From: Acidobacteriaceae bacterium
GTDB lineage: Bacteria; Acidobacteriota; Terriglobia; Terriglobales; Acidobacteriaceae
DNA length: 50,130 nt
Assembly (NCBI GenBank): GCA_003142015.1
Contig: PLOI01000093.1
Coordinates: 25,464-75,593 of the forward strand
Direction: 5' to 3'
Shown: piece after piece, positions 1 through 50,130 of the stretch
Position numbering within the stretch: position 1 is the first letter of the stretch
How the letters are laid out: each line of letters starts with the position of its first letter
The notes under the pieces: generated by a model
Told to the model about the DNA's origin: nothing
Databases searched by the model: none
The model's input: only the letters and a program-made list of their open reading frames with translations
Made by a program: the position numbers and the translations under genes

Positions 1-141
1 GGTGGAATGAAAGAGCTGTCGAGGATGGGGTAAACCCTGGGCCACTGATTGGAAGAAAACACTTGTCGGGTCATCATAGACTTTCTCAGAGCGGCATAAA
101 TTTGTGGAAGGAAGAAAAGGCGATACTCCGGTCGTTGAGGT
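1..141. other. Left edge, no gene recognised
   Basis: Nothing convincing is visible here. One short plus-strand frame is open from the window edge to a TAA at 31-33 and could be the last codons of an upstream gene, but it is too short to identify. Confidence 0.3.
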
Positions 142-612
142 TCATCCTTTTCGCGCTTCAGCCTCGGCCAACCATCCTCGGCGCAATTTCTCCGCCGGGA
201 TGCTCGAAAGGTAAGGCTTGATGTCGAGAATCGGAGTGCCGTCGAGCATGTCCACGCCACGAACGCGGAGTTCTCCGCCTTGGCGGCCTAGCAGCTCAAC
301 GATTGTGAGGCCGATCGGGTTGGGGCGGCGCGGAGATCGAGTTGTAAACAGGCCGTGGGGGCGATCGTCGGAGGGCGGCGTGACCATCAAATCGAAGCCC
401 TCTGAACGATCGAAGGCCCAAAGCACGATGAGGTGCGAGTAGCCATCGATGTCGGTGAGACCGAGTCTGAATGCGGGCAGGATATCGAGCACACCTTCTG
501 CCTCGTGCCTGGCGCCAAGCCCCTTCGGAATTGCTTCTGTATTTTTGAATGGACTGCGTACAAATCCAATCGGCTGCGGAGTAAACATAGGCGCCAGTGC
601 CTCTACAGTCAT
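142..612 (-). CDS. trmO: TrmO-like tRNA methyltransferase (TsaA family)
   Basis: Predicted SAM-dependent enzyme that N6-methylates threonylcarbamoyl-adenosine (t6A) at position 37 of tRNA. The TsaA/TrmO family signature is clear: an N-terminal QPIGFVRSPF segment, a central HLIVLWAFDR strand, the hallmark RSPRRPNPIGLT motif, and a late LDIKPYL motif. At 156 residues it is a single TsaA domain, shorter than E. coli TrmO (about 235 aa), which has an additional C-terminal domain. The ATG at 612 was chosen because the frame upstream to 669 runs into the repeated AACAGGGA-type inverted repeat at 638-720; the next Met (588) is also possible. No strong Shine-Dalgarno is seen. Family assignment is confident; the exact substrate is inferred from the family. 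Confidence 0.85.
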   Translation of the reverse strand: MTVEALAPMFTPQPIGFVRSPFKNTEAIPKGLGARHEAEGVLDILPAFRLGLTDIDGYSHLIVLWAFDRSEGFDLMVTPPSDDRPHGLFTTRSPRRPNPIGLTIVELLGRQGGELRVRGVDMLDGTPILDIKPYLSSIPAEKLRRGWLAEAEARKG

Positions 613-637
613 CTTAAACCCGAGCCAGTGCTGAAAA

Positions 638-720
638 CAGGGAACAGAAACCCCAAGCTTGCCGATCACCTGGCTTCCGCTAACGGTTTTCTGTACCCTG
701 TTCCCTGTTCCCTGCTTCTT
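638..720. repeat. Inverted heptamer-type repeat (AACAGGG family)
   Basis: The arm at about 640-656 (AACAGGGAACAGAAACC) is answered in inverted orientation by GGTTTTCTGTACCCTGTTCC and further CCCTGTT units up to about 716. Similar 7-nt-period repeats occur at 36089-36128. The element lies between two minus-strand genes and could form a hairpin. Confidence 0.6.
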
Positions 721-1222
721 ACATTTCGTCCGCCGACGGGCCGTAGGTTCCGGGGATCGGCTTGTCGAGCAGGCGCAGATAAACGCCCAACTGCGCGCGG
801 TGATGCACCAGGTGGTTCATCACCATGTCGCGAAAGACTTGACCGCGCGGCTCGTCGATCCATTTCTGCCCGCCGAAGATAAATTGCCAGTGCTCGTCCC
901 ACTTGGCAGGCGTGGTCGCAACCAGCGCCTCGCGCACCCCGACCAGTTCGCGGTCAAACTTCTCCAGCAGCGCAGCCTTGCTCGCGGGCACATACTGTTC
1001 CCATTTGTGGTCAGCGGGAAACTCCAATTTGTCCAAGGTCAGCGTGTGCAGCGCCCAATCTCCCGTCATATCGGTAATATGCCCGGCTAACCTGCCCAGA
1101 GCCATGGATTTGGGGTGGGGTTTGTAGTTGAAATCAGCGTCTGCGGGAATCGCCTCCAGCATCTTGCGCGTCTTGGCGGTCTCACGGTCGTATTCGGCAA
1201 GCAGCTCTTTTTGAAAGTCCAT
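719..1222 (-). CDS. DinB/YfiT-like four-helix metal-binding protein
   Basis: A 167-residue protein of the DinB fold, a four-helix bundle that usually holds a divalent metal through three histidines. Candidate ligands are in GRLAGHITDM near residue 50 and the pair in MNHLVHHRAQL near residues 133-137, followed by the typical LGVYLRLLD end and a PGTYGPS tail. Members of this family include thiol-S-transferases and many stress-induced proteins of unknown activity; no specific substrate can be given. The start at 1222 (MDFQKELL) fits the domain boundary; a longer in-frame extension to 1567 overlaps the neighbouring hydrolase gene and looks non-coding. Confidence 0.85.
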   Translation of the reverse strand: MDFQKELLAEYDRETAKTRKMLEAIPADADFNYKPHPKSMALGRLAGHITDMTGDWALHTLTLDKLEFPADHKWEQYVPASKAALLEKFDRELVGVREALVATTPAKWDEHWQFIFGGQKWIDEPRGQVFRDMVMNHLVHHRAQLGVYLRLLDKPIPGTYGPSADEM

Positions 1223-1323
1223 CAAAGCAACCTCCCAGTTGCGAAACCAGCATACCCGATTCCAAACGAAAAAGCGAAGAAAAAGCGATAAATTCTTTTG
1301 CGCTGAAAACCGGCCGCACCGCC

Positions 1324-2190
1324 CTACCGGAACCGCGTTGAGGCAAGGGCCGACGAGAAAGCCTCCTGCCAACCGTTGCCGGGCGGCGACGGCGATCCCT
1401 GGGGCGGCACATTGACGGGGAGCGGCAGGCGGTCGGGCTCGGGATAGTCGATTTGCAGGTAGTTTCCGTGCTCGAAGTTCCAGTTGTCGGGAATCGCGAA
1501 TGGCGCCTGGAAGTTCGCCGGCCAGGGCGCTGCCGGACCGCAATGGCCCAGGGCCGCACGCCACCACGGATGGCCTTCCGCGATGATGCCGGCAAAGAGA
1601 TTGCCCAGCGGAAATGCCACCGACAGCACTTCATCCTTCTTCGAGGAGAGAACCGAGATGGCACCGATTTTTGCCGCGGTCGTCTGGAACCCCGTCGTAA
1701 GGCAGTCGTCATCGATTGCCGGGGCCATTAGCAGGAGGCGGCGGACCGGCAGGCTCAGATTGGAGATGGTCGACAACACCACGCGCGCGCCCAGGCTATG
1801 CGAGGCAAAGGAGACGCTGGCCGCCTGCCGGAAGTTGGCGTTGATAAATTCCGCGGCCATGCCGCCGGCCTGGTTGGCTACCAGAGCCTCATTGGGGTAA
1901 TCGAGCCCGTGCGCCCACACCGAGTCTCCCGGCCAAAGCAAGCCCACGAAAGCGGAGGATTGCGGCAGTTGCAGCAGGCTCGCCCAGTTCGACAGGCAAC
2001 TGATGCCGTCCGCGCGATTCACATTGAAGCCGTGAGTCGCGACCAGTACGTTCTGGCCCAGGATTGAGTCGAGCAGAGCGTTCTGGCTCAGGCCCGTGTA
2101 GTCGCCGATATTCGTGCCTTGATTGACGGCGACGGTGCGGGCCAATTCCCCGCCGACTGCCGAGAGGCGCAGATCGATGAATTGCGTCAT
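1324..2190 (-). CDS. Alpha/beta hydrolase, DUF900-type
   Basis: A 288-residue cytoplasmic-looking protein with an alpha/beta-hydrolase core. An oxyanion-type strand VATHGFNVNR lies at residues 50-59, followed by FVGLLWPGDS and then the nucleophile elbow SHSLG (residues 130-134, Ser132). The layout and the WPGDS strand resemble the DUF900/lipase-like hydrolases. A His-containing loop (EHGNYLQIDYP) near residue 230 could supply the catalytic histidine. The C-terminus is Pro/Gly/Ser rich. The gene starts only 6 nt after the stop of the membrane protein gene at 2197-2883, so the two are almost certainly one transcript. The substrate is unknown; esterase or lipase activity is only a possibility. 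Confidence 0.75.
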   Translation of the reverse strand: MTQFIDLRLSAVGGELARTVAVNQGTNIGDYTGLSQNALLDSILGQNVLVATHGFNVNRADGISCLSNWASLLQLPQSSAFVGLLWPGDSVWAHGLDYPNEALVANQAGGMAAEFINANFRQAASVSFASHSLGARVVLSTISNLSLPVRRLLLMAPAIDDDCLTTGFQTTAAKIGAISVLSSKKDEVLSVAFPLGNLFAGIIAEGHPWWRAALGHCGPAAPWPANFQAPFAIPDNWNFEHGNYLQIDYPEPDRLPLPVNVPPQGSPSPPGNGWQEAFSSALASTRFR

Positions 2191-2196
2191 GGCGGC

Positions 2197-2883
2197 CTAC
2201 TTCTTTATCTGCTGCATGGTATTCACAGCCGTTGCCAGTGCGCTGGAGAGATCTTTGGCGATAGGCGCCAGCGGAGTAGCCAATAGACCGGCCATGAGCG
2301 CTATCCCCAGATCATTGGAATGAATGTAATCCCAGAAAGAGCTGTTCTTGACGATCCATCCCCCGATAAAGGCCAGAAGCACCGCAAAAACCGAGGCCGC
2401 GATGCGAGTCCCGTTGGTGTATTCGTGATCAGAACGCTGATAGGCCTCATCCAGCAAGGCGGTAAGAATGAAATCGAAGCGCGCGTACACGTCGCTCTGA
2501 TCAGGTTTGAGCGGAGTGCCGCTGGCGATACTCGCAGCCACGATCTTGAGTACGGCATGGTCCACTCCGGTGGCCTTGGCGAGAGCGGCGGCATTGCTGT
2601 GATTCAGTCCCACTTTGATCAGGGACTTCGCAATGGCCTTCTGGCTGGTTAGATCCTGGCCGTTATACCAGTTGGCCTTTACCGTCTCCACGATCTTGTC
2701 CTGAGTGAGCCCATTCGCCCCAGTGCCGGGCGTCAGCAACCTCACCACCGTCTCAATTCGCTTGAACCCGATGCGATTCACTCCACCGGCAAATGGCTTG
2801 GTCGAGTCCACCAGGCCGAAGGCCGCGGTTCCCAGGCCGCCGATCGCCGTGATGATGTTCGGAAGATTCTGAAGTATGCTCAT
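2197..2883 (-). CDS. Membrane protein of unknown function paired with hydrolase
   Basis: A 228-residue protein I do not recognise. It has a hydrophobic N-terminal stretch (about residues 5-22), a soluble helical middle of about 130 residues with two Ala-rich helices, and two C-terminal hydrophobic segments (IAASVFAVLLAFIGGWIV, then LGIALMAGLLATPLAP), ending in a short amphipathic Lys-tailed helix. No catalytic motif is visible. The start at 2883 is preceded by a G-rich Shine-Dalgarno-like stretch; an upstream in-frame Met at 2916 is possible. It is the first gene of a two-gene unit with the DUF900-type hydrolase, which suggests that the hydrolase acts with or near this membrane anchor. That pairing is inference. 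Confidence 0.6.
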   Translation of the reverse strand: MSILQNLPNIITAIGGLGTAAFGLVDSTKPFAGGVNRIGFKRIETVVRLLTPGTGANGLTQDKIVETVKANWYNGQDLTSQKAIAKSLIKVGLNHSNAAALAKATGVDHAVLKIVAASIASGTPLKPDQSDVYARFDFILTALLDEAYQRSDHEYTNGTRIAASVFAVLLAFIGGWIVKNSSFWDYIHSNDLGIALMAGLLATPLAPIAKDLSSALATAVNTMQQIKK

Positions 2884-2979
2884 GCCCCATTCCCCCCGTT
2901 TTGTATTGTTCACCAATATATGCGAATAACAAGCAGGTGCATAAGAATTTTTTTGGATTTCTTATCGCCAGGCGCCGGC

Positions 2980-4332
2980 CTATTTGGCCTTGTCAGCCAG
3001 GAAGTTCTCCATGAACTTGGTGTCGAACTTGCCCGCGCGGAAGCCGGGATCTGCGAAGATCGCCTGATGCAGCGGGATCGAAGTCTCGATGCCCTGCACG
3101 ATGAACTGGCTCAGCGCGCGCTCCATCTTCGCAATCGCTTCACTCCGGTCACGCCCGTGCACAATCAGCTTGGCAATCAGCGAGTCGTAATAAGGCGGGA
3201 CCTCGCTCTCGGCATACTGCGCCGTGTCCACGCGTACGCCGTTGCCACCGGGCACGTTGAAGGCCGTAATCCTGCCCGCCGACGGGGTAAACTTCACCGG
3301 ATGTTCGGCGTTGATGCGGCACTCCATCGCGTGGCCGCGAATTTCCAGTTTCGCCGGCAAAATCGCGTCCAGCCGCTCTCCGCTGGCAATCAGCAACTGC
3401 GCCTTCACCAGGTCCACGCCGGTGATGGCTTCGGTGATGGGGTGCTCCACCTGTATGCGGGTGTTCATCTCGATGAAGTGGAGCTGCCGTTCGTCGTCCA
3501 TCAGAAATTCCACCGTGCCGGCGTTCTGGTAGCCTATCTCCTTGAGGCAGTGGCAGAGCGTGCGGCCAATCTCCTCGCGCATCTTCGGCGTCACCTGCAA
3601 GCTGGGCGCCTCTTCGATGAGTTTTTGATGACGCCGCTGGATGGAGCACTCGCGCTCAAAGAGCGTGGCCACATTGCCGTACTCGTCGGCCAGCACCTGG
3701 AACTCGATGTGGCGCGGGTTCTCGACGAACTTTTCCATGTACAGCTCGCCGTTGCCGAAGGCGTTGGCCGCCTCGGTCGAGGCCGCATGGAAGAGATTGG
3801 GCAACTCTTCCGGGGCGCGCACGATTCTCATGCCTCGTCCGCCGCCGCCCGCCTTGGCCTTGAGAATGACCGGATAGCCCACCTTCAGAGCCCAACCCTG
3901 CGCCTCCTCAGTCGTGGCCACCACGCCGTCAGAGCCCGGAAGAATAGGCACCCCGGCCCGCTTCATCGCCTGGCGCGCCTTGTCCTTTTCGCCCATCAGC
4001 CGTGTGACCTCAGGCGGAGGGCCAATGAATTTGATGTTCGAGGCGCGGCAAACTTCGGCGAAGTTGGCGTTCTCGCTCAGCAGGCCGTAGCCGGGATGAA
4101 TCGCGTCCACATCGGCGATCTCGGCCGCGGAGATGACCGCCGGCACGTTCAGGTAGCTGTCGGCCGCGCGCGGAGGACCGATGCAAATGGCCTCGTCGGC
4201 AAAGCGCACATGCAGCGAATGACGGTCGGCCTCGCTATAGACCGCGACCGTGCGAATGCCGAGTTCCCGGCACGCGTTCAACACGCGCAGCGCGATTTCA
4301 CCGCGATTGGCTACCAGTACTTTACGAAGCAT
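2980..4332 (-). CDS. accC: Biotin carboxylase subunit of acetyl-CoA carboxylase
   Basis: Catalyses ATP- and bicarbonate-dependent carboxylation of biotin on AccB, the first half-reaction of malonyl-CoA formation for fatty acid synthesis. The 450-residue length matches AccC. It shows the N-terminal domain start [14 protein letters not shown], the ATP-grasp glycine loop [12 protein letters not shown], the active-site segment [14 protein letters not shown], and the C-terminal domain beginning near TPSAGRI. It lies 137 bp downstream of accB on the same strand; that spacer carries a 9-nt tandem repeat and a hairpin, so some control of the accC/accB ratio is possible. After the stop, 2941-2965 holds a short ATAAGAA/TTCTTAT inverted repeat. 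Confidence 0.97.
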
Positions 4333-4349
4333 TCATGACCTTTTGGAGC

Positions 4350-4397
4350 GTGGTTAGCGTTTTTGGCGTTATTAGCGTCGTTAGCGGTGTTAGCAGC
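4350..4397. repeat. Five-copy 9-nt tandem repeat
   Basis: Read on the gene strand, about five imperfect copies of a GCTAACNAC-like 9-mer follow one another in the accB-accC spacer. It is a short-sequence tandem repeat; variation in copy number would change spacing and mRNA structure between the two genes. Confidence 0.7.
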
Positions 4398-4410
4398 TTA
4401 AGCTGGGTGC

Positions 4411-4450
4411 CCCATCCTTGCCGCGTCTTTGTTGTTGCGGCAAGGGTGGG
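4411..4450. repeat. REP-like hairpin (CCCATCC / GGGTGGG family)
   Basis: CCCATCCTTGCCGC (4411-4424) pairs with GCGGCAAGGGTGGG (4437-4450), 14 bp with one G-U wobble and a 12-nt loop, preceded by GGTGC. The same stem type, inverted, occurs at 48124-48154. It is a dispersed intergenic palindrome and could also act as an attenuator between accB and accC. Confidence 0.75.
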
Positions 4451-4469
4451 ATCACTCCGCTCGTCTTCA

Positions 4470-4961
4470 CTACCCCAGCCGGATGGTAAAGAGGGGCTGC
4501 CCAAACTCGATGGGCTGGCCGTTGGCAACCATGCACTTGACGATCTCGCCCTCGGCATCGGACTCGATCTCGTTCATCAGCTTCATGGCCTCGACAATGC
4601 CAATCACCTGCCCCTTGGTCACGTGATCGCCGGGAGCGACAAACTGCGCGGAGCCGGGCGAAGGCGAGCCGTAAAACGTGCCGACGATGGGCGACTTGAC
4701 CAGGTGCAGCCCGGTCTCCGTCCCCGCAGGCTCAGGCGCCGACTCCGGCGGATGACCAGCAGCGCCAGCGGCTTGCGACACTCCATGCGGAGCCGAACCG
4801 ATCAGGCGCGCCAACTCCGCCAATCCGGGCGATGAAGCCTCAGGCTGGTTGAATTTGAGCCGGATCTTCAGGTCGCCACGGTCCAAATCAAACTCAGCAA
4901 TCTGATGTTCCTTCAGAAATTCAACCAGTTGTTTCAAATCTGCGATGTCTTGTGGTTTCAT
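4470..4961 (-). CDS. accB: Biotin carboxyl carrier protein of acetyl-CoA carboxylase
   Basis: Carries the covalently bound biotin that shuttles between biotin carboxylase and carboxyltransferase. The protein is 163 residues: an N-terminal helical part that begins with a typical IADLKQLVEFLKEH, a flexible Ala/Pro/Glu-rich linker (about residues 50-85), and the biotinyl domain starting at SPIVGTFYGSPSPG. The biotinylation motif EAMKLMNEI is intact with Lys127. It is preceded by pepP about 85 bp upstream and followed by accC on the same strand, a gene order seen in many bacteria (Xaa-Pro peptidase, accB, accC). Confidence 0.97.
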   Translation of the reverse strand: MKPQDIADLKQLVEFLKEHQIAEFDLDRGDLKIRLKFNQPEASSPGLAELARLIGSAPHGVSQAAGAAGHPPESAPEPAGTETGLHLVKSPIVGTFYGSPSPGSAQFVAPGDHVTKGQVIGIVEAMKLMNEIESDAEGEIVKCMVANGQPIEFGQPLFTIRLG

Positions 4962-5045
4962 TCGTTCCTTGACTCTCCCCCATGTAGGCGAGATGGCTGG
5001 TTCATCATTCCGGCTCGACGTTCCTGCTCAACGTTCAGTGGTCCG

Positions 5046-6155
5046 TCAGAGTTCGATCAGCGCCTTGGGCGCCGGGGTGAGCACCTGACCTCCGCTTCGG
5101 GTTACAGCCACCATGTCCTCGATGCGGATGCCGAACTGACCGGCCAGATAAACTCCCGGCTCGATCGTAATGACCATGCCGGGGAGCAGCCTGGTTTTCT
5201 GTCCGGCGCCGATGCGTGGCGGCTCGTGAATCTCCAGGCCAAGACCATGGCCGGTGGAGTGGGAAAATGCCTCTGCCAATCCTGCCCTGCGCAACACGCC
5301 GCGGGCTGCCTCGTCTACCTCCGCACAGCTTACGCCCGGCATTACCGCGGCGACCCCGGCCTCCTGAGCCTCCAACACCGCCTCATAGGCTCTGCGCTCG
5401 TTGGCCTTTGGCCTGCCCAGATGAACGGTCCGGGTCATATCCGAGCAATACCCATTGAGAATAACACCGAAGTCGAGGGTCACAAAGCCGTTACGCGGAA
5501 GCCGAGCGGCGGTAGCGTGCCCGTGCGGCAGCGCCGAACGGGCACCGGCGGCGACAATGGTCTCGAAGGACATTCCCTCTGCGCCAAGCAGACGGGCCTG
5601 ATGCTCAAGTTCCGCAGCCACTTCAAATTCCTTCAGGCCGGGCCGGATGAAGCCCAGAATATGCTCGAAGAGATTGCAGCCCGCGAGCGCCGCTTCACTC
5701 ATCAGCGCCAGTTCGTCCTCGTCCTTCACCTGGCGCAGTGGCTCAACCAGCGGCGCGGCCAGCGCAGAAAGGAAGCTGCGGCGAAGCCGAGCTGGCAAAG
5801 CCGCCCGATAGCGATCGAGATTGGCGACAGTGGTTTGAGCCGGATCGAATCCAGCAAACTCGACGCCGGGCTGCGCGGCCAGCCATTGCGCGGCAGCCAC
5901 AGCCGGAGAACTGGCCACGATTTCGATCTGGGCGACCGTAACCTCTTCAGCCGCCTGCGTTTTGTAGCGCCCATCGGTAAACAGGCGCGCACTGCGGCGG
6001 GTAACAGCCAGCGCGGCGCTCGAGCCGGTGAATCCAGAAAGGTAGCGAAGATCGGGAAGATAGGTAACCAGCAGGCCATGCAGCCCAGCTTTGGTCAAAC
6101 GGCGGCGAAGAAGCCCAATGCGACGAGAGTGGTCCACCTGTTGAGGATAAATCAC
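5046..6155 (-). CDS. pepP: Xaa-Pro aminopeptidase, M24 family
   Basis: Metalloaminopeptidase of the pita-bread fold that removes an N-terminal residue preceding proline. The 369-residue protein has a creatinase-like N-terminal domain (about residues 10-135, including YLSGFTGSSAAL and LFTDGRYKTQA) and a catalytic M24 domain. All five metal ligands can be assigned: Asp in TLDFGVILNG, Asp in CSDMTRTVH, His in STGHGLGLEIHE, Glu in ITIEPGVYL and Glu in GIRIEDMVAV. It is the likely first gene of pepP-accB-accC. Cytoplasmic, no signal peptide. pepQ-like dipeptidase specificity cannot be excluded. Confidence 0.92.
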   Translation of the reverse strand: MIYPQQVDHSRRIGLLRRRLTKAGLHGLLVTYLPDLRYLSGFTGSSAALAVTRRSARLFTDGRYKTQAAEEVTVAQIEIVASSPAVAAAQWLAAQPGVEFAGFDPAQTTVANLDRYRAALPARLRRSFLSALAAPLVEPLRQVKDEDELALMSEAALAGCNLFEHILGFIRPGLKEFEVAAELEHQARLLGAEGMSFETIVAAGARSALPHGHATAARLPRNGFVTLDFGVILNGYCSDMTRTVHLGRPKANERRAYEAVLEAQEAGVAAVMPGVSCAEVDEAARGVLRRAGLAEAFSHSTGHGLGLEIHEPPRIGAGQKTRLLPGMVITIEPGVYLAGQFGIRIEDMVAVTRSGGQVLTPAPKALIEL

Positions 6156-6241
6156 GGACGGGCTGGGATCGGCTTCACAGCCCCTGTCCTTGCAACGAAT
6201 TCAGGGACACACCAGCTATTCAGCTTGACGAGCCGGAATCC

Positions 6242-6253
6242 AATACCGGTATT
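6242..6253. promoter_or_regulatory. 12-nt perfect palindrome upstream of pepP
   Basis: AATACCGGTATT is self-complementary and sits in the 109-bp gap between the broken protease gene and pepP, about 87 nt before the pepP start. It could be an operator, but no regulator is known. Confidence 0.3.
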
Positions 6254-6264
6254 AACAACCTACT

Positions 6265-7208
6265 CTACTGCTTGACAGTGCTCTGATGCTGCGAGATGTA
6301 CGCTTCACGGGAGCCCTTTTGCTCAGGTGCGTCGAGAAGAGCCTTAAGGTCATCGGCTGGCACTACCATAGCTACTCCGCTATTCGCCCGCCCAGTTCCC
6401 TTAACCGTCGTCGCAATTTCCAAGTTAAAATTCTCATCTTCGTAATAGTACCCGCTGACAACGCCAAGTAGGTGGTAACCACCAACCCCTAACCAGCTGC
6501 TGGCCACCATGACCGGCGAGCCACTGTTCCCGCCGAATATGTGGGCGTCGCAAAGGTACACGGTCCCTGGCTTTCCCGTAGTTGTCATCATCGGTTCGTC
6601 CGGAACCATTGCGACCGAACGATAGCCTGAAACCGACGATCTCCGGAAAACTGGTAAAAGTAACCAGACAAGATGATTGGGCTGCCCTCCGCAATCTGAT
6701 TGCTGGCCATGAAATCTTTTGTGGCGAAATCGTCAACGGGAATAGAGTCAATTAGCAGGTCATCCGGCATGCCGACCGGCATCGCAGCAAGGTCAATGGA
6801 ATCATCGGTTGGAAAAGCCCACGCGGCTGGACTCGCGTCGAGCCTTCTCGAAGAGCCGTCTTTGGCGTTGACGCGGATCTTCAACTCCAGTACTTCCCTG
6901 GGGTGGTTTTGCTCGTCCCAACATTGAGCCACGTGCCGATTGGTCACCAGATACGTAAAAGATTGACCTTTAAGAAGCCGAGGGTCGGTATACGCGACCA
7001 GGAATCCAGTGCCCGCGGCGAGTACTAACAAGTTCCCGTCTTTGCACCGCAACTCGACGTTCACGACTGCCCTCTTGAGCTGTACTCCAAAAGGTGGTAC
7101 AGAGCGGTCGGGTTTCTTGAGGGTAAGTATCTGGTCTTGAGCCTCTGCGAGAGACGCGATAGTGAAAAGACAAAAAACAGCTAGCATTATTGGTCGGCGC
7201 ACATACAC
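6265..7208 (-). pseudogene. Trypsin-like serine protease, split by a frameshift
   Basis: Two overlapping minus-strand frames together make one secreted trypsin-like protease. The first (7208 to 6588, 206 aa) has a signal peptide (IMLAVFCLFTIASLAEA), the catalytic His in VTNRHVAQC (His92) and a candidate Asp in DDSIDLAAM (Asp139), then goes out of frame after AIVRSQ and stops. The second (6609 to 6265, 114 aa) continues with MVPDEPMM and carries the catalytic serine in HIFGGNSGSPVMVAS. The catalytic triad is therefore shared by two frames that overlap by 22 nt. One extra nucleotide near 6610 would restore a continuous reading RSQMVPDEP. It is either a recent pseudogene, a sequencing error or, less likely, a recoding site; no slippery run is visible. 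Confidence 0.75.
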
Positions 7209-7308
7209 CTCCCGTTCCTTCTAATTGTAAGAACGCTTATGCAAGAAAACCTTGCAATAAAAGTTACTCCCTTGGCATTCTATGTGCCTTCGGTCGAACC
7301 GCCGCCCT

Positions 7309-7578
7309 TTAGAACGCCGGCCTTACCGGCTTCTTCTCGCGCGGATCGAGTTCAGCGTCGGCGGCGTGAAGATCGCTCTGCCGATCCATCCACTCGTCCA
7401 TACGAGAGCGCTTGAAGCGCCAGCGGTTGCCCAGCTTGAAGGCGGGCACAAAGCCCTCCGACGCGTACTTGTAGAGCGTGTCAGACGAGATGCCGAGATA
7501 CTCCGAGGCCTGACGAATGTCCATGACCTCGCGCACCTCAGAGACCAGCAGATTGGAGCGGACGGCGGCGCTGTGCAT
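7309..7578 (-). CDS. Excisionase-type helix-turn-helix DNA-binding protein
   Basis: An 89-residue protein with a MerR-like/excisionase winged helix: MDIRQASEYLGISSDTLYKYASEGFVP is a typical binding-domain helix pair (split here by position, residues 19-45), followed by the wing KLGNRWRFKRSRMDEWMDRQ. Such small proteins act as transcription factors or, in mobile elements, as recombination directionality factors; no integrase is nearby, so a regulator is more likely. The start at 7578 has a run of six Gs as Shine-Dalgarno about 5 nt upstream. The tail is charged (DPREKKP). It stands alone, divergent from the TPR gene, with its own promoter candidate at 7641-7670. Confidence 0.8.
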   Translation of the reverse strand: MHSAAVRSNLLVSEVREVMDIRQASEYLGISSDTLYKYASEGFVPAFKLGNRWRFKRSRMDEWMDRQSDLHAADAELDPREKKPVRPAF

Positions 7579-7976
7579 GATTGCCCCCCGAAGGCAGAGC
7601 TTCCCCGAACGAGATTCCGGCACGGCTGCCGGTAATCTTGTATATAACGCGGTTTCAACCGGCATTTCAAGGGTTTTCAGGGAGTTACAGGAAATTAACG
7701 GTTTCCTGTCGTCCATCCTGGTTTGGACCGAGCCTGACCTGCCTGCCTGAGACCCAGTATCTTGGGCTGTCAGTAGCGCCACCCCCCAAGGGTTGGGTTG
7801 TTGCGGCAGATGGTGCGCTATTCGGGGCCACGCATAAAGGAAGCCGTCAGCGCACCGTACCGAGGCCTGCCGGGTAACTGTTGAGTCGCCGGCGCAATCC
7901 CCGCAGCCAAATGGCCGGCCAAATCGACGGGCAACCCGCAGCCGCGCCTCTGTGTTTTACTGGTGCAGGGAGTTCG
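7579..7976. other. 398-bp divergent intergenic region
   Basis: Lies between the HTH gene and the TPR gene and should hold promoters for both. A minus-strand promoter candidate is listed separately. The rest (7720-7970) is GC-rich with several short palindromic stretches, among them the CCCCCAAGGGTTGGG segment near 7784, and could form a structured leader for the TPR gene. I could not match it to a known riboswitch. Confidence 0.4.
7641..7670 (-). promoter_or_regulatory. Candidate sigma-70 promoter of the HTH gene
   Basis: On the minus strand, TTGAAA (7670-7665) is followed after 18 nt by TATATA (7646-7641). This would give a leader of roughly 55 nt before the ATG at 7578. Based only on hexamer match. 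Confidence 0.45.
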
Positions 7977-9404
7977 ATGAAGAGCTTGGCCACGCCGCTG
8001 ACGTACACCATGGGAGGGCTCATCTTGGCAGCCCTTCCGTGCGCAGCCTCATTGGCAAGCGCGGCCCCCTGCACTGTCCCGCCGGAGCTCGAAACGCAAC
8101 TTCAAGCCCACCCCGGCGTCAACGGTTATCTCCGGCTGGCGCGCTGGTTCGATGAAGACCATCAGACGAATTGCGCGATCGAGGCCTTTCAGTCCGCTCT
8201 CAAGCTCGATCATGGCTCCAAAGCAGCGCTCGACGGACTGGGCAAAGACCTGATCGCGACGGGGGATTACCAGGCAGTCATCCGCTTGCTGCGCGCTGCT
8301 CCACGCGACCAGAATTTGACGCTCGATCTGGCCGCCGCCTACCGAAAGGCGCAGAATTTTGATGAGTCCGCACAGGTGCTCAACGAAGGGCTGAAGACCT
8401 GGCCGAACTCCGACAGCCTGACGGCAGCTCTGGTCTCCCTCCACGTTCACCAATCTCATTACGCGGCAGCGCAAACACTTGCAGAAGATCTTGCGCGCCA
8501 GAAGCCCGGCGATCTGGAGGCGCAGCGCATCTATCTGCGCACGCTGGTCATCGCAGGCGATCTTGACGTGGCGGCTCCGTTGGGCCGCAAGCTGCTGGCC
8601 CTGGCTCCGAGGGATGCCGACCTTCTCAATCTGAACGGCTTCCTGGAGCGCAAGGCAGGCGACTATCCTGCAGCCCGCAAGCACCTTGAAGAATCTGTGG
8701 CTCTGAATCCCAACGACTATAACTCCCGCGTCAATCTCGGCCTGGTTCTGGCGCAGTTGAAGGACGCCGCAGGAGCCAAAGTTCAGTTGGAAAAGGCTGT
8801 TGAACTGGGCGTGGACGAACCGCAAGTCTACTTTGAACTCTCCAAAGTGTTGCGCACGCTGGGAGACTCCGAGGGGTCGCAACAGCAACTCAAGCTCTTC
8901 CAGCAGGGGTTGAAGGCAGAAGCGGATAAGTCCCTATCCGTGCTGAAGGCGACGCAAGCCGCGGAAGCTCAAGAGAATGGCGACAACCAGAAGGCCGCCA
9001 ATCTCTACCGCGAGGCCTGTGCCGCGGAGCCAAACGATGCCGGACTTGCCTACCGTCTGTCTGCCATGCTCGGCGACCTCGGCGATCTCCCCGGCCAGCG
9101 CGCCGCGCTCGAACAGGCGCTCAAGGCCGATCCCAACTTTGTTCTCGCCCACTACGACCTTGGCTACATTTGGTTCCGAGACGGTAACAATGCGGCTGCT
9201 GAAGAGCAATTCCGGCTGGTGGTCAAAGCCGCCCCTGACAATGCTCGTGCATGGGTAACGCTCGCTGCCGTCCTGGCCACCGAGTCGCGCCTTCCGGAGG
9301 CGCAGCAGGCCGTGGCCAACGCTCTCAAACTAGAGCCGGGCAATGCAGCGGCCCTTGACTTGAGCAAGAAGTTGGCAGCCGCGCAGCAACAGCAGCCAAA
9401 CTAG
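7977..9404 (+). CDS. Exported TPR-repeat protein
   Basis: About 475 residues. A signal peptide (MKSLATPLTYTMGGLILAAL, with an AlaSerAla cleavage region) is followed by tandem tetratricopeptide repeats through nearly the whole length; clear units include ARKHLEESVALNPNDYNSRV, AEEQFRLVVKAAPDNARAWV and AQQAVANALKLEPGNAAALD. TPRs form helical scaffolds for protein-protein contacts, here outside the cytoplasm. The start at 7977 was chosen for the AGGGAG Shine-Dalgarno and the signal peptide; the frame is open further upstream to 7881 without a good ribosome site. The next gene begins about 20 nt downstream, so the two form an operon. Its partner is probably the FG-GAP protein. Confidence 0.85.
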   Translation: MKSLATPLTYTMGGLILAALPCAASLASAAPCTVPPELETQLQAHPGVNGYLRLARWFDEDHQTNCAIEAFQSALKLDHGSKAALDGLGKDLIATGDYQAVIRLLRAAPRDQNLTLDLAAAYRKAQNFDESAQVLNEGLKTWPNSDSLTAALVSLHVHQSHYAAAQTLAEDLARQKPGDLEAQRIYLRTLVIAGDLDVAAPLGRKLLALAPRDADLLNLNGFLERKAGDYPAARKHLEESVALNPNDYNSRVNLGLVLAQLKDAAGAKVQLEKAVELGVDEPQVYFELSKVLRTLGDSEGSQQQLKLFQQGLKAEADKSLSVLKATQAAEAQENGDNQKAANLYREACAAEPNDAGLAYRLSAMLGDLGDLPGQRAALEQALKADPNFVLAHYDLGYIWFRDGNNAAAEEQFRLVVKAAPDNARAWVTLAAVLATESRLPEAQQAVANALKLEPGNAAALDLSKKLAAAQQQQPN

Positions 9405-9426
9405 GTCCGGGAGGATGCGCACTGGA

Positions 9427-11178
9427 ATGAAGATTAAGAAGACTGCCCCCTGGACGCGCCGCCGGCTGCTGAGTACCATCCCTGCAGCCCTCGCTCCCGC
9501 GCTGCTCCCCGGCAGTCTCCTCGCAGCGCTCCCAGCGGCAAAACCTGCTCCTCCGTTTTCCCGCTTTGTCGATGTAGCCCACGCCGCCGGCCTCACTGCC
9601 ACGATGATCTACGGTGAGCCCGACAGCTTTACTTACATCATCGAATCCATGGCCACCGGCTGCGCCTTCTTTGACTTCGACAATGACGGCTGGATGGACA
9701 TCTTTATACCCGGCGGCCGCCGTCTGGAAAACACTCCGCCCGAGGCCGGCAACCACCTTTACAAAAACAACCGCGACGGCACCTTCACCGACGTAACCGC
9801 CAAGGCCGGTCTGCTACGCAGCGGCTGGGCGCAGGGCGTCTGCGTCGGCGACTACAACAACGACGGCTTCGAGGATCTCTTCCTCACCTACTACGGGCAG
9901 AACAAGCTCTATCGCAACAACGGCGACGGAACATTTACGGATGTAACGGCCAAGGCCGGCTTGCTTTACCCCACCACCCGCTACAGCACCGGCTGTACCT
10001 TTGTGGACTACAACCGCGACGGCCTGCTCGATCTGTTTGTCTCCAACTATCTGGAAATCGATCTGGCCACGGCGCCCAAGCCTTCCATGGCCGTGCCCAA
10101 CTGCAACTACGAGGGCGTGCCCGTCATGTGCGGTCCCGAAGGCCTGCCCAAGGCACACCACTACCTTTATCGCAACAACGGCGACGGTACCTTCACCGAT
10201 GTTTCCCAGGAGTCCGGCGTGGCCGGCTTGCGCGGCTCGTATGGACTTACAGCTCTCAGCATCGATGCCGACGAGGACGGCTGGCCGGATATCTTCGTGG
10301 CCTGCGATTCCACTCCGTCTTTTCTGCTGATGAACAACCACGACGGCACTTTCCGCGAGGAAGCTCTCTTCCGCGGTCTGGCTCTCAGCGGCGAGGGCCG
10401 CGAGATGGGCGGCATGGGCGCCTGCGCCGGAGACTACAACCTCGACGGCCACACCGACCTGGTCAAGACCCACTACTACAATCAGGCCACCGGGCTCTAC
10501 CGCAACGACGGCAAGGGAAATTTCGACGATGTAACCATTGAGGCCGGCCTCAACAAGGAGACCCGCTTCGTTTGCTTCGGCGCCGGGCTGGTGGACTTCG
10601 ACAACGACGGCTACCCCGACCTGCTGCTCACCTCGGGCAGCGTCTACCCCGAGGTAGCCAAAGTCTCGCCGCGCTTTCCCGCGCGCAGCCCTCGCATCCT
10701 CTTTCGCAATCAGGGCGACGGCACTTTTATCGAGATGGGGCCGGAGGCTGGACCAGGGATTACTACGCCTCACATGGGACGCGGCGCGGCCTTTGGCGAC
10801 TTTGACAACGACGGCGATATGGACGTGCTCATCATGAACGTGAATGAGCCGCCCTCGCTGCTGCGCAACGACGCGCCGCCCGGCAACCACTGGATCAAGA
10901 TTCGTCTGGAAGGCACAAAAAGCAATCGCAGCGCCATCGGCTCACGCGTTCTGGCGCGCTACGGCGGCAAGGTGCAGGTGCAGGAGGTGCTGAGCGGCTC
11001 CAGCTTCATCTCGGCCAACGATCCGCGCCTGCACTTCGGACTCGGCTTGGCAACCGCCGCGGATATTGAAATTCATTGGCCGCTGGGCCTGGTCGAAAAG
11101 TATCCCGGTCTTCCCGCCGGCCAGTTGGTCACCATCCGCGAAGGCCAAGGCATCGTGAAGGGCCGTCCCTTCCGCTAG
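9427..11178 (+). CDS. CRTAC1-like ASPIC/UnbV and FG-GAP repeat protein
   Basis: A large exported protein of about 583 residues. The N-terminus has a Tat-like twin-arginine signal (TRRRLLSTIPAALAPALL). The body consists of VCBS/FG-GAP repeats with calcium-binding loops of the form DFDNDGWMDIF, DYNNDGFEDLF, DYNRDGLLDLF, DADEDGWPDIF and DFDNDGDMDVL, expected to build a beta-propeller. The C-terminal ~100 residues (from NHWIKIRLEGTKSNRSAIGSRV) match the ASPIC/UnbV domain. Function in bacteria is not established; such proteins are common in Acidobacteria next to TPR proteins, as here. The ATG at 9415 sits directly against the GGGAGG ribosome site, so 9427 is preferred. Cell-surface or periplasmic location is inferred. 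Confidence 0.88.
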   Translation: MKIKKTAPWTRRRLLSTIPAALAPALLPGSLLAALPAAKPAPPFSRFVDVAHAAGLTATMIYGEPDSFTYIIESMATGCAFFDFDNDGWMDIFIPGGRRLENTPPEAGNHLYKNNRDGTFTDVTAKAGLLRSGWAQGVCVGDYNNDGFEDLFLTYYGQNKLYRNNGDGTFTDVTAKAGLLYPTTRYSTGCTFVDYNRDGLLDLFVSNYLEIDLATAPKPSMAVPNCNYEGVPVMCGPEGLPKAHHYLYRNNGDGTFTDVSQESGVAGLRGSYGLTALSIDADEDGWPDIFVACDSTPSFLLMNNHDGTFREEALFRGLALSGEGREMGGMGACAGDYNLDGHTDLVKTHYYNQATGLYRNDGKGNFDDVTIEAGLNKETRFVCFGAGLVDFDNDGYPDLLLTSGSVYPEVAKVSPRFPARSPRILFRNQGDGTFIEMGPEAGPGITTPHMGRGAAFGDFDNDGDMDVLIMNVNEPPSLLRNDAPPGNHWIKIRLEGTKSNRSAIGSRVLARYGGKVQVQEVLSGSSFISANDPRLHFGLGLATAADIEIHWPLGLVEKYPGLPAGQLVTIREGQGIVKGRPFR

Positions 11179-11204
11179 AGCCTGGGGCAGTTGCGCGCCC
11201 GCTC

Positions 11205-12482
11205 CTAATTCTGCTCGTCGCACCGGTGCAGCGTGGGTTTGTCGTCGCCGGAGCTGGTGGTGCTGTCGCCGGTTGAGGTACTGGGCGGGCTGGCCGGGTC
11301 GCCCGGTCCCCCGCCCGCTTTGCGCGGCGACGGCTTGTTGCCGTTCCTGGAGTCGATGAGCCGGCGCTTGTTCTCGATGCGCGCCAATCTCGCTTTCACG
11401 TCGTCAAATTCCGATGTATTCACCGTGTACTCGTCCCTGGGCGGAAGAATGTGGGCAATCTCGTCCTGCGTGCGCAGGATCCTGTCGGGGGTTTGAGGAT
11501 GGTCCGAGAAAGCCTTGGCGACCGCGCCGGGCTTGCGCTTTTCCAGAGCCTGAATCTTCTCGAAGAACGTGATAAAGGCCTGCGGATCATAGCCGGCGCG
11601 ATACATGTATTGCACGCCCAGGTAGTCGGCCTGCGCCTCGAACTCGCGCGAAAACTTCATGAACGCGACCGGCACGCTCAGCGCTGCGGCCTCATACACT
11701 CCGTAACCTGTCCAGCCGCCAATCAGTATCAGCGGAACGGCGCCGAACTGCGCATAGCTCATGCGCGTCATTTGCCGCACCGCGTGATGGGCGCAAACGT
11801 GAGCAGTCTCATGAGCCATCACCGCGGCCAGTTCCGCCTCTTCGTCGGCGTTCATAATCAAGCCGGAGTTAACGAAAAAGAATCCGCCCGGGAGCGCAAA
11901 TGCGTTGATCTCGTCCGAATCGATCACCTTGATGGTGAACGGCACCTTGCAGTCCGAGTTCCTCACAATGTTCTGGCCGATGCGGTTCACGTATTCGGTC
12001 ACCACCGGATCGGTGATGAACCTGGTGCTCTTCTCGATCTCGGTGGCGTACATCCTGCCCATCTTGATCTCGGTATCGTTCGAGTACCAGTTGCTCATCC
12101 CGCGGCCACCAATGTCGCGATTGCCCACGGCATTCACGTCGTCGATGGAGCCTGTCTTCACGCCGGCCCACTGGCTGCCCGGCTCGATCACTTTGTCAAG
12201 ATTGATGGTAACGGCCGGGGTCGCGACACTGGCCGGTGCGGTTCCGGGCGCAGTCGTAGAGGAACTGTTCATGGAAGGCGCGCTGACGGGCATGTCGCCT
12301 CCCACAGGCGTCGTTCCCGGAGCCGGCTCCGCTATGGGAGTCGTCGATGGGACGCTACTGGGTGGAGGAGTCTTGGACGCGGGCTCGCTCGACGGAGTGG
12401 ACTGTGCCCAAACCATAGCGGCCAAGGCAAGCGCCAATCCCGCCAGAGACGCTGTCTGGGAAGCTCTGCGAATCGTCCTCAC
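11205..12482 (-). CDS. M48-family zinc metalloprotease, exported
   Basis: A 425-residue protein with an N-terminal signal segment (ASLAGLALALAAMVWAQ), a long low-complexity Thr/Pro/Ser/Ala linker (about residues 28-90), and a peptidase M48 domain. The zinc motif HETAH is at residues 224-228, and the third ligand is the Glu in SREFEAQADYLG about 60 residues later. This pattern is that of BepA/LoiP/YfgC-like enzymes, which act in the periplasm on misfolded outer-membrane proteins. The last ~50 residues are Gly/Ser/Pro rich. It is convergent with the ASPIC/UnbV gene (26-bp gap) and divergent from the SpoIIE phosphatase gene (226-bp gap). The physiological target is inferred from the family. Confidence 0.9.
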   Translation of the reverse strand: MRTIRRASQTASLAGLALALAAMVWAQSTPSSEPASKTPPPSSVPSTTPIAEPAPGTTPVGGDMPVSAPSMNSSSTTAPGTAPASVATPAVTINLDKVIEPGSQWAGVKTGSIDDVNAVGNRDIGGRGMSNWYSNDTEIKMGRMYATEIEKSTRFITDPVVTEYVNRIGQNIVRNSDCKVPFTIKVIDSDEINAFALPGGFFFVNSGLIMNADEEAELAAVMAHETAHVCAHHAVRQMTRMSYAQFGAVPLILIGGWTGYGVYEAAALSVPVAFMKFSREFEAQADYLGVQYMYRAGYDPQAFITFFEKIQALEKRKPGAVAKAFSDHPQTPDRILRTQDEIAHILPPRDEYTVNTSEFDDVKARLARIENKRRLIDSRNGNKPSPRKAGGGPGDPASPPSTSTGDSTTSSGDDKPTLHRCDEQN

Positions 12483-12708
12483 TGCCTCACCTCCGGCACA
12501 AATCCATTCTCGCAGTCTATAGCCCGCTCCACTCTTTAGACTCTAGTATCCGTCCGTTCGCCAACCGCACGGAAGAAGAAACGCCCAGCCAACCCGATTC
12601 TGCCCTGAGATTTCATGCCGCTCCCATTCGTCCGCCTGCGCGTTTCTCTTGGAACGGCCGCCGCTCTGCATTAAAGTGAGAAGCACAGAGAAACGAGGGG
12701 GAGACATC

Positions 12709-14808
12709 TTGCGCCGAATCATTTTGGGGATCGCAGCCATCGTCGTATGCGGAGCGATGCAACTGGCTGCCGAGCAAGCGCCCTCCCGTCCACCGGCAGC
12801 TCCGCTCTGGCTGCACACTCCCAAAGAGGCTCTCCCGGCTCATCCTCCGAGCGCGCCGGAGACGGTCATCGATGCCACCGGACTGGGTTCCCCGCTGCTG
12901 CTCGACAAGGGCTGGCGGGTTGGCATCACGGCCGATCCTGCTACGGCAAACCCTGAGTTCGACGACTCCGGCTGGGCCGTTCGCGACGCGCTGGCCTCCT
13001 TTGCCGAGGTGCCCGATGTGAATCAATCCACCGGAACCCCAGCTGGTGCGTCCGGAAAGGCCCACGAACCTTACGCCTGGTACCGGCTCCATCTGAAGCT
13101 CGCGCCGCACCACGAACCGCTATCCCTGCTCATCGAATTGCCGGTCTCTCAGAACGCGACCTTCAGTTCGCAGACCTTCGACCTTGATGTTTTTGCCAAC
13201 GGCCACCGCATTCGGCCCGAGGGTCCGCACGGAGACGAGCCCGCTCGCTACCAGCAAATCTCCCGCATCTACAACCTCAACCTGCCGCCCACTGAAACCT
13301 CTCTCGTTCTGGTGGTGCGCAGCATTTACGTCCCTATGGGATACGGAGCCTACACCACCTTCTTCGCCAGCCGCACACTGCGCCTGGGCAATCGGGAAGA
13401 CCTCGGCCACTCCCTGGAACTTTGGTCCGTTCACAATCTCTTTGAGCGCCTTCCGCGCCTGGTCACTGCCGTCCTGCTCGTAGCGCTGGCGCTCTTTTTG
13501 CTGGCGCTCTATTTCACGCAGAAAGGCCACATCGAATATCTTTGGCTGGCTCTCCATGAGCTTTTCCTTGCGCCTATCTGGTTTATAGAACTGGCTGGCA
13601 GTTTTGCCCGTCTCGACCAGCTCTGGTACTTAGCTGCTGCTGCGCAATTGGCGCTCATATCCCTCTACCTTTACTTCGAGTTCCTCGTAGCATTTCTAGC
13701 GTTGCGCCGCCGCTGGTACATTCTGCTGCTGCGCTTCACGGCTCCCGTGCTGGCCTGTGTAGCGCCTTCCCTGTTGCTGGTAGGGCTTAACCGGTCCATC
13801 TGGATTGTGCTGGTCGCCGTTTTCCTCCTCAGCTTTTTCTGGTCTCTTGGCTGGCTCGTCTTTGTCCTCGCCACCCTCATCAGGGCTACGCTAAAGCGCA
13901 ACTTCGAGGCTGGCCTGCTGCTTCTTCCGCTGTTGTTGACCCTGGCAGGCTGGATCGTGCCCATGATTGCCGGCATCAACGATTGGGAAGGCCGCGAGGT
14001 TCAAGCGCCCCTCACCCTGTACGCCGGACCCATTCCCATCCACCTCGGCTCTTTCGCCGATGTGGCAGGCATCCTTGCCATCGTGCTCATCATCTTCGTA
14101 CGCTTCCTGCGCGTGCAGCGTGAACAGGAGCACGCATCCAGCGAACTTGCCGCTGCCCGCAGCGTGCAAGAGTTGATGATTCCACAAGAGAAGCTCGCAA
14201 CTCCTGGCTTTGAAGTGGACGCCGTCTACAACCCGGCCAACGAGGTGGGCGGCGACTTCTACCACGTGCAACCCGCGCCCGGCGGCGGGCTGTTGGTAGT
14301 CATCGGCGATGTCGCCGGTAAAGGCTTGCAAGCGGCCATGAACGTCTCCATGCTCATGGGTGCGCTGCGCCGCACACCGGAACACAGCCCGGCCAAAATT
14401 CTCCAATCCCTCAATCGCGTCCTCGTGGGCAGTGACAGCTTCACCACTTGCCAGGCCATCTGGTTTGGCCCCGACGGCGCATTGGTGCTCTCCAGCGCCG
14501 GCCACCTGCCGCCTTATCTCAATAGCCAGGAGATCCCCCTGCCCGGCACTTTGCCTCTCGGCGTCCTCGCTGATTCGACCTATGAAGAGGTCCGGCTTTA
14601 TCTGCACCCCGGCGACCGGCTTTTGCTCATGTCCGATGGAGTCGTGGAAGCCCGCCAGCCCTCCGGCGAACTCTTTGGCTTCGACCGCGTCTACAACCTG
14701 AGCAACCAGTCCGCCTTCTACATCGCCGACGCCGCCAAAGAATTCGGTCAGGAAGACGACATCACAGTACTGACCGTCCGCCGCCTTGCGCCGGTCATTG
14801 CCGCATAA
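12709..14808 (+). CDS. Membrane-bound SpoIIE/PP2C-type phosphatase
   Basis: A signalling Ser/Thr phosphatase of about 699 residues. A signal-like N-terminus (RRIILGIAAIVVCGAMQLA) leads into a periplasmic beta-rich domain (about 30-210) resembling 7TM-DISM extracellular sensors, then about seven hydrophobic segments (residues ~230-470), then a cytoplasmic SpoIIE domain with conserved acidic metal ligands: EVGGDFY, GDVAGKG, LMSDGVVEA and the final QEDDITVLT. It would convert an envelope signal into dephosphorylation of a partner such as an anti-anti-sigma factor; none is encoded nearby. The TTG at 12709 was chosen for the strong GAGGGGGAG ribosome site 7 nt upstream; the frame extends further up to 12649 without one. 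Confidence 0.87.
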   Translation: MRRIILGIAAIVVCGAMQLAAEQAPSRPPAAPLWLHTPKEALPAHPPSAPETVIDATGLGSPLLLDKGWRVGITADPATANPEFDDSGWAVRDALASFAEVPDVNQSTGTPAGASGKAHEPYAWYRLHLKLAPHHEPLSLLIELPVSQNATFSSQTFDLDVFANGHRIRPEGPHGDEPARYQQISRIYNLNLPPTETSLVLVVRSIYVPMGYGAYTTFFASRTLRLGNREDLGHSLELWSVHNLFERLPRLVTAVLLVALALFLLALYFTQKGHIEYLWLALHELFLAPIWFIELAGSFARLDQLWYLAAAAQLALISLYLYFEFLVAFLALRRRWYILLLRFTAPVLACVAPSLLLVGLNRSIWIVLVAVFLLSFFWSLGWLVFVLATLIRATLKRNFEAGLLLLPLLLTLAGWIVPMIAGINDWEGREVQAPLTLYAGPIPIHLGSFADVAGILAIVLIIFVRFLRVQREQEHASSELAAARSVQELMIPQEKLATPGFEVDAVYNPANEVGGDFYHVQPAPGGGLLVVIGDVAGKGLQAAMNVSMLMGALRRTPEHSPAKILQSLNRVLVGSDSFTTCQAIWFGPDGALVLSSAGHLPPYLNSQEIPLPGTLPLGVLADSTYEEVRLYLHPGDRLLLMSDGVVEARQPSGELFGFDRVYNLSNQSAFYIADAAKEFGQEDDITVLTVRRLAPVIAA

Positions 14809-14881
14809 GGGGCAACATGCCCAGCGGCCTCCGCGAATAGGGAGCCAGAATCATAGCGGCCGCCGCAGACTCTCCATAACC

Positions 14882-14920
14882 AACAAAAGCCCCACCCGGA
14901 CGGATGAGGCTTTTGTTTTT
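14882..14920. terminator. Bidirectional rho-independent terminator
   Basis: AACAAAAGCC (14882-14891) pairs perfectly with GGCTTTTGTT (14908-14917), a 10-bp stem with a 16-nt loop, ending in T-rich sequence on the plus strand and mirrored A-rich on the other. It sits between the convergent SpoIIE phosphatase and INO1 genes. Confidence 0.8.
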
Positions 14921-14956
14921 GCGACCAACGGGAGCGTCCGCCTGGACGGCCAGTCC

Positions 14957-16297
14957 TCAGTCGTAGTATTCCAAGCCGAGGTGGGTGATCAGGTCCGACC
15001 CCATGATGTGGCGCAGCGTGTTCTTCAGCTTCATCGACTGGATGAACAAATCGTGCTCCGGATAGAGTCCCGGCGCCGATTGCGGCGACTTCAGATAGAA
15101 GCTCAGCCACTCCTGAATGCCGATGGAGCGCAGCGAAGGCGTACGCTTGGCCAGATCGAGAAAGAGCACCAGATCCAACGCGATGGGCGCGGCCAGAATC
15201 GAATCGCGGCAGAGGAAGTTCACCTTGATCTGCATCGGATAACCCAGCCAGCCGAAGATGTCGATGTTGTCCCAGGCCTCTTTGTCATCGCCACGGGGCG
15301 GGTAATAGTTGATGCGAATCTTGTGGTAGAGGTTCTTGTAGAGATCGGGATAAAGCTCCGGCTGAAAAATGTAATCCAGCGAACCCAGCTTCGATTCCTC
15401 TTTCGTCTTGAACGATTGCGGATCGTCCAGCACTTCGCCGTCGCGATTGCCCAGGATGTTGGTCGAGAACCAGCCGGATACGCCCAGCATGCGCGCCTTG
15501 AGGGCCGGCGCCAGCACCGTCTTCATCAGGGTCTGGCCGGTTTTGAAGTCCTTGCCGCAGATGGGCGCGGCGTTGCGCTTCGACAGTTCAACCATGGCCG
15601 GCACATCCACCGTCAGGCCCGGCGCGCCGTTGGCGAAGGGCACGCCCTCGCTCAGCGCCGCGTAAGCATAAATCTGCGAGGGCGCAATGGCGATGTCGTC
15701 GTTATCGAGACCCTTTTCAAAAGCTTCAATGCTCTGGTGAACGGCCGTCGGCTCAATGAAGATTTCCGTCGACGCAGCCCAGATCATCACCACTCTGTCC
15801 ACGGTCTTCTTGAAGGCGCGAATGTCGGCTACAACCTGCTCGGCTAAATCGCGCTTGTTCTTGCCCTTCTTGACGTGCGTGCCGTTAAGGCGCTTCACGT
15901 AGTACTGATCGAAAACCGCCGGCAGCGGCTTGATCGTTTCGAGATACGGCTTCAGTTGCGCCAGCGTCTTTTCATCCAGCACCTTGGCGTGCGCGGCAGC
16001 CTCGTAGACGTTGTCCTCGAAGATGTCCCAGCCGGTGAAGACAATGTCGTTCAAATCGGCCAGCGGCACAAAATCCTTGATCAGCGGCGATGTACTGTCG
16101 GTCCGCTTACCCAGGCGAATCGTGCCCATTTGAGTCAATGACCCGATCGGCTTCGCCAGTCCCCTGCGAATTGCCTCCACTCCTGCGATCATCGTGGTGG
16201 CGACGGCGCCCAGCCCGATCACCATCACTCCTAATTTGCCCGTTGCAGGCGCAACTTTGCCTGCTGTCTTCTGAATTCCTTGCTCTTCAGTTCCCAT
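14957..16297 (-). CDS. ino1: Myo-inositol-1-phosphate synthase
   Basis: NAD-dependent isomerase converting glucose 6-phosphate to myo-inositol 1-phosphate, the committed step of inositol synthesis. The protein has 446 residues, near the family norm for bacterial INO1. Visible family features are the dinucleotide-binding start GVMVIGLGAVATTMIAG, DIVFTGWDIFEDN, RVVMIWAASTEIF, the catalytic stretch GKDFKTGQTLMKTVLAP, GWFSTNILGNRDG and the C-terminal IKVNFLCRDSILAAPIALDL. The start at 16297 has TAGGAG 6 nt upstream. It follows a DedA gene on the same strand after 111 bp. Bacteria use inositol for phosphoinositides, thiols or osmolytes; which applies here is unknown. The assignment itself is firm. 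Confidence 0.95.
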   Translation of the reverse strand: MGTEEQGIQKTAGKVAPATGKLGVMVIGLGAVATTMIAGVEAIRRGLAKPIGSLTQMGTIRLGKRTDSTSPLIKDFVPLADLNDIVFTGWDIFEDNVYEAAAHAKVLDEKTLAQLKPYLETIKPLPAVFDQYYVKRLNGTHVKKGKNKRDLAEQVVADIRAFKKTVDRVVMIWAASTEIFIEPTAVHQSIEAFEKGLDNDDIAIAPSQIYAYAALSEGVPFANGAPGLTVDVPAMVELSKRNAAPICGKDFKTGQTLMKTVLAPALKARMLGVSGWFSTNILGNRDGEVLDDPQSFKTKEESKLGSLDYIFQPELYPDLYKNLYHKIRINYYPPRGDDKEAWDNIDIFGWLGYPMQIKVNFLCRDSILAAPIALDLVLFLDLAKRTPSLRSIGIQEWLSFYLKSPQSAPGLYPEHDLFIQSMKLKNTLRHIMGSDLITHLGLEYYD

Positions 16298-16408
16298 CGT
16301 TTCTCCTAACCTCAATTTTGCGGCTCGGAATCTCCGCGCCGATTCAAGCTCTCTTCATGCAACCGCAATCGTGTACGACCTGCCGAACGCCTTTACTCAA
16401 TTCGCACT

Positions 16409-17047
16409 CTACGCGGACTGCGCGTGCCTGCCGCGCTTCACGCGCTCCCACACAAACCAAATAAACCCAGCCAACAGCGCGATCTCGACAGCCACATGGA
16501 AGTGGTGGAACGCTGCGTAAAAGCGCGGATCTGTGTGCCACGCCTCGCCCAGCCTCATGCCCGCGTAGGCTAGCGCAAAGCACCATGGCCACGACCCTAC
16601 AAAGGTATAAATGTGAAAGCGCGTTTGCGACATTTTGGCAATACCCGCGGGAAACGCGATGAAGGTGCGCACCACCGGCAACAGCCGGGCCACCAACACC
16701 GTAATCGAGCCGTAGCGCGAGAAAAACTCCGTCATCCAATCCAGGTCGTGATGGCTCATCAGAACCCATCTGCCGTAGCGCTCCACCAGCGGCCGTCCGC
16801 CTTTGGCGCCAATCCAGTAGGCAACTGCCGAGCCAAGATTGCAGCCCACGGCTCCAGCCGTCGCCGCCCAGAACAGGCTGAAGTGACCCTGATACGCCAG
16901 ATAGCCGGCAAACGGCATGATGATTTCCGACGGCAGCGGGATACAGGCAGATTCAATTCCCATCAGCGCAACAATTCCGGCATAACCGCCGGCGTCGATA
17001 ACATGGGTTACGAATTCAACCAGGAGGGCAATAATTTTTTCGCTCAT
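16409..17047 (-). CDS. DedA-family integral membrane protein
   Basis: A 212-residue polytopic membrane protein of the DedA (SNARE-associated, VTT) family. Family members recycle polyprenyl-phosphate or phospholipid head groups across the membrane, and several act as undecaprenyl-phosphate flippases. Diagnostic segments are ESACIPLPSEIIMPFAGYLA near residue 30 and ARLLPVVRTFIAFPAGIAKM near residue 130, which hold the conserved Glu and Arg residues. Start at 17047 fits the normal N-terminus (MSEKIIALLVEFV); the ribosome site is weak. It precedes INO1 on the same strand, so a link to lipid metabolism is possible but not shown. Confidence 0.88.
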   Translation of the reverse strand: MSEKIIALLVEFVTHVIDAGGYAGIVALMGIESACIPLPSEIIMPFAGYLAYQGHFSLFWAATAGAVGCNLGSAVAYWIGAKGGRPLVERYGRWVLMSHHDLDWMTEFFSRYGSITVLVARLLPVVRTFIAFPAGIAKMSQTRFHIYTFVGSWPWCFALAYAGMRLGEAWHTDPRFYAAFHHFHVAVEIALLAGFIWFVWERVKRGRHAQSA

Positions 17048-17196
17048 TTGCGTACCCAGTATATAAGCCCATACAGAGGATTGATGCTTTTCGGCCGCGA
17101 TACAGGCGGAAAAGAGAAGATGCACACGTCTGCATCTTCACTTTGCTAGGATGATGGAAGCGAGGTCACGCTGGATTTGAGTTCGAGGAGGTTCCA

Positions 17197-18054
17197 TTGT
17201 CCGATATTTCCCCTGCTTTTCCGCCCGTTCCGTTGACGCTTGAAGGCTCATTCCTGCTCCACCAGTTTTTTCGCTTCGATTGGAAGGCTTGGCGCGCCCG
17301 TGCGGCCCCCGAACGAAAGAAGATTGTTGCGGATGCTACTGCCGCGCTGCAGCGTTTAGAGCGCGCCAACCCCAAAGAAACAAATCCGGACGCGCCGATT
17401 CAGACGGCGCTCTTCTCCCAGCTCGGCCACAAAGGCGATCTGATTCTCGTCCACTTCCGCGACTCGCTCGAAGCTCTCAACCAGGTTGAACTCGATCTGG
17501 CGCAGACGAAGCTGTACGATTTTCTCGATCTGCGTCACTCTTATGTTTCAATCGTCGAACTCGGCCTCTACGAATCCTCGCGGAAGACGTATGAAGCGGC
17601 CACGGCCAAGGGATTCGAAGCGCACACCCCGGAGTGGAACGCGGAAATCGCCGCTTCGCTCCAGCGTGGATCGGACGCCATGGCACCGCGCCTCTTTCCC
17701 ACCGTTCCTGAAGCGAAGTACCTCTGCTTCTATCCCATGGATCGCAAGCGCGGTGAGCAGGTCAACTGGTACAGCGTCCCTTTCGCCGACCGCCAGCGCA
17801 TGATGCACGAACACGGACTAATCGGCCGCCGCTACGGCGACGTGGTCAAGCAAATCATCTCCGGTTCGATTGGCATGGACGATTGGGAGTGGGGAGTAGA
17901 CCTCTTCGCCGACGATCCCGTGGTCTTCAAAAAGCTCATCTACGAGATGCGCTTCGATGAAGTCAGCGCGGTGTATGCGCTGTTCGGACAGTTTTTCATC
18001 GGCGTTCGGCTGCCGATTGAGAAACTCGGCGGCTGGCTCGAAGGAAAGCTATGA
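17197..18054 (+). CDS. hemQ: HemQ-type coproheme decarboxylase (chlorite dismutase fold)
   Basis: Predicted to decarboxylate iron-coproporphyrin III to heme b, the last step of the coproporphyrin-dependent heme pathway. The 285-residue length fits HemQ. The C-terminal domain has the family pattern: catalytic Tyr179 in CFYPMDRKR, then NWYSVPFADRQRMMHEHG with the likely proximal His206, RRYGDVVKQI, DDWEWGVDLFADDP, IYEMRFDEVSAVYALFGQFF. The distal Arg that marks true chlorite dismutases is not evident, and Gln/Ser-type HemQ chemistry is more likely. Start is a TTG at 17197 with GAGGAGG 5 nt upstream. It lies about 2.6 kb from the heme operon hemD end, but is transcribed separately. Confidence 0.92.
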   Translation: MSDISPAFPPVPLTLEGSFLLHQFFRFDWKAWRARAAPERKKIVADATAALQRLERANPKETNPDAPIQTALFSQLGHKGDLILVHFRDSLEALNQVELDLAQTKLYDFLDLRHSYVSIVELGLYESSRKTYEAATAKGFEAHTPEWNAEIAASLQRGSDAMAPRLFPTVPEAKYLCFYPMDRKRGEQVNWYSVPFADRQRMMHEHGLIGRRYGDVVKQIISGSIGMDDWEWGVDLFADDPVVFKKLIYEMRFDEVSAVYALFGQFFIGVRLPIEKLGGWLEGKL

Positions 18055-18136
18055 GGTCGGCAATTATTGGATTGCATTTCGACTGTTCGAGTGGAACAAT
18101 TGCAGCAAACTTGGGTCTTGTGGTCGAGGTAGCGCA

Positions 18137-19267
18137 ATGCAGATGATTCATTGCCCGAACTGCGGGAAGCTGACTGGATTTAAGAGGTCGCTAGGGTTCG
18201 GCACCTTTTTCATCGTCGTGCTTACCGGCGGCCTCTGGCTATTGGCGATTCCATTTTATCCGTTGCGTTGCATTACCTGCGGGCTAACGCGCAGCTCAGC
18301 GGTCTTACACAATTTCGCCGCTTGGTATCGAAGCCTCAGCCCGCACGGCAAAACCTTTATGAACACCGCCGCAGGGATAATGCTGCTCCTTCTCGGTGTG
18401 ATGTGGTTCAACGGAGCGCGGAACCCGGCGGCGCAGCGCAGTCAATCATCGCTGAGTTCAGCGCACTATAGCGGAGACGCCTCGGATGCGGGCAATGATG
18501 AGCCTGGCGCTGTTGCGCCCGTCGTCTACAGTGTTGCAGAAATCACCGGCGCTAAGAACCAGATACCAACGGGTACTGAGCTCACCGTCCGAGGAACGTT
18601 TTACCGACCAAGGTGGTGGCCAGCCGCCGAATACGGAGGAGACCCATGCTCGAAGCTATTAGCCTTTGGGACGGTGAGCGTCGAACACGGTGAGGCCAAT
18701 CCTAGGGCCTATTGTCAGTTCTCGGCTGTGCTGCAGGACGAAGATGCGCGTCAAATCCGATGGCTGGAATGCGACATGAGCCCAGAAGAGCTGCGGGCTG
18801 CGATACAACAATACACTTATGGGAGCCGCGTGCAGGCGCATGGGACGTATGGCAGTTCGCTGGACTTTCAGGCTGGCGCCGGCCTTGTGGGACTGCCGGT
18901 CTTGGAGAATTGTACCTTGGAGCCTTTGCCGCCACGGTCGGCGCCTACAATGGAAGCGCCACGTCAATCATCATCACTAACAGCTGCGCCAGTTGATTCG
19001 CCCGTGCCAACTGAGAGGCCAAGTGAAGACGCTAATCCGAGCGCTTCCCGCACCACCCCAGACAAAGCTCACAACCAATTTGTCCCTAAGGACAATTCTC
19101 AACGAGTCTCGTCGGACGTTGTTGCGCTGGGCCAAACCTATGACGAAGTTCTGGCAATCCTCGGGCCACCCGCCTCCGTCACCATAGGCGCCAAACACGT
19201 CTATATCTATCCGCATCTCAAGGTCGTCTTTGTTGATAGGAGGGTTTCGGAAATCCAGCGGTTTTGA
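18137..19267 (+). CDS. Zinc-ribbon, two-TM protein with SmpA/OmlA-like tail
   Basis: A 376-residue protein I cannot assign to a named family. It starts with a zinc ribbon formed by CPNC (residues 6-9) and CITC (45-48), with a transmembrane segment between the two Cys pairs (FGTFFIVVLTGGLWLLAI). A second membrane segment follows at about 70-92 (NTAAGIMLLLLGVMWF). The middle has a beta-rich stretch (TGTELTVRGTFYRP), possibly OB-like, then a Pro/Ser/Thr-rich linker. The last ~45 residues (LGQTYDEVLAILGPP...) resemble the SmpA/OmlA beta-alpha fold of BamE-type proteins. Start 18137 is supported by GAGGT 6 nt upstream; the frame is open further into hemQ. It is followed after 27 nt by a small gene. 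Confidence 0.65.
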   Translation: MQMIHCPNCGKLTGFKRSLGFGTFFIVVLTGGLWLLAIPFYPLRCITCGLTRSSAVLHNFAAWYRSLSPHGKTFMNTAAGIMLLLLGVMWFNGARNPAAQRSQSSLSSAHYSGDASDAGNDEPGAVAPVVYSVAEITGAKNQIPTGTELTVRGTFYRPRWWPAAEYGGDPCSKLLAFGTVSVEHGEANPRAYCQFSAVLQDEDARQIRWLECDMSPEELRAAIQQYTYGSRVQAHGTYGSSLDFQAGAGLVGLPVLENCTLEPLPPRSAPTMEAPRQSSSLTAAPVDSPVPTERPSEDANPSASRTTPDKAHNQFVPKDNSQRVSSDVVALGQTYDEVLAILGPPASVTIGAKHVYIYPHLKVVFVDRRVSEIQRF

Positions 19268-19294
19268 AACCAAGAAAGGAGAGAACTGACAAAA

Positions 19295-19543
19295 ATGAAA
19301 AACCAAAACAGTCTAATCATCGAAAAATCGACCAGTAAGGCAAGAGAAATTCATATTCGCCTCTGCGCTGCAATGGCTGATCTGGACGCAACCGGGGTAA
19401 TAACAAAGGGTAGCGATGCCGGTAGGCATTTACAAGATGCCCGGTCAGGGATGGATATTTTGCTGAAGATTCTTACGAGCGAAGTCAAGCCAGACTCAAC
19501 TTTTGGGCTACAAAAGCCATTTGGGGTGAATACAAAAATCTAA
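19295..19543 (+). CDS. Small protein of unknown function
   Basis: An 82-residue, probably soluble helical protein with no motif I know. It has an excellent ribosome site (AAGGAGAG about 8 nt upstream), and its stop lies 3 nt before the nth start, so it is probably translated and co-transcribed with the zinc-ribbon gene and nth. Base composition is a little more AT-rich than its neighbours. Confidence 0.55.
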   Translation: MKNQNSLIIEKSTSKAREIHIRLCAAMADLDATGVITKGSDAGRHLQDARSGMDILLKILTSEVKPDSTFGLQKPFGVNTKI

Positions 19544-19546
19544 AGT

Positions 19547-20254
19547 ATGCAAAAAAACAAGCCAACCAGCAATCACACAGCGAAAATACCTCCACAATCG
19601 CCTCGCGGCCGTCTCGCTCCCGACCGCATCGCCGCCATTCTTGCAGCCCTCGACGAAGCCTACCCACATGCCGTGTGCGCCCTGACGCATAACTCGCCCT
19701 GGGAACTGTTGGTAGCCACAATCCTCTCTGCGCAATGCACGGATGTGCGCGTGAACATGGTGACGCCGGAGCTATTCCGCCGCTTCCCGACCCCGCAGAA
19801 AATGGCTAAGGCAACCCTGCCACAACTTGAAGCCCTCATCCGCACGACGGGATTTTTTCACAATAAAGCCAAGTCAATTCAGGGCGCGGCCCGCAAAATT
19901 GTCTCCAACTTCAACGGCCAAGTCCCGCAGACTCTAGCCGAACTTATCACCATACCCGGCGCGGCGCGCAAAACGGCCAATGTGGTTCTCGGCGTGGCAT
20001 ATGGCAAGGCTGAAGGCGTCGTTGTGGACACGCACGTCTTCCGCATCACGCACCGTCTCGGCCTGGCCAAAGGCGAGACGCCGCAAAAAGTCGAGCAGGA
20101 GTTGATGCGAATCCTTCCGCAAAGCTGCTGGATTGATTTCTCTCACCAGATCATCCATCACGGCCGCCAAATCTGCGAGGCGCGCAAGCCCAAGTGCGAC
20201 CGCTGCAATCTCGAACAGCTTTGCAACGCCAAAGACAAGACCTGGCAATCCTGA
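19547..20254 (+). CDS. nth: Endonuclease III, DNA glycosylase/AP lyase
   Basis: Base-excision repair enzyme that removes oxidised pyrimidines and cleaves the AP site. The 235-residue protein has a slightly extended, basic N-terminus of about 27 residues. The helix-hairpin-helix motif is at TIPGAARKTANVVLG, where Lys of RKTA is the Schiff-base nucleophile, and the catalytic Asp is in VVVDTHVFRITHRLGL. The [4Fe-4S] cluster ligands are the Cys-X6-Cys-X2-Cys-X5-Cys set in CEARKPKCDRCNLEQLC. All key residues are present. The normal LPGVGRKTA is here IPGAARKTA, a small change in the hairpin. It is the last gene of a plus-strand group converging on hemD. Confidence 0.96.
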   Translation: MQKNKPTSNHTAKIPPQSPRGRLAPDRIAAILAALDEAYPHAVCALTHNSPWELLVATILSAQCTDVRVNMVTPELFRRFPTPQKMAKATLPQLEALIRTTGFFHNKAKSIQGAARKIVSNFNGQVPQTLAELITIPGAARKTANVVLGVAYGKAEGVVVDTHVFRITHRLGLAKGETPQKVEQELMRILPQSCWIDFSHQIIHHGRQICEARKPKCDRCNLEQLCNAKDKTWQS

Positions 20255-20657
20255 ATTCCGCTCCGTAATTTCATCTCGGCTGTTACAGTTAATTGCCTTC
20301 CGACGATGCACAATAAATGAATGAATAACGACCTGTGCAGTGTCAGCTATGTCCCCGATTCAATATGTCGGACTTCCGCCCGGTTTATACCACCCTACCG
20401 TACCCCACCCCCCTCCCCCAGTGGAGGCCGTCTTATGACCCTTGCTTCACTTGTAACCTGCATGAAATCAAATGATTACGGTTTTAACCTATTAACTGAT
20501 CGGTAACACTAAACCTCGGATTTTGCCCATTTTTTAGCCCAAAAGGGCCTGGTTTTAACCGGAAAACGTCCTTTTTCGCCCTCGCGCGCTTGGCGAAACC
20601 GATGTCTGCTGTCGGTAACCTATAAACTTGATTTTTCCTGACTCGCAGCGCTGTCGA
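20255..20657. other. 403-bp intergenic region between convergent nth and hemD
   Basis: No gene is expected here as both neighbours end into it. It holds the C-rich element at 20376-20419 (see repeats), then AT-rich sequence with two copies of GGTTTTAACC (20480-20489 and 20551-20560) and a GCCCAAAAGGGC palindrome near 20538-20549. It is unusually long and AT-rich for a gap between two 3' ends and looks like a dispersed element. Confidence 0.55.
20376..20419 (+). repeat. C-rich intergenic element, copy 1
   Basis: CCGCCCGGTTTATACC (20376-20391) followed by a 16-nt spacer and the tract C6-T-C5 (20408-20419). The same 16-nt head and a C5-T-C6 tract occur inverted at 36679-36717. AT-rich sequence follows in both cases. 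Confidence 0.7.
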
Positions 20658-21455
20658 TCAGATGAGTTCGCGGCGCAAAACACACACGACCGCAGCGATC
20701 AGTCCAGTAATGTCGGATGGGTCGGCCTCCGCTGCGGGCGGCCAACCGAGTTCGCGTAGCGTCTTACTGGTAACCGGTCCAATCGAAACAGCCGGAACCA
20801 GGGCAATCGGCCACGCAACATTCGCAGCGCGCGCCGCTTCCGCCAGATGGGTTGCGCTGGAAGAGCTCGTAAAGGTGACCGCGTCGATTCCGCTGCGAAT
20901 AGCACTGCGCAGTTGCTCCGGCGCGGCTTTGGGCAGAACGTTGCAGTATGCGTCCACCACATCGACCGCGACGCCAGCAAGGCGCAATGATTCGGGAATC
21001 ACATCACGGACAACGGCAGCCCGCGCCAGCAGAATTCGCTGGCCGGATGGCTTGCTTTGGAGCGTTTGCAGTAACCCCTCGACCAGGCTCTCCGCCACGT
21101 ATGCTTGCGGGATAAAAGCAACCTTGAATCCAGCCTTGCGCGCTTCAGCAGCCGTCGATGCGCCCACCGCGGCCACCTTCAGCCAGGCAAGCTGTGACAC
21201 CGAAATTCCCAACGCCGCCGCGCGCTCGACGAGCGCGTGTACCGCGTTGGCGCTGGTCAGGATGAGCCAATCGTAGCTTGCGAACTGGCGGAGAGCAGCA
21301 TCCAGCGGCGTGAAACTGGCCGGCGGATGAATCTCCAGCACCGGAACCTCGACCGGCTCCGCGCCCAGCGCGCGCATTCCTTGGCTGAGCTTGCCCGCCT
21401 GATGCGCAGCGCGGGTCACCAGAATCCTGCGACCTAGCAGCGGCGGCAAACTCAC
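20658..21455 (-). CDS. hemD: Uroporphyrinogen-III synthase
   Basis: Cyclises hydroxymethylbilane with inversion of ring D to give uroporphyrinogen III. The 265-residue protein has the weakly conserved HemD two-lobe pattern: LLGRRILVTRAAHQAGKLSQ at the N-terminus, PVLEIHPP, YDWLILTSANAVHALVERA, the hinge VAAVGASTAAEARKAGF, the second-lobe DAVTFTSSSSATHLAEAA and the end VSIGPVTSKTLRELGW. The start overlaps the hemC stop by 4 nt (ATGA), so translation is coupled. Last gene of ccsA-hemA-hemC-hemD. Sequence conservation is always low in this family; context settles the call. Confidence 0.92.
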   Translation of the reverse strand: MSLPPLLGRRILVTRAAHQAGKLSQGMRALGAEPVEVPVLEIHPPASFTPLDAALRQFASYDWLILTSANAVHALVERAAALGISVSQLAWLKVAAVGASTAAEARKAGFKVAFIPQAYVAESLVEGLLQTLQSKPSGQRILLARAAVVRDVIPESLRLAGVAVDVVDAYCNVLPKAAPEQLRSAIRSGIDAVTFTSSSSATHLAEAARAANVAWPIALVPAVSIGPVTSKTLRELGWPPAAEADPSDITGLIAAVVCVLRRELI

Positions 21456-22423
21456 TTCAAGCCTCCGGTGGTGGCAGCGGCAAGCAGCGGGCCCGCGCCC
21501 GCATCGATCAGCATTTGCGCCGCCAAGCGGCCTAGTGAGGCTGGGTCAGCGCCGGCATCAGGCGCGCGGTGCCGCGTCTCTCGATGATAGATGCGCACCG
21601 ACTTGCCGGTCTCGGGACTAGCGACGACGGCAAAAATTTCGTCCCACAACTCAGGCCTGCTTCCCGTCACCTCACTCAAGCCTGTCCGGCAATAAATGCC
21701 GATCGGAACCTGGCAGCCTCCTCCGAGAGTCGCCAGCGCAGCCCGCTCAGCGGTCACGGCAAAGCGCGTCGTCGCGTCGTCGAGAAATGCAACCGCTGCG
21801 ATGGTAACGGCGTCGTCTTTGCGAGTCTCAATACCCAACGCGCCCTGCCCTGCGGCAGGACAAAACTCTCGCGGCTCCATCCGCTCGCGCACCCACTCGG
21901 TCTTTTCTAGCCGATCCAGGCCCGCCGATGCCAGCAGAATCGCATCCACTTGCCCTTCTGCCATCTTGCGCAGCCGCGTGTCCACATTGCCGCGAAACTC
22001 GACGGTTGCGATGTCGGGCCGGAGCGCCTTCAACTGCGCTCGCCGGCGCTGGCTGCTGGTACCCACGCGCGCGCCCTTAGGCAACGCGGCGAGATTTTCA
22101 TACATCACCGAGACGAACGCGTCTCGCGGGTCAACCCGCGGAGGCGTCGCGGCCAGCGTAAAGGGCTCCGGCAACTCCGTGGGCAAATCTTTGAGCGAGT
22201 GCACTGCCAGGTCCACGCGTTTGGCGGCCAGCGCCTCCTCAATCTCCTTGGTGAACATTCCCTTTGAACCAACCTGTGCGAAGGTGACCTCTTGCAGGCG
22301 GTCGCCGGTAGTCTTGATGATCGTAATCTCGACAGAATGGCCCTGGCCGCGAAGCAGCGTGGCAATGTGCTTTGCCTGCCACAAGGCCAGTTGCGAGCCA
22401 CGGCTTCCGATGCGCAGGTTCAT
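21452..22423 (-). CDS. hemC: Hydroxymethylbilane synthase (porphobilinogen deaminase)
   Basis: Condenses four porphobilinogen units into hydroxymethylbilane. The 323-residue protein starts MNLRIGSRGSQLALWQA and shows KTTGDR, HSLKDLPTELP, the Arg-rich GTSSQRRRAQL, FRGNVDTRL and AAGQGALGIE. The dipyrromethane cofactor is carried by Cys237 in LGGGCQVPIGIYC. Start is at 22423, overlapping the hemA stop by 4 nt; the frame is open upstream into hemA but without family similarity. Cytoplasmic. Placed between hemA and hemD in a translationally coupled operon. Confidence 0.96.
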   Translation of the reverse strand: MNLRIGSRGSQLALWQAKHIATLLRGQGHSVEITIIKTTGDRLQEVTFAQVGSKGMFTKEIEEALAAKRVDLAVHSLKDLPTELPEPFTLAATPPRVDPRDAFVSVMYENLAALPKGARVGTSSQRRRAQLKALRPDIATVEFRGNVDTRLRKMAEGQVDAILLASAGLDRLEKTEWVRERMEPREFCPAAGQGALGIETRKDDAVTIAAVAFLDDATTRFAVTAERAALATLGGGCQVPIGIYCRTGLSEVTGSRPELWDEIFAVVASPETGKSVRIYHRETRHRAPDAGADPASLGRLAAQMLIDAGAGPLLAAATTGGLK

Positions 22424-23796
22424 GGGCGTCTCGCCTCGCTGTTCTCGCTCAGGTGTGCTTCCTCTTCTTCGAAATTCGTTGCGCTCACTTGACTTGCCAT
22501 AGTAGAAGGTTCCTGCTCGGCAGCACCAGCAGGGAGCGACCAAGTCTCACAGAGCGCTTCCAGGCGCGCCGCATCATGCTCACGCGCAGCCTGCTTGAGC
22601 GCCTGCATCGGCGGATGGAGAAACTTGTTGACCAGTCCTCGAGTGAGCGACTCGACCGCCGCTATCTGCTCCGCGCTTAACAGACCCAACCGAGTCTGTG
22701 CGCGCTTGAGTTCCGCCTGGCGAATCTCCTCGGCCTGGCGCTGCAAGGCGACAATCGCCGGAGCCACATTGACCGTGAGCAGCCGCTGATGGAAGCGTTC
22801 GACCTCGCCGGCAATCAGAGCCTCGGCGTCCGTGGCCTCGCGGCTGCGTTCGGCCATGTGCGCGGCGGCCACTTGCTGCAGGTCGTCAATGTCATAGACA
22901 AAGATGCCCTCCAGCTTGCCCATCTCCGGGTCCACGTCGCGAGGCACGGCAATGTCGATGAAGAACATCGGCCGATTGCGGCGGCGGCGCAGAAACTCCT
23001 GGCCGTGCTCGCGCCGGAAGATAGGGTGCGGCGCGCCGGTCGAGCTGATGACGATGTCGGCCTGGCTGGCGGCTTCGTAAAGTTGGTCAAATGGGATGAC
23101 CTGGCCCTGAAACGTGTCGGCCATTCGCCGCGCGCGCTCGAGGGTGCGGTTGGTCACCAGAATCGCTCCCGCACCCTGCTGAACCAGATGCCGCGCGGCC
23201 AGCTCGCTCATCTTGCCCGCGCCGACCAGAAAAACCGTGCGGCCCTGGAGCGATCCGAAGATTTTGCGGGCCAGTTCCACAGCGACTGAGGCGATGGAGA
23301 CCGAGTTTGAGCCGATTTCGGTCTCGGAGCGAACTTTCTTGGCGGCGGCAAAGGCGCTCTGCAACAAGTGTTCGAGCTGGCCGCCCACGGTGCCCGAGGC
23401 GCGGGCTACGGCAAAAGCTTCTTTTACCTGGCCGAGAATCTGCGGCTCTCCCACCACCATCGAATCCAGGCTGGCGGCCACGCGGAAGAGATGCCGCACG
23501 GCCTCCTTGTCTTGATGCTCATAGAGGTGCGGAGCCAGAAGCGCCGGGTCAAGCCCGAAGTGCCGGTGTAGAAAGCTGGTAAGGCCGTCCGAAGGCGAAT
23601 CGGCGCTGGACGAATCGACAGCGGCCAGAATCTCTACGCGGTTGCAGGTGGACACAATCATGCACTCGGTCACCCCCGGCACCGCCGCCAGGGCACGAGT
23701 GGCCTCCGGCAGATCCTCGCGCGAGATGGCGATCCGCTCACGCACCTCAATGGGCGCGGTCTTGTGGTTGATGCCGATGAGCGACAGGGTCATCAC
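22420..23796 (-). CDS. hemA: Glutamyl-tRNA reductase
   Basis: First committed enzyme of the C5 tetrapyrrole route; reduces glutamyl-tRNA to glutamate-1-semialdehyde with NADPH. The 458-residue protein has the N-terminal catalytic domain with NHKTAPIEVRER and the active-site Cys51 in MIVSTCNRVEI, the segment SLDSMVVGEPQILGQVK, an NADPH-binding domain with FLVGAGKMSELAARHL, and a helical dimerisation tail. The C-terminal ~40 residues after the dimer domain are an extension rich in Glu and Ser. Overlaps ccsA by 4 nt upstream and hemC by 4 nt downstream, typical of tightly coupled translation. This implies the C5 pathway, not ALA synthase. Confidence 0.97.
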   Translation of the reverse strand: MMTLSLIGINHKTAPIEVRERIAISREDLPEATRALAAVPGVTECMIVSTCNRVEILAAVDSSSADSPSDGLTSFLHRHFGLDPALLAPHLYEHQDKEAVRHLFRVAASLDSMVVGEPQILGQVKEAFAVARASGTVGGQLEHLLQSAFAAAKKVRSETEIGSNSVSIASVAVELARKIFGSLQGRTVFLVGAGKMSELAARHLVQQGAGAILVTNRTLERARRMADTFQGQVIPFDQLYEAASQADIVISSTGAPHPIFRREHGQEFLRRRRNRPMFFIDIAVPRDVDPEMGKLEGIFVYDIDDLQQVAAAHMAERSREATDAEALIAGEVERFHQRLLTVNVAPAIVALQRQAEEIRQAELKRAQTRLGLLSAEQIAAVESLTRGLVNKFLHPPMQALKQAAREHDAARLEALCETWSLPAGAAEQEPSTMASQVSATNFEEEEAHLSENSEARRP

Positions 23797-24638
23797 GGGC
23801 CATACCTGTGAATCCGGCTGAATACATTAGCCGCCATCACGGCCAACATAATGAGGAAGACCGCGCCGGAGAGATAAGCCGCCCGGCGTCCGCGGAGACC
23901 GGCAGTACGGCGAACAAAAAGCAGGGCCACGTAAACCACCCACATCGCAAAGGAGGCAATCACCTTGGGGTCGAGGAAATAGGCAGCGCCAAGAGGCGTC
24001 TCCTGCGCCAGCACCGAGCCGATGACCAGACCCACGGTCATGCAAGGAAAACCAAATTCAAGAGTCGCATGGGCGATGCGCTCCAGGGTATCGAGAGGCG
24101 GCAGCCAATCCAGAGGAAGCCACCAGGAGTCTTCGCCGGGCTTGTGCTTGCTTTTCAGGCGGCGCTCCTGAACGAGGTAAAGCACCGAGGCCAGCAGACT
24201 GAAACCCAGCGCGACATAGGCCGCCAGCAACGCGGAGATGTGGGCCAGGAGCCAACTGATGCGTACGCCTTCCGAGGGGAAGGTGTAGCGGTCGGGTCCC
24301 AGGGCGGGAACAAAAACGGCAAAAAACGTGATTGGTAAAACAAAAATGCCAAGGGAGATCGCGTCATAGAGCCACCAGACGACAAAAAATATGCCGGCCA
24401 CGGCAAACCCCAGCAGCGATTCGACTTCGCGCACGCCGACGGGCGTCCAGCGATGCGCCTGAACGAGCATTTCGACACACGAGATGAAGTGGAAAAAGAA
24501 GGCCATCCCCGCCAGGTGAACGCAGGTTTTGCGCCAGCGCACGATGCCATAGAGCACGGCTGGAAAAACTGCCACAGCGGCCGCTGCATAAAGGATTGCC
24601 GCAACTCGGAGCCAAAGAAGGTACAGAGGAAGGTACAT
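23793..24638 (-). CDS. CcsA/HemX-like cytochrome c assembly membrane protein
   Basis: A 281-residue polytopic membrane protein with about eight hydrophobic segments, matching the cytochrome c assembly (CcsA/CcmC/HemX) family. In Bacillus, HemX is encoded beside hemA and lowers glutamyl-tRNA reductase level; CcsA proteins handle heme at the outer side of the membrane. Conserved aromatic and His positions typical of the family are suggested by AHISALLAAYVALGFSLLASV and LEFGFPCMTVGLVIGS; the WxWD-like heme loop is not obvious, which favours HemX over true CcsA. First gene of the heme operon, with an AAGGTG ribosome site and two palindromes just upstream. Confidence 0.85.
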   Translation of the reverse strand: MYLPLYLLWLRVAAILYAAAAVAVFPAVLYGIVRWRKTCVHLAGMAFFFHFISCVEMLVQAHRWTPVGVREVESLLGFAVAGIFFVVWWLYDAISLGIFVLPITFFAVFVPALGPDRYTFPSEGVRISWLLAHISALLAAYVALGFSLLASVLYLVQERRLKSKHKPGEDSWWLPLDWLPPLDTLERIAHATLEFGFPCMTVGLVIGSVLAQETPLGAAYFLDPKVIASFAMWVVYVALLFVRRTAGLRGRRAAYLSGAVFLIMLAVMAANVFSRIHRYGP

Positions 24639-24651
24639 TCGATTTTCACCT

Positions 24652-24672
24652 TACTGGTGCAAGCAACCAGTA
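24652..24672. promoter_or_regulatory. Inverted repeat next to the heme operon start
   Basis: TACTGGT (24652-24658) and ACCAGTA (24666-24672) form perfect 7-bp arms around a 7-nt spacer, 14-34 nt upstream of the ccsA/hemX start codon and touching its Shine-Dalgarno. On the minus strand a TATACT, a possible -10 box, overlaps its edge. It may be an operator or an RNA hairpin hiding the ribosome site. Confidence 0.45.
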
Positions 24673-24674
24673 TA

Positions 24675-24691
24675 CTGTGATGCAAATCACC
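24675..24691. promoter_or_regulatory. FNR/CRP-type palindrome before the heme operon
   Basis: The core GTGAT-GCAA-ATCAC (24677-24690) has perfect 5-bp arms with a 4-nt spacer, fitting the CRP/FNR superfamily pattern (TTGAT-N4-ATCAA or TGTGA-N6-TCACA). It is about 40-53 nt upstream of the heme operon's first start codon and also in the leader region of divergent deoC, so it could serve either. Confidence 0.5.
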
Positions 24692-24876
24692 AAATGGGGC
24701 ATGGAACCGACCTTGTCGGTCTCCCACGCTGGTCGTCCTTACCTTGATTGTCTCCCCGAATCGAGATACGCAGGGAATAAACCGGAGACGACCGGCAGAC
24801 ATTATACTTAATCCTGCAGAGTACGCGAGGAGCCGTCAACCAAGAGCGGCATTTCGCCGGCAAGGAGCAGGACCTT

Positions 24877-25632
24877 ATGACTACGCCCACCCCGATCCAG
24901 GACGTGGATTTTGAATTTGACAATGGTAGCTTCAATTCCGCGGCATTTGCCACCGCAACTTTGTCGAATTGGCAGGCCCTGGCCGCCGTAATCGACCACA
25001 CTCTGCTGAAACCCGACGCCACCCGCGACCAAGTGGAGAGCCTTTGCGACGAGGCAATTCGCTACCGCTTCGCCTGTGCCATGGTGAACCCGGTGTGGGT
25101 TTCCACGGCGGTCGGCGTGCTTTCCGGCACCGGCGTTCCCGTGGGCGTGGTGATCGGCTTTCCGCTGGGCGCGTCGCTGGTGTCCACACTCCACCAGGAA
25201 GCGGCTGCGCTGATCCGGCTGGGCGCGCGCGAGCTGGACATGGTGATTCCCATTGGCCTGCTCAAGAGCGGCAATTATCTGGCCGTGCAGAACACCATCC
25301 ACACAGTGGCCATCGTTGCTCATCATCACGGAGTACTGCTCAAGGTGATTCTGGAGACCGCGCTGTTGAGCATGGAAGAGAAACTGCGCGGGTCTGAGTT
25401 GGCCATCCTGGCCGGAGCGGATTTTATCAAGACTTCGACAGGCTTTGCCTCGAGCGGAGCAACCCCGGACGATGTGGCGCTCATGCGTGGCGTGGCCGGC
25501 AACCGATGCGGTGTAAAGGCCGCGGGCGGCATCCGCACCCTGGCCAACGTGAAGGCGCTGCTGGAAGCAGGAGCTACGCGCATCGGCGCCTCGGCCTCTG
25601 TGGCCATTGTGCGGGAGTTGGGAGCTGAGTAA
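24877..25632 (+). CDS. deoC: Deoxyribose-phosphate aldolase
   Basis: Cleaves 2-deoxyribose 5-phosphate to glyceraldehyde 3-phosphate and acetaldehyde in deoxynucleoside breakdown. The 251-residue TIM barrel has IDHTLLKPDATRDQVE, ELDMVIPIG (Asp121), LLKVILETALL, and the Schiff-base Lys185 in DFIKTSTGF, then VKAAGGIRT with a further conserved Lys. An N-terminal extension of about 35 residues precedes the usual start of the family. Ribosome site AAGGAG lies 10 nt upstream of the ATG. Divergent from the heme operon and monocistronic. Confidence 0.96.
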   Translation: MTTPTPIQDVDFEFDNGSFNSAAFATATLSNWQALAAVIDHTLLKPDATRDQVESLCDEAIRYRFACAMVNPVWVSTAVGVLSGTGVPVGVVIGFPLGASLVSTLHQEAAALIRLGARELDMVIPIGLLKSGNYLAVQNTIHTVAIVAHHHGVLLKVILETALLSMEEKLRGSELAILAGADFIKTSTGFASSGATPDDVALMRGVAGNRCGVKAAGGIRTLANVKALLEAGATRIGASASVAIVRELGAE

Positions 25633-25689
25633 ATCCTCATAGAGCAACTCGAACTGTCAGAGGCATAACTTCAGGGAGGTATTTGCGCT

Positions 25690-26883
25690 TTGGATGCGGT
25701 TTCTACGGAGGCACGGTCAATATTCTCCGGGAACCCATCCGGCGTGGTGCGCGTGCGCGGTTATAGGCCGGAACTCGACGTGGTCCGGTTTCTAGCCTTC
25801 CTGCTGGTTTTCTTCCATCACATTCTTCCTCGCGGCCCCATTCACCTCAGAACGAGCGACCTTTCTGCTCTCACCGGTCAGACTGGCTGGCATGTCCTGG
25901 TCTCGATAGCAAATGCATGCGGCATGGGGCTGTGCCTGTTCTTTTGCCTCAGCGCCTACCTGATCACGGATCTTCTCCTTGTCGAACGCCAAAACAATGG
26001 CGTCATTTCAGTCCGTAAGTTCTACATTCGCAGAGTACTGAGAATCTGGCCTCTCTATTTCTTCGGAATCGCCGTGGGCATCGGAATAGCTCTTGCACTC
26101 CATCGGTCATTCGAAATCGCCGGCTTTGTTTGGTACCTGCTATTTGCCGGAAATCTGTATTGCATTGCCTTCGGATATTTGGCGAACCCCATGAGTCCGT
26201 TGTGGACCATCTCAATCGAAGAGCAATTCTATCTCATCTGGCCGTGGGCGATGCGCTGGTTTTCCAGGCGGGGGTTGGCGAGCTGTGCACTGTTCTTTGT
26301 CGTTGTCGCAAATATCACACTCTTCGTTCTAGGCCAACGGCACGTGAATACTGACCTGGCAGTTTGGTCCAACACGTTTGTTCAATTTGAAATGTTCGCG
26401 GCGGGAATTCTTCTCGCATTAGCCGGCAAGCGATTTGTGCCGGGCGGCGCCGGCGCCGGACTTATCCTGGCGCTCTGCGGGCCGGTATTGTGGTTCGTTG
26501 CTTGTTTTTCATTTCATGCCAAGCAGCGCGCGATGGACGGAATGGCTGTCAGCGGCCCGGCTCTGATCGCCGGTTATGCTCTGATCGCTCTCGGTTGCGC
26601 CGCCGTTCTACAGGGGTTCTGCATGATTGGCCCGTCCCATATGCCCCAATGGGCGACGAACCTGGGCAGGATTTCATACGGCCTTTACGTCTTCCATTTC
26701 CTGGCGATTCGCATTGCCTCAAAGCTCTTTGAACGATTCCGTGTCCCTTATTCCGAAGGGTTCTCCTTTCCTTTGGCTCTTTTGCTCACGATTCTCGCGG
26801 CTAAACTCTCGTACAGATGGCTGGAGAGCCCATTTCTGCGGCTCAAAAGACGGTTTGAGATTGTACACAGCAGACCAATATGA
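25690..26883 (+). CDS. Acyltransferase-3 family membrane protein
   Basis: A 397-residue integral membrane acyltransferase (OafA/NodX type) that would transfer acetyl or similar groups to sugars or surface polymers. The family start RPELDVVRFLAFLLVFFHHI is at residues 25-44, including the HisHis active-site pair, followed by about ten hydrophobic segments and the typical FYIRRVLRIWPLYFF and MSPLWTISIEEQFYLIWPW motifs. The start is a TTG at 25690 with GGGAGG about 10 nt upstream. No sugar or lipid genes are adjacent, so the acceptor is unknown. Confidence 0.9.
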   Translation: MDAVSTEARSIFSGNPSGVVRVRGYRPELDVVRFLAFLLVFFHHILPRGPIHLRTSDLSALTGQTGWHVLVSIANACGMGLCLFFCLSAYLITDLLLVERQNNGVISVRKFYIRRVLRIWPLYFFGIAVGIGIALALHRSFEIAGFVWYLLFAGNLYCIAFGYLANPMSPLWTISIEEQFYLIWPWAMRWFSRRGLASCALFFVVVANITLFVLGQRHVNTDLAVWSNTFVQFEMFAAGILLALAGKRFVPGGAGAGLILALCGPVLWFVACFSFHAKQRAMDGMAVSGPALIAGYALIALGCAAVLQGFCMIGPSHMPQWATNLGRISYGLYVFHFLAIRIASKLFERFRVPYSEGFSFPLALLLTILAAKLSYRWLESPFLRLKRRFEIVHSRPI

Positions 26884-26963
26884 GAAGCAATCTTCTATTC
26901 GGCTCCATCTGTTTGCCAAGCCAGCGCACACGCCTTCATGAGCTATGATCTTCTTCAAGACAC

Positions 26964-28787
26964 ATGGCCCCCACTCCCCCATCACGGCGTGAAGAACCCG
27001 AGTTCGAGGGCGATTACCGCCCGGCCGATCCGACGAACGCCGGAGCGCATCTTGACGCGGCGAATATCCGCGTGGAGCCAGCGGATGTGGCCTATTTAAT
27101 GCAGTTGGCCGACGCGCTGAACACCACGCTGGACCTGGAAACCCTGCTGCGCCGCACCGCGGAGCTGGTGAGCGCCGTCATCCCCTACCGCATCTTCGCC
27201 ATTTTGCTGCTCAACGACCGCACCCGAGAACTGCGCATGCGATTCCAGATCGGCCACAGCCCGGAGGTGGAGCGGCAGCGCATTCCCATGGGCCAGGGCG
27301 TGGCGGGCCAGGTGGCGCTCACCCGCCAGCCGGTGCTGCTGAACGACGTTTCCAGTTCGGAAGACTATCTCCCCGCCAATCCCGATGTGCGCTCTGAGCT
27401 GGCAGTGCCGCTGATCGCCAAAAACCGGCTGATAGGGGTGATGGACATCGAGAGCGAACAGGCCGGCTACTTTGGCCCCGAGCACCTGCGCCTGCTCACT
27501 CTGACCGCCTCGCGCATTGCCCAGGCGATTGAAAACGCGCGGCTCTATGCGCGCGTCTCCCGCCAGGCACAGACGCTGACGGTGCTGAACGAGATCGCCA
27601 CCGAATTGATTTCGATTCTTGATCTGGACCCGCTGCTGGAACGCGTGGGCCAGCTTTTGCGCCGGCTTATCGATTACCAGATGTTCACTGTACTGCTGCT
27701 GGACGAAAAGGGCGAGACGCTGATTACGCGCTATGCATGGCGCTTCGGCCATGCACAACCGCCGGAACGCCGCCTTCCCGTCGCCAGCGGCCTGGTCGGC
27801 GTTGCGGTGCGGGAGTGGCGGCTGGTGAACGTGCCCGACGTGCGTCACGACGCACGCTACCTGCCCATGAATCCTGAAACTCGCTCGGAGCTGATTGTGC
27901 CTTTGTTTCACAAAGGGCGCATTATCGGCGTTCTGGATTTGGAACATACGCGCACGGGATTCTTCAACGAAGAGCATGAGCGCATGTTGACCACGCTGGC
28001 CGCGCAGGTAGCCATCGCCATCGAGAATGCGCGGCTCTACCAGGAGGTGCGCTCACAGGAACAGCAGCTAGAGCGCGACATCGCCATGGCTCGCGAGGTG
28101 CAACTGAGGCTGTTGCCGGCGTCAGCGCCGGAGATGGCCAACGCCGACATGGCGGTGCGCTTCCTGCCCGCGCGCACCATCGGCGGCGACCTCTACGACT
28201 TTGTGGACTACGGCCCTGGCCGCACAGCCATCGTGCTGGGCGACGTAAGCGGCAAGGCAGCTCCGGCAGCCTTGTTTGCGGCGCTGGCGAGCGGCATCAT
28301 GCGTTCGGCGGCGCAGCAGCGGCCAGAGCCGGCCAGGATGCTGGCCCTGCTGAACGACGCGCTGCAGGAGCGGAAGCTGGAATCGCAGTACGTAACCATG
28401 CTGTTTGCCTTGTGGAACGATGAAAGCCGGACCTTGCAAGTGGCCAACTCGGGCGCGGTGCAACCGGTCTTCTGCCGCCAGGGGCAGTCGGCGACAGTGC
28501 AGGCCGAAGGCTTTCCGCTTGGGCTATTTCCTAACGTGATCTACGATGAGCTTAGAGTGGCCACCGAACCGGGCGACGCCATCGTTTTTGTATCGGACGG
28601 GATTCTGGACGCGGAGGATGCGCAGGGCGAGATGTACGGCCACGACCGGCTGGCCGGCCTGTTGTGCAGCCAGCGCGACCACTCCGCACAGCAGATTGCC
28701 GATACCATTCTCGCCGATGTCACCCGCTTTCAGGGCGAGCAGGAACGCTTTGACGATGAGACGATTATTGTGTTGAAAGTGCGTTGA
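26964..28787 (+). CDS. GAF-GAF-SpoIIE (PP2C-type) signalling phosphatase
   Basis: A 607-residue cytoplasmic protein with two tandem GAF sensor domains (about residues 45-195 and 205-350), a short coiled linker (RSQEQQLERDIAMAREVQLRLLP) and a SpoIIE-type Ser/Thr phosphatase (about 380-607). Metal ligands are seen in TIGGDLYDFV, LGDVSGKAAPAAL, FVSDGILDA and FDDETIIVL. GAF domains bind small ligands such as cyclic nucleotides or sense redox state. The target would be a phosphorylated anti-sigma antagonist or similar; none is encoded close by. It is the second SpoIIE phosphatase in the window, with different input domains. Confidence 0.93.
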   Translation: MAPTPPSRREEPEFEGDYRPADPTNAGAHLDAANIRVEPADVAYLMQLADALNTTLDLETLLRRTAELVSAVIPYRIFAILLLNDRTRELRMRFQIGHSPEVERQRIPMGQGVAGQVALTRQPVLLNDVSSSEDYLPANPDVRSELAVPLIAKNRLIGVMDIESEQAGYFGPEHLRLLTLTASRIAQAIENARLYARVSRQAQTLTVLNEIATELISILDLDPLLERVGQLLRRLIDYQMFTVLLLDEKGETLITRYAWRFGHAQPPERRLPVASGLVGVAVREWRLVNVPDVRHDARYLPMNPETRSELIVPLFHKGRIIGVLDLEHTRTGFFNEEHERMLTTLAAQVAIAIENARLYQEVRSQEQQLERDIAMAREVQLRLLPASAPEMANADMAVRFLPARTIGGDLYDFVDYGPGRTAIVLGDVSGKAAPAALFAALASGIMRSAAQQRPEPARMLALLNDALQERKLESQYVTMLFALWNDESRTLQVANSGAVQPVFCRQGQSATVQAEGFPLGLFPNVIYDELRVATEPGDAIVFVSDGILDAEDAQGEMYGHDRLAGLLCSQRDHSAQQIADTILADVTRFQGEQERFDDETIIVLKVR

Positions 28788-28793
28788 GAATCA

Positions 28794-28903
28794 GTGGTCA
28801 GTGAGAATGGTCAAACGTAGTCTCGACATGTCAAGGGCTATCTTGAACTTGCATGGCCTTTAGTGGGGTCGAGACTTCAGACTGTTCACTGTCCACTGAC
28901 CAC
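28794..28903. repeat. Nested long inverted repeat before aroA
   Basis: Outer arms GTGGTCAGTG (28794-28803) and CACTGACCAC (28894-28903) and inner arms AGTCTCGAC (28819-28827) and GTCGAGACT (28868-28876) are perfect, with smaller TCAAG/CTTGA pairing inside. The whole can fold into one bulged stem-loop of about 110 nt. Confidence 0.7.
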
Positions 28904-28959
28904 GGTCTACTGTTCTTCCATTGGCTAAACTTGGATAAAGTCCACGCCCCGGAGCCGCC

Positions 28960-30252
28960 TTGCATACAGAACGCATCATTCGCCCGGCAAAAAACGTCTA
29001 CGGCAGCCTGCGCCTGCCCGGAGACAAATCCATCAGCCACCGCTACGGAATGTTGGCCGCGTTTGCGGAAGGCACTTCGCGCTTTGCTAATTTTTCGACC
29101 GGCGCCGATTGCGCCTCGACGTTGGGCTGCATGGAAGCGCTGGGCGCGAAGGTGCGCCGGCTCGAAGACGGCCAGGTAGAAGTGACGGGCGTGGGCGGAC
29201 GCGTGACGCCTTCCGGCGCGCCGCTGGATTGTGGCAACTCCGGCTCGACGATGCGCATGATCTCCGGCCTGCTTGCGCCGCAGGAGGGCAGGTTTACGCT
29301 GGTGGGGGACGAGTCGCTTTCACGCAGGCCGATGGAGCGGATTCTAAGACCGTTGGCGGCGATGGGCGCTCGACTCGCGCTCACCGAGGGCCATGCTCCG
29401 TTACATATCGAAGGCGGGCCGTTGAAGGCCATCGACTACACCACGCCGGTTCCCAGCGCGCAGGTGAAGACCTGCATTCTGCTGGCCGGTTTGCAAACCG
29501 CCGGAACGACCACGGTGCGTGAGGCGGTGCGCACCCGCGATCACAGCGAACTGGCTTTACGCGCCTTTGGCGCCAAGCTGACACGCACGCTGGATTCCGT
29601 TTCGATCGCTGGGCCACAGACACTTCGCGCCATCGAGGCCGCCGTACCAGGAGACATTTCCTCGGCTGCGTTCTTCCTCTGCGCGGCGGCGTTGTTTCCC
29701 GGCTCCAGCCTGGTGCTGGACGCGCTGGGCCTGAACCCCACGCGGGCCGCGCTGCTGGATGTGCTGACCGCGCTCGGCGCTCGCATCAGCGTGCTCAACC
29801 TCGAAGAGCAGAACTCGGAACTGGTGGGCACAGTGCAGGTCACAGCGCCAGACGAAGGGCTGGGGACGACAGAGATTTCGGGCCCACTGGCCGCGCAACT
29901 GATCGATGAGCTGCCGGTGCTGGCGGCAATCGGGCCTTACACCAGCGGCGGCATTCGCATCCGCGACGCCAAAGAACTGCGCGTGAAAGAGTCCGACCGA
30001 ATTGCTCTGGTGGCGAAAAATCTGCGCGCCATGGGCGCTGAAGTTACCGAGTTTGAAGACGGCCTCGATGTGCCCGGCGGCCAGAGGCTACACGGCGCGA
30101 CGATTGACTCAGGCGGCGATCACCGTATCGCGATGGCCTTCAGTGTGGCAGCGCTCGGCGCCGAGGGAGAGACGCTGATTCAAGGCGCTGACTCTGCCGC
30201 CATCAGCTTTCCGGAGTTTTTCAACCTGCTGGATTTGGTGGCGGAGCAGTAG
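28960..30252 (+). CDS. aroA: EPSP synthase (3-phosphoshikimate 1-carboxyvinyltransferase)
   Basis: Shikimate-pathway enzyme that joins phosphoenolpyruvate and shikimate 3-phosphate. The 430-residue length is normal. Motifs are LPGDKSISHRYGML, DCGNSGSTMRMISGLLA, VPSAQVKTCILLAGL, VREAVRTRDHSELALRAFG, ISSAAFFLCAA, LRVKESDRIALVAKNLRAMG and DHRIAMAFSVAALG. The GNSGSTMRM rather than GNAGTAMRP form near the active site indicates a class II type enzyme. The start is a TTG at 28960 preceded by GGAG. Together with pheA (38 kb) it points to complete aromatic amino acid synthesis. A strong bidirectional terminator follows. Confidence 0.96.
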   Translation: MHTERIIRPAKNVYGSLRLPGDKSISHRYGMLAAFAEGTSRFANFSTGADCASTLGCMEALGAKVRRLEDGQVEVTGVGGRVTPSGAPLDCGNSGSTMRMISGLLAPQEGRFTLVGDESLSRRPMERILRPLAAMGARLALTEGHAPLHIEGGPLKAIDYTTPVPSAQVKTCILLAGLQTAGTTTVREAVRTRDHSELALRAFGAKLTRTLDSVSIAGPQTLRAIEAAVPGDISSAAFFLCAAALFPGSSLVLDALGLNPTRAALLDVLTALGARISVLNLEEQNSELVGTVQVTAPDEGLGTTEISGPLAAQLIDELPVLAAIGPYTSGGIRIRDAKELRVKESDRIALVAKNLRAMGAEVTEFEDGLDVPGGQRLHGATIDSGGDHRIAMAFSVAALGAEGETLIQGADSAAISFPEFFNLLDLVAEQ

Positions 30253-30274
30253 GAAAGCAGCCTGATCGCACATA

Positions 30275-30321
30275 ACAAGAATGCTCGGCCAACTCTTCAG
30301 AAACTGGCCGAGCATTCTTGT
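30275..30321. terminator. Strong bidirectional terminator hairpin
   Basis: A 17-bp perfect inverted repeat: ACAAGAATGCTCGGCCA (30275-30291) with its complement at 30305-30321 and a 13-nt loop. It lies between convergent aroA and the TolC-like gene. The T-tract on the plus strand is poor (TGTTGTTG), so termination may depend on the stem. Confidence 0.8.
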
Positions 30322-30338
30322 GTTGTTGAATATCAAGC

Positions 30339-32450
30339 TTACTGCGCAGCCGGCGGGTTAGTTGATGGCTCCGCCGTGTCCTTGCTAAGCGAGACTCCGG
30401 GGATGACAGGCGCCGTTTCCACTTTGCCTGACGCAGCATCATTCAGGTTGATGCCGTAGTGCTGCAACGTGCTGGCCAGTACTTGATAAAGGCCCGCGCG
30501 GTCATTAGCATAGGCGCGATGGGCTGCAATCAGGGTGTCCTCTGCCGTAGCCAGGTTGCGGTCCTGAAGCAGGACATTGGCTGTGGTCGAAGCGCCCAGA
30601 TGCAGTTTCTTGATTTCGGCATCGACGCTCTGTTGTTGAAAGTCCCTGGCAGCCATTGAGGCCTGCACCTGCGCACGGTCGTTGATCAGCGCGAATTGCG
30701 CGTTCACCACCTGCATGCGAATCTGCGTGTAAAGTTGCTCCAGCCGCAACTCGGCTTGTCGATACTCCATCAGCGAGCGCGCCTGCACCGACTGCGCGTA
30801 CTTGTTGCCAATGGGAATCGTCACGTTGAAACCGATGCCCTTGTCGGGAGAGCTGCTATTCGCCAAATTGTTCAGCACCGTTCCATAGCCTATGGTGGGG
30901 TATGTATTCGGAGTACAGGGAGGTATGGTGCCAGTGCTAATGCCACCAAACAGGTTGAGGCAATTCGGGCTTTGAGAACCGCCTACGCCGGAGGCGCCAT
31001 AGAAGCCGAGCACGTCCAAAACTGGCAACAGCGCATTGCGCGCGCCTTTCAGCGTAATCTCATCGTTGCGCAGTGTGAGTACGGCCTGCTCCAGCTCCGG
31101 CCTCTGCTGAAACGCCTCCTGCACCAGTTCCTCAACCGGCTGCTTCTCCTCGGGAATCTCCTCGACAGTCACGCGGTCGGTGGGAATCACAGGAGCGGCC
31201 GAGAGCGCTGGATCGTTCAGGTTGCGGGCAATCGCCTGCTTGATGATCTGCTGCTGATAATTTAAGGCGCTCTGCGAACTGATGAGCGCCTGCTTGTCGC
31301 CAGCTACGCTCGATTGGTCCTGCACCACTTGTAGAGGAGCCACCGTGCCGATCTCCAACTGCTTGCGGTCGTCGCCTTCCAGCTTTGTGCTCTGCTCCAG
31401 AGCTCGCTGCTTGGCCTGCACATCCTCATAGGCCTGCACCAACCCCCAGTAGATGGTTTCCACTTGATTGACCGTGTAAAGAATCTGCTGGCGGAACGAC
31501 GAATCGGTAATCCGCCGGTTATTCCTCGCCTGGTAAATGAAGCGCTTGTTCACCCAGATCCCGGCTCCCTGCAACAAGTGCTGGGTCACTGTAGCCTTGA
31601 AGCTGGAACTGAGTTCTGGGCTGTAAACGCTGAACGGACTAGAGGTGGTAATGCGGGAGTTGTTGAAGCCCACGGCCAGCGCTGTGCCGGTGAGAAAGCC
31701 CTGGTTATAGGTGAAGTTGTATTGGTCCGTATTGGTGAATGCGCGGGGGGCGAATGCGCTGGTCTGCGGCGATTCCGCTCGCTCGAACTGAATTGCACTG
31801 GTGACGGATGGCTCCAGCGCCTCCGGCGTTGGGCCGGCCCCTGCCGTGGTCAGCGTCAACCCATTCACGCCAGAACCGGCGCCACCTGAGCCGACCGACG
31901 TTCCGCCTGGACCGCCGCCTGTGGTCAAAATCGTGGCGGAACCGCCCAGCGTGCCGGTAATCAGCGCAGAGGGCGCGCCCAGCGGCGCCGCCCCGGTGCG
32001 CGTCCGCAAGATATCCGTATCCGCAATGTCCAGGTCGTAGCGGGCGATGGCTATGTCGAAGTTGTTCTCAAGAGCCAGCGCGATGGCGTCGGAAAGGCTG
32101 AGATAGATCTTGCCATTCTTCACCAGATCGTCCAGGCGCACAGAGTTCACAAAACTGGCCTTGGGGATTGAAGTCGGGCGATACATATTGATCGGGTCGC
32201 CCAGAAACCTGCCCGCGGGCTTTGAAAAATCCCGCGCCGTCGCCCGCAGATTCAAAGGCTCAGTCAGCGCCACCGCCGGGGCCGAAGGCAGCTCAGAAGC
32301 CGCCTTTTCCGGAGCCTTTGCTCCCGCTCCAGCCACTTGCTGAGCAAATCCGGCAGGGTTACCCGCCGCCAACATGAGCATGACCGCCGCTACCGCGCGC
32401 AGCCGGCTGCTTGCCTGTCCGCGACCTGCCTGACCGCGAAGGTTGCTCAC
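30339..32450 (-). CDS. TolC-family outer membrane efflux protein
   Basis: Predicted outer-membrane channel component of a tripartite exporter, about 703 residues, longer than the usual ~450-500. A GTG start at 32450 is preferred because CAGGAGGAG lies 3-8 nt upstream; it yields a signal peptide (RLRAVAAVMLMLAAGNPAGFAQQ). A long, partly low-complexity insert (about 85-300) precedes the helical TolC barrel repeats, seen in DALALALENNFDIAIARYDLDIAD, LLQGAGIWVNKRFIYQARNN, NQVETIYWGLVQAYEDVQAKQRAL, FNVTIPIGNKYAQSVQARSL and the C-terminal LLQDRNLATAEDTLIAAHRAYANDRAGLYQVL. No inner-membrane pump or adaptor gene is adjacent. Confidence 0.85.
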   Translation of the reverse strand: MSNLRGQAGRGQASSRLRAVAAVMLMLAAGNPAGFAQQVAGAGAKAPEKAASELPSAPAVALTEPLNLRATARDFSKPAGRFLGDPINMYRPTSIPKASFVNSVRLDDLVKNGKIYLSLSDAIALALENNFDIAIARYDLDIADTDILRTRTGAAPLGAPSALITGTLGGSATILTTGGGPGGTSVGSGGAGSGVNGLTLTTAGAGPTPEALEPSVTSAIQFERAESPQTSAFAPRAFTNTDQYNFTYNQGFLTGTALAVGFNNSRITTSSPFSVYSPELSSSFKATVTQHLLQGAGIWVNKRFIYQARNNRRITDSSFRQQILYTVNQVETIYWGLVQAYEDVQAKQRALEQSTKLEGDDRKQLEIGTVAPLQVVQDQSSVAGDKQALISSQSALNYQQQIIKQAIARNLNDPALSAAPVIPTDRVTVEEIPEEKQPVEELVQEAFQQRPELEQAVLTLRNDEITLKGARNALLPVLDVLGFYGASGVGGSQSPNCLNLFGGISTGTIPPCTPNTYPTIGYGTVLNNLANSSSPDKGIGFNVTIPIGNKYAQSVQARSLMEYRQAELRLEQLYTQIRMQVVNAQFALINDRAQVQASMAARDFQQQSVDAEIKKLHLGASTTANVLLQDRNLATAEDTLIAAHRAYANDRAGLYQVLASTLQHYGINLNDAASGKVETAPVIPGVSLSKDTAEPSTNPPAAQ

Positions 32451-32775
32451 GGTCTCCTCCTGCTGCTCAAACACACCTGTACCGAATAATTGCATGGTTC
32501 CTCTCCACTGCATGGTTCCTCTTTGGGAATTGCTGAGGCATGTGGGGCGCCATTCTCAAAGACGCCCGGATTGCCTCCCCGGACGCAGATTTATGTACTC
32601 CCAAGACAATTTTAGCTTGTAGCCCGTCGTGCGCGCTTGCGCTTATCAGTGAATACGCGCCTGGCTCCCAATTCGTTCCAAAGAGTCCGCTCGATAATTT
32701 TGCCGGTTCCCCGCAGCCCATCCGCCATCACGTGCGGAAAGCTGAGTATATCTCACCCACTCAGGGAGCAGAGGT
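32451..32775. other. 325-bp intergenic region, TolC-like gene / truA
   Basis: Divergent spacer expected to hold promoters for both genes. It has a direct duplication of GAGGAACCATGCA (minus strand, near 32493-32520), so that two in-frame ATGs each with a ribosome-site-like GAGG precede the GTG start of the TolC-like gene. Nothing else recognisable. Confidence 0.45.
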
Positions 32776-33723
32776 TTGGAAACAGGGATCAGGCGCATTC
32801 TTCGCACCTGCGAGCACCTCGGTCGGTACACTGTTGTCAAGACCCTCATCGTGACCGAATCAGCCCAACCCGCGCCCGCGCTCCAGACCTGGAAGCTGAC
32901 CTTGGCTTACGACGGCACCGAGTTCCGCGGCTGGCAGGTGCAGCCGGGCGAGAGAACGATTCAAGGCGAACTGCAGGCCGCGCTGGGGCGAATTACCGGA
33001 GAATCCCCTCTGCCGCAGGGCTCGGGACGCACCGATGCCGGCGTTCACGCGCTCGGCCAGGTGGCCAGTTTCGCACTTGCGGCACCCATTCCAGCGGAAA
33101 ACCTGCAACGAGCCCTCAACCGGACTCTTCCCCCCTCAATTCGGACTCTGGAAGCGAGAGCGGTACCAAATGTATTTCATGCGCGTCACTCGGCTGTGGC
33201 CAAAACTTACGAGTACCGGGTTTTCCAGGGGACGATCTGCCCGCCGACGCTGGCTCGCTACGTCTACGCCTGCTCCTGGCCCATGGACGTTGCAGTGTTG
33301 CAAAAGGCAGCACAGCTCTTTGAAGGCGAGCATGATTTTCTGAGCTTTGCCGCCACCGACCCCGATCTGACAACGAGAAATCGTGAACCGGACCCGAAAC
33401 TCGACTTGGAGATGATGGCGCCCCCTGTGCCTCTGACGACTATCAGGACAATCTACTCGTCGGGCTGGGAAGAGCGCAGGACAGAAGCAGGAGCGTTGCT
33501 GGTCTATCGCGTCCGGGGCAGCGGATTTTTGCACCACATGGTGCGCAATCTGGTGGGAACCATGCTAGAGGTAGGCAGAGGCAAGCTGCACGCCTCGCAA
33601 ATACCAGAGATTCTCGCTGCGCGCAACCGCGATGCCGCCGGACCGACCGCCCCGGCTCGGGGGCTGTTTTTGGTCTCGGTGGAGTATGACGAGCAAGTGG
33701 ACCGACCACAGACTAACGTCTGA
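32776..33723 (+). CDS. truA: tRNA pseudouridine(38-40) synthase
   Basis: Isomerises uridines 38-40 of the tRNA anticodon arm. Up to 315 residues. Family motifs are LTLAYDGTEFRGWQVQPGE, the catalytic GSGRTDAGVHALGQVASF with its Asp, RHSAVAKTYEYRVF, HDFLSFAATDP, and GSGFLHHMVRNLVGTMLEVGRGK. The TTG at 32776 has GGGAG about 7 nt upstream but gives about 25 extra N-terminal residues before the family start; a GTG at 32851 is an alternative with a weak ribosome site. The C-terminal region lacks nothing important. Start uncertain, function firm. Confidence 0.94.
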   Translation: METGIRRILRTCEHLGRYTVVKTLIVTESAQPAPALQTWKLTLAYDGTEFRGWQVQPGERTIQGELQAALGRITGESPLPQGSGRTDAGVHALGQVASFALAAPIPAENLQRALNRTLPPSIRTLEARAVPNVFHARHSAVAKTYEYRVFQGTICPPTLARYVYACSWPMDVAVLQKAAQLFEGEHDFLSFAATDPDLTTRNREPDPKLDLEMMAPPVPLTTIRTIYSSGWEERRTEAGALLVYRVRGSGFLHHMVRNLVGTMLEVGRGKLHASQIPEILAARNRDAAGPTAPARGLFLVSVEYDEQVDRPQTNV

Positions 33724-33788
33724 ATTGTGCCTGGCAAAATGCGTACCGGCCTCTTACTCACCATCCCTGCTACCCTGAAGCCAGCCGC

Positions 33789-35048
33789 ATGGCGCTTTCC
33801 TTCCCCAACTCGGCCTTTTCGCAGGTGACGGCGCTCGCCCGCCTGCGATCGGTCCACACTGCCTTTGCCTGGCTGCACGGCAACCCCAAGACGATCATGG
33901 ATTTGCAGGCGGAGGTGGTGGCCATTCCGGCGCCGCCCTTCGGCGAGCAGGCGCGAGCCGAGTGGTTGGCGGCCCGTTTTGCCAATGCCGGTCTCAGCAA
34001 TGTCGAGACCGACGCCGCCAGCAACGTCTTCGGTTGGCTGCCGGCCGCCAAATTGCCGCCCGAGAACACCGGCCCTGTGGTCGTGCTCTCCGCGCATTTG
34101 GACACGGTCTTCCCGGCCGGAACGCCGCTCAATCCAAAAATGAACGGCGACCGCATAGAAGCTCCCGGAGCCTGCGACAACTGCGCAGGCGTGGCGGGAG
34201 TGTTGGCTATCGCCCACGCGCTGATTCAATCTCACACCGAGTTGGCCGTACCGCTGATTTTCCTGGGGAATGTAGGCGAGGAGGGCGAAGGCGACCTGCG
34301 CGGCGTGCGCCAACTCTATCAGCAGGAAGCTCTGGCCGGTCGCATCGCCGCGCATATTGTGCTGGACGGCGCGGGTGCGGACTCGGCAGTGACGCAGGCA
34401 TTGGGCAGCCGGCGGTACCGGGTGACCGTCACCGGCCCCGGCGGGCACAGCTTTACCGATGCTGGCACGCCCAACCCCATTACCGCGCTGGTCTCGGCGC
34501 TAGCTGTGCTGGCCGAGACGCGACTCCCGGAAGAGCCGCGCACCACGCTCAACCTGGGCACGATTCAAGGCGGCACCAGCGTGAATTCCATCCCTGAAAG
34601 CGCACAGGCCTCTGTTGATTTCCGCTCCACCAGTACCGACCAGCTTCTGCGGCTGGAGGTCGCCTTGCATCGCGCCGTGGAAGATGCCGTGGACCACTGG
34701 AATGCGCAGGCAAAATCCGCTGCGGCCGGTGGCCGCGGCCTGCTGGCCTTCAAGATCGACAAAATCGGCGACCGGCCCGCAGCGCAATTGCCTGCCGACT
34801 CGCCCCTGCTGGAAGCTCTGCGCGCCGTGGACCGCCATCTGGGCCTGCGCACCGAGTTGCGCCTGGGCTCGACCGATGCCAACATCCCACTCTCGTTGGG
34901 GATTCCGTCGCTGTCTTTGGGCGCGGGCGGCGAAGGCGGCGGCGCGCATACGCTGGCCGAGTGGTACTCCGCCAAGGACCGCGAAACGGGCCTGAAGCGG
35001 GTGCTGCTGCTTGCTCTGGCGATGACCGAGTGGGCTGCCGAACAATAG
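33789..35048 (+). CDS. M20-family metallopeptidase
   Basis: A 419-residue zinc peptidase of the PepT/ArgE/DapE (M20) group, probably an exo- or dipeptidase of the cytoplasm. The first metal ligand is in VVLSAHLDTVFP, the bridging Asp in GACDNCAGVAGVL, the catalytic pair in GNVGEEGEGDLRG, an Asp in ILDG/HIVLDGAGAD and the last His near GGAHTLAEWY. A dimerisation domain interrupts the catalytic domain at about residues 215-330 (VTGPGGHSFTDAGTPNP). PepT-like tripeptidase or a general aminoacylase are equally possible. Ribosome site weak. Unlinked to neighbours. Confidence 0.85.
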   Translation: MALSFPNSAFSQVTALARLRSVHTAFAWLHGNPKTIMDLQAEVVAIPAPPFGEQARAEWLAARFANAGLSNVETDAASNVFGWLPAAKLPPENTGPVVVLSAHLDTVFPAGTPLNPKMNGDRIEAPGACDNCAGVAGVLAIAHALIQSHTELAVPLIFLGNVGEEGEGDLRGVRQLYQQEALAGRIAAHIVLDGAGADSAVTQALGSRRYRVTVTGPGGHSFTDAGTPNPITALVSALAVLAETRLPEEPRTTLNLGTIQGGTSVNSIPESAQASVDFRSTSTDQLLRLEVALHRAVEDAVDHWNAQAKSAAAGGRGLLAFKIDKIGDRPAAQLPADSPLLEALRAVDRHLGLRTELRLGSTDANIPLSLGIPSLSLGAGGEGGGAHTLAEWYSAKDRETGLKRVLLLALAMTEWAAEQ

Positions 35049-35139
35049 CCTGTTTCACCACGCTCATGCACACTTGAAACTCCCTGTCCGTTTGCCAGCC
35101 AGTCAACCGGCGCGGCTCCGGCTGGCATAATCCAAACAG

Positions 35140-36087
35140 ATGAAGCTGCGCGCCTACCTGCTGATGCTGTTCGTGGTTGCCGTGTGGGGATCGACCTTTG
35201 TGCTGGTCAAAGGCGCGCTGGCGGATGCCACGCCGGCCGCCTTCAACCTGGTGCGGATGACGCTGGCCTTCGCGGTACTCGGTGTGGCCTATCACCGCTA
35301 CTGGCGCGCGATTCGCGGCTGGCAGGTGGCAGCCGGGGCGCTGGTGGGGCTGTGCCTGGCCGTGGGCTACCAGTTCCAAACCACGGGCCTTGCGCTCACC
35401 ACGCCCTCCAAATCGGCGTTCATTACCGGCTTGCTGGTGGTGCTGGTACCCCTGTTCTCTATCATTCCCGGTCTGCGCCCGCCGGGAGCCAGGCCGCCGC
35501 GCTGGAATGCCTTCCTGGGCGCGGCGATGGCCTTTACCGGCATTGTGCTGCTGACCGCGCCAGCCGCCACCCAGGCCTCAGCTCCCGCTTCTCTGCTGGG
35601 CCATGCGGCGCGCCTGCTGCCCGATATGACTTCCATCAACCTGGGCGATCTGCTCACGCTGGGCTGTGCTATCGGATTTGCTTTTCACTGCCTGGCGCTG
35701 AGCCATTTCTCGCCGCGCATTGCCTTCCAGCCGCTGGCGCTGCTGCAGGTGGGCTTCTGCGCGCTCTTCATGGCTCTGAGCCTGCCGCTGATCGAGCATC
35801 CGCACATTGCGTGGACAGCGCGGCTGGCCGTGGCGCTGGCCATTGTCGCCGTGCTGGCTACCGCCGCAGCATTTTCTATCCAGAGCTGGGCGCAGTCCGT
35901 GCTGCCCGCCACACACATGGCTTTGCTGCTGACGCTGGAGCCGGTCTTCGCCTGGATTACCTCGTTCCTGGTGATGGGCGAGCGGCTAGGGCTTCGCCCC
36001 GCGAGCGGCGCACTGATGATTCTAGCGGGCATCGCTCTGACGGAATTAATGCCGCAGCCGCATGTGCCTACCGCGCATGAAGCGTAA
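35140..36087 (+). CDS. EamA-family (DMT superfamily) transporter
   Basis: A 315-residue inner-membrane protein with ten hydrophobic segments in two EamA repeats. The first begins LLMLFVVAVWGSTFVLVKGAL with the typical W-G-S/T-F pattern and includes PAAFNLVRMTLAF, and the second ends LLLTLEPVFAWITSFLVMGERLG and GALMILAGIALTEL, which fit drug/metabolite exporters (RhaT/YdcZ type). The substrate is unknown. It is 91 nt after the M20 gene on the same strand and may be co-transcribed. Confidence 0.9.
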   Translation: MKLRAYLLMLFVVAVWGSTFVLVKGALADATPAAFNLVRMTLAFAVLGVAYHRYWRAIRGWQVAAGALVGLCLAVGYQFQTTGLALTTPSKSAFITGLLVVLVPLFSIIPGLRPPGARPPRWNAFLGAAMAFTGIVLLTAPAATQASAPASLLGHAARLLPDMTSINLGDLLTLGCAIGFAFHCLALSHFSPRIAFQPLALLQVGFCALFMALSLPLIEHPHIAWTARLAVALAIVAVLATAAAFSIQSWAQSVLPATHMALLLTLEPVFAWITSFLVMGERLGLRPASGALMILAGIALTELMPQPHVPTAHEA

Positions 36088-36088
36088 G

Positions 36089-36128
36089 AGAAACAGGGAA
36101 CAGGGATCAGGAATCAGGGAACAGAGAA
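36089..36128. repeat. Tandem heptamer repeat (AACAGGG type)
   Basis: About five head-to-tail 7-nt units, AACAGGG AACAGGG ATCAGGA ATCAGGG AACAGAG, directly after the EamA stop. Related units are at 638-720 and a fragment at 32780. Short-sequence tandem repeat. Confidence 0.75.
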
Positions 36129-36138
36129 ACCACCGTTG

Positions 36139-36519
36139 TTATGCGCCGCTGCGGAACTGGATGATACGACGGCGATCACGCTTGGAAGGACGATGCTCGG
36201 GCAAGGGCGCGAACTGCTGCATCGCCTTGCGCTCGGCTGTTGCTTTGGCTCGCGCAGCAATGCTGGCTTCGCTCTCGCGGTAGAGCGCCTGTGCCACCGC
36301 CGCAGGGCCGCGCATATGGCTCAGTGCGAGGACTTCGATCTGAAATTCGCCGCCTTCGTTTTTCACTGCGAGCTTGTCGCCCACGCGCACCTCGCGAGCA
36401 GGCTTGGCTTCATGACCGTTTGAAAGAATACGGCCCAGATCACAGGCCTTCGAGGCCAGCGCGCGCGTCTTGAAGAAGCGCGCAGCCCAGAGCCACTTGT
36501 CGATGCGCAGGGAATCCAT
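36139..36519 (-). CDS. hslR: S4-domain RNA-binding protein, Hsp15-like
   Basis: A 126-residue basic protein of the Hsp15/HslR kind, which binds stalled 50S subunits carrying peptidyl-tRNA. The S4 domain is RIDKWLWAARFFKTRALASKAC (split: residues 4-25), followed by NGHEAKPAREVRVGDKLAVKNEGGEFQIEVL, and a basic C-terminal tail (HRPSKRDRRRIIQFRSGA). Start at 36519 gives the normal MDSLRIDKWLW. The gene is convergent with the EamA gene. The exact physiological role is inferred from E. coli HslR. Confidence 0.88.
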   Translation of the reverse strand: MDSLRIDKWLWAARFFKTRALASKACDLGRILSNGHEAKPAREVRVGDKLAVKNEGGEFQIEVLALSHMRGPAAVAQALYRESEASIAARAKATAERKAMQQFAPLPEHRPSKRDRRRIIQFRSGA

Positions 36520-36678
36520 GAGGCTATTGTCTTACATGATGATCTTGTCCACAGGATCGCGATTTGGTGATTCCGCGAGGCGCGTATAGGCAAGTTACTG
36601 ATATTGAATCGGTTAGTGTCGGCTCTACCGTTTCGCCGATAAATATATGCAAGATTTACCGAGTTCAAGAAAAATATA

Positions 36679-36717
36679 GGGGGGAGGGGGCTTCGATGGT
36701 GGGTATAAACCGGGCGG
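36679..36717 (-). repeat. C-rich intergenic element, copy 2
   Basis: On the minus strand CCGCCCGGTTTATACC (36717-36702) is followed by 11 nt and C5-T-C6 (36690-36679). The head is identical over 16 nt to copy 1 at 20376-20391, and the tract is nearly so. Confidence 0.7.
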
Positions 36718-36913
36718 ATCCCTGACAGATTGGACAGTGGACTGTGACCATTTAAGCCCCGTTCTTGCGACTCCTTCTATTGTGAGCCGGGGGCGTGTAA
36801 TTTTCCGCAAGGGCTTGCCCCTTCGACTTCGCTCAGGGCAGGCTGTCCAGGCGGAGGCCTTCGGCGGAGTAGCGAGTCAGCAAGTCAGCTTCGGCTTGTC
36901 GGGTTCATCGATT

Positions 36914-36945
36914 CCCAGATCCCAAGAGCGAGATCTGGGGCACCC
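36914..36945. repeat. REP-like hairpin with GGGGCACCC tail
   Basis: CCCAGATC (36914-36921) pairs with GATCTGGG (36932-36939) and is followed by GCACCCGG. One of several hairpins in the window joined by a GGGCACCC or GGTGCCCC tail. Confidence 0.6.
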
Positions 36946-36967
36946 GGCCCCTCAAGTAAACTGGTCC

Positions 36968-37843
36968 ATGGAGCCAACCGTGACAACCCTATGGGCGAGA
37001 ACGCGGACGACGCTGGAGATGATCAAGTGGGAGCACTCGATCTTCGCGCTGCCGTTTGCGCTGACGGCTGTGCTGCTGGCGGCGAACGGATTGCCGAAGT
37101 GGCGGACAGTGGCGTGGATACTGGTGGCGATGGTTTCAGCGCGCACGGCGGCCATGGCCTTCAACCGCTGGGCCGACGCGGAGCTGGACGCGGCCAATCC
37201 CCGCACTCGCACACGCGCCATTCCCGCCGGGCTGCTGACGCGCAAATTTGTGCTGAGCTTTACGCTGCTGGCCGTAGCGGTGTTCGTAGTGGCCTGCGCT
37301 GAGCTAAACCTGCTCACGCTTTACCTCTCACCATTTGTGCTGGTGGTGCTGCTGGGCTACAGCTACCTCAAACGCATTACGCGTTGGTCGCATCTGGGAC
37401 TGGGTCTGGCGCTGGGTCTGGCGCCGTCGGCGGCGTGGATTGCGGTGCGCGGCTCTCTGGATGCGCGGATACTGGTGCTGACCGCGGCGGTCACGCTGTG
37501 GGCGGGCGGCTTCGACGTGCTCTACGCCTGCCAGGACTTCGACCACGACCGCGCAGCGGGCCTGCACAGCCTGCCACAGGCGGTGGGTATTCCGGCGGCT
37601 TTTGGGACGGCGCGGGCCATGCATTTGGCGATGCTGGGGCTGCTGGTCTGGTTCGGCGTACTGTTTCATTTTCTGACCCTCGGCTGGATGGGTATCGGGG
37701 CCGTAGGGCTGCTGCTGGCTTACGAGCACTCGCTGGTTTCGCCGCGCGATTTGCGCCGGTTGAATGCCGCATTTTTCACCATGAACGGCGTAATCGCTAT
37801 GGTTTTTTTCGGTTTTGTGGCGGGGGATCTATGGCTGCGATGA
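36968..37843 (+). CDS. UbiA-family prenyltransferase
   Basis: A 291-residue polytopic membrane enzyme that attaches a polyprenyl chain to an aromatic acceptor in quinone synthesis. The first Asp-rich motif and the following conserved stretch are NRWADAELDAANPRTRTRAI (residues 54-73), with the second motif YACQDFDHDRAAGLHS near residue 187. About eight hydrophobic segments surround them. This is a UbiA-like 4-hydroxybenzoate-type or MqnP-like prenyltransferase; the acceptor cannot be told from sequence. The start at 36968 gives the usual N-terminus (TLEMIKWEHSIFALPFAL); an open extension upstream crosses repeat sequences. No menaquinone genes are adjacent. Confidence 0.9.
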   Translation: MEPTVTTLWARTRTTLEMIKWEHSIFALPFALTAVLLAANGLPKWRTVAWILVAMVSARTAAMAFNRWADAELDAANPRTRTRAIPAGLLTRKFVLSFTLLAVAVFVVACAELNLLTLYLSPFVLVVLLGYSYLKRITRWSHLGLGLALGLAPSAAWIAVRGSLDARILVLTAAVTLWAGGFDVLYACQDFDHDRAAGLHSLPQAVGIPAAFGTARAMHLAMLGLLVWFGVLFHFLTLGWMGIGAVGLLLAYEHSLVSPRDLRRLNAAFFTMNGVIAMVFFGFVAGDLWLR

Positions 37844-37869
37844 ACAGGGCCTGTTGAGGTTTGTAGTTT

Positions 37870-37920
37870 CCGAGGTCTCAAAATCGAGACCTCGGGCACC
37901 CGGCGAGGGTGGGGCGCCCG
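37870..37920. repeat. REP-like double hairpin downstream of ubiA
   Basis: CCGAGGTCTC (37870-37879) pairs perfectly with GAGACCTCGG (37886-37895) across an AAAATC loop, followed by GCACCCGGCGAGGGTGGGGCGCCC. A diverged copy with the same TCAAAATC loop is at about 47854-47881. Confidence 0.7.
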
Positions 37921-38017
37921 CAACGAAAAGCCAATGCAGGTCCTTCGACTCCCCTTCGTTCCACTCAGGGTCGCTCAGGATGACATGTTTTATTAAGAGG
38001 GGAGAATACGGAAACCG

Positions 38018-38836
38018 ATGAAGATTGCAATTCAGGGAGAGTACGGCTCCTTCAGCCACGAAGCGGCAATGAAGCTGGTCCCCGATGGGGTGATCGCGCC
38101 ATTTTCGCTTTCAGCCGATGTCTTTGAGGCTGTGGCCAGCGGAAGAGTGGAGGCCGCGGTCATTCCCATCGAGAACAGCTTGGCCGGCTCGGTCCTGGAG
38201 CACTTTGACCTGCTGCTGACCCATGATCTCAGAGTGGAACGGGAGACGCTGCTGCGCATTCGGCACAATCTGATTGCGCTTGCCGGCGTGGCGACCGGAG
38301 AAATTGAGCGCGTCTTTTCGCATCCCGTGGCGCTGGCGCAGTGCCGGAAGTTTCTGGCCGCGCACACAGCGATGAAGGCTGTTGCCTTTTATGACACCGC
38401 GGGCAGCGTTAAGCAGTTGGTGGAGTTGCGCGACCGGCACATTGCGGGCATCGCCAGCGAGGCGGCAGCGCGGTTTTACGGTGCGGAGATTCTCGAAGCT
38501 GGAATTGAAGACAACCCGGAAAACTTTACGCGCTTCTTCCTGGTTCGACGCGCGGCAGAAGCCGTGACCGACCCGGAAGCAAACAAGATCAGCCTGGCGT
38601 TTTCTGTGGAGAATCGCCCCGGATCGCTGGTGGCCGCGCTGACGGAACTGGCCGTCATCGGGGCCAATATGACCAAGATCGAGTCGCGTCCGGTGCAAGG
38701 CAAGCCCTGGGAGTACATCTTCTATGTGGATTGCCAGATTCAGTCGGCTGCGGATGGTGAGCGCGCGGTGGAGGCATTGGGACGCCATTGCGCGATGGTC
38801 AAAGAGCTGGGCCGCTATCGGGAGGCCGGGCGGTAA
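38018..38836 (+). CDS. pheA: Prephenate dehydratase
   Basis: Converts prephenate to phenylpyruvate in phenylalanine synthesis. The 272-residue monofunctional enzyme has the PDT domain (GEYGSFSHEAAMKLV, VEAAVIPIENSLAGSV, SHPVALAQC, the NFTRFFLV motif at about residue 170) and a C-terminal regulatory ACT domain (LAFSVENRPGSLVAALTELA, then TKIESRPVQGKPWEYIFYVD). No chorismate mutase domain is present. The ESRP motif is the Phe-sensing signature, so feedback inhibition is expected. AGGGGAG precedes the ATG by 12 nt. Confidence 0.95.
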   Translation: MKIAIQGEYGSFSHEAAMKLVPDGVIAPFSLSADVFEAVASGRVEAAVIPIENSLAGSVLEHFDLLLTHDLRVERETLLRIRHNLIALAGVATGEIERVFSHPVALAQCRKFLAAHTAMKAVAFYDTAGSVKQLVELRDRHIAGIASEAAARFYGAEILEAGIEDNPENFTRFFLVRRAAEAVTDPEANKISLAFSVENRPGSLVAALTELAVIGANMTKIESRPVQGKPWEYIFYVDCQIQSAADGERAVEALGRHCAMVKELGRYREAGR

Positions 38837-38841
38837 AAAGA

Positions 38842-38888
38842 CGAACGGCCGGGAGCGCGGACAATGCTGATCGCGGCCCGGCCGTTCG
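38842..38888. terminator. Hairpin between convergent pheA and metH
   Basis: CGAACGGCCGGG (38842-38853) pairs with CCCGGCCGTTCG (38877-38888), 12 bp perfect, with an inner GCGCG/CGCGG pairing in the loop. No T-tract, so rho-independent termination is uncertain; may be a REP element. Confidence 0.55.
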
Positions 38889-38984
38889 CGGAGGCCACAC
38901 ACTTCTCTTTGTCAGCCGTAATTCCACTGTCGCACAGGCGGAGATAATTTTACGCAAAAGCGGCTGATGTGCAGACGTAAAATT

Positions 38985-41900
38985 TTACGCTACAAAATAT
39001 TTGGCCTGGGGATGGTGGACGACGATGCAGTTGGTGCTCTGCTCGGGCTCCAGATGGAAGCCCTCGGTGAGCCGCACGCCAATGTTCTCCTCGGGTTTGA
39101 GAAGACGGAAAATCTTCGCCTGATCTTCCAGATTCGGGCAGGCTGGGTAGCCGAACGAGTAGCGGGAGCCGCGATATTTCTGATGGAAGAGATCGGCAAC
39201 ACGCGGCGAATCTTCGCCGGCAATGCCGAGGAATTCGCGCACTTGTTTGTGAACCAGCTCGGCCAGCGCCTCGGCCGTTTCCACAGAGAGGCCATGCAGA
39301 TAAAGGTACTTGGTAAAGTCGCCGGCCTCGAAGAGCCTGGCAGTTTGACGGCTGGCCTCGTCGCCGACGGTGACGATGGAGAAACCCACAACATCGCGTT
39401 GCGCGGAACTCAACGGCTCAAAGAAATCGGAGATTGAGAGCCTGCGGCCCTGCGCCTGGCGCGGGAAGGTGATGCGTTCCAGTTCGCGGGCCGGATCGTC
39501 CGGATCGAAAACGATCAGGTCTTCGCGGTCGCTGGCGCAGGGATAGAAGCCGATAATCGACTTAGGCTCAAACCAGCCCGCGGCTTTCACTTCTTCCTCG
39601 AGGTCGAGCAGGATGGGACGGTATTTTTCTTCCACGAGGCGCAGATAATCGCCCTGCGCAGCGGTCTTGAGTTGCCACTGATTTTTGAAGAGCGCAGTCT
39701 CGTTGATATAGGGAAAGATTTCGTCGAGCTTGTAATTCTTGAAGACGCGCGCGCCCCAGAAGGCCGGCTTGGGGATGGCCGCGACCTGCTCCACGACCGG
39801 CGAACGGCCCTCCGGCGTGAGTTCGACGAGGGTCAGCTCAGGGGCAGCCGCGCCGCCTTTGCCAAAGACCTTCACCGTCCGGCCTTCCGCTTCCCTGCTT
39901 TCGCGCACTGCTTGGTCCGCCGAGGTTAGATCGGCCATGGTATGCAATCCTGCGAAGGCGTCTTCGGCATAAAAGACCGGCCCAGCGTACTCCTTGCGCA
40001 GGTCTTCTTCGACATACTTGCGAGTGAGCGCAGCGCCGCCGCAGATGACGGGCACGGTGAGGCCAAGCCGCTCCAAATCCTGCAACACATACTTCATTTC
40101 GAGCGTGGACTTGACCAGCAGTCCGCTCAAGCCGATAGCATCGGCGCCAATCTCCTGCGTGGCGGCGATGATGGCGTCAGAGGGCTGCTTGATGCCCAGA
40201 TTGACGACGCGATAGCCGTTGTTCGAAAGGATGATGTCCACGAGATTTTTGCCGATGTCGTGCACGTCGCCCTTGACCGTGGCCAGCACCATGGTGCCTT
40301 TGCCGCCGCCGTCGGATTTTTCCATCTTCGGTTCAAGATACGCAACCGCGGCCTTCATCACCGCGGCCGAATCGAGCACCGAAGGCAGCTGCATCTTGCG
40401 CGCGCCGAAGAGATCGCCGACGGTCTTCATGCCGTCGAGCAAAACCGTGTTAATCAGTTCGAGCGGTGAGTGAGCTACGAGCGCGGCTTCCAGGGTATCA
40501 GTGAGCGATTGCTTGTGCTCGCCCAATCCAATGGTCCGCTCGCCGCGAATAATCATCTGCTTGAGTTTTTCGTCGGTGGTGAGACTCTCGACCGCTATCT
40601 CCTCTTCCTGCACGGAACCTTTGCCGAGGCTGGCAAAGTAGGCCATGTAAACCTGGAGCGGGTCGCCACTGCTGCGGTCCTGAAAGATGAGTTTGCGGGC
40701 TAACTCGACTTCTTTCTCGGGAATCTTGTAGAGCGGATAGATTTTCGAATAGTTGACGATGGCCGCGTCGAGTCCGCGGTCCACGGCCTCCTTAAGAAAG
40801 ACCGAGTTGAGCACGCGGCGCGCATATGCGTTCAGGCCGAAGGAGATGTTGGAGACGCCAAGCACCGTCCGCGAGCGCGGCAGTTCGAGCTTAATGCGCC
40901 GCACCGCTTCAAGGGTCTCGATGGCCGCCGAGCGATAGTCTTCCTGGCCCGTTGAAATCGGCAGGGTGAGCGCGTCGAAGATTAGATCCTCGGAACGCAG
41001 GCCGTACTTGTTGACGGCCAGATCGTGAATGCGATGGGCGATGGCCACCTTGCGGTCTGCGGTCAACGCCATGCCCTGTTCGTCGATGGTGAGCGCGATA
41101 ACCGCTGCTCCGTAACGGCGCGCCATGGGCAGCACGAGGCTGGTGCGCTTCTCGCCGTCTTCCAGGTTGATGGAGTTGATGATGGGCTTGCCGGGGATGC
41201 GCTTGAGCGCCTCTTCGATGACGCCGGCCTCGGTTGAATCAACCAAAATGGGCGCGGGAACGCGGGTGGCGATCATCTCGAGGACCGCGTTCATGTAAGC
41301 CTGCTCGTCCTCGCCCACGATGGCACAGCAGAGATCGAGCATCTGCGAGCCTTCGCCGGTGAGTCGCTTGGCCAAGGTGAGAATGCCGTCGTAGTCGCCC
41401 GCGCGCACCATGTCGCGAAAGGTTTCGAGGCGGGTGGTGGTATTCATCTCCTCGGCGATGATGATGGGCTGCGCATCGGCTTCGAGCGGCACGGCACTGA
41501 AGGCGCTGGCGGCAACCGATTGTTGCGGCACTGCGCGCGGGGCGGGCGTTACTCCCTTTATTGCTTCGGCAACTGCGCGCAGATGCTCAGGCGTGGTGCC
41601 GCAACAACCGCCGACTACCTGCACACCATACTCGGTAACGAACCGGCGAAGATAAGCGGCCAGCTCGGCCGGGGTGAGTTTGTAGACAGCGTGGCCGCCC
41701 TCGTTCTGCGGCAGGCCGGCGTTGGGCAGCACGCTGATGGGCAGGGTGGAATTCTGGCAGAGAAAGCGAACCGCGTCGTTCATTTCCGCCGGGCCGGTGG
41801 CGCAGTTGAGGCCGATCACGTCGGGCTGAAGGCTTTCCAGCACGGCCAAAGCCGCGCCGATCTCCGAGCCGAGCAGCATGGCGCCGGTTGCTTCGAGGGT

Positions 41901-42506
41901 GATCTGGACCTGAAGGGCAACTGCGCGGCCGGTGGAAGGGATGTGGCCCTCGCGAGCGTCGCGAATTGCGTCCTGACAGGCGGCGAGAGCGATCTTGGCC
42001 TGCAACAAGTCCTGGCAGGTTTCAATCAGCAGCACATCCACGCCGCCCTCGATGAGGGCCTCGGCCTGCTCGCGATAGGCGACGGCCATGGCGTCGTAGC
42101 CAATATGGCCCAGCGAGGGCAGTTTGGTGGTGGGGCCGATGGAGCCGGCGACAAAGCGCGGCTTATCAGGAGTGGAGTATTCGTCGGCCACCGAGCGAGC
42201 CAGCCGCGCTGCGGCGATATTCAACTCGCGGGTGCGGCTCTGGAGGTCATACTCGGCCAAAACGATGCTCGACGAACCGAAACTGTCGGTTTCAATTACA
42301 TCGCAACCAGCCTCAAGAAACGAGGCATGAATGGCGCGAATGACGTCGGGCCGCGAGAGCACCAGTAGCTCGTTGCACCCCTCCTTGCCCTGGAAATCCT
42401 CCGGCGTGAGGTTGTGCTTTTGCACATTTGTGCCCATCGCGCCGTCAAAAACCAGCACGCGCCGTTTCAGCTCTGAAAGAAAATCCGCCAATGTTCGCTC
42501 CTGCAC
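38985..42506 (-). CDS. metH: Cobalamin-dependent methionine synthase
   Basis: Methylates homocysteine using methyl-cobalamin and methyltetrahydrofolate. The 1173-residue protein contains all four modules: the Hcy/zinc domain (VLVFDGAMGTNVQ, GLNCATGPAEM, VVGGCCGTTPEHL), the pterin-binding domain (MLDLCCAIVGEDEQ, ILVDSTEAGVIE, INSINLEDGEK), the cap and B12 domain with the axial His motif DVHDIGKNLV and GLSGLLVKST, and the C-terminal activation domain (FEPLSSAQRDVVGF, SFGYPACPNLEDQ). The presence of an activation domain implies reductive reactivation by a flavodoxin-type partner. It ends at 38985. No cobalamin or SAM riboswitch is seen in the short 69-nt upstream gap. Confidence 0.98.
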   Translation of the reverse strand: MQERTLADFLSELKRRVLVFDGAMGTNVQKHNLTPEDFQGKEGCNELLVLSRPDVIRAIHASFLEAGCDVIETDSFGSSSIVLAEYDLQSRTRELNIAAARLARSVADEYSTPDKPRFVAGSIGPTTKLPSLGHIGYDAMAVAYREQAEALIEGGVDVLLIETCQDLLQAKIALAACQDAIRDAREGHIPSTGRAVALQVQITLEATGAMLLGSEIGAALAVLESLQPDVIGLNCATGPAEMNDAVRFLCQNSTLPISVLPNAGLPQNEGGHAVYKLTPAELAAYLRRFVTEYGVQVVGGCCGTTPEHLRAVAEAIKGVTPAPRAVPQQSVAASAFSAVPLEADAQPIIIAEEMNTTTRLETFRDMVRAGDYDGILTLAKRLTGEGSQMLDLCCAIVGEDEQAYMNAVLEMIATRVPAPILVDSTEAGVIEEALKRIPGKPIINSINLEDGEKRTSLVLPMARRYGAAVIALTIDEQGMALTADRKVAIAHRIHDLAVNKYGLRSEDLIFDALTLPISTGQEDYRSAAIETLEAVRRIKLELPRSRTVLGVSNISFGLNAYARRVLNSVFLKEAVDRGLDAAIVNYSKIYPLYKIPEKEVELARKLIFQDRSSGDPLQVYMAYFASLGKGSVQEEEIAVESLTTDEKLKQMIIRGERTIGLGEHKQSLTDTLEAALVAHSPLELINTVLLDGMKTVGDLFGARKMQLPSVLDSAAVMKAAVAYLEPKMEKSDGGGKGTMVLATVKGDVHDIGKNLVDIILSNNGYRVVNLGIKQPSDAIIAATQEIGADAIGLSGLLVKSTLEMKYVLQDLERLGLTVPVICGGAALTRKYVEEDLRKEYAGPVFYAEDAFAGLHTMADLTSADQAVRESREAEGRTVKVFGKGGAAAPELTLVELTPEGRSPVVEQVAAIPKPAFWGARVFKNYKLDEIFPYINETALFKNQWQLKTAAQGDYLRLVEEKYRPILLDLEEEVKAAGWFEPKSIIGFYPCASDREDLIVFDPDDPARELERITFPRQAQGRRLSISDFFEPLSSAQRDVVGFSIVTVGDEASRQTARLFEAGDFTKYLYLHGLSVETAEALAELVHKQVREFLGIAGEDSPRVADLFHQKYRGSRYSFGYPACPNLEDQAKIFRLLKPEENIGVRLTEGFHLEPEQSTNCIVVHHPQAKYFVA

Positions 42507-42549
42507 TCATGGGCCGCCTCAAAAAACGGGGAATGCGGCCAACTCTTTT

Positions 42550-42561
42550 AGGATATATCCT
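42550..42561. promoter_or_regulatory. Palindrome before the toxin-antitoxin operon
   Basis: AGGATATATCCT is a perfect 12-nt palindrome directly upstream of the GGAGG ribosome site of the first gene. Such a site is a natural operator for autoregulation by a HigA-type antitoxin, but this is inference. Confidence 0.45.
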
Positions 42562-42575
42562 TTGGAGGTATTCAT

Positions 42576-42773
42576 GTGAAGAAGAGCAGCCCTATTCCGA
42601 AAGCGCTTGAATCCCCCCAAGCGCCAACCGCCGATGAGATCGCGGAACTCTCCGGCCAAGGCGAGGATCTCTCGCGCTATTTCACTAACACAAGCAGGAT
42701 GATGCCGCCGATTCAGCTGGCAAAGAAAAAGCCCGCTGCTCTTTATACTAAATATGATATAGTCAAGAGGTGA
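42576..42773 (+). CDS. Small first gene of toxin-antitoxin operon, antitoxin-like fragment
   Basis: A 65-residue protein starting at a GTG with GGAGG 8 nt upstream. The middle (ADEIAELSGQGEDLSRYFTN) and MMPPIQ recall the N-terminal part of CopG/RHH-type antitoxins, recognised from memory, but the ribbon-helix-helix is replaced by a short basic tail ending KYDIVKR. Its stop overlaps the toxin start (GTGA), so the toxin is translationally coupled to it. It may be a truncated antitoxin or a leader needed for toxin expression. Confidence 0.5.
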   Translation: MKKSSPIPKALESPQAPTADEIAELSGQGEDLSRYFTNTSRMMPPIQLAKKKPAALYTKYDIVKR

Positions 42774-43141
42774 AAGAGAGCGCGCAGATTCACTGGGTGG
42801 GCGACGCAAAGGACGTGCTGAGCGCCTTTCCGCAGGATGTCAAAGGTGTCTTCGGATACTCCCTGCGCCGGCTGCAAAAGGGGCTGCTCCCGGATTGCGA
42901 TGCGCGCCGGATGGAATCAGTCGGCAAGGGTGTCTGGGAGTTGAAGACTGCCGACGAACGCACCTGGTACCGGGTGATTTATCTTACGCGGATCGGCGAT
43001 GCACTCTATGTATTGCACGCCTTTGAAAAGGACAGCCGCAAGACAGACCGGCGCGACCTTGAGATTGTCAAATTCCGCTTGAAAACGGTTTTGGCGCAGT
43101 TGAAAACAGCTAAGGAGGAAGGCTATGGCCAAGAGAATTAG
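42770..43141 (+). CDS. higB: HigB/RelE-type toxin (Gp49-like)
   Basis: A 123-residue predicted mRNA interferase of the RelE/ParE superfamily, phage Gp49-like. It has the family pattern VWELKTADERTWYRVIYLTRIGD, VLHAFEKDSRKTDRRDLEIVKFRL, ending in a helix with conserved Lys/Arg residues. GTG start with overlap of the preceding stop; its own stop overlaps the antitoxin start by 17 nt. Toxin-first order is typical of higBA. Ribosome-dependent mRNA cleavage is assumed from the family, not shown. Confidence 0.8.
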   Translation: MKESAQIHWVGDAKDVLSAFPQDVKGVFGYSLRRLQKGLLPDCDARRMESVGKGVWELKTADERTWYRVIYLTRIGDALYVLHAFEKDSRKTDRRDLEIVKFRLKTVLAQLKTAKEEGYGQEN

Positions 43142-43445
43142 CGCGGTAACTCATATCACACGGGGCGACGTGCTGGACGATCTCGGTTTTTCGCGCTCCG
43201 AGGCGACGGCGTTGAAGTTCAAGGCCGATCTGCTCGATGCCCTCCGCGCCGAAATCGAACGGAGAAACTACACTCAGCGTCAACTGGTGGAGATTCTCGA
43301 TGAACATCAACCAGCGGTCAGCAATTTGATACTAGGAAAAATCAATCAGGTGAGCATTGAAAAGCTGCTTCGCTATTCGGACCGGCTGGGGATGCGCGCG
43401 CGGCTGAAGGTTCTGCCGGCGCTCAGGGCGGTGAATGCGGCTTAG
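43125..43445 (+). CDS. higA: HigA-like XRE-family antitoxin
   Basis: A 106-residue DNA-binding antitoxin with a Cro/C1-type helix-turn-helix (YTQRQLVEILDEHQPAVSNL followed by ILGKINQVSIEKLLRYSDRLG). The N-terminal DVLDDLGFSRSEATALKFKADLLDALR is typical of antitoxins paired with Gp49-like toxins. AAGGAGG lies 6-12 nt upstream. It probably binds the palindrome at 42550-42561 and neutralises the toxin from the overlapping gene. Confidence 0.85.
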   Translation: MAKRISAVTHITRGDVLDDLGFSRSEATALKFKADLLDALRAEIERRNYTQRQLVEILDEHQPAVSNLILGKINQVSIEKLLRYSDRLGMRARLKVLPALRAVNAA

Positions 43446-43452
43446 AAAATGC

Positions 43453-43980
43453 TCAAAACTTTCGGGGGTTGGACTCGGGACGGCCCCCGACCAATGCAAC
43501 TCCATCACCCATCTCATATTCGGGCTTCACGAGCATATGTCTTGGACCGAGATTCACAAACCACAATTGAACTCGATACCTTATGACTCCATCTGGAGTC
43601 GTAATCGAAAACAGTGGCTCATTCTCAAAAATTCTTTCTCTCCCTGATTCGTTAGTAGGCCTCCACGCGTTCAACAAAGGAATGTCCACCACCATCCTTG
43701 ATCCATTGACCGACACCGAGTTGTACCCTAGTTCGCAACGACACACTGTGCCCGGAAAGGTGCGGACTGATTCCCATGTAATTGGTCCAAGGGCGACAAC
43801 GTACAAATGGCACCAGAATTCTGGTTCACTTTTGCCTGGCAGGTAGATTTGCCTATCGAAACCCCAATAATCTGGCTTGCGACCCTTCTTTTCGAGATGA
43901 CCCCACCCTCGATCAAGATCAGCACTAAGCTGAATGATATCTTTTTGATGACCCGCGTATCTCCAATCCAGCAAATCCAT
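43453..43980 (-). CDS. Hypothetical protein, unknown function
   Basis: A 175-residue soluble-looking protein (calculated start ATG at 43980) with many aromatic residues and no signal peptide or known motif. It opens with MDLLDWRYAGHQKD, has a beta-rich central portion and ends in a charged tail. More AT-rich than its neighbours, so possibly acquired. It is convergent with the higA-like gene (7-bp gap). Confidence 0.55.
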   Translation of the reverse strand: MDLLDWRYAGHQKDIIQLSADLDRGWGHLEKKGRKPDYWGFDRQIYLPGKSEPEFWCHLYVVALGPITWESVRTFPGTVCRCELGYNSVSVNGSRMVVDIPLLNAWRPTNESGRERIFENEPLFSITTPDGVIRYRVQLWFVNLGPRHMLVKPEYEMGDGVALVGGRPESNPRKF

Positions 43981-44021
43981 TGGACGACCCTCTTACCTAA
44001 TTCTCCCGTCTCGACTTGAAG

Positions 44022-44492
44022 CTATTTTGCCGCCGTCAGCGCGCTCACCGGCACGAGCATATCTTCCTTGCGCATGACCAGGTTGGTGGCGTTCAGCGTG
44101 GCCAGCTCGAAGCCGTGGCCGTGGGTGATGGCGTCCGTGGGGCAGGCTTCGACGCAGTAGCCGCAGAAGATGCAGCGATTGTAGTCGATGTTGTAGACCT
44201 TGGCGTAGCGCTCGGAAGAGGAGATGCGAACCGCCTCGGTGTTTTCCGCGGCCTCGATATAAATGCAATTGGCAGGGCAGGCCGCGGCGCAGAGGAAGCA
44301 GGCCACGCATTTTTCGAGGCCGTCTTCGTCGCGCTGCAGGACGTGGGCACCGCGATAGCGCGCCTCAAGCACCGCGCCGCGCAGGGGGCCCTTCCCGTCG
44401 GGATAGTTCTCCACCAGCGTAGGCTGGAAGATCTCCCCAAAGGTGATGCTCATGCCCTTGGCAATGGCGGCGATGTTGCCCACAATCGACAT
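44022..44492 (-). CDS. nuoI: NADH-quinone oxidoreductase subunit I (NuoI)
   Basis: A 156-residue iron-sulfur protein of respiratory complex I that holds clusters N6a and N6b. Two CxxCxxCxxxC motifs are present, CVACFLCAAACPANCIYIEAAE... (split) and CIFCGYCVEACPTDAI. A membrane-proximal helix (IAAIAKGMSITFGEIF) precedes. The start at 44492 gives the normal N-terminus; the frame is open further upstream through unrelated codons. No other nuo gene is adjacent, so it is a separate gene outside the expected operon. Confidence 0.93.
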   Translation of the reverse strand: MSIVGNIAAIAKGMSITFGEIFQPTLVENYPDGKGPLRGAVLEARYRGAHVLQRDEDGLEKCVACFLCAAACPANCIYIEAAENTEAVRISSSERYAKVYNIDYNRCIFCGYCVEACPTDAITHGHGFELATLNATNLVMRKEDMLVPVSALTAAK

Positions 44493-44529
44493 GAGGCCAG
44501 TATACGATGGATTGCAGGAGAGATTCACC

Positions 44530-45114
44530 ATGCGATTGAGAGTTTGGGCGTCAATGCTTGGGTTCACGGCTGGAATGGTGTTAACGGTTGGAACATTTGC
44601 CGCAATGTCGCAGGTGCAGAGCCAGCCGCAGCCGGCGCCCATGGACCAGATGGGCGGCATGAGTCCGGCTCATGGCATGAGCAAGCCATCGATTCCGGCA
44701 GGGCCATTGAAGATCGTCTTCGGGGACAAATCCGCCGAGTGGACGCCAGCCACCCTAGCCGCGCTGCCGCATCAGACCGTCACCGTGATCAACAGCCACA
44801 CCAAGGCGAGCTTGACATACTCCGGCGTGCCCTTGATCGACCTGCTCAAGCAGTTGGGTGTGCCCGGCAAACCGATGGGCAAGCAGTTGAGGCTCTATCT
44901 TGTGGCTCAAGGCTCAGATGGCTATGAAGCGGTTTACTCGCTGGCCGAGGTCACACCCGAGCTGCACAACACGACCGTGATCGTCGCCGACACGCTGGGA
45001 GGAAATCCGCTACTAGCGGACAAGGGACCCCTTCAGCTTGTGAATACCGGCGACAAGGCGCTCGCCCGCTGCGTGCGAAACCTGGTAGCTATCCGTGTGC
45101 TGACGGCGGAGTAA
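44530..45114 (+). CDS. Secreted protein with molybdopterin-binding-like fold
   Basis: A 194-residue exported protein. A signal peptide (VWASMLGFTAGMVLTVGTFAA) is followed by a Met/Gln/Pro-rich linker and a domain like the oxidoreductase molybdopterin-binding (SUOX-type) fold, as in DKSAEWTPATLAALPHQTVTV, SGVPLIDLLKQLGV, YEAVYSLAEVTPE and RCVRNLVAIRVL. A Cys for cofactor ligation is not at the usual place, so an apo-fold role is possible. Start at 44530 has AGGAGAG about 6 nt upstream. Divergent from nuoI with a 37-nt gap. Confidence 0.72.
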   Translation: MRLRVWASMLGFTAGMVLTVGTFAAMSQVQSQPQPAPMDQMGGMSPAHGMSKPSIPAGPLKIVFGDKSAEWTPATLAALPHQTVTVINSHTKASLTYSGVPLIDLLKQLGVPGKPMGKQLRLYLVAQGSDGYEAVYSLAEVTPELHNTTVIVADTLGGNPLLADKGPLQLVNTGDKALARCVRNLVAIRVLTAE

Positions 45115-45170
45115 TTGAGCGCCTCTTGACCTGATGCCCGCGGGATCTGGTTTGGATTCGCCGCGGGATG

Positions 45171-45720
45171 CTACTTCCTCGGAGGCTCCTTCTGCTGTTG
45201 CGGAGCTGCTTGCCGTTGTGGCGCAGCCTGCCGTTGCTGCTGCGGTGCAGCTTGACGCTGCTGTTGCGGCGCAGCCTGGCGCTGCTGTTGCGGAGCGGCT
45301 TGCCGTTGCTGTTGCGGAGCCGCTTGCCGTTGAGGAGCAGTTTGGCGCTGTTGCGGAGCAGCTTGCCGTTGAGGAGCAGCTTGGCGCTGCTGCTGAGAGG
45401 CTGCTTGACGCTGTTGCGGTGCAGCCTGGCGTTGCTGTTGTGGTGCCGCCTGGCGCTGCTGTTGTGGTGCCGCCTGGCGCTGCTGTTGCGGTGCAGCCTG
45501 GTGCTGAGGAGCAGCCTGGCGCTGCTGCTGCGGGGCCGCTTGCCGTTGCTGTTGCGGAGCCGCTTGCCGTTGAGGAGCAGCTTGGCGCTGCTGTTGTGGT
45601 GCCGCTTGGCGCTGCGGCTGTGGTGCGGCCTGGCGCTGCTGCTGCGCTTGACGCTGCTGCTGTGGGGCCGCTTGATGCTGTTGAGGAGCTGTCTGACGCT
45701 GTTGCTGCTGCGCTACAGCC
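45171..45720. repeat. Tandem 24-nt-type repeat coding QQQRQAAP units
   Basis: A degenerate tandem array at the 3' end of the YXWGXW gene, units about 15-24 nt (coding QQQRQAAP, QRQAAP or QHQAAP). The units lack stop codons in several frames, which leaves long open frames on the opposite strand; these are considered non-coding. Confidence 0.8.
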
Positions 45721-46649
45721 CGATTGGTTTTCTGTAACGCCGCTGGAGCCTTTACGTTGCGATCTGCCGCAAGCGGCCTGGCGGCGGCCAAACTAGCCGG
45801 CCGGCCATGGTTGACATTCGAAAACTGTGCTCGGTTGGTGCTGGCAGCGCGCTGATTCTCGACCTGTGCCCTCATGGGCGCAGTGTGCTGCTGATGCATC
45901 GCTGCCAATTCCGCGGGCCGCGCGTGCACCTGGAGACCACCCGATCCGCCGTTGAAACTTACACGGGCGCCGCGCTGGTAATTGCTCACGGGGTGGTTGT
46001 AGACGTATTGCGCTCTTGAGCCGTTCAAATTGTTGAAGGAGCGGTTGTAGTTGAAGTGGCCGCCGCCCCAGTAGCCGCCCTGGTAGCCAATGCCGACGTA
46101 GCCAAAACCGTAATCGATACCGCCATAGTAGCCAACGTACTGACCCCAGTAGCCGGGGTAAAATCCGTAGGTGTTATTCCAGTAGCCCCAATAGCCCGGG
46201 GTCCACAAAGCGCCCTCGTATGGAGCCTGTACCCACGCGCCGGGCACCCAGTAATAGCCGTCAGGACCCCAGGCCCAGTAGCCGGGCGTCCAGAGATAGC
46301 CGTCGTCGGGAGCGGGCGGCTGGTCGTAGTCCGGCAAGGGCGGCGGCGGCTGGGCAGCGGTGTATTCCGGCTGCTCGCCGTAGCCCGGATTATACGAACC
46401 CTGGTCCGACGCCTGGGAATAGGAGCCGTTTGGAGCGCTTTGCTGGGCGCTCAAAACCTGTGGCGCAGCATTGCTCGATCCAGTCGAGACGGGGGCCAGG
46501 TTGGCCGCTGCCGGGTCGGTTGCCTGGTCCTGTGTGCCCGCCTGGTTGTTATCCGGCGCGATCACGGCTGGATTCGAGTGGCATCCAGCGGCACAGAGCG
46601 TTACCGCCAGAGCCAGCAGCGGCAAACTTCCAAATCTAGGAATACGCAT
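45171..46649 (-). CDS. YXWGXW lipoprotein with long Gln/Arg/Ala/Pro repeat tail
   Basis: A 492-residue exported lipoprotein: signal with lipobox ending at Cys23 (LAVTLCAAGC). A W/Y/G-rich region (about 118-205) has repeats of the YXWGXW type such as GYLWTPGYWAWGPDGYYWVPG and FYPGYWGQYVGYYGG. The last ~175 residues (about 315-490) are a low-complexity array of QQQRQAAP-like units, about 25 copies. Such proteins are common in Acidobacteria and other bacteria and their function is unknown; surface adhesion or cell-wall interaction is only a guess. The repeat region is expected to be variable in length. Confidence 0.82.
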   Translation of the reverse strand: MRIPRFGSLPLLALAVTLCAAGCHSNPAVIAPDNNQAGTQDQATDPAAANLAPVSTGSSNAAPQVLSAQQSAPNGSYSQASDQGSYNPGYGEQPEYTAAQPPPPLPDYDQPPAPDDGYLWTPGYWAWGPDGYYWVPGAWVQAPYEGALWTPGYWGYWNNTYGFYPGYWGQYVGYYGGIDYGFGYVGIGYQGGYWGGGHFNYNRSFNNLNGSRAQYVYNHPVSNYQRGARVSFNGGSGGLQVHARPAELAAMHQQHTAPMRAQVENQRAASTNRAQFSNVNHGRPASLAAARPLAADRNVKAPAALQKTNRAVAQQQQRQTAPQQHQAAPQQQRQAQQQRQAAPQPQRQAAPQQQRQAAPQRQAAPQQQRQAAPQQQRQAAPQHQAAPQQQRQAAPQQQRQAAPQQQRQAAPQQRQAASQQQRQAAPQRQAAPQQRQTAPQRQAAPQQQRQAAPQQQRQAAPQQQRQAAPQQQRQAAPQRQAAPQQQKEPPRK

Positions 46650-46731
46650 GATTTCTATCTCCCGTTCGCTTGGATACTATCCGAAGCGAAGGGAGCGAAA
46701 CAGCCCTCTATTGACCATCTCAGGGATCGTA

Positions 46732-47610
46732 TCAGCGCCGGGCCCCCGGCGGCACGGATCGGCCGTGGTTATTGGCCGGCGGGGTGGTGACAGGCTTGCG
46801 TGCAAGGCGCGGCTTGAGGGACTGCTGGCAAAGCGCTGAGTCCTGCCCGCGCGCCAATTCCGGAGCGACACTGGGCGCGCCGCAGAGGCGCTGCTTCATG
46901 GCCTCGGCTTCCTTGCCCATGAGCATTTGGGTGCGCTCCAGGCCGCTGAAGGGGTCCAGATCGTAGCGATAAATTATGTCTTCCGGCTTCTTTTCAGCGC
47001 CGTAGTCGAAGTGGTTCCATGTGCCGACCAGTTGCCGTCCGTTTGGCTCGCTCAGGACCGCGTAAACCTGGGTCAGATCAACGCCCTCGGAAGGATTCGT
47101 GTTCCAGATGGGCACGGCCTGGGTGCCGCGCATCCAGCGGCCTGTCCACATATGATGCGGCAGGTCGTAATGGAAGGCAGTCAGGAAGGTGGACGCGGCG
47201 CACTCGTTGCAGTTGTCGTAGAGAGCGCCGAGTTCGCGCGGCGCGCCATCGGCCAGGAGCATCCAGTCGAGCAGGCGCAGGTTAACGCCCTGGAGCAGCG
47301 GCGCAACCACGTGGCTGGTGAGCGAGAGGTTCCACACGGTGAATGTGTCAGCCGAGGGCGGCGACTGAGGATTAGCGCGCAGTGTGGTGACAACCAGAGC
47401 AGCGTCGTACTCGACTCCGATCTCGCGAATCGCCGTCCATTTTTCCGGCTCCAGGGAACGCTTGACCCACGCGACGACATTCTGGTCCTTTGCGGAGTGG
47501 AAATCGACCCAACGAAAGCTGTCGGGGGACTGCTGGGCGGATAAGGGAGCTGCGACGAAAAGCGTTGCCGCAATCAAGAAAAACAAGAGCGAAGAAGATG
47601 CGAACCGCAT
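46732..47610 (-). CDS. Exported protein of unknown function
   Basis: A 292-residue protein with a clear signal peptide (MRFASSSLLFFLIAATLFVA, then APLSAQQ). The mature part has a CNEC pair in NCNECAASTFLTAFHYD near residue 138 and a further Cys near the C-terminus, and ends in a Pro/Arg-rich tail. No family is recognised. It lies 82 nt upstream of the YXWGXW gene on the same strand and may be co-transcribed with it. Confidence 0.7.
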   Translation of the reverse strand: MRFASSSLLFFLIAATLFVAAPLSAQQSPDSFRWVDFHSAKDQNVVAWVKRSLEPEKWTAIREIGVEYDAALVVTTLRANPQSPPSADTFTVWNLSLTSHVVAPLLQGVNLRLLDWMLLADGAPRELGALYDNCNECAASTFLTAFHYDLPHHMWTGRWMRGTQAVPIWNTNPSEGVDLTQVYAVLSEPNGRQLVGTWNHFDYGAEKKPEDIIYRYDLDPFSGLERTQMLMGKEAEAMKQRLCGAPSVAPELARGQDSALCQQSLKPRLARKPVTTPPANNHGRSVPPGARR

Positions 47611-47853
47611 GAGTCTAGGGTATCGCAGAGAGGCGCTCGAGGTTCACTCGATATGCTTTTTCCAGGCTTTGGAGTGCGGGAAAAATTTCCTTACACGTGC
47701 ACATGTTTGAGATTATTTCTGGTACAAAATTGCGGACGATTGCCAGGCCGGAGGACGCGGAAAGCATAGTTCAGGGGTCGAAGCCTCGCGCCCTGGAGGC
47801 TGCTGAATTACCGGCCTATCGCCCCCGGAACGTGAGCGTGTGAGGTTCATCGT

Positions 47854-47888
47854 CTCCCACATCTCAAAATCGGGATGTGAGCCACCGA
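47854..47888. repeat. REP-like hairpin, diverged copy
   Basis: CACATC and GATGTG pair around a TCAAAATCGG loop, within CTCCCACATC/GGGATGTGAG. The loop is shared with the hairpin at 37870-37895. Confidence 0.6.
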
Positions 47889-47903
47889 GAAATTCGCCAA
47901 AAT

Positions 47904-47919
47904 TGTTTCACGTGGAACA
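47904..47919. other. parS: parS-like ParB-binding site
   Basis: The 16-mer TGTTTCACGTGGAACA is an imperfect palindrome; its complement TGTTCCACGTGAAACA fits the chromosomal parS consensus TGTTNCACGTGAAACA at every fixed position. Such sites bind ParB and load the chromosome segregation complex and SMC near oriC. It is intergenic, as parS sites may be. Only one copy is in the window; no parA or parB gene is here. Confidence 0.8.
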
Positions 47920-48123
47920 TATTCATTCTTTTGACTTTAGGTGCATGTTTACCACTTAATTAACCGCAATATATTTGGGCTGTTAGCAAGAGATTTTGGG
48001 CGGCAAAAAGGCGAAGTTTGCAAAGCATAAAAAGTGGATGGGAAAAGGAGATAAGTGGCTTGAAAAACTGAATATTTTGGGATACGAGAAGCCGTCGGCT
48101 TGGTGGGTTGAGGTTCGTGGTAT

Positions 48124-48160
48124 CCCACCCTTCGCCAGGTACGCGAAGGATGGGGCACCC
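48124..48160. repeat. REP-like hairpin (CCCACCC / GGATGGG family)
   Basis: CCCACCCTTCGC (48124-48135) pairs with GCGAAGGATGGG (48143-48154), 12 bp with one wobble, followed by GGCACCCGGCACCCGG. The inverted counterpart is at 4411-4450. Confidence 0.7.
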
Positions 48161-48183
48161 GGCACCCGGCTCGCTACAACCCG

Positions 48184-48219
48184 CTCATCGCGATGAGACC
48201 GCGATGAACGGGGCACAGC
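48184..48219 (+). repeat. 36-nt palindromic repeat, copy A
   Basis: CTCATCGCGATGAG (48184-48197) is a perfect palindrome within a 36-nt unit ending GGGGCACAGC. The unit matches copy B at 49969-50004 in inverse orientation, with two mismatches, where it overlaps the end of the RAYT gene. Confidence 0.8.
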
Positions 48220-48335
48220 TTCTCATAGCTCATAGTGATTCTTCGGGGCTGATGAACGGGCCACCTGCCCAAAAAGTCTGACGAGAAGAATATTGCAGCG
48301 CAAAAACCAAGAAAACCACCTATCCGAAACCTCTT

Positions 48336-49088
48336 TCAGTTCTTTCCAGGGAGTTTGTCGCAGGCGTCGCTGTAGCTTTCGATCGTGCAGGCCTTGCGAT
48401 AGAGCTCGACCGCCTTAGGTTTGTTCTGGGGCACTCCATCTCCAGAATCGTAGACTTCACCGAGAAATAAGCAGCCGTCTGCATTGCCGCTATCGCAGGC
48501 CTTGAGAAACAGCGTAACCGCTTGAGGCACATCTTTCATTATGCCGGTCCAGATTGTTCCTCCAATCCCGTCACGGTAAATCTTGCCAAGCGCAACGCAC
48601 CCGTTCATAATTCCGCTATCACACCCTCTACGAATGAGCGTAACCGCTTGAGACGCATCTTTGCTCACGCCTTTCCCGTCACGGTACATATAACCAAGAA
48701 AAAGGCACCCGCGCATATCTCCGCCGTCACACCCCTTGTGTAAGAGCACAACCGCCCGATCAAGATCCTTCATGATACCGTCAGAGGTTGAGTACATATC
48801 GCCGAGAGACGTACAGTCGCTCATCTTTCCGTTGTCGCAGTTCCTGCTATAGATCGCAACCGCACGCCCATACCACACGGCTGCCTGGGCAAGATCCTTA
48901 CTTTGCCCCACAATTTCGCCAGCGCCAGTCTCATCCCAAAAGCCCAAGGATTTGCAGGCGTCTCCGTCTCCCGCATCGCACCCTTTTTGCCACTCGCCGT
49001 AAGGGCCACCCTGCGCGTGCATCAGAGGCGTGGCAAGACAAAGGAGCACACTAATTATCAGCGGCATACTCATCGAATGCTTCATCAT
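48336..49088 (-). CDS. Exported Cys-rich Sel1-repeat protein
   Basis: A 250-residue protein with a signal peptide (MPLIISVLLCLATPLMHAQ) followed by about five Sel1-like (TPR-related) helical repeats, with units such as HKGCDGGDMRGCLFLGYMYRDGKG, RRGCDSGIMNGCVALGKIYRDG and LKACDSGNADGCLFLGEVYDSGDG. Each repeat has a Cys pair like the Helicobacter Hcp proteins, where they form disulfides. Role unknown; Hcp-like proteins are secreted and bind beta-lactam or host factors, but this cannot be assumed. It is downstream of the Rap1a/Tai-like gene on the same strand (66-nt gap). Confidence 0.85.
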   Translation of the reverse strand: MMKHSMSMPLIISVLLCLATPLMHAQGGPYGEWQKGCDAGDGDACKSLGFWDETGAGEIVGQSKDLAQAAVWYGRAVAIYSRNCDNGKMSDCTSLGDMYSTSDGIMKDLDRAVVLLHKGCDGGDMRGCLFLGYMYRDGKGVSKDASQAVTLIRRGCDSGIMNGCVALGKIYRDGIGGTIWTGIMKDVPQAVTLFLKACDSGNADGCLFLGEVYDSGDGVPQNKPKAVELYRKACTIESYSDACDKLPGKN

Positions 49089-49154
49089 CGGATTACCTAT
49101 CTTTCTCTTGAGTGTTTGGATTTGCGGGTCTCGGTGAAAAACTGTGGGCAGAGA

Positions 49155-49784
49155 TCAGTGACAAGGCCAGAGATGGTCGATCGCGTTTGCGGTGGAGTCT
49201 TCCGTATTATCGACGTAAAGCTCTTTGTGGTCTTTTAACCAGGTTAAAACTTTGTCCGTAAGCTCTTTGGTTTCGATATTATCCGGCGAACTGCAATGCG
49301 CGCTCTTGCCATTCATTGTTAGCGCCGCGTATGCGTTAATGCTGGCCTGTACCACCTCATTTGCGCACACTACGTAATGCTTGGTGTCGCCGCAAAAGGT
49401 CACAAATGCGCCGGTTTTATCCGGTACGCCACGGGAGGTGTGGCCAGTGGCCACAGATTTCTGACAATTCCAGAGTGCCTTGATAGCCGTTTTGATTCCG
49501 TCTTCCGTGCTCATGTCGGCGGTAGCCGGATGTGCCGAGAGCCAGCCGACAATGGCTCTGTCGCCTTCATTGCTTGTGATGCCATCGGGCACCGAGCATT
49601 CGAGGGCGTCAAACTGCACAACTTCGATCTTGCTGCTGCAATCCTCCTTCAAGGGAGTGCAGTAGCTGGCGAACGCTCCGGCTTTCGCAGGAACACCCTG
49701 AGCCCGGACTGTGCACGGATTCAGAAACGACGCAGCAAGGAACAGCATCGAGGTCTTGAAAGAGATTCGTTTCCACCCTGCCAT
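49155..49784 (-). CDS. Exported protein with two Rap1a/Tai-like domains
   Basis: A 209-residue protein with a signal peptide (FKTSMLFLAASFLNPCTVRAQ) and a tandem duplication: both halves start GVPxKxGAFxxxC and end ALWNC or DHLWPC, with two inner Cys positions per copy. This fits the Rap1a/Tai family, which includes immunity proteins against type VI amidase effectors. Start at 49784 keeps AGGAA 9 nt away; the Met at 49793 sits directly on it. It is the first gene of a likely pair with the Sel1 gene. Immunity function is only a suggestion. Confidence 0.65.
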   Translation of the reverse strand: MAGWKRISFKTSMLFLAASFLNPCTVRAQGVPAKAGAFASYCTPLKEDCSSKIEVVQFDALECSVPDGITSNEGDRAIVGWLSAHPATADMSTEDGIKTAIKALWNCQKSVATGHTSRGVPDKTGAFVTFCGDTKHYVVCANEVVQASINAYAALTMNGKSAHCSSPDNIETKELTDKVLTWLKDHKELYVDNTEDSTANAIDHLWPCH

Positions 49785-49968
49785 TGTTGTCATTTCCTAT
49801 TCTGATGAATATATCGGATTGGTGAGACAAACACAGCAACATTCAGCATGGAATCACTATTTCGTGTCCGATTCGTCTGATATTCGCTTCACAGCCCTAG
49901 CTTGGCCCAGAGCGGCAGGTGGCCCGGGCATCGATTCAACTTCCTTCAATCATTAGCCAAGATGGAAG

Positions 49969-50004
49969 GCTGTGCCCCATTCATCGCGGTCTTATCGCGA
50001 TGAG
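49969..50004 (-). repeat. 36-nt palindromic repeat, copy B (overlaps RAYT stop)
   Basis: Minus-strand copy of the unit at 48184-48219 with two mismatches; it includes the last codons and the stop of the transposase gene. Confidence 0.8.
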
Positions 50005-50130
50005 TGGTCCGCGAAGGCTTGCTGTCCACTCTGACTCGATTTCAACCGCTCCTCGAACGCCGGTCGCGTAGTGGTTGAAGCTGCTCCATTGGTAGTCGCC
50101 GGGAGATGCAACCAATCCGCGCTTCACCGG
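49981..50130 (-). CDS. REP-associated tyrosine transposase (RAYT), 3' end only
   Basis: The last 49 codons and TGA of a gene that continues beyond the window edge. The sequence PVKRGLVASPGDYQWSSFNH and then YATGVRGAVEIESEWTA is the familiar C-terminal end of the RAYT/Y1-like transposases linked to REP elements. The final residues (IAIRPR) are encoded by the repeat unit at 49969-50004. The tyrosine and HUH motifs lie outside the window. RAYTs are thought to spread REP palindromes rather than themselves. Confidence 0.85.
   Translation of the reverse strand, partial: PVKRGLVASPGDYQWSSFNHYATGVRGAVEIESEWTASLRGPLIAIRPR

Follow-up and report, generated by a model that had tools for sequence, protein, structure and literature searches.

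Interspersed repeats of the REP/BIME and MITE types are short, multi-copy and palindromic, and in Firmicutes the sites bound by Noc are dispersed. By the account given in a review (PMC7333895), the Noc site is two bases off parS and has a protein of its own; the same account describes the clustering of parS near the origin, presents the loading of ParB on parS and the recruitment of SMC as established in model bacteria, and lists as an open question the reasons for the variation in parS number and for the clustering. In Pseudomonas aeruginosa, as reported in PMC5098823, ten scattered parS sites were proposed and another study predicted only four near oriC, and parS works within ~650 kb of oriC. 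A second parS cluster in Caulobacter is reported to be best tolerated within ~500 kb of the origin region, less tolerated near ter, and least tolerated at mid-arm (PMC5815017). On the mobile side, the parS-like sites of SGI1 are reported to hijack the parABS system of an IncC plasmid (PMC10954446), and this was the nearest case in the open-licence literature searched, in which the listed titles and the opening parts of abstracts mention no parS in dispersed chromosomal repeats.

The system described here resembles chromosomal ParABS in having a 16-base palindrome, a pair of sites between rsmG and parA, and a ParB with LGKGL and GERR stretches, and is unlike it in that most copies of the palindrome lie inside a dispersed repeat. 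With REP/BIME and MITE repeats it has in common its shortness, its multiple copies, its palindromes and, in one relative (G157), composite forms, the difference being that one of the palindromes here is a centromere site. The likeness to Noc sites is that a ParB-type site lies away from the parS cluster, but here it is parS proper that is dispersed, and the genome yielded one ParB, which scored 216.9 against the Noc model TIGR04285, under the cut-off of 315. SGI1 is comparable as mobile DNA with copies of another replicon's parS, though, as described in PMC10954446, it is a large island mimicking a plasmid parS, whereas the DNA described here is a short, multi-copy repeat whose parS is that of the host chromosome itself.

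The window analyzed is a stretch of 50,130 nucleotides that spans positions 25464-75593 on contig C12; the genome is a draft (3.42 Mb, 167 contigs, 88% complete), and draft genomes may hide further parS copies. At 47904-47919 the window has TGTTTCACGTGGAACA (unstranded), by its motif a putative ParB-binding palindrome, which differs from TGTTTCACGTGAAACA by one base, agrees with TGTTCCACGTGGAACA at 15 of 16 positions, and is the sole match in the window at up to three mismatches (shuffled sequence gave a mean of 0.12). Genome-wide there are seven TGTTNCACGTGNAACA sites against ~0.007 expected from base composition, and a reversed-pattern control in the same genome gave 0; six of the seven are the perfect palindrome TGTTCCACGTGGAACA, and the window site alone is asymmetric. 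Two sites, C24:13899 and C24:13942, both fully symmetric, lie between rsmG and parA, with parB directly downstream of this parA-side pair. The ParB protein, the one match found in the genome, has the stretch LGKGL in its N-terminal part, together with a GERR motif, which we take to be marks of a chromosomal ParB. The asymmetric form of the window is itself parAB-adjacent in three members of the same genus, G063 and G069 (the sole site in each) and G085 (one of two), whose ParA proteins are 86-90% identical to that of the source genome. Across the genus, ParA, ParB or RsmG was found nearby at 27 of 29 loci, one locus of 1.8-3 kb being taken for each of 29 of the 62 other site-bearing genomes, and the exceptions were G086 and G157; in the family set the figure was 23 of 30 loci (49 other genomes with a site). 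Because the motif is the same as that of the rsmG-parA pair, it can be identified as parS, and the variant in the window, parAB-adjacent in relatives, is among the forms in use. This makes the 16-mer a real copy of this organism's parS, and the original prediction of a near-perfect site at this position stands.

The site lies in a gap bounded by two minus-strand ORFs, one of 292 aa at 46732-47610, which neither Pfam nor NCBIfam models matched at E 0.001, and one of 250 aa at 48336-49088 with Sel1 repeats (PF08238, E 9e-28); an ORF with a Rap1a immunity-protein domain (49155-49793, E 1e-11) adjoins the latter. The gap was said to be AT-rich, which is borne out by a G+C content that falls from 50.5% over the whole gap (47611-48335) to 46.9% at 47640-48100 and 36.5% at 47900-48080, compared with 59.7% for the window. 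It was also said to be otherwise empty, but much of it is taken up by a repeat at 47898-48128. The REP-like neighbors are present as described, in the form of a hairpin at 48112-48166 (unstranded; 24-nt arms, 75% complementary), which overlaps the far edge of this element, and a separate repeat at 48180-48269 (unstranded) with a 92% identical copy at C12:75976-76065, beyond the window. A promoter-like site (47948-47975) and a terminator-like site turned up as well, each no better than expected by chance. As for the metH gene and heme operon attributed to the window, metH is located at 38985-42506, 5.4 kb from parS, and the part of the heme operon that was examined is a uroporphyrinogen-III-synthase-like ORF at 20658-21455 that scores under the curated cut-offs.

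All five parS sites away from parAB (C4:1125, C12:2437, C12:73367, which is that of the window, C65:13037 and C115:4194) lie at one edge of a common repeat of 59-438 bp and 73-86% identity; the copies are on four contigs and have unrelated upstream flanks, the closest other site on contig C12 being 71 kb from the window site. A core common to the five copies, consisting of parS and the start of the tail, occupies 47898-47962 on the plus strand (blastn, alignment and in-register test), and the long form of 231 bp occupies 47898-48128 on the same strand (blastn and alignment; 86% identity with C65:13037 and 83% with C12:2437). Similarity begins at parS or up to 18 bases 5' of it, and runs for 59-80 bases (73-85% identity) in pairs involving the two short copies, for 231-243 bases when the window copy is compared with the remaining two long ones, and for 438 bases between those two (82-86%). 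By the strict in-register test, five of the seven sites have a repeat partner elsewhere, those without being the parAB pair, and at offsets of 300 and 600 bases a partner was found for none of the seven. A 116-base window query containing parS and tail recovered these five places; its only other matches were 15-21 bases long and mostly parS itself. The window copy, the one whose setting was checked, sits outside genes, between two ORFs.

The tail contains a second, AT-rich palindrome, CACTTAATTAACCG, at 47953-47966 (unstranded). In copy C4 an IS1595-family element sits inside this palindrome, which without the IS reads CAGATAATTATCTG. The insertion (C4:1185-3162, locus L081) is 1978 bases long and has a transposase domain (E 2.6e-38), 22-base inverted ends with two differences, and an 8-base target duplication; being an insertion inside the repeat with its own ends and duplication, it was ruled out as the parent of the repeat. 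The insertion holds, in addition, a stop-to-stop open frame of 248 aa that Pfam models did not match at E 0.01. The repeat itself showed no transposase belonging to it and no empty site was found, and 330 bases of copy C12:2437 gave 0 matches in plasmids and 0 in phages. Rfam models at gathering score did not match the element in the window, C65, C115, C4, two G086 or three G157 loci, the only Rfam matches at those loci being two tRNAs on C65, and DNA folding of three copies gave z values of 0.79, -2.46 and -1.38, with no consistent structure. A scan of named genomes for CACGTGGAACATATTSATT, which may leave out records of the source or a very near genome, returned six stretches with one match each, from named taxa of several phyla, and these were read as chance. 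When a 470-base query was compared with 99 relatives, with up to six candidates scored per genome, all listed matches outside the source genome fell in its far part (bases 272-442). Most of the listed matches to this query are to a separate short repeat at L071:2761-2831 (query bases 331-401), and 53 of 58 other genus genomes have matches to the query.

Among 80 genomes of the genus, including the source, 63 have at least one parS site and 77 have 0-4, the outliers being the source genome with 7, G086 with 20 and G157 with 35. Two other members of the genus therefore have parS-repeat bursts of their own, since in both G157 and G086 parS lies within dispersed repeats, whose tails differ from those of the source genome and from each other. 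The strict test found a partner for 28 of 33 sites examined in G157 (35 in the genome) and for 8 of 20 in G086. Of the 12 partnerless G086 sites, 7 make up the parAB cluster, which was recognized from counterparts of rsmG and parA at that locus. Composite forms of the repeat in G157 contain two or three parS each; at C345:907-1113 (L401, L416) three exact parS are found in ~210 bases. In the family set of 60 genomes, including the source, 50 have a site, and G005, G014 and G017 have 15, 12 and 15. A first impression of shared repeat tails at the G005 and G014 sites was rejected by the strict test, which found partners for 0 of 14 (of 15 sites) and 0 of 12, and for 0 of 15 in G017; the scattered, partnerless sites of these three genomes indicate that dispersed parS also arises without a detectable repeat. 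Two of the exact G017 sites (C1:962134 and C1:1397054; L103, L104), read by eye, apparently lie inside mutL-like and hisC-like frames.

In the five copies of the source genome, mean pairwise identity is 97.5% in parS, 74.7% in the next 45 bases of the tail and 30% in the 60 bases upstream, although the copies were first picked by the parS pattern, so that the identity of their parS is partly by construction. For G157 a tail-only model was made from 45 bases of tail without parS in 14 copies with exact parS (tails 86% alike on average) and applied to ten genomes with an E threshold of 0.1. Among the 150 of 2,763 first-look candidates that were scored in G157 there were 20 matches, all of which abut parS, 19 exact and one with a single mismatch. 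Fourteen of the 20 are the training copies; in the remaining six (C143, C294, C339, C419 and two on C345) parS is exact in five and has one mismatch in one, so that where ~13 differences would be expected at the tail rate in 96 parS bases, one was seen. Elsewhere the model gave one weak match in G061 (15 bits) with no parS, and nothing in the source genome, G086 or the other six of the ten. The end of the G157 tail away from parS is also conserved, making a unit with two conserved ends, and the conservation of parS is thus not proof of selection by ParB. That parS is almost unchanged while tails diverge is supported, but partly by construction; the 116-base query in the source genome and the six new G157 matches test it more freely.

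These observations are best read as the uptake of parS by short interspersed repeats, which then multiplied in separate lineages and retained it. It is quite likely that the window 16-mer is a genuine parS at the edge of such a repeat and that, judging from its motif, it would be bound by ParB. A chance match, already refuted by the counts of seven sites against ~0.007 and none in the control, is so improbable as to be negligible. The original prediction went further in taking parS to mean that the window is origin-proximal, and a window in the centromere region near oriC, its site acting with those adjacent to parAB, is an unlikely alternative. In its favor, the window motif is the variant found at parAB in relatives, an ORF of the window (9415-11178) has in G113, another member of the genus, a 66% identical counterpart that lies ~187 kb away from parAB, and the C4 element, in a stretch without a G063 counterpart, adjoins sequence ~114 kb from parAB in G063. 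The 292-kb parAB contig of G063 contains many counterparts of C24 and C4 ORFs, but none of C12, C65 or C115 ORFs at 50% identity and half coverage (C12 ORFs of 120 aa or more), and among the other window ORFs none passed 45% identity over half length within 200 kb of parAB in G113. The counterparts of metH lie 0.63 Mb from parB in G017 and 1.33 Mb in G047 (also of the family, a single contig of 4.13 Mb). For G017, a single contig of 3.69 Mb, GC skew was sampled in 31 stretches covering 620 kb. Up to 1.487 Mb, 10 of 12 stretches had negative skew, and beyond that point, as far as 3.2 Mb, 13 of 17 had positive skew; this sign change places the origin probably near the parAB cluster at 1.497 Mb. 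The dnaA gene was rejected as an origin marker, as it is 0.41 Mb from parAB in G017 and the sign change is nearer parAB. The other G017 parS sites are 0.06 to 1.37 Mb from that cluster. In G113 the skew changes sign at parAB, with further changes within the 400 kb read, and in G063 the skew was uninformative. Synteny thus does not place the window near the origin, though it may, as far as gene order indicates, fall in a wider zone of several hundred kilobases. The sites are dispersed with the repeat rather than clustered, two of the seven being at parAB and five on the repeat, over four contigs, and a site at the edge of a repeat found at five genome places need not mark a replication origin. 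The scattered exact sites that had been named as counter-evidence were largely found; the earlier interpretation is partly supported, in the identity of the parS motif, and is without support in the proximity to the origin.

Two other explanations accept the repeat and question what parS does in it. The palindrome might mark the end of a mobile element and be retained because a transposase uses it, with no remaining link to ParB, as its position at the element edge in five of five copies, the conservation of both ends of the G157 unit, and weak internal inverted pairs, at 47916-47931 with 48063-48078 in the window copy (81%) and over 16 nt in one G086 copy (81%), would suggest. We consider this very unlikely, given that three genomes with different tails all retain the sequence found between rsmG and parA, and that the sole IS found has its own ends and interrupts the repeat instead of forming its borders; moreover, no inverted repeat was found in the C115 copy or the one G157 copy tested, and, in five of six window pairs listed, none joins the outer edges of the window copy. 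It is also unlikely, if less so, that the copies are neutral relics of a repeat that once spread with parS and is now bound weakly or not at all. The imperfect symmetry of the window copy and two decayed parS copies seen by eye in G157, near L330 and L336, are consistent with relics, whereas one base changed in 80 parS positions, where tails differ by about a quarter, the exact parS in five of six new G157 tail matches, and a 116-base parS and tail query that saw no decayed copy in the source genome speak against them.

If short repeats did take up parS and multiply, the most likely first step would be the acquisition of parS by a short repeat, or the growth of a repeat around parS; the parS-bearing repeat would then have been copied to other places. 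Such repeats are presumably mobile now or were so once, or else owe their spread to recombination, and parS was probably kept in them through its binding by ParB. Each copy would nucleate a ParB clamp and could recruit SMC, and the chromosome would in this way have secondary ParB sites distributed around it in addition to the centromere at parAB. We put at about even the chance that a centromere-carrying repeat multiplied, apparently on separate occasions, in three or more lineages of the genus and so seeded ParB/SMC loading sites chromosome-wide. The number of parS sites would then have grown by copying and dispersal, in contrast to a stepwise expansion beside the native cluster, and genomes with 20-35 copies, where these are repeat-borne, would be natural experiments on the near-origin rule. 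Insertions in Caulobacter and Pseudomonas are reported to indicate that extra or moved parS sites do best near the native cluster or the origin, and so either all copies would stay within a permissive zone or these bacteria would tolerate more distant centromere sites. A practical warning is that a parS motif alone cannot place a contig near the origin. The exact palindrome TGTTCCACGTGGAACA is also present in at least 120 stretches of viral contigs, some of which may be prophages or phages with parS.
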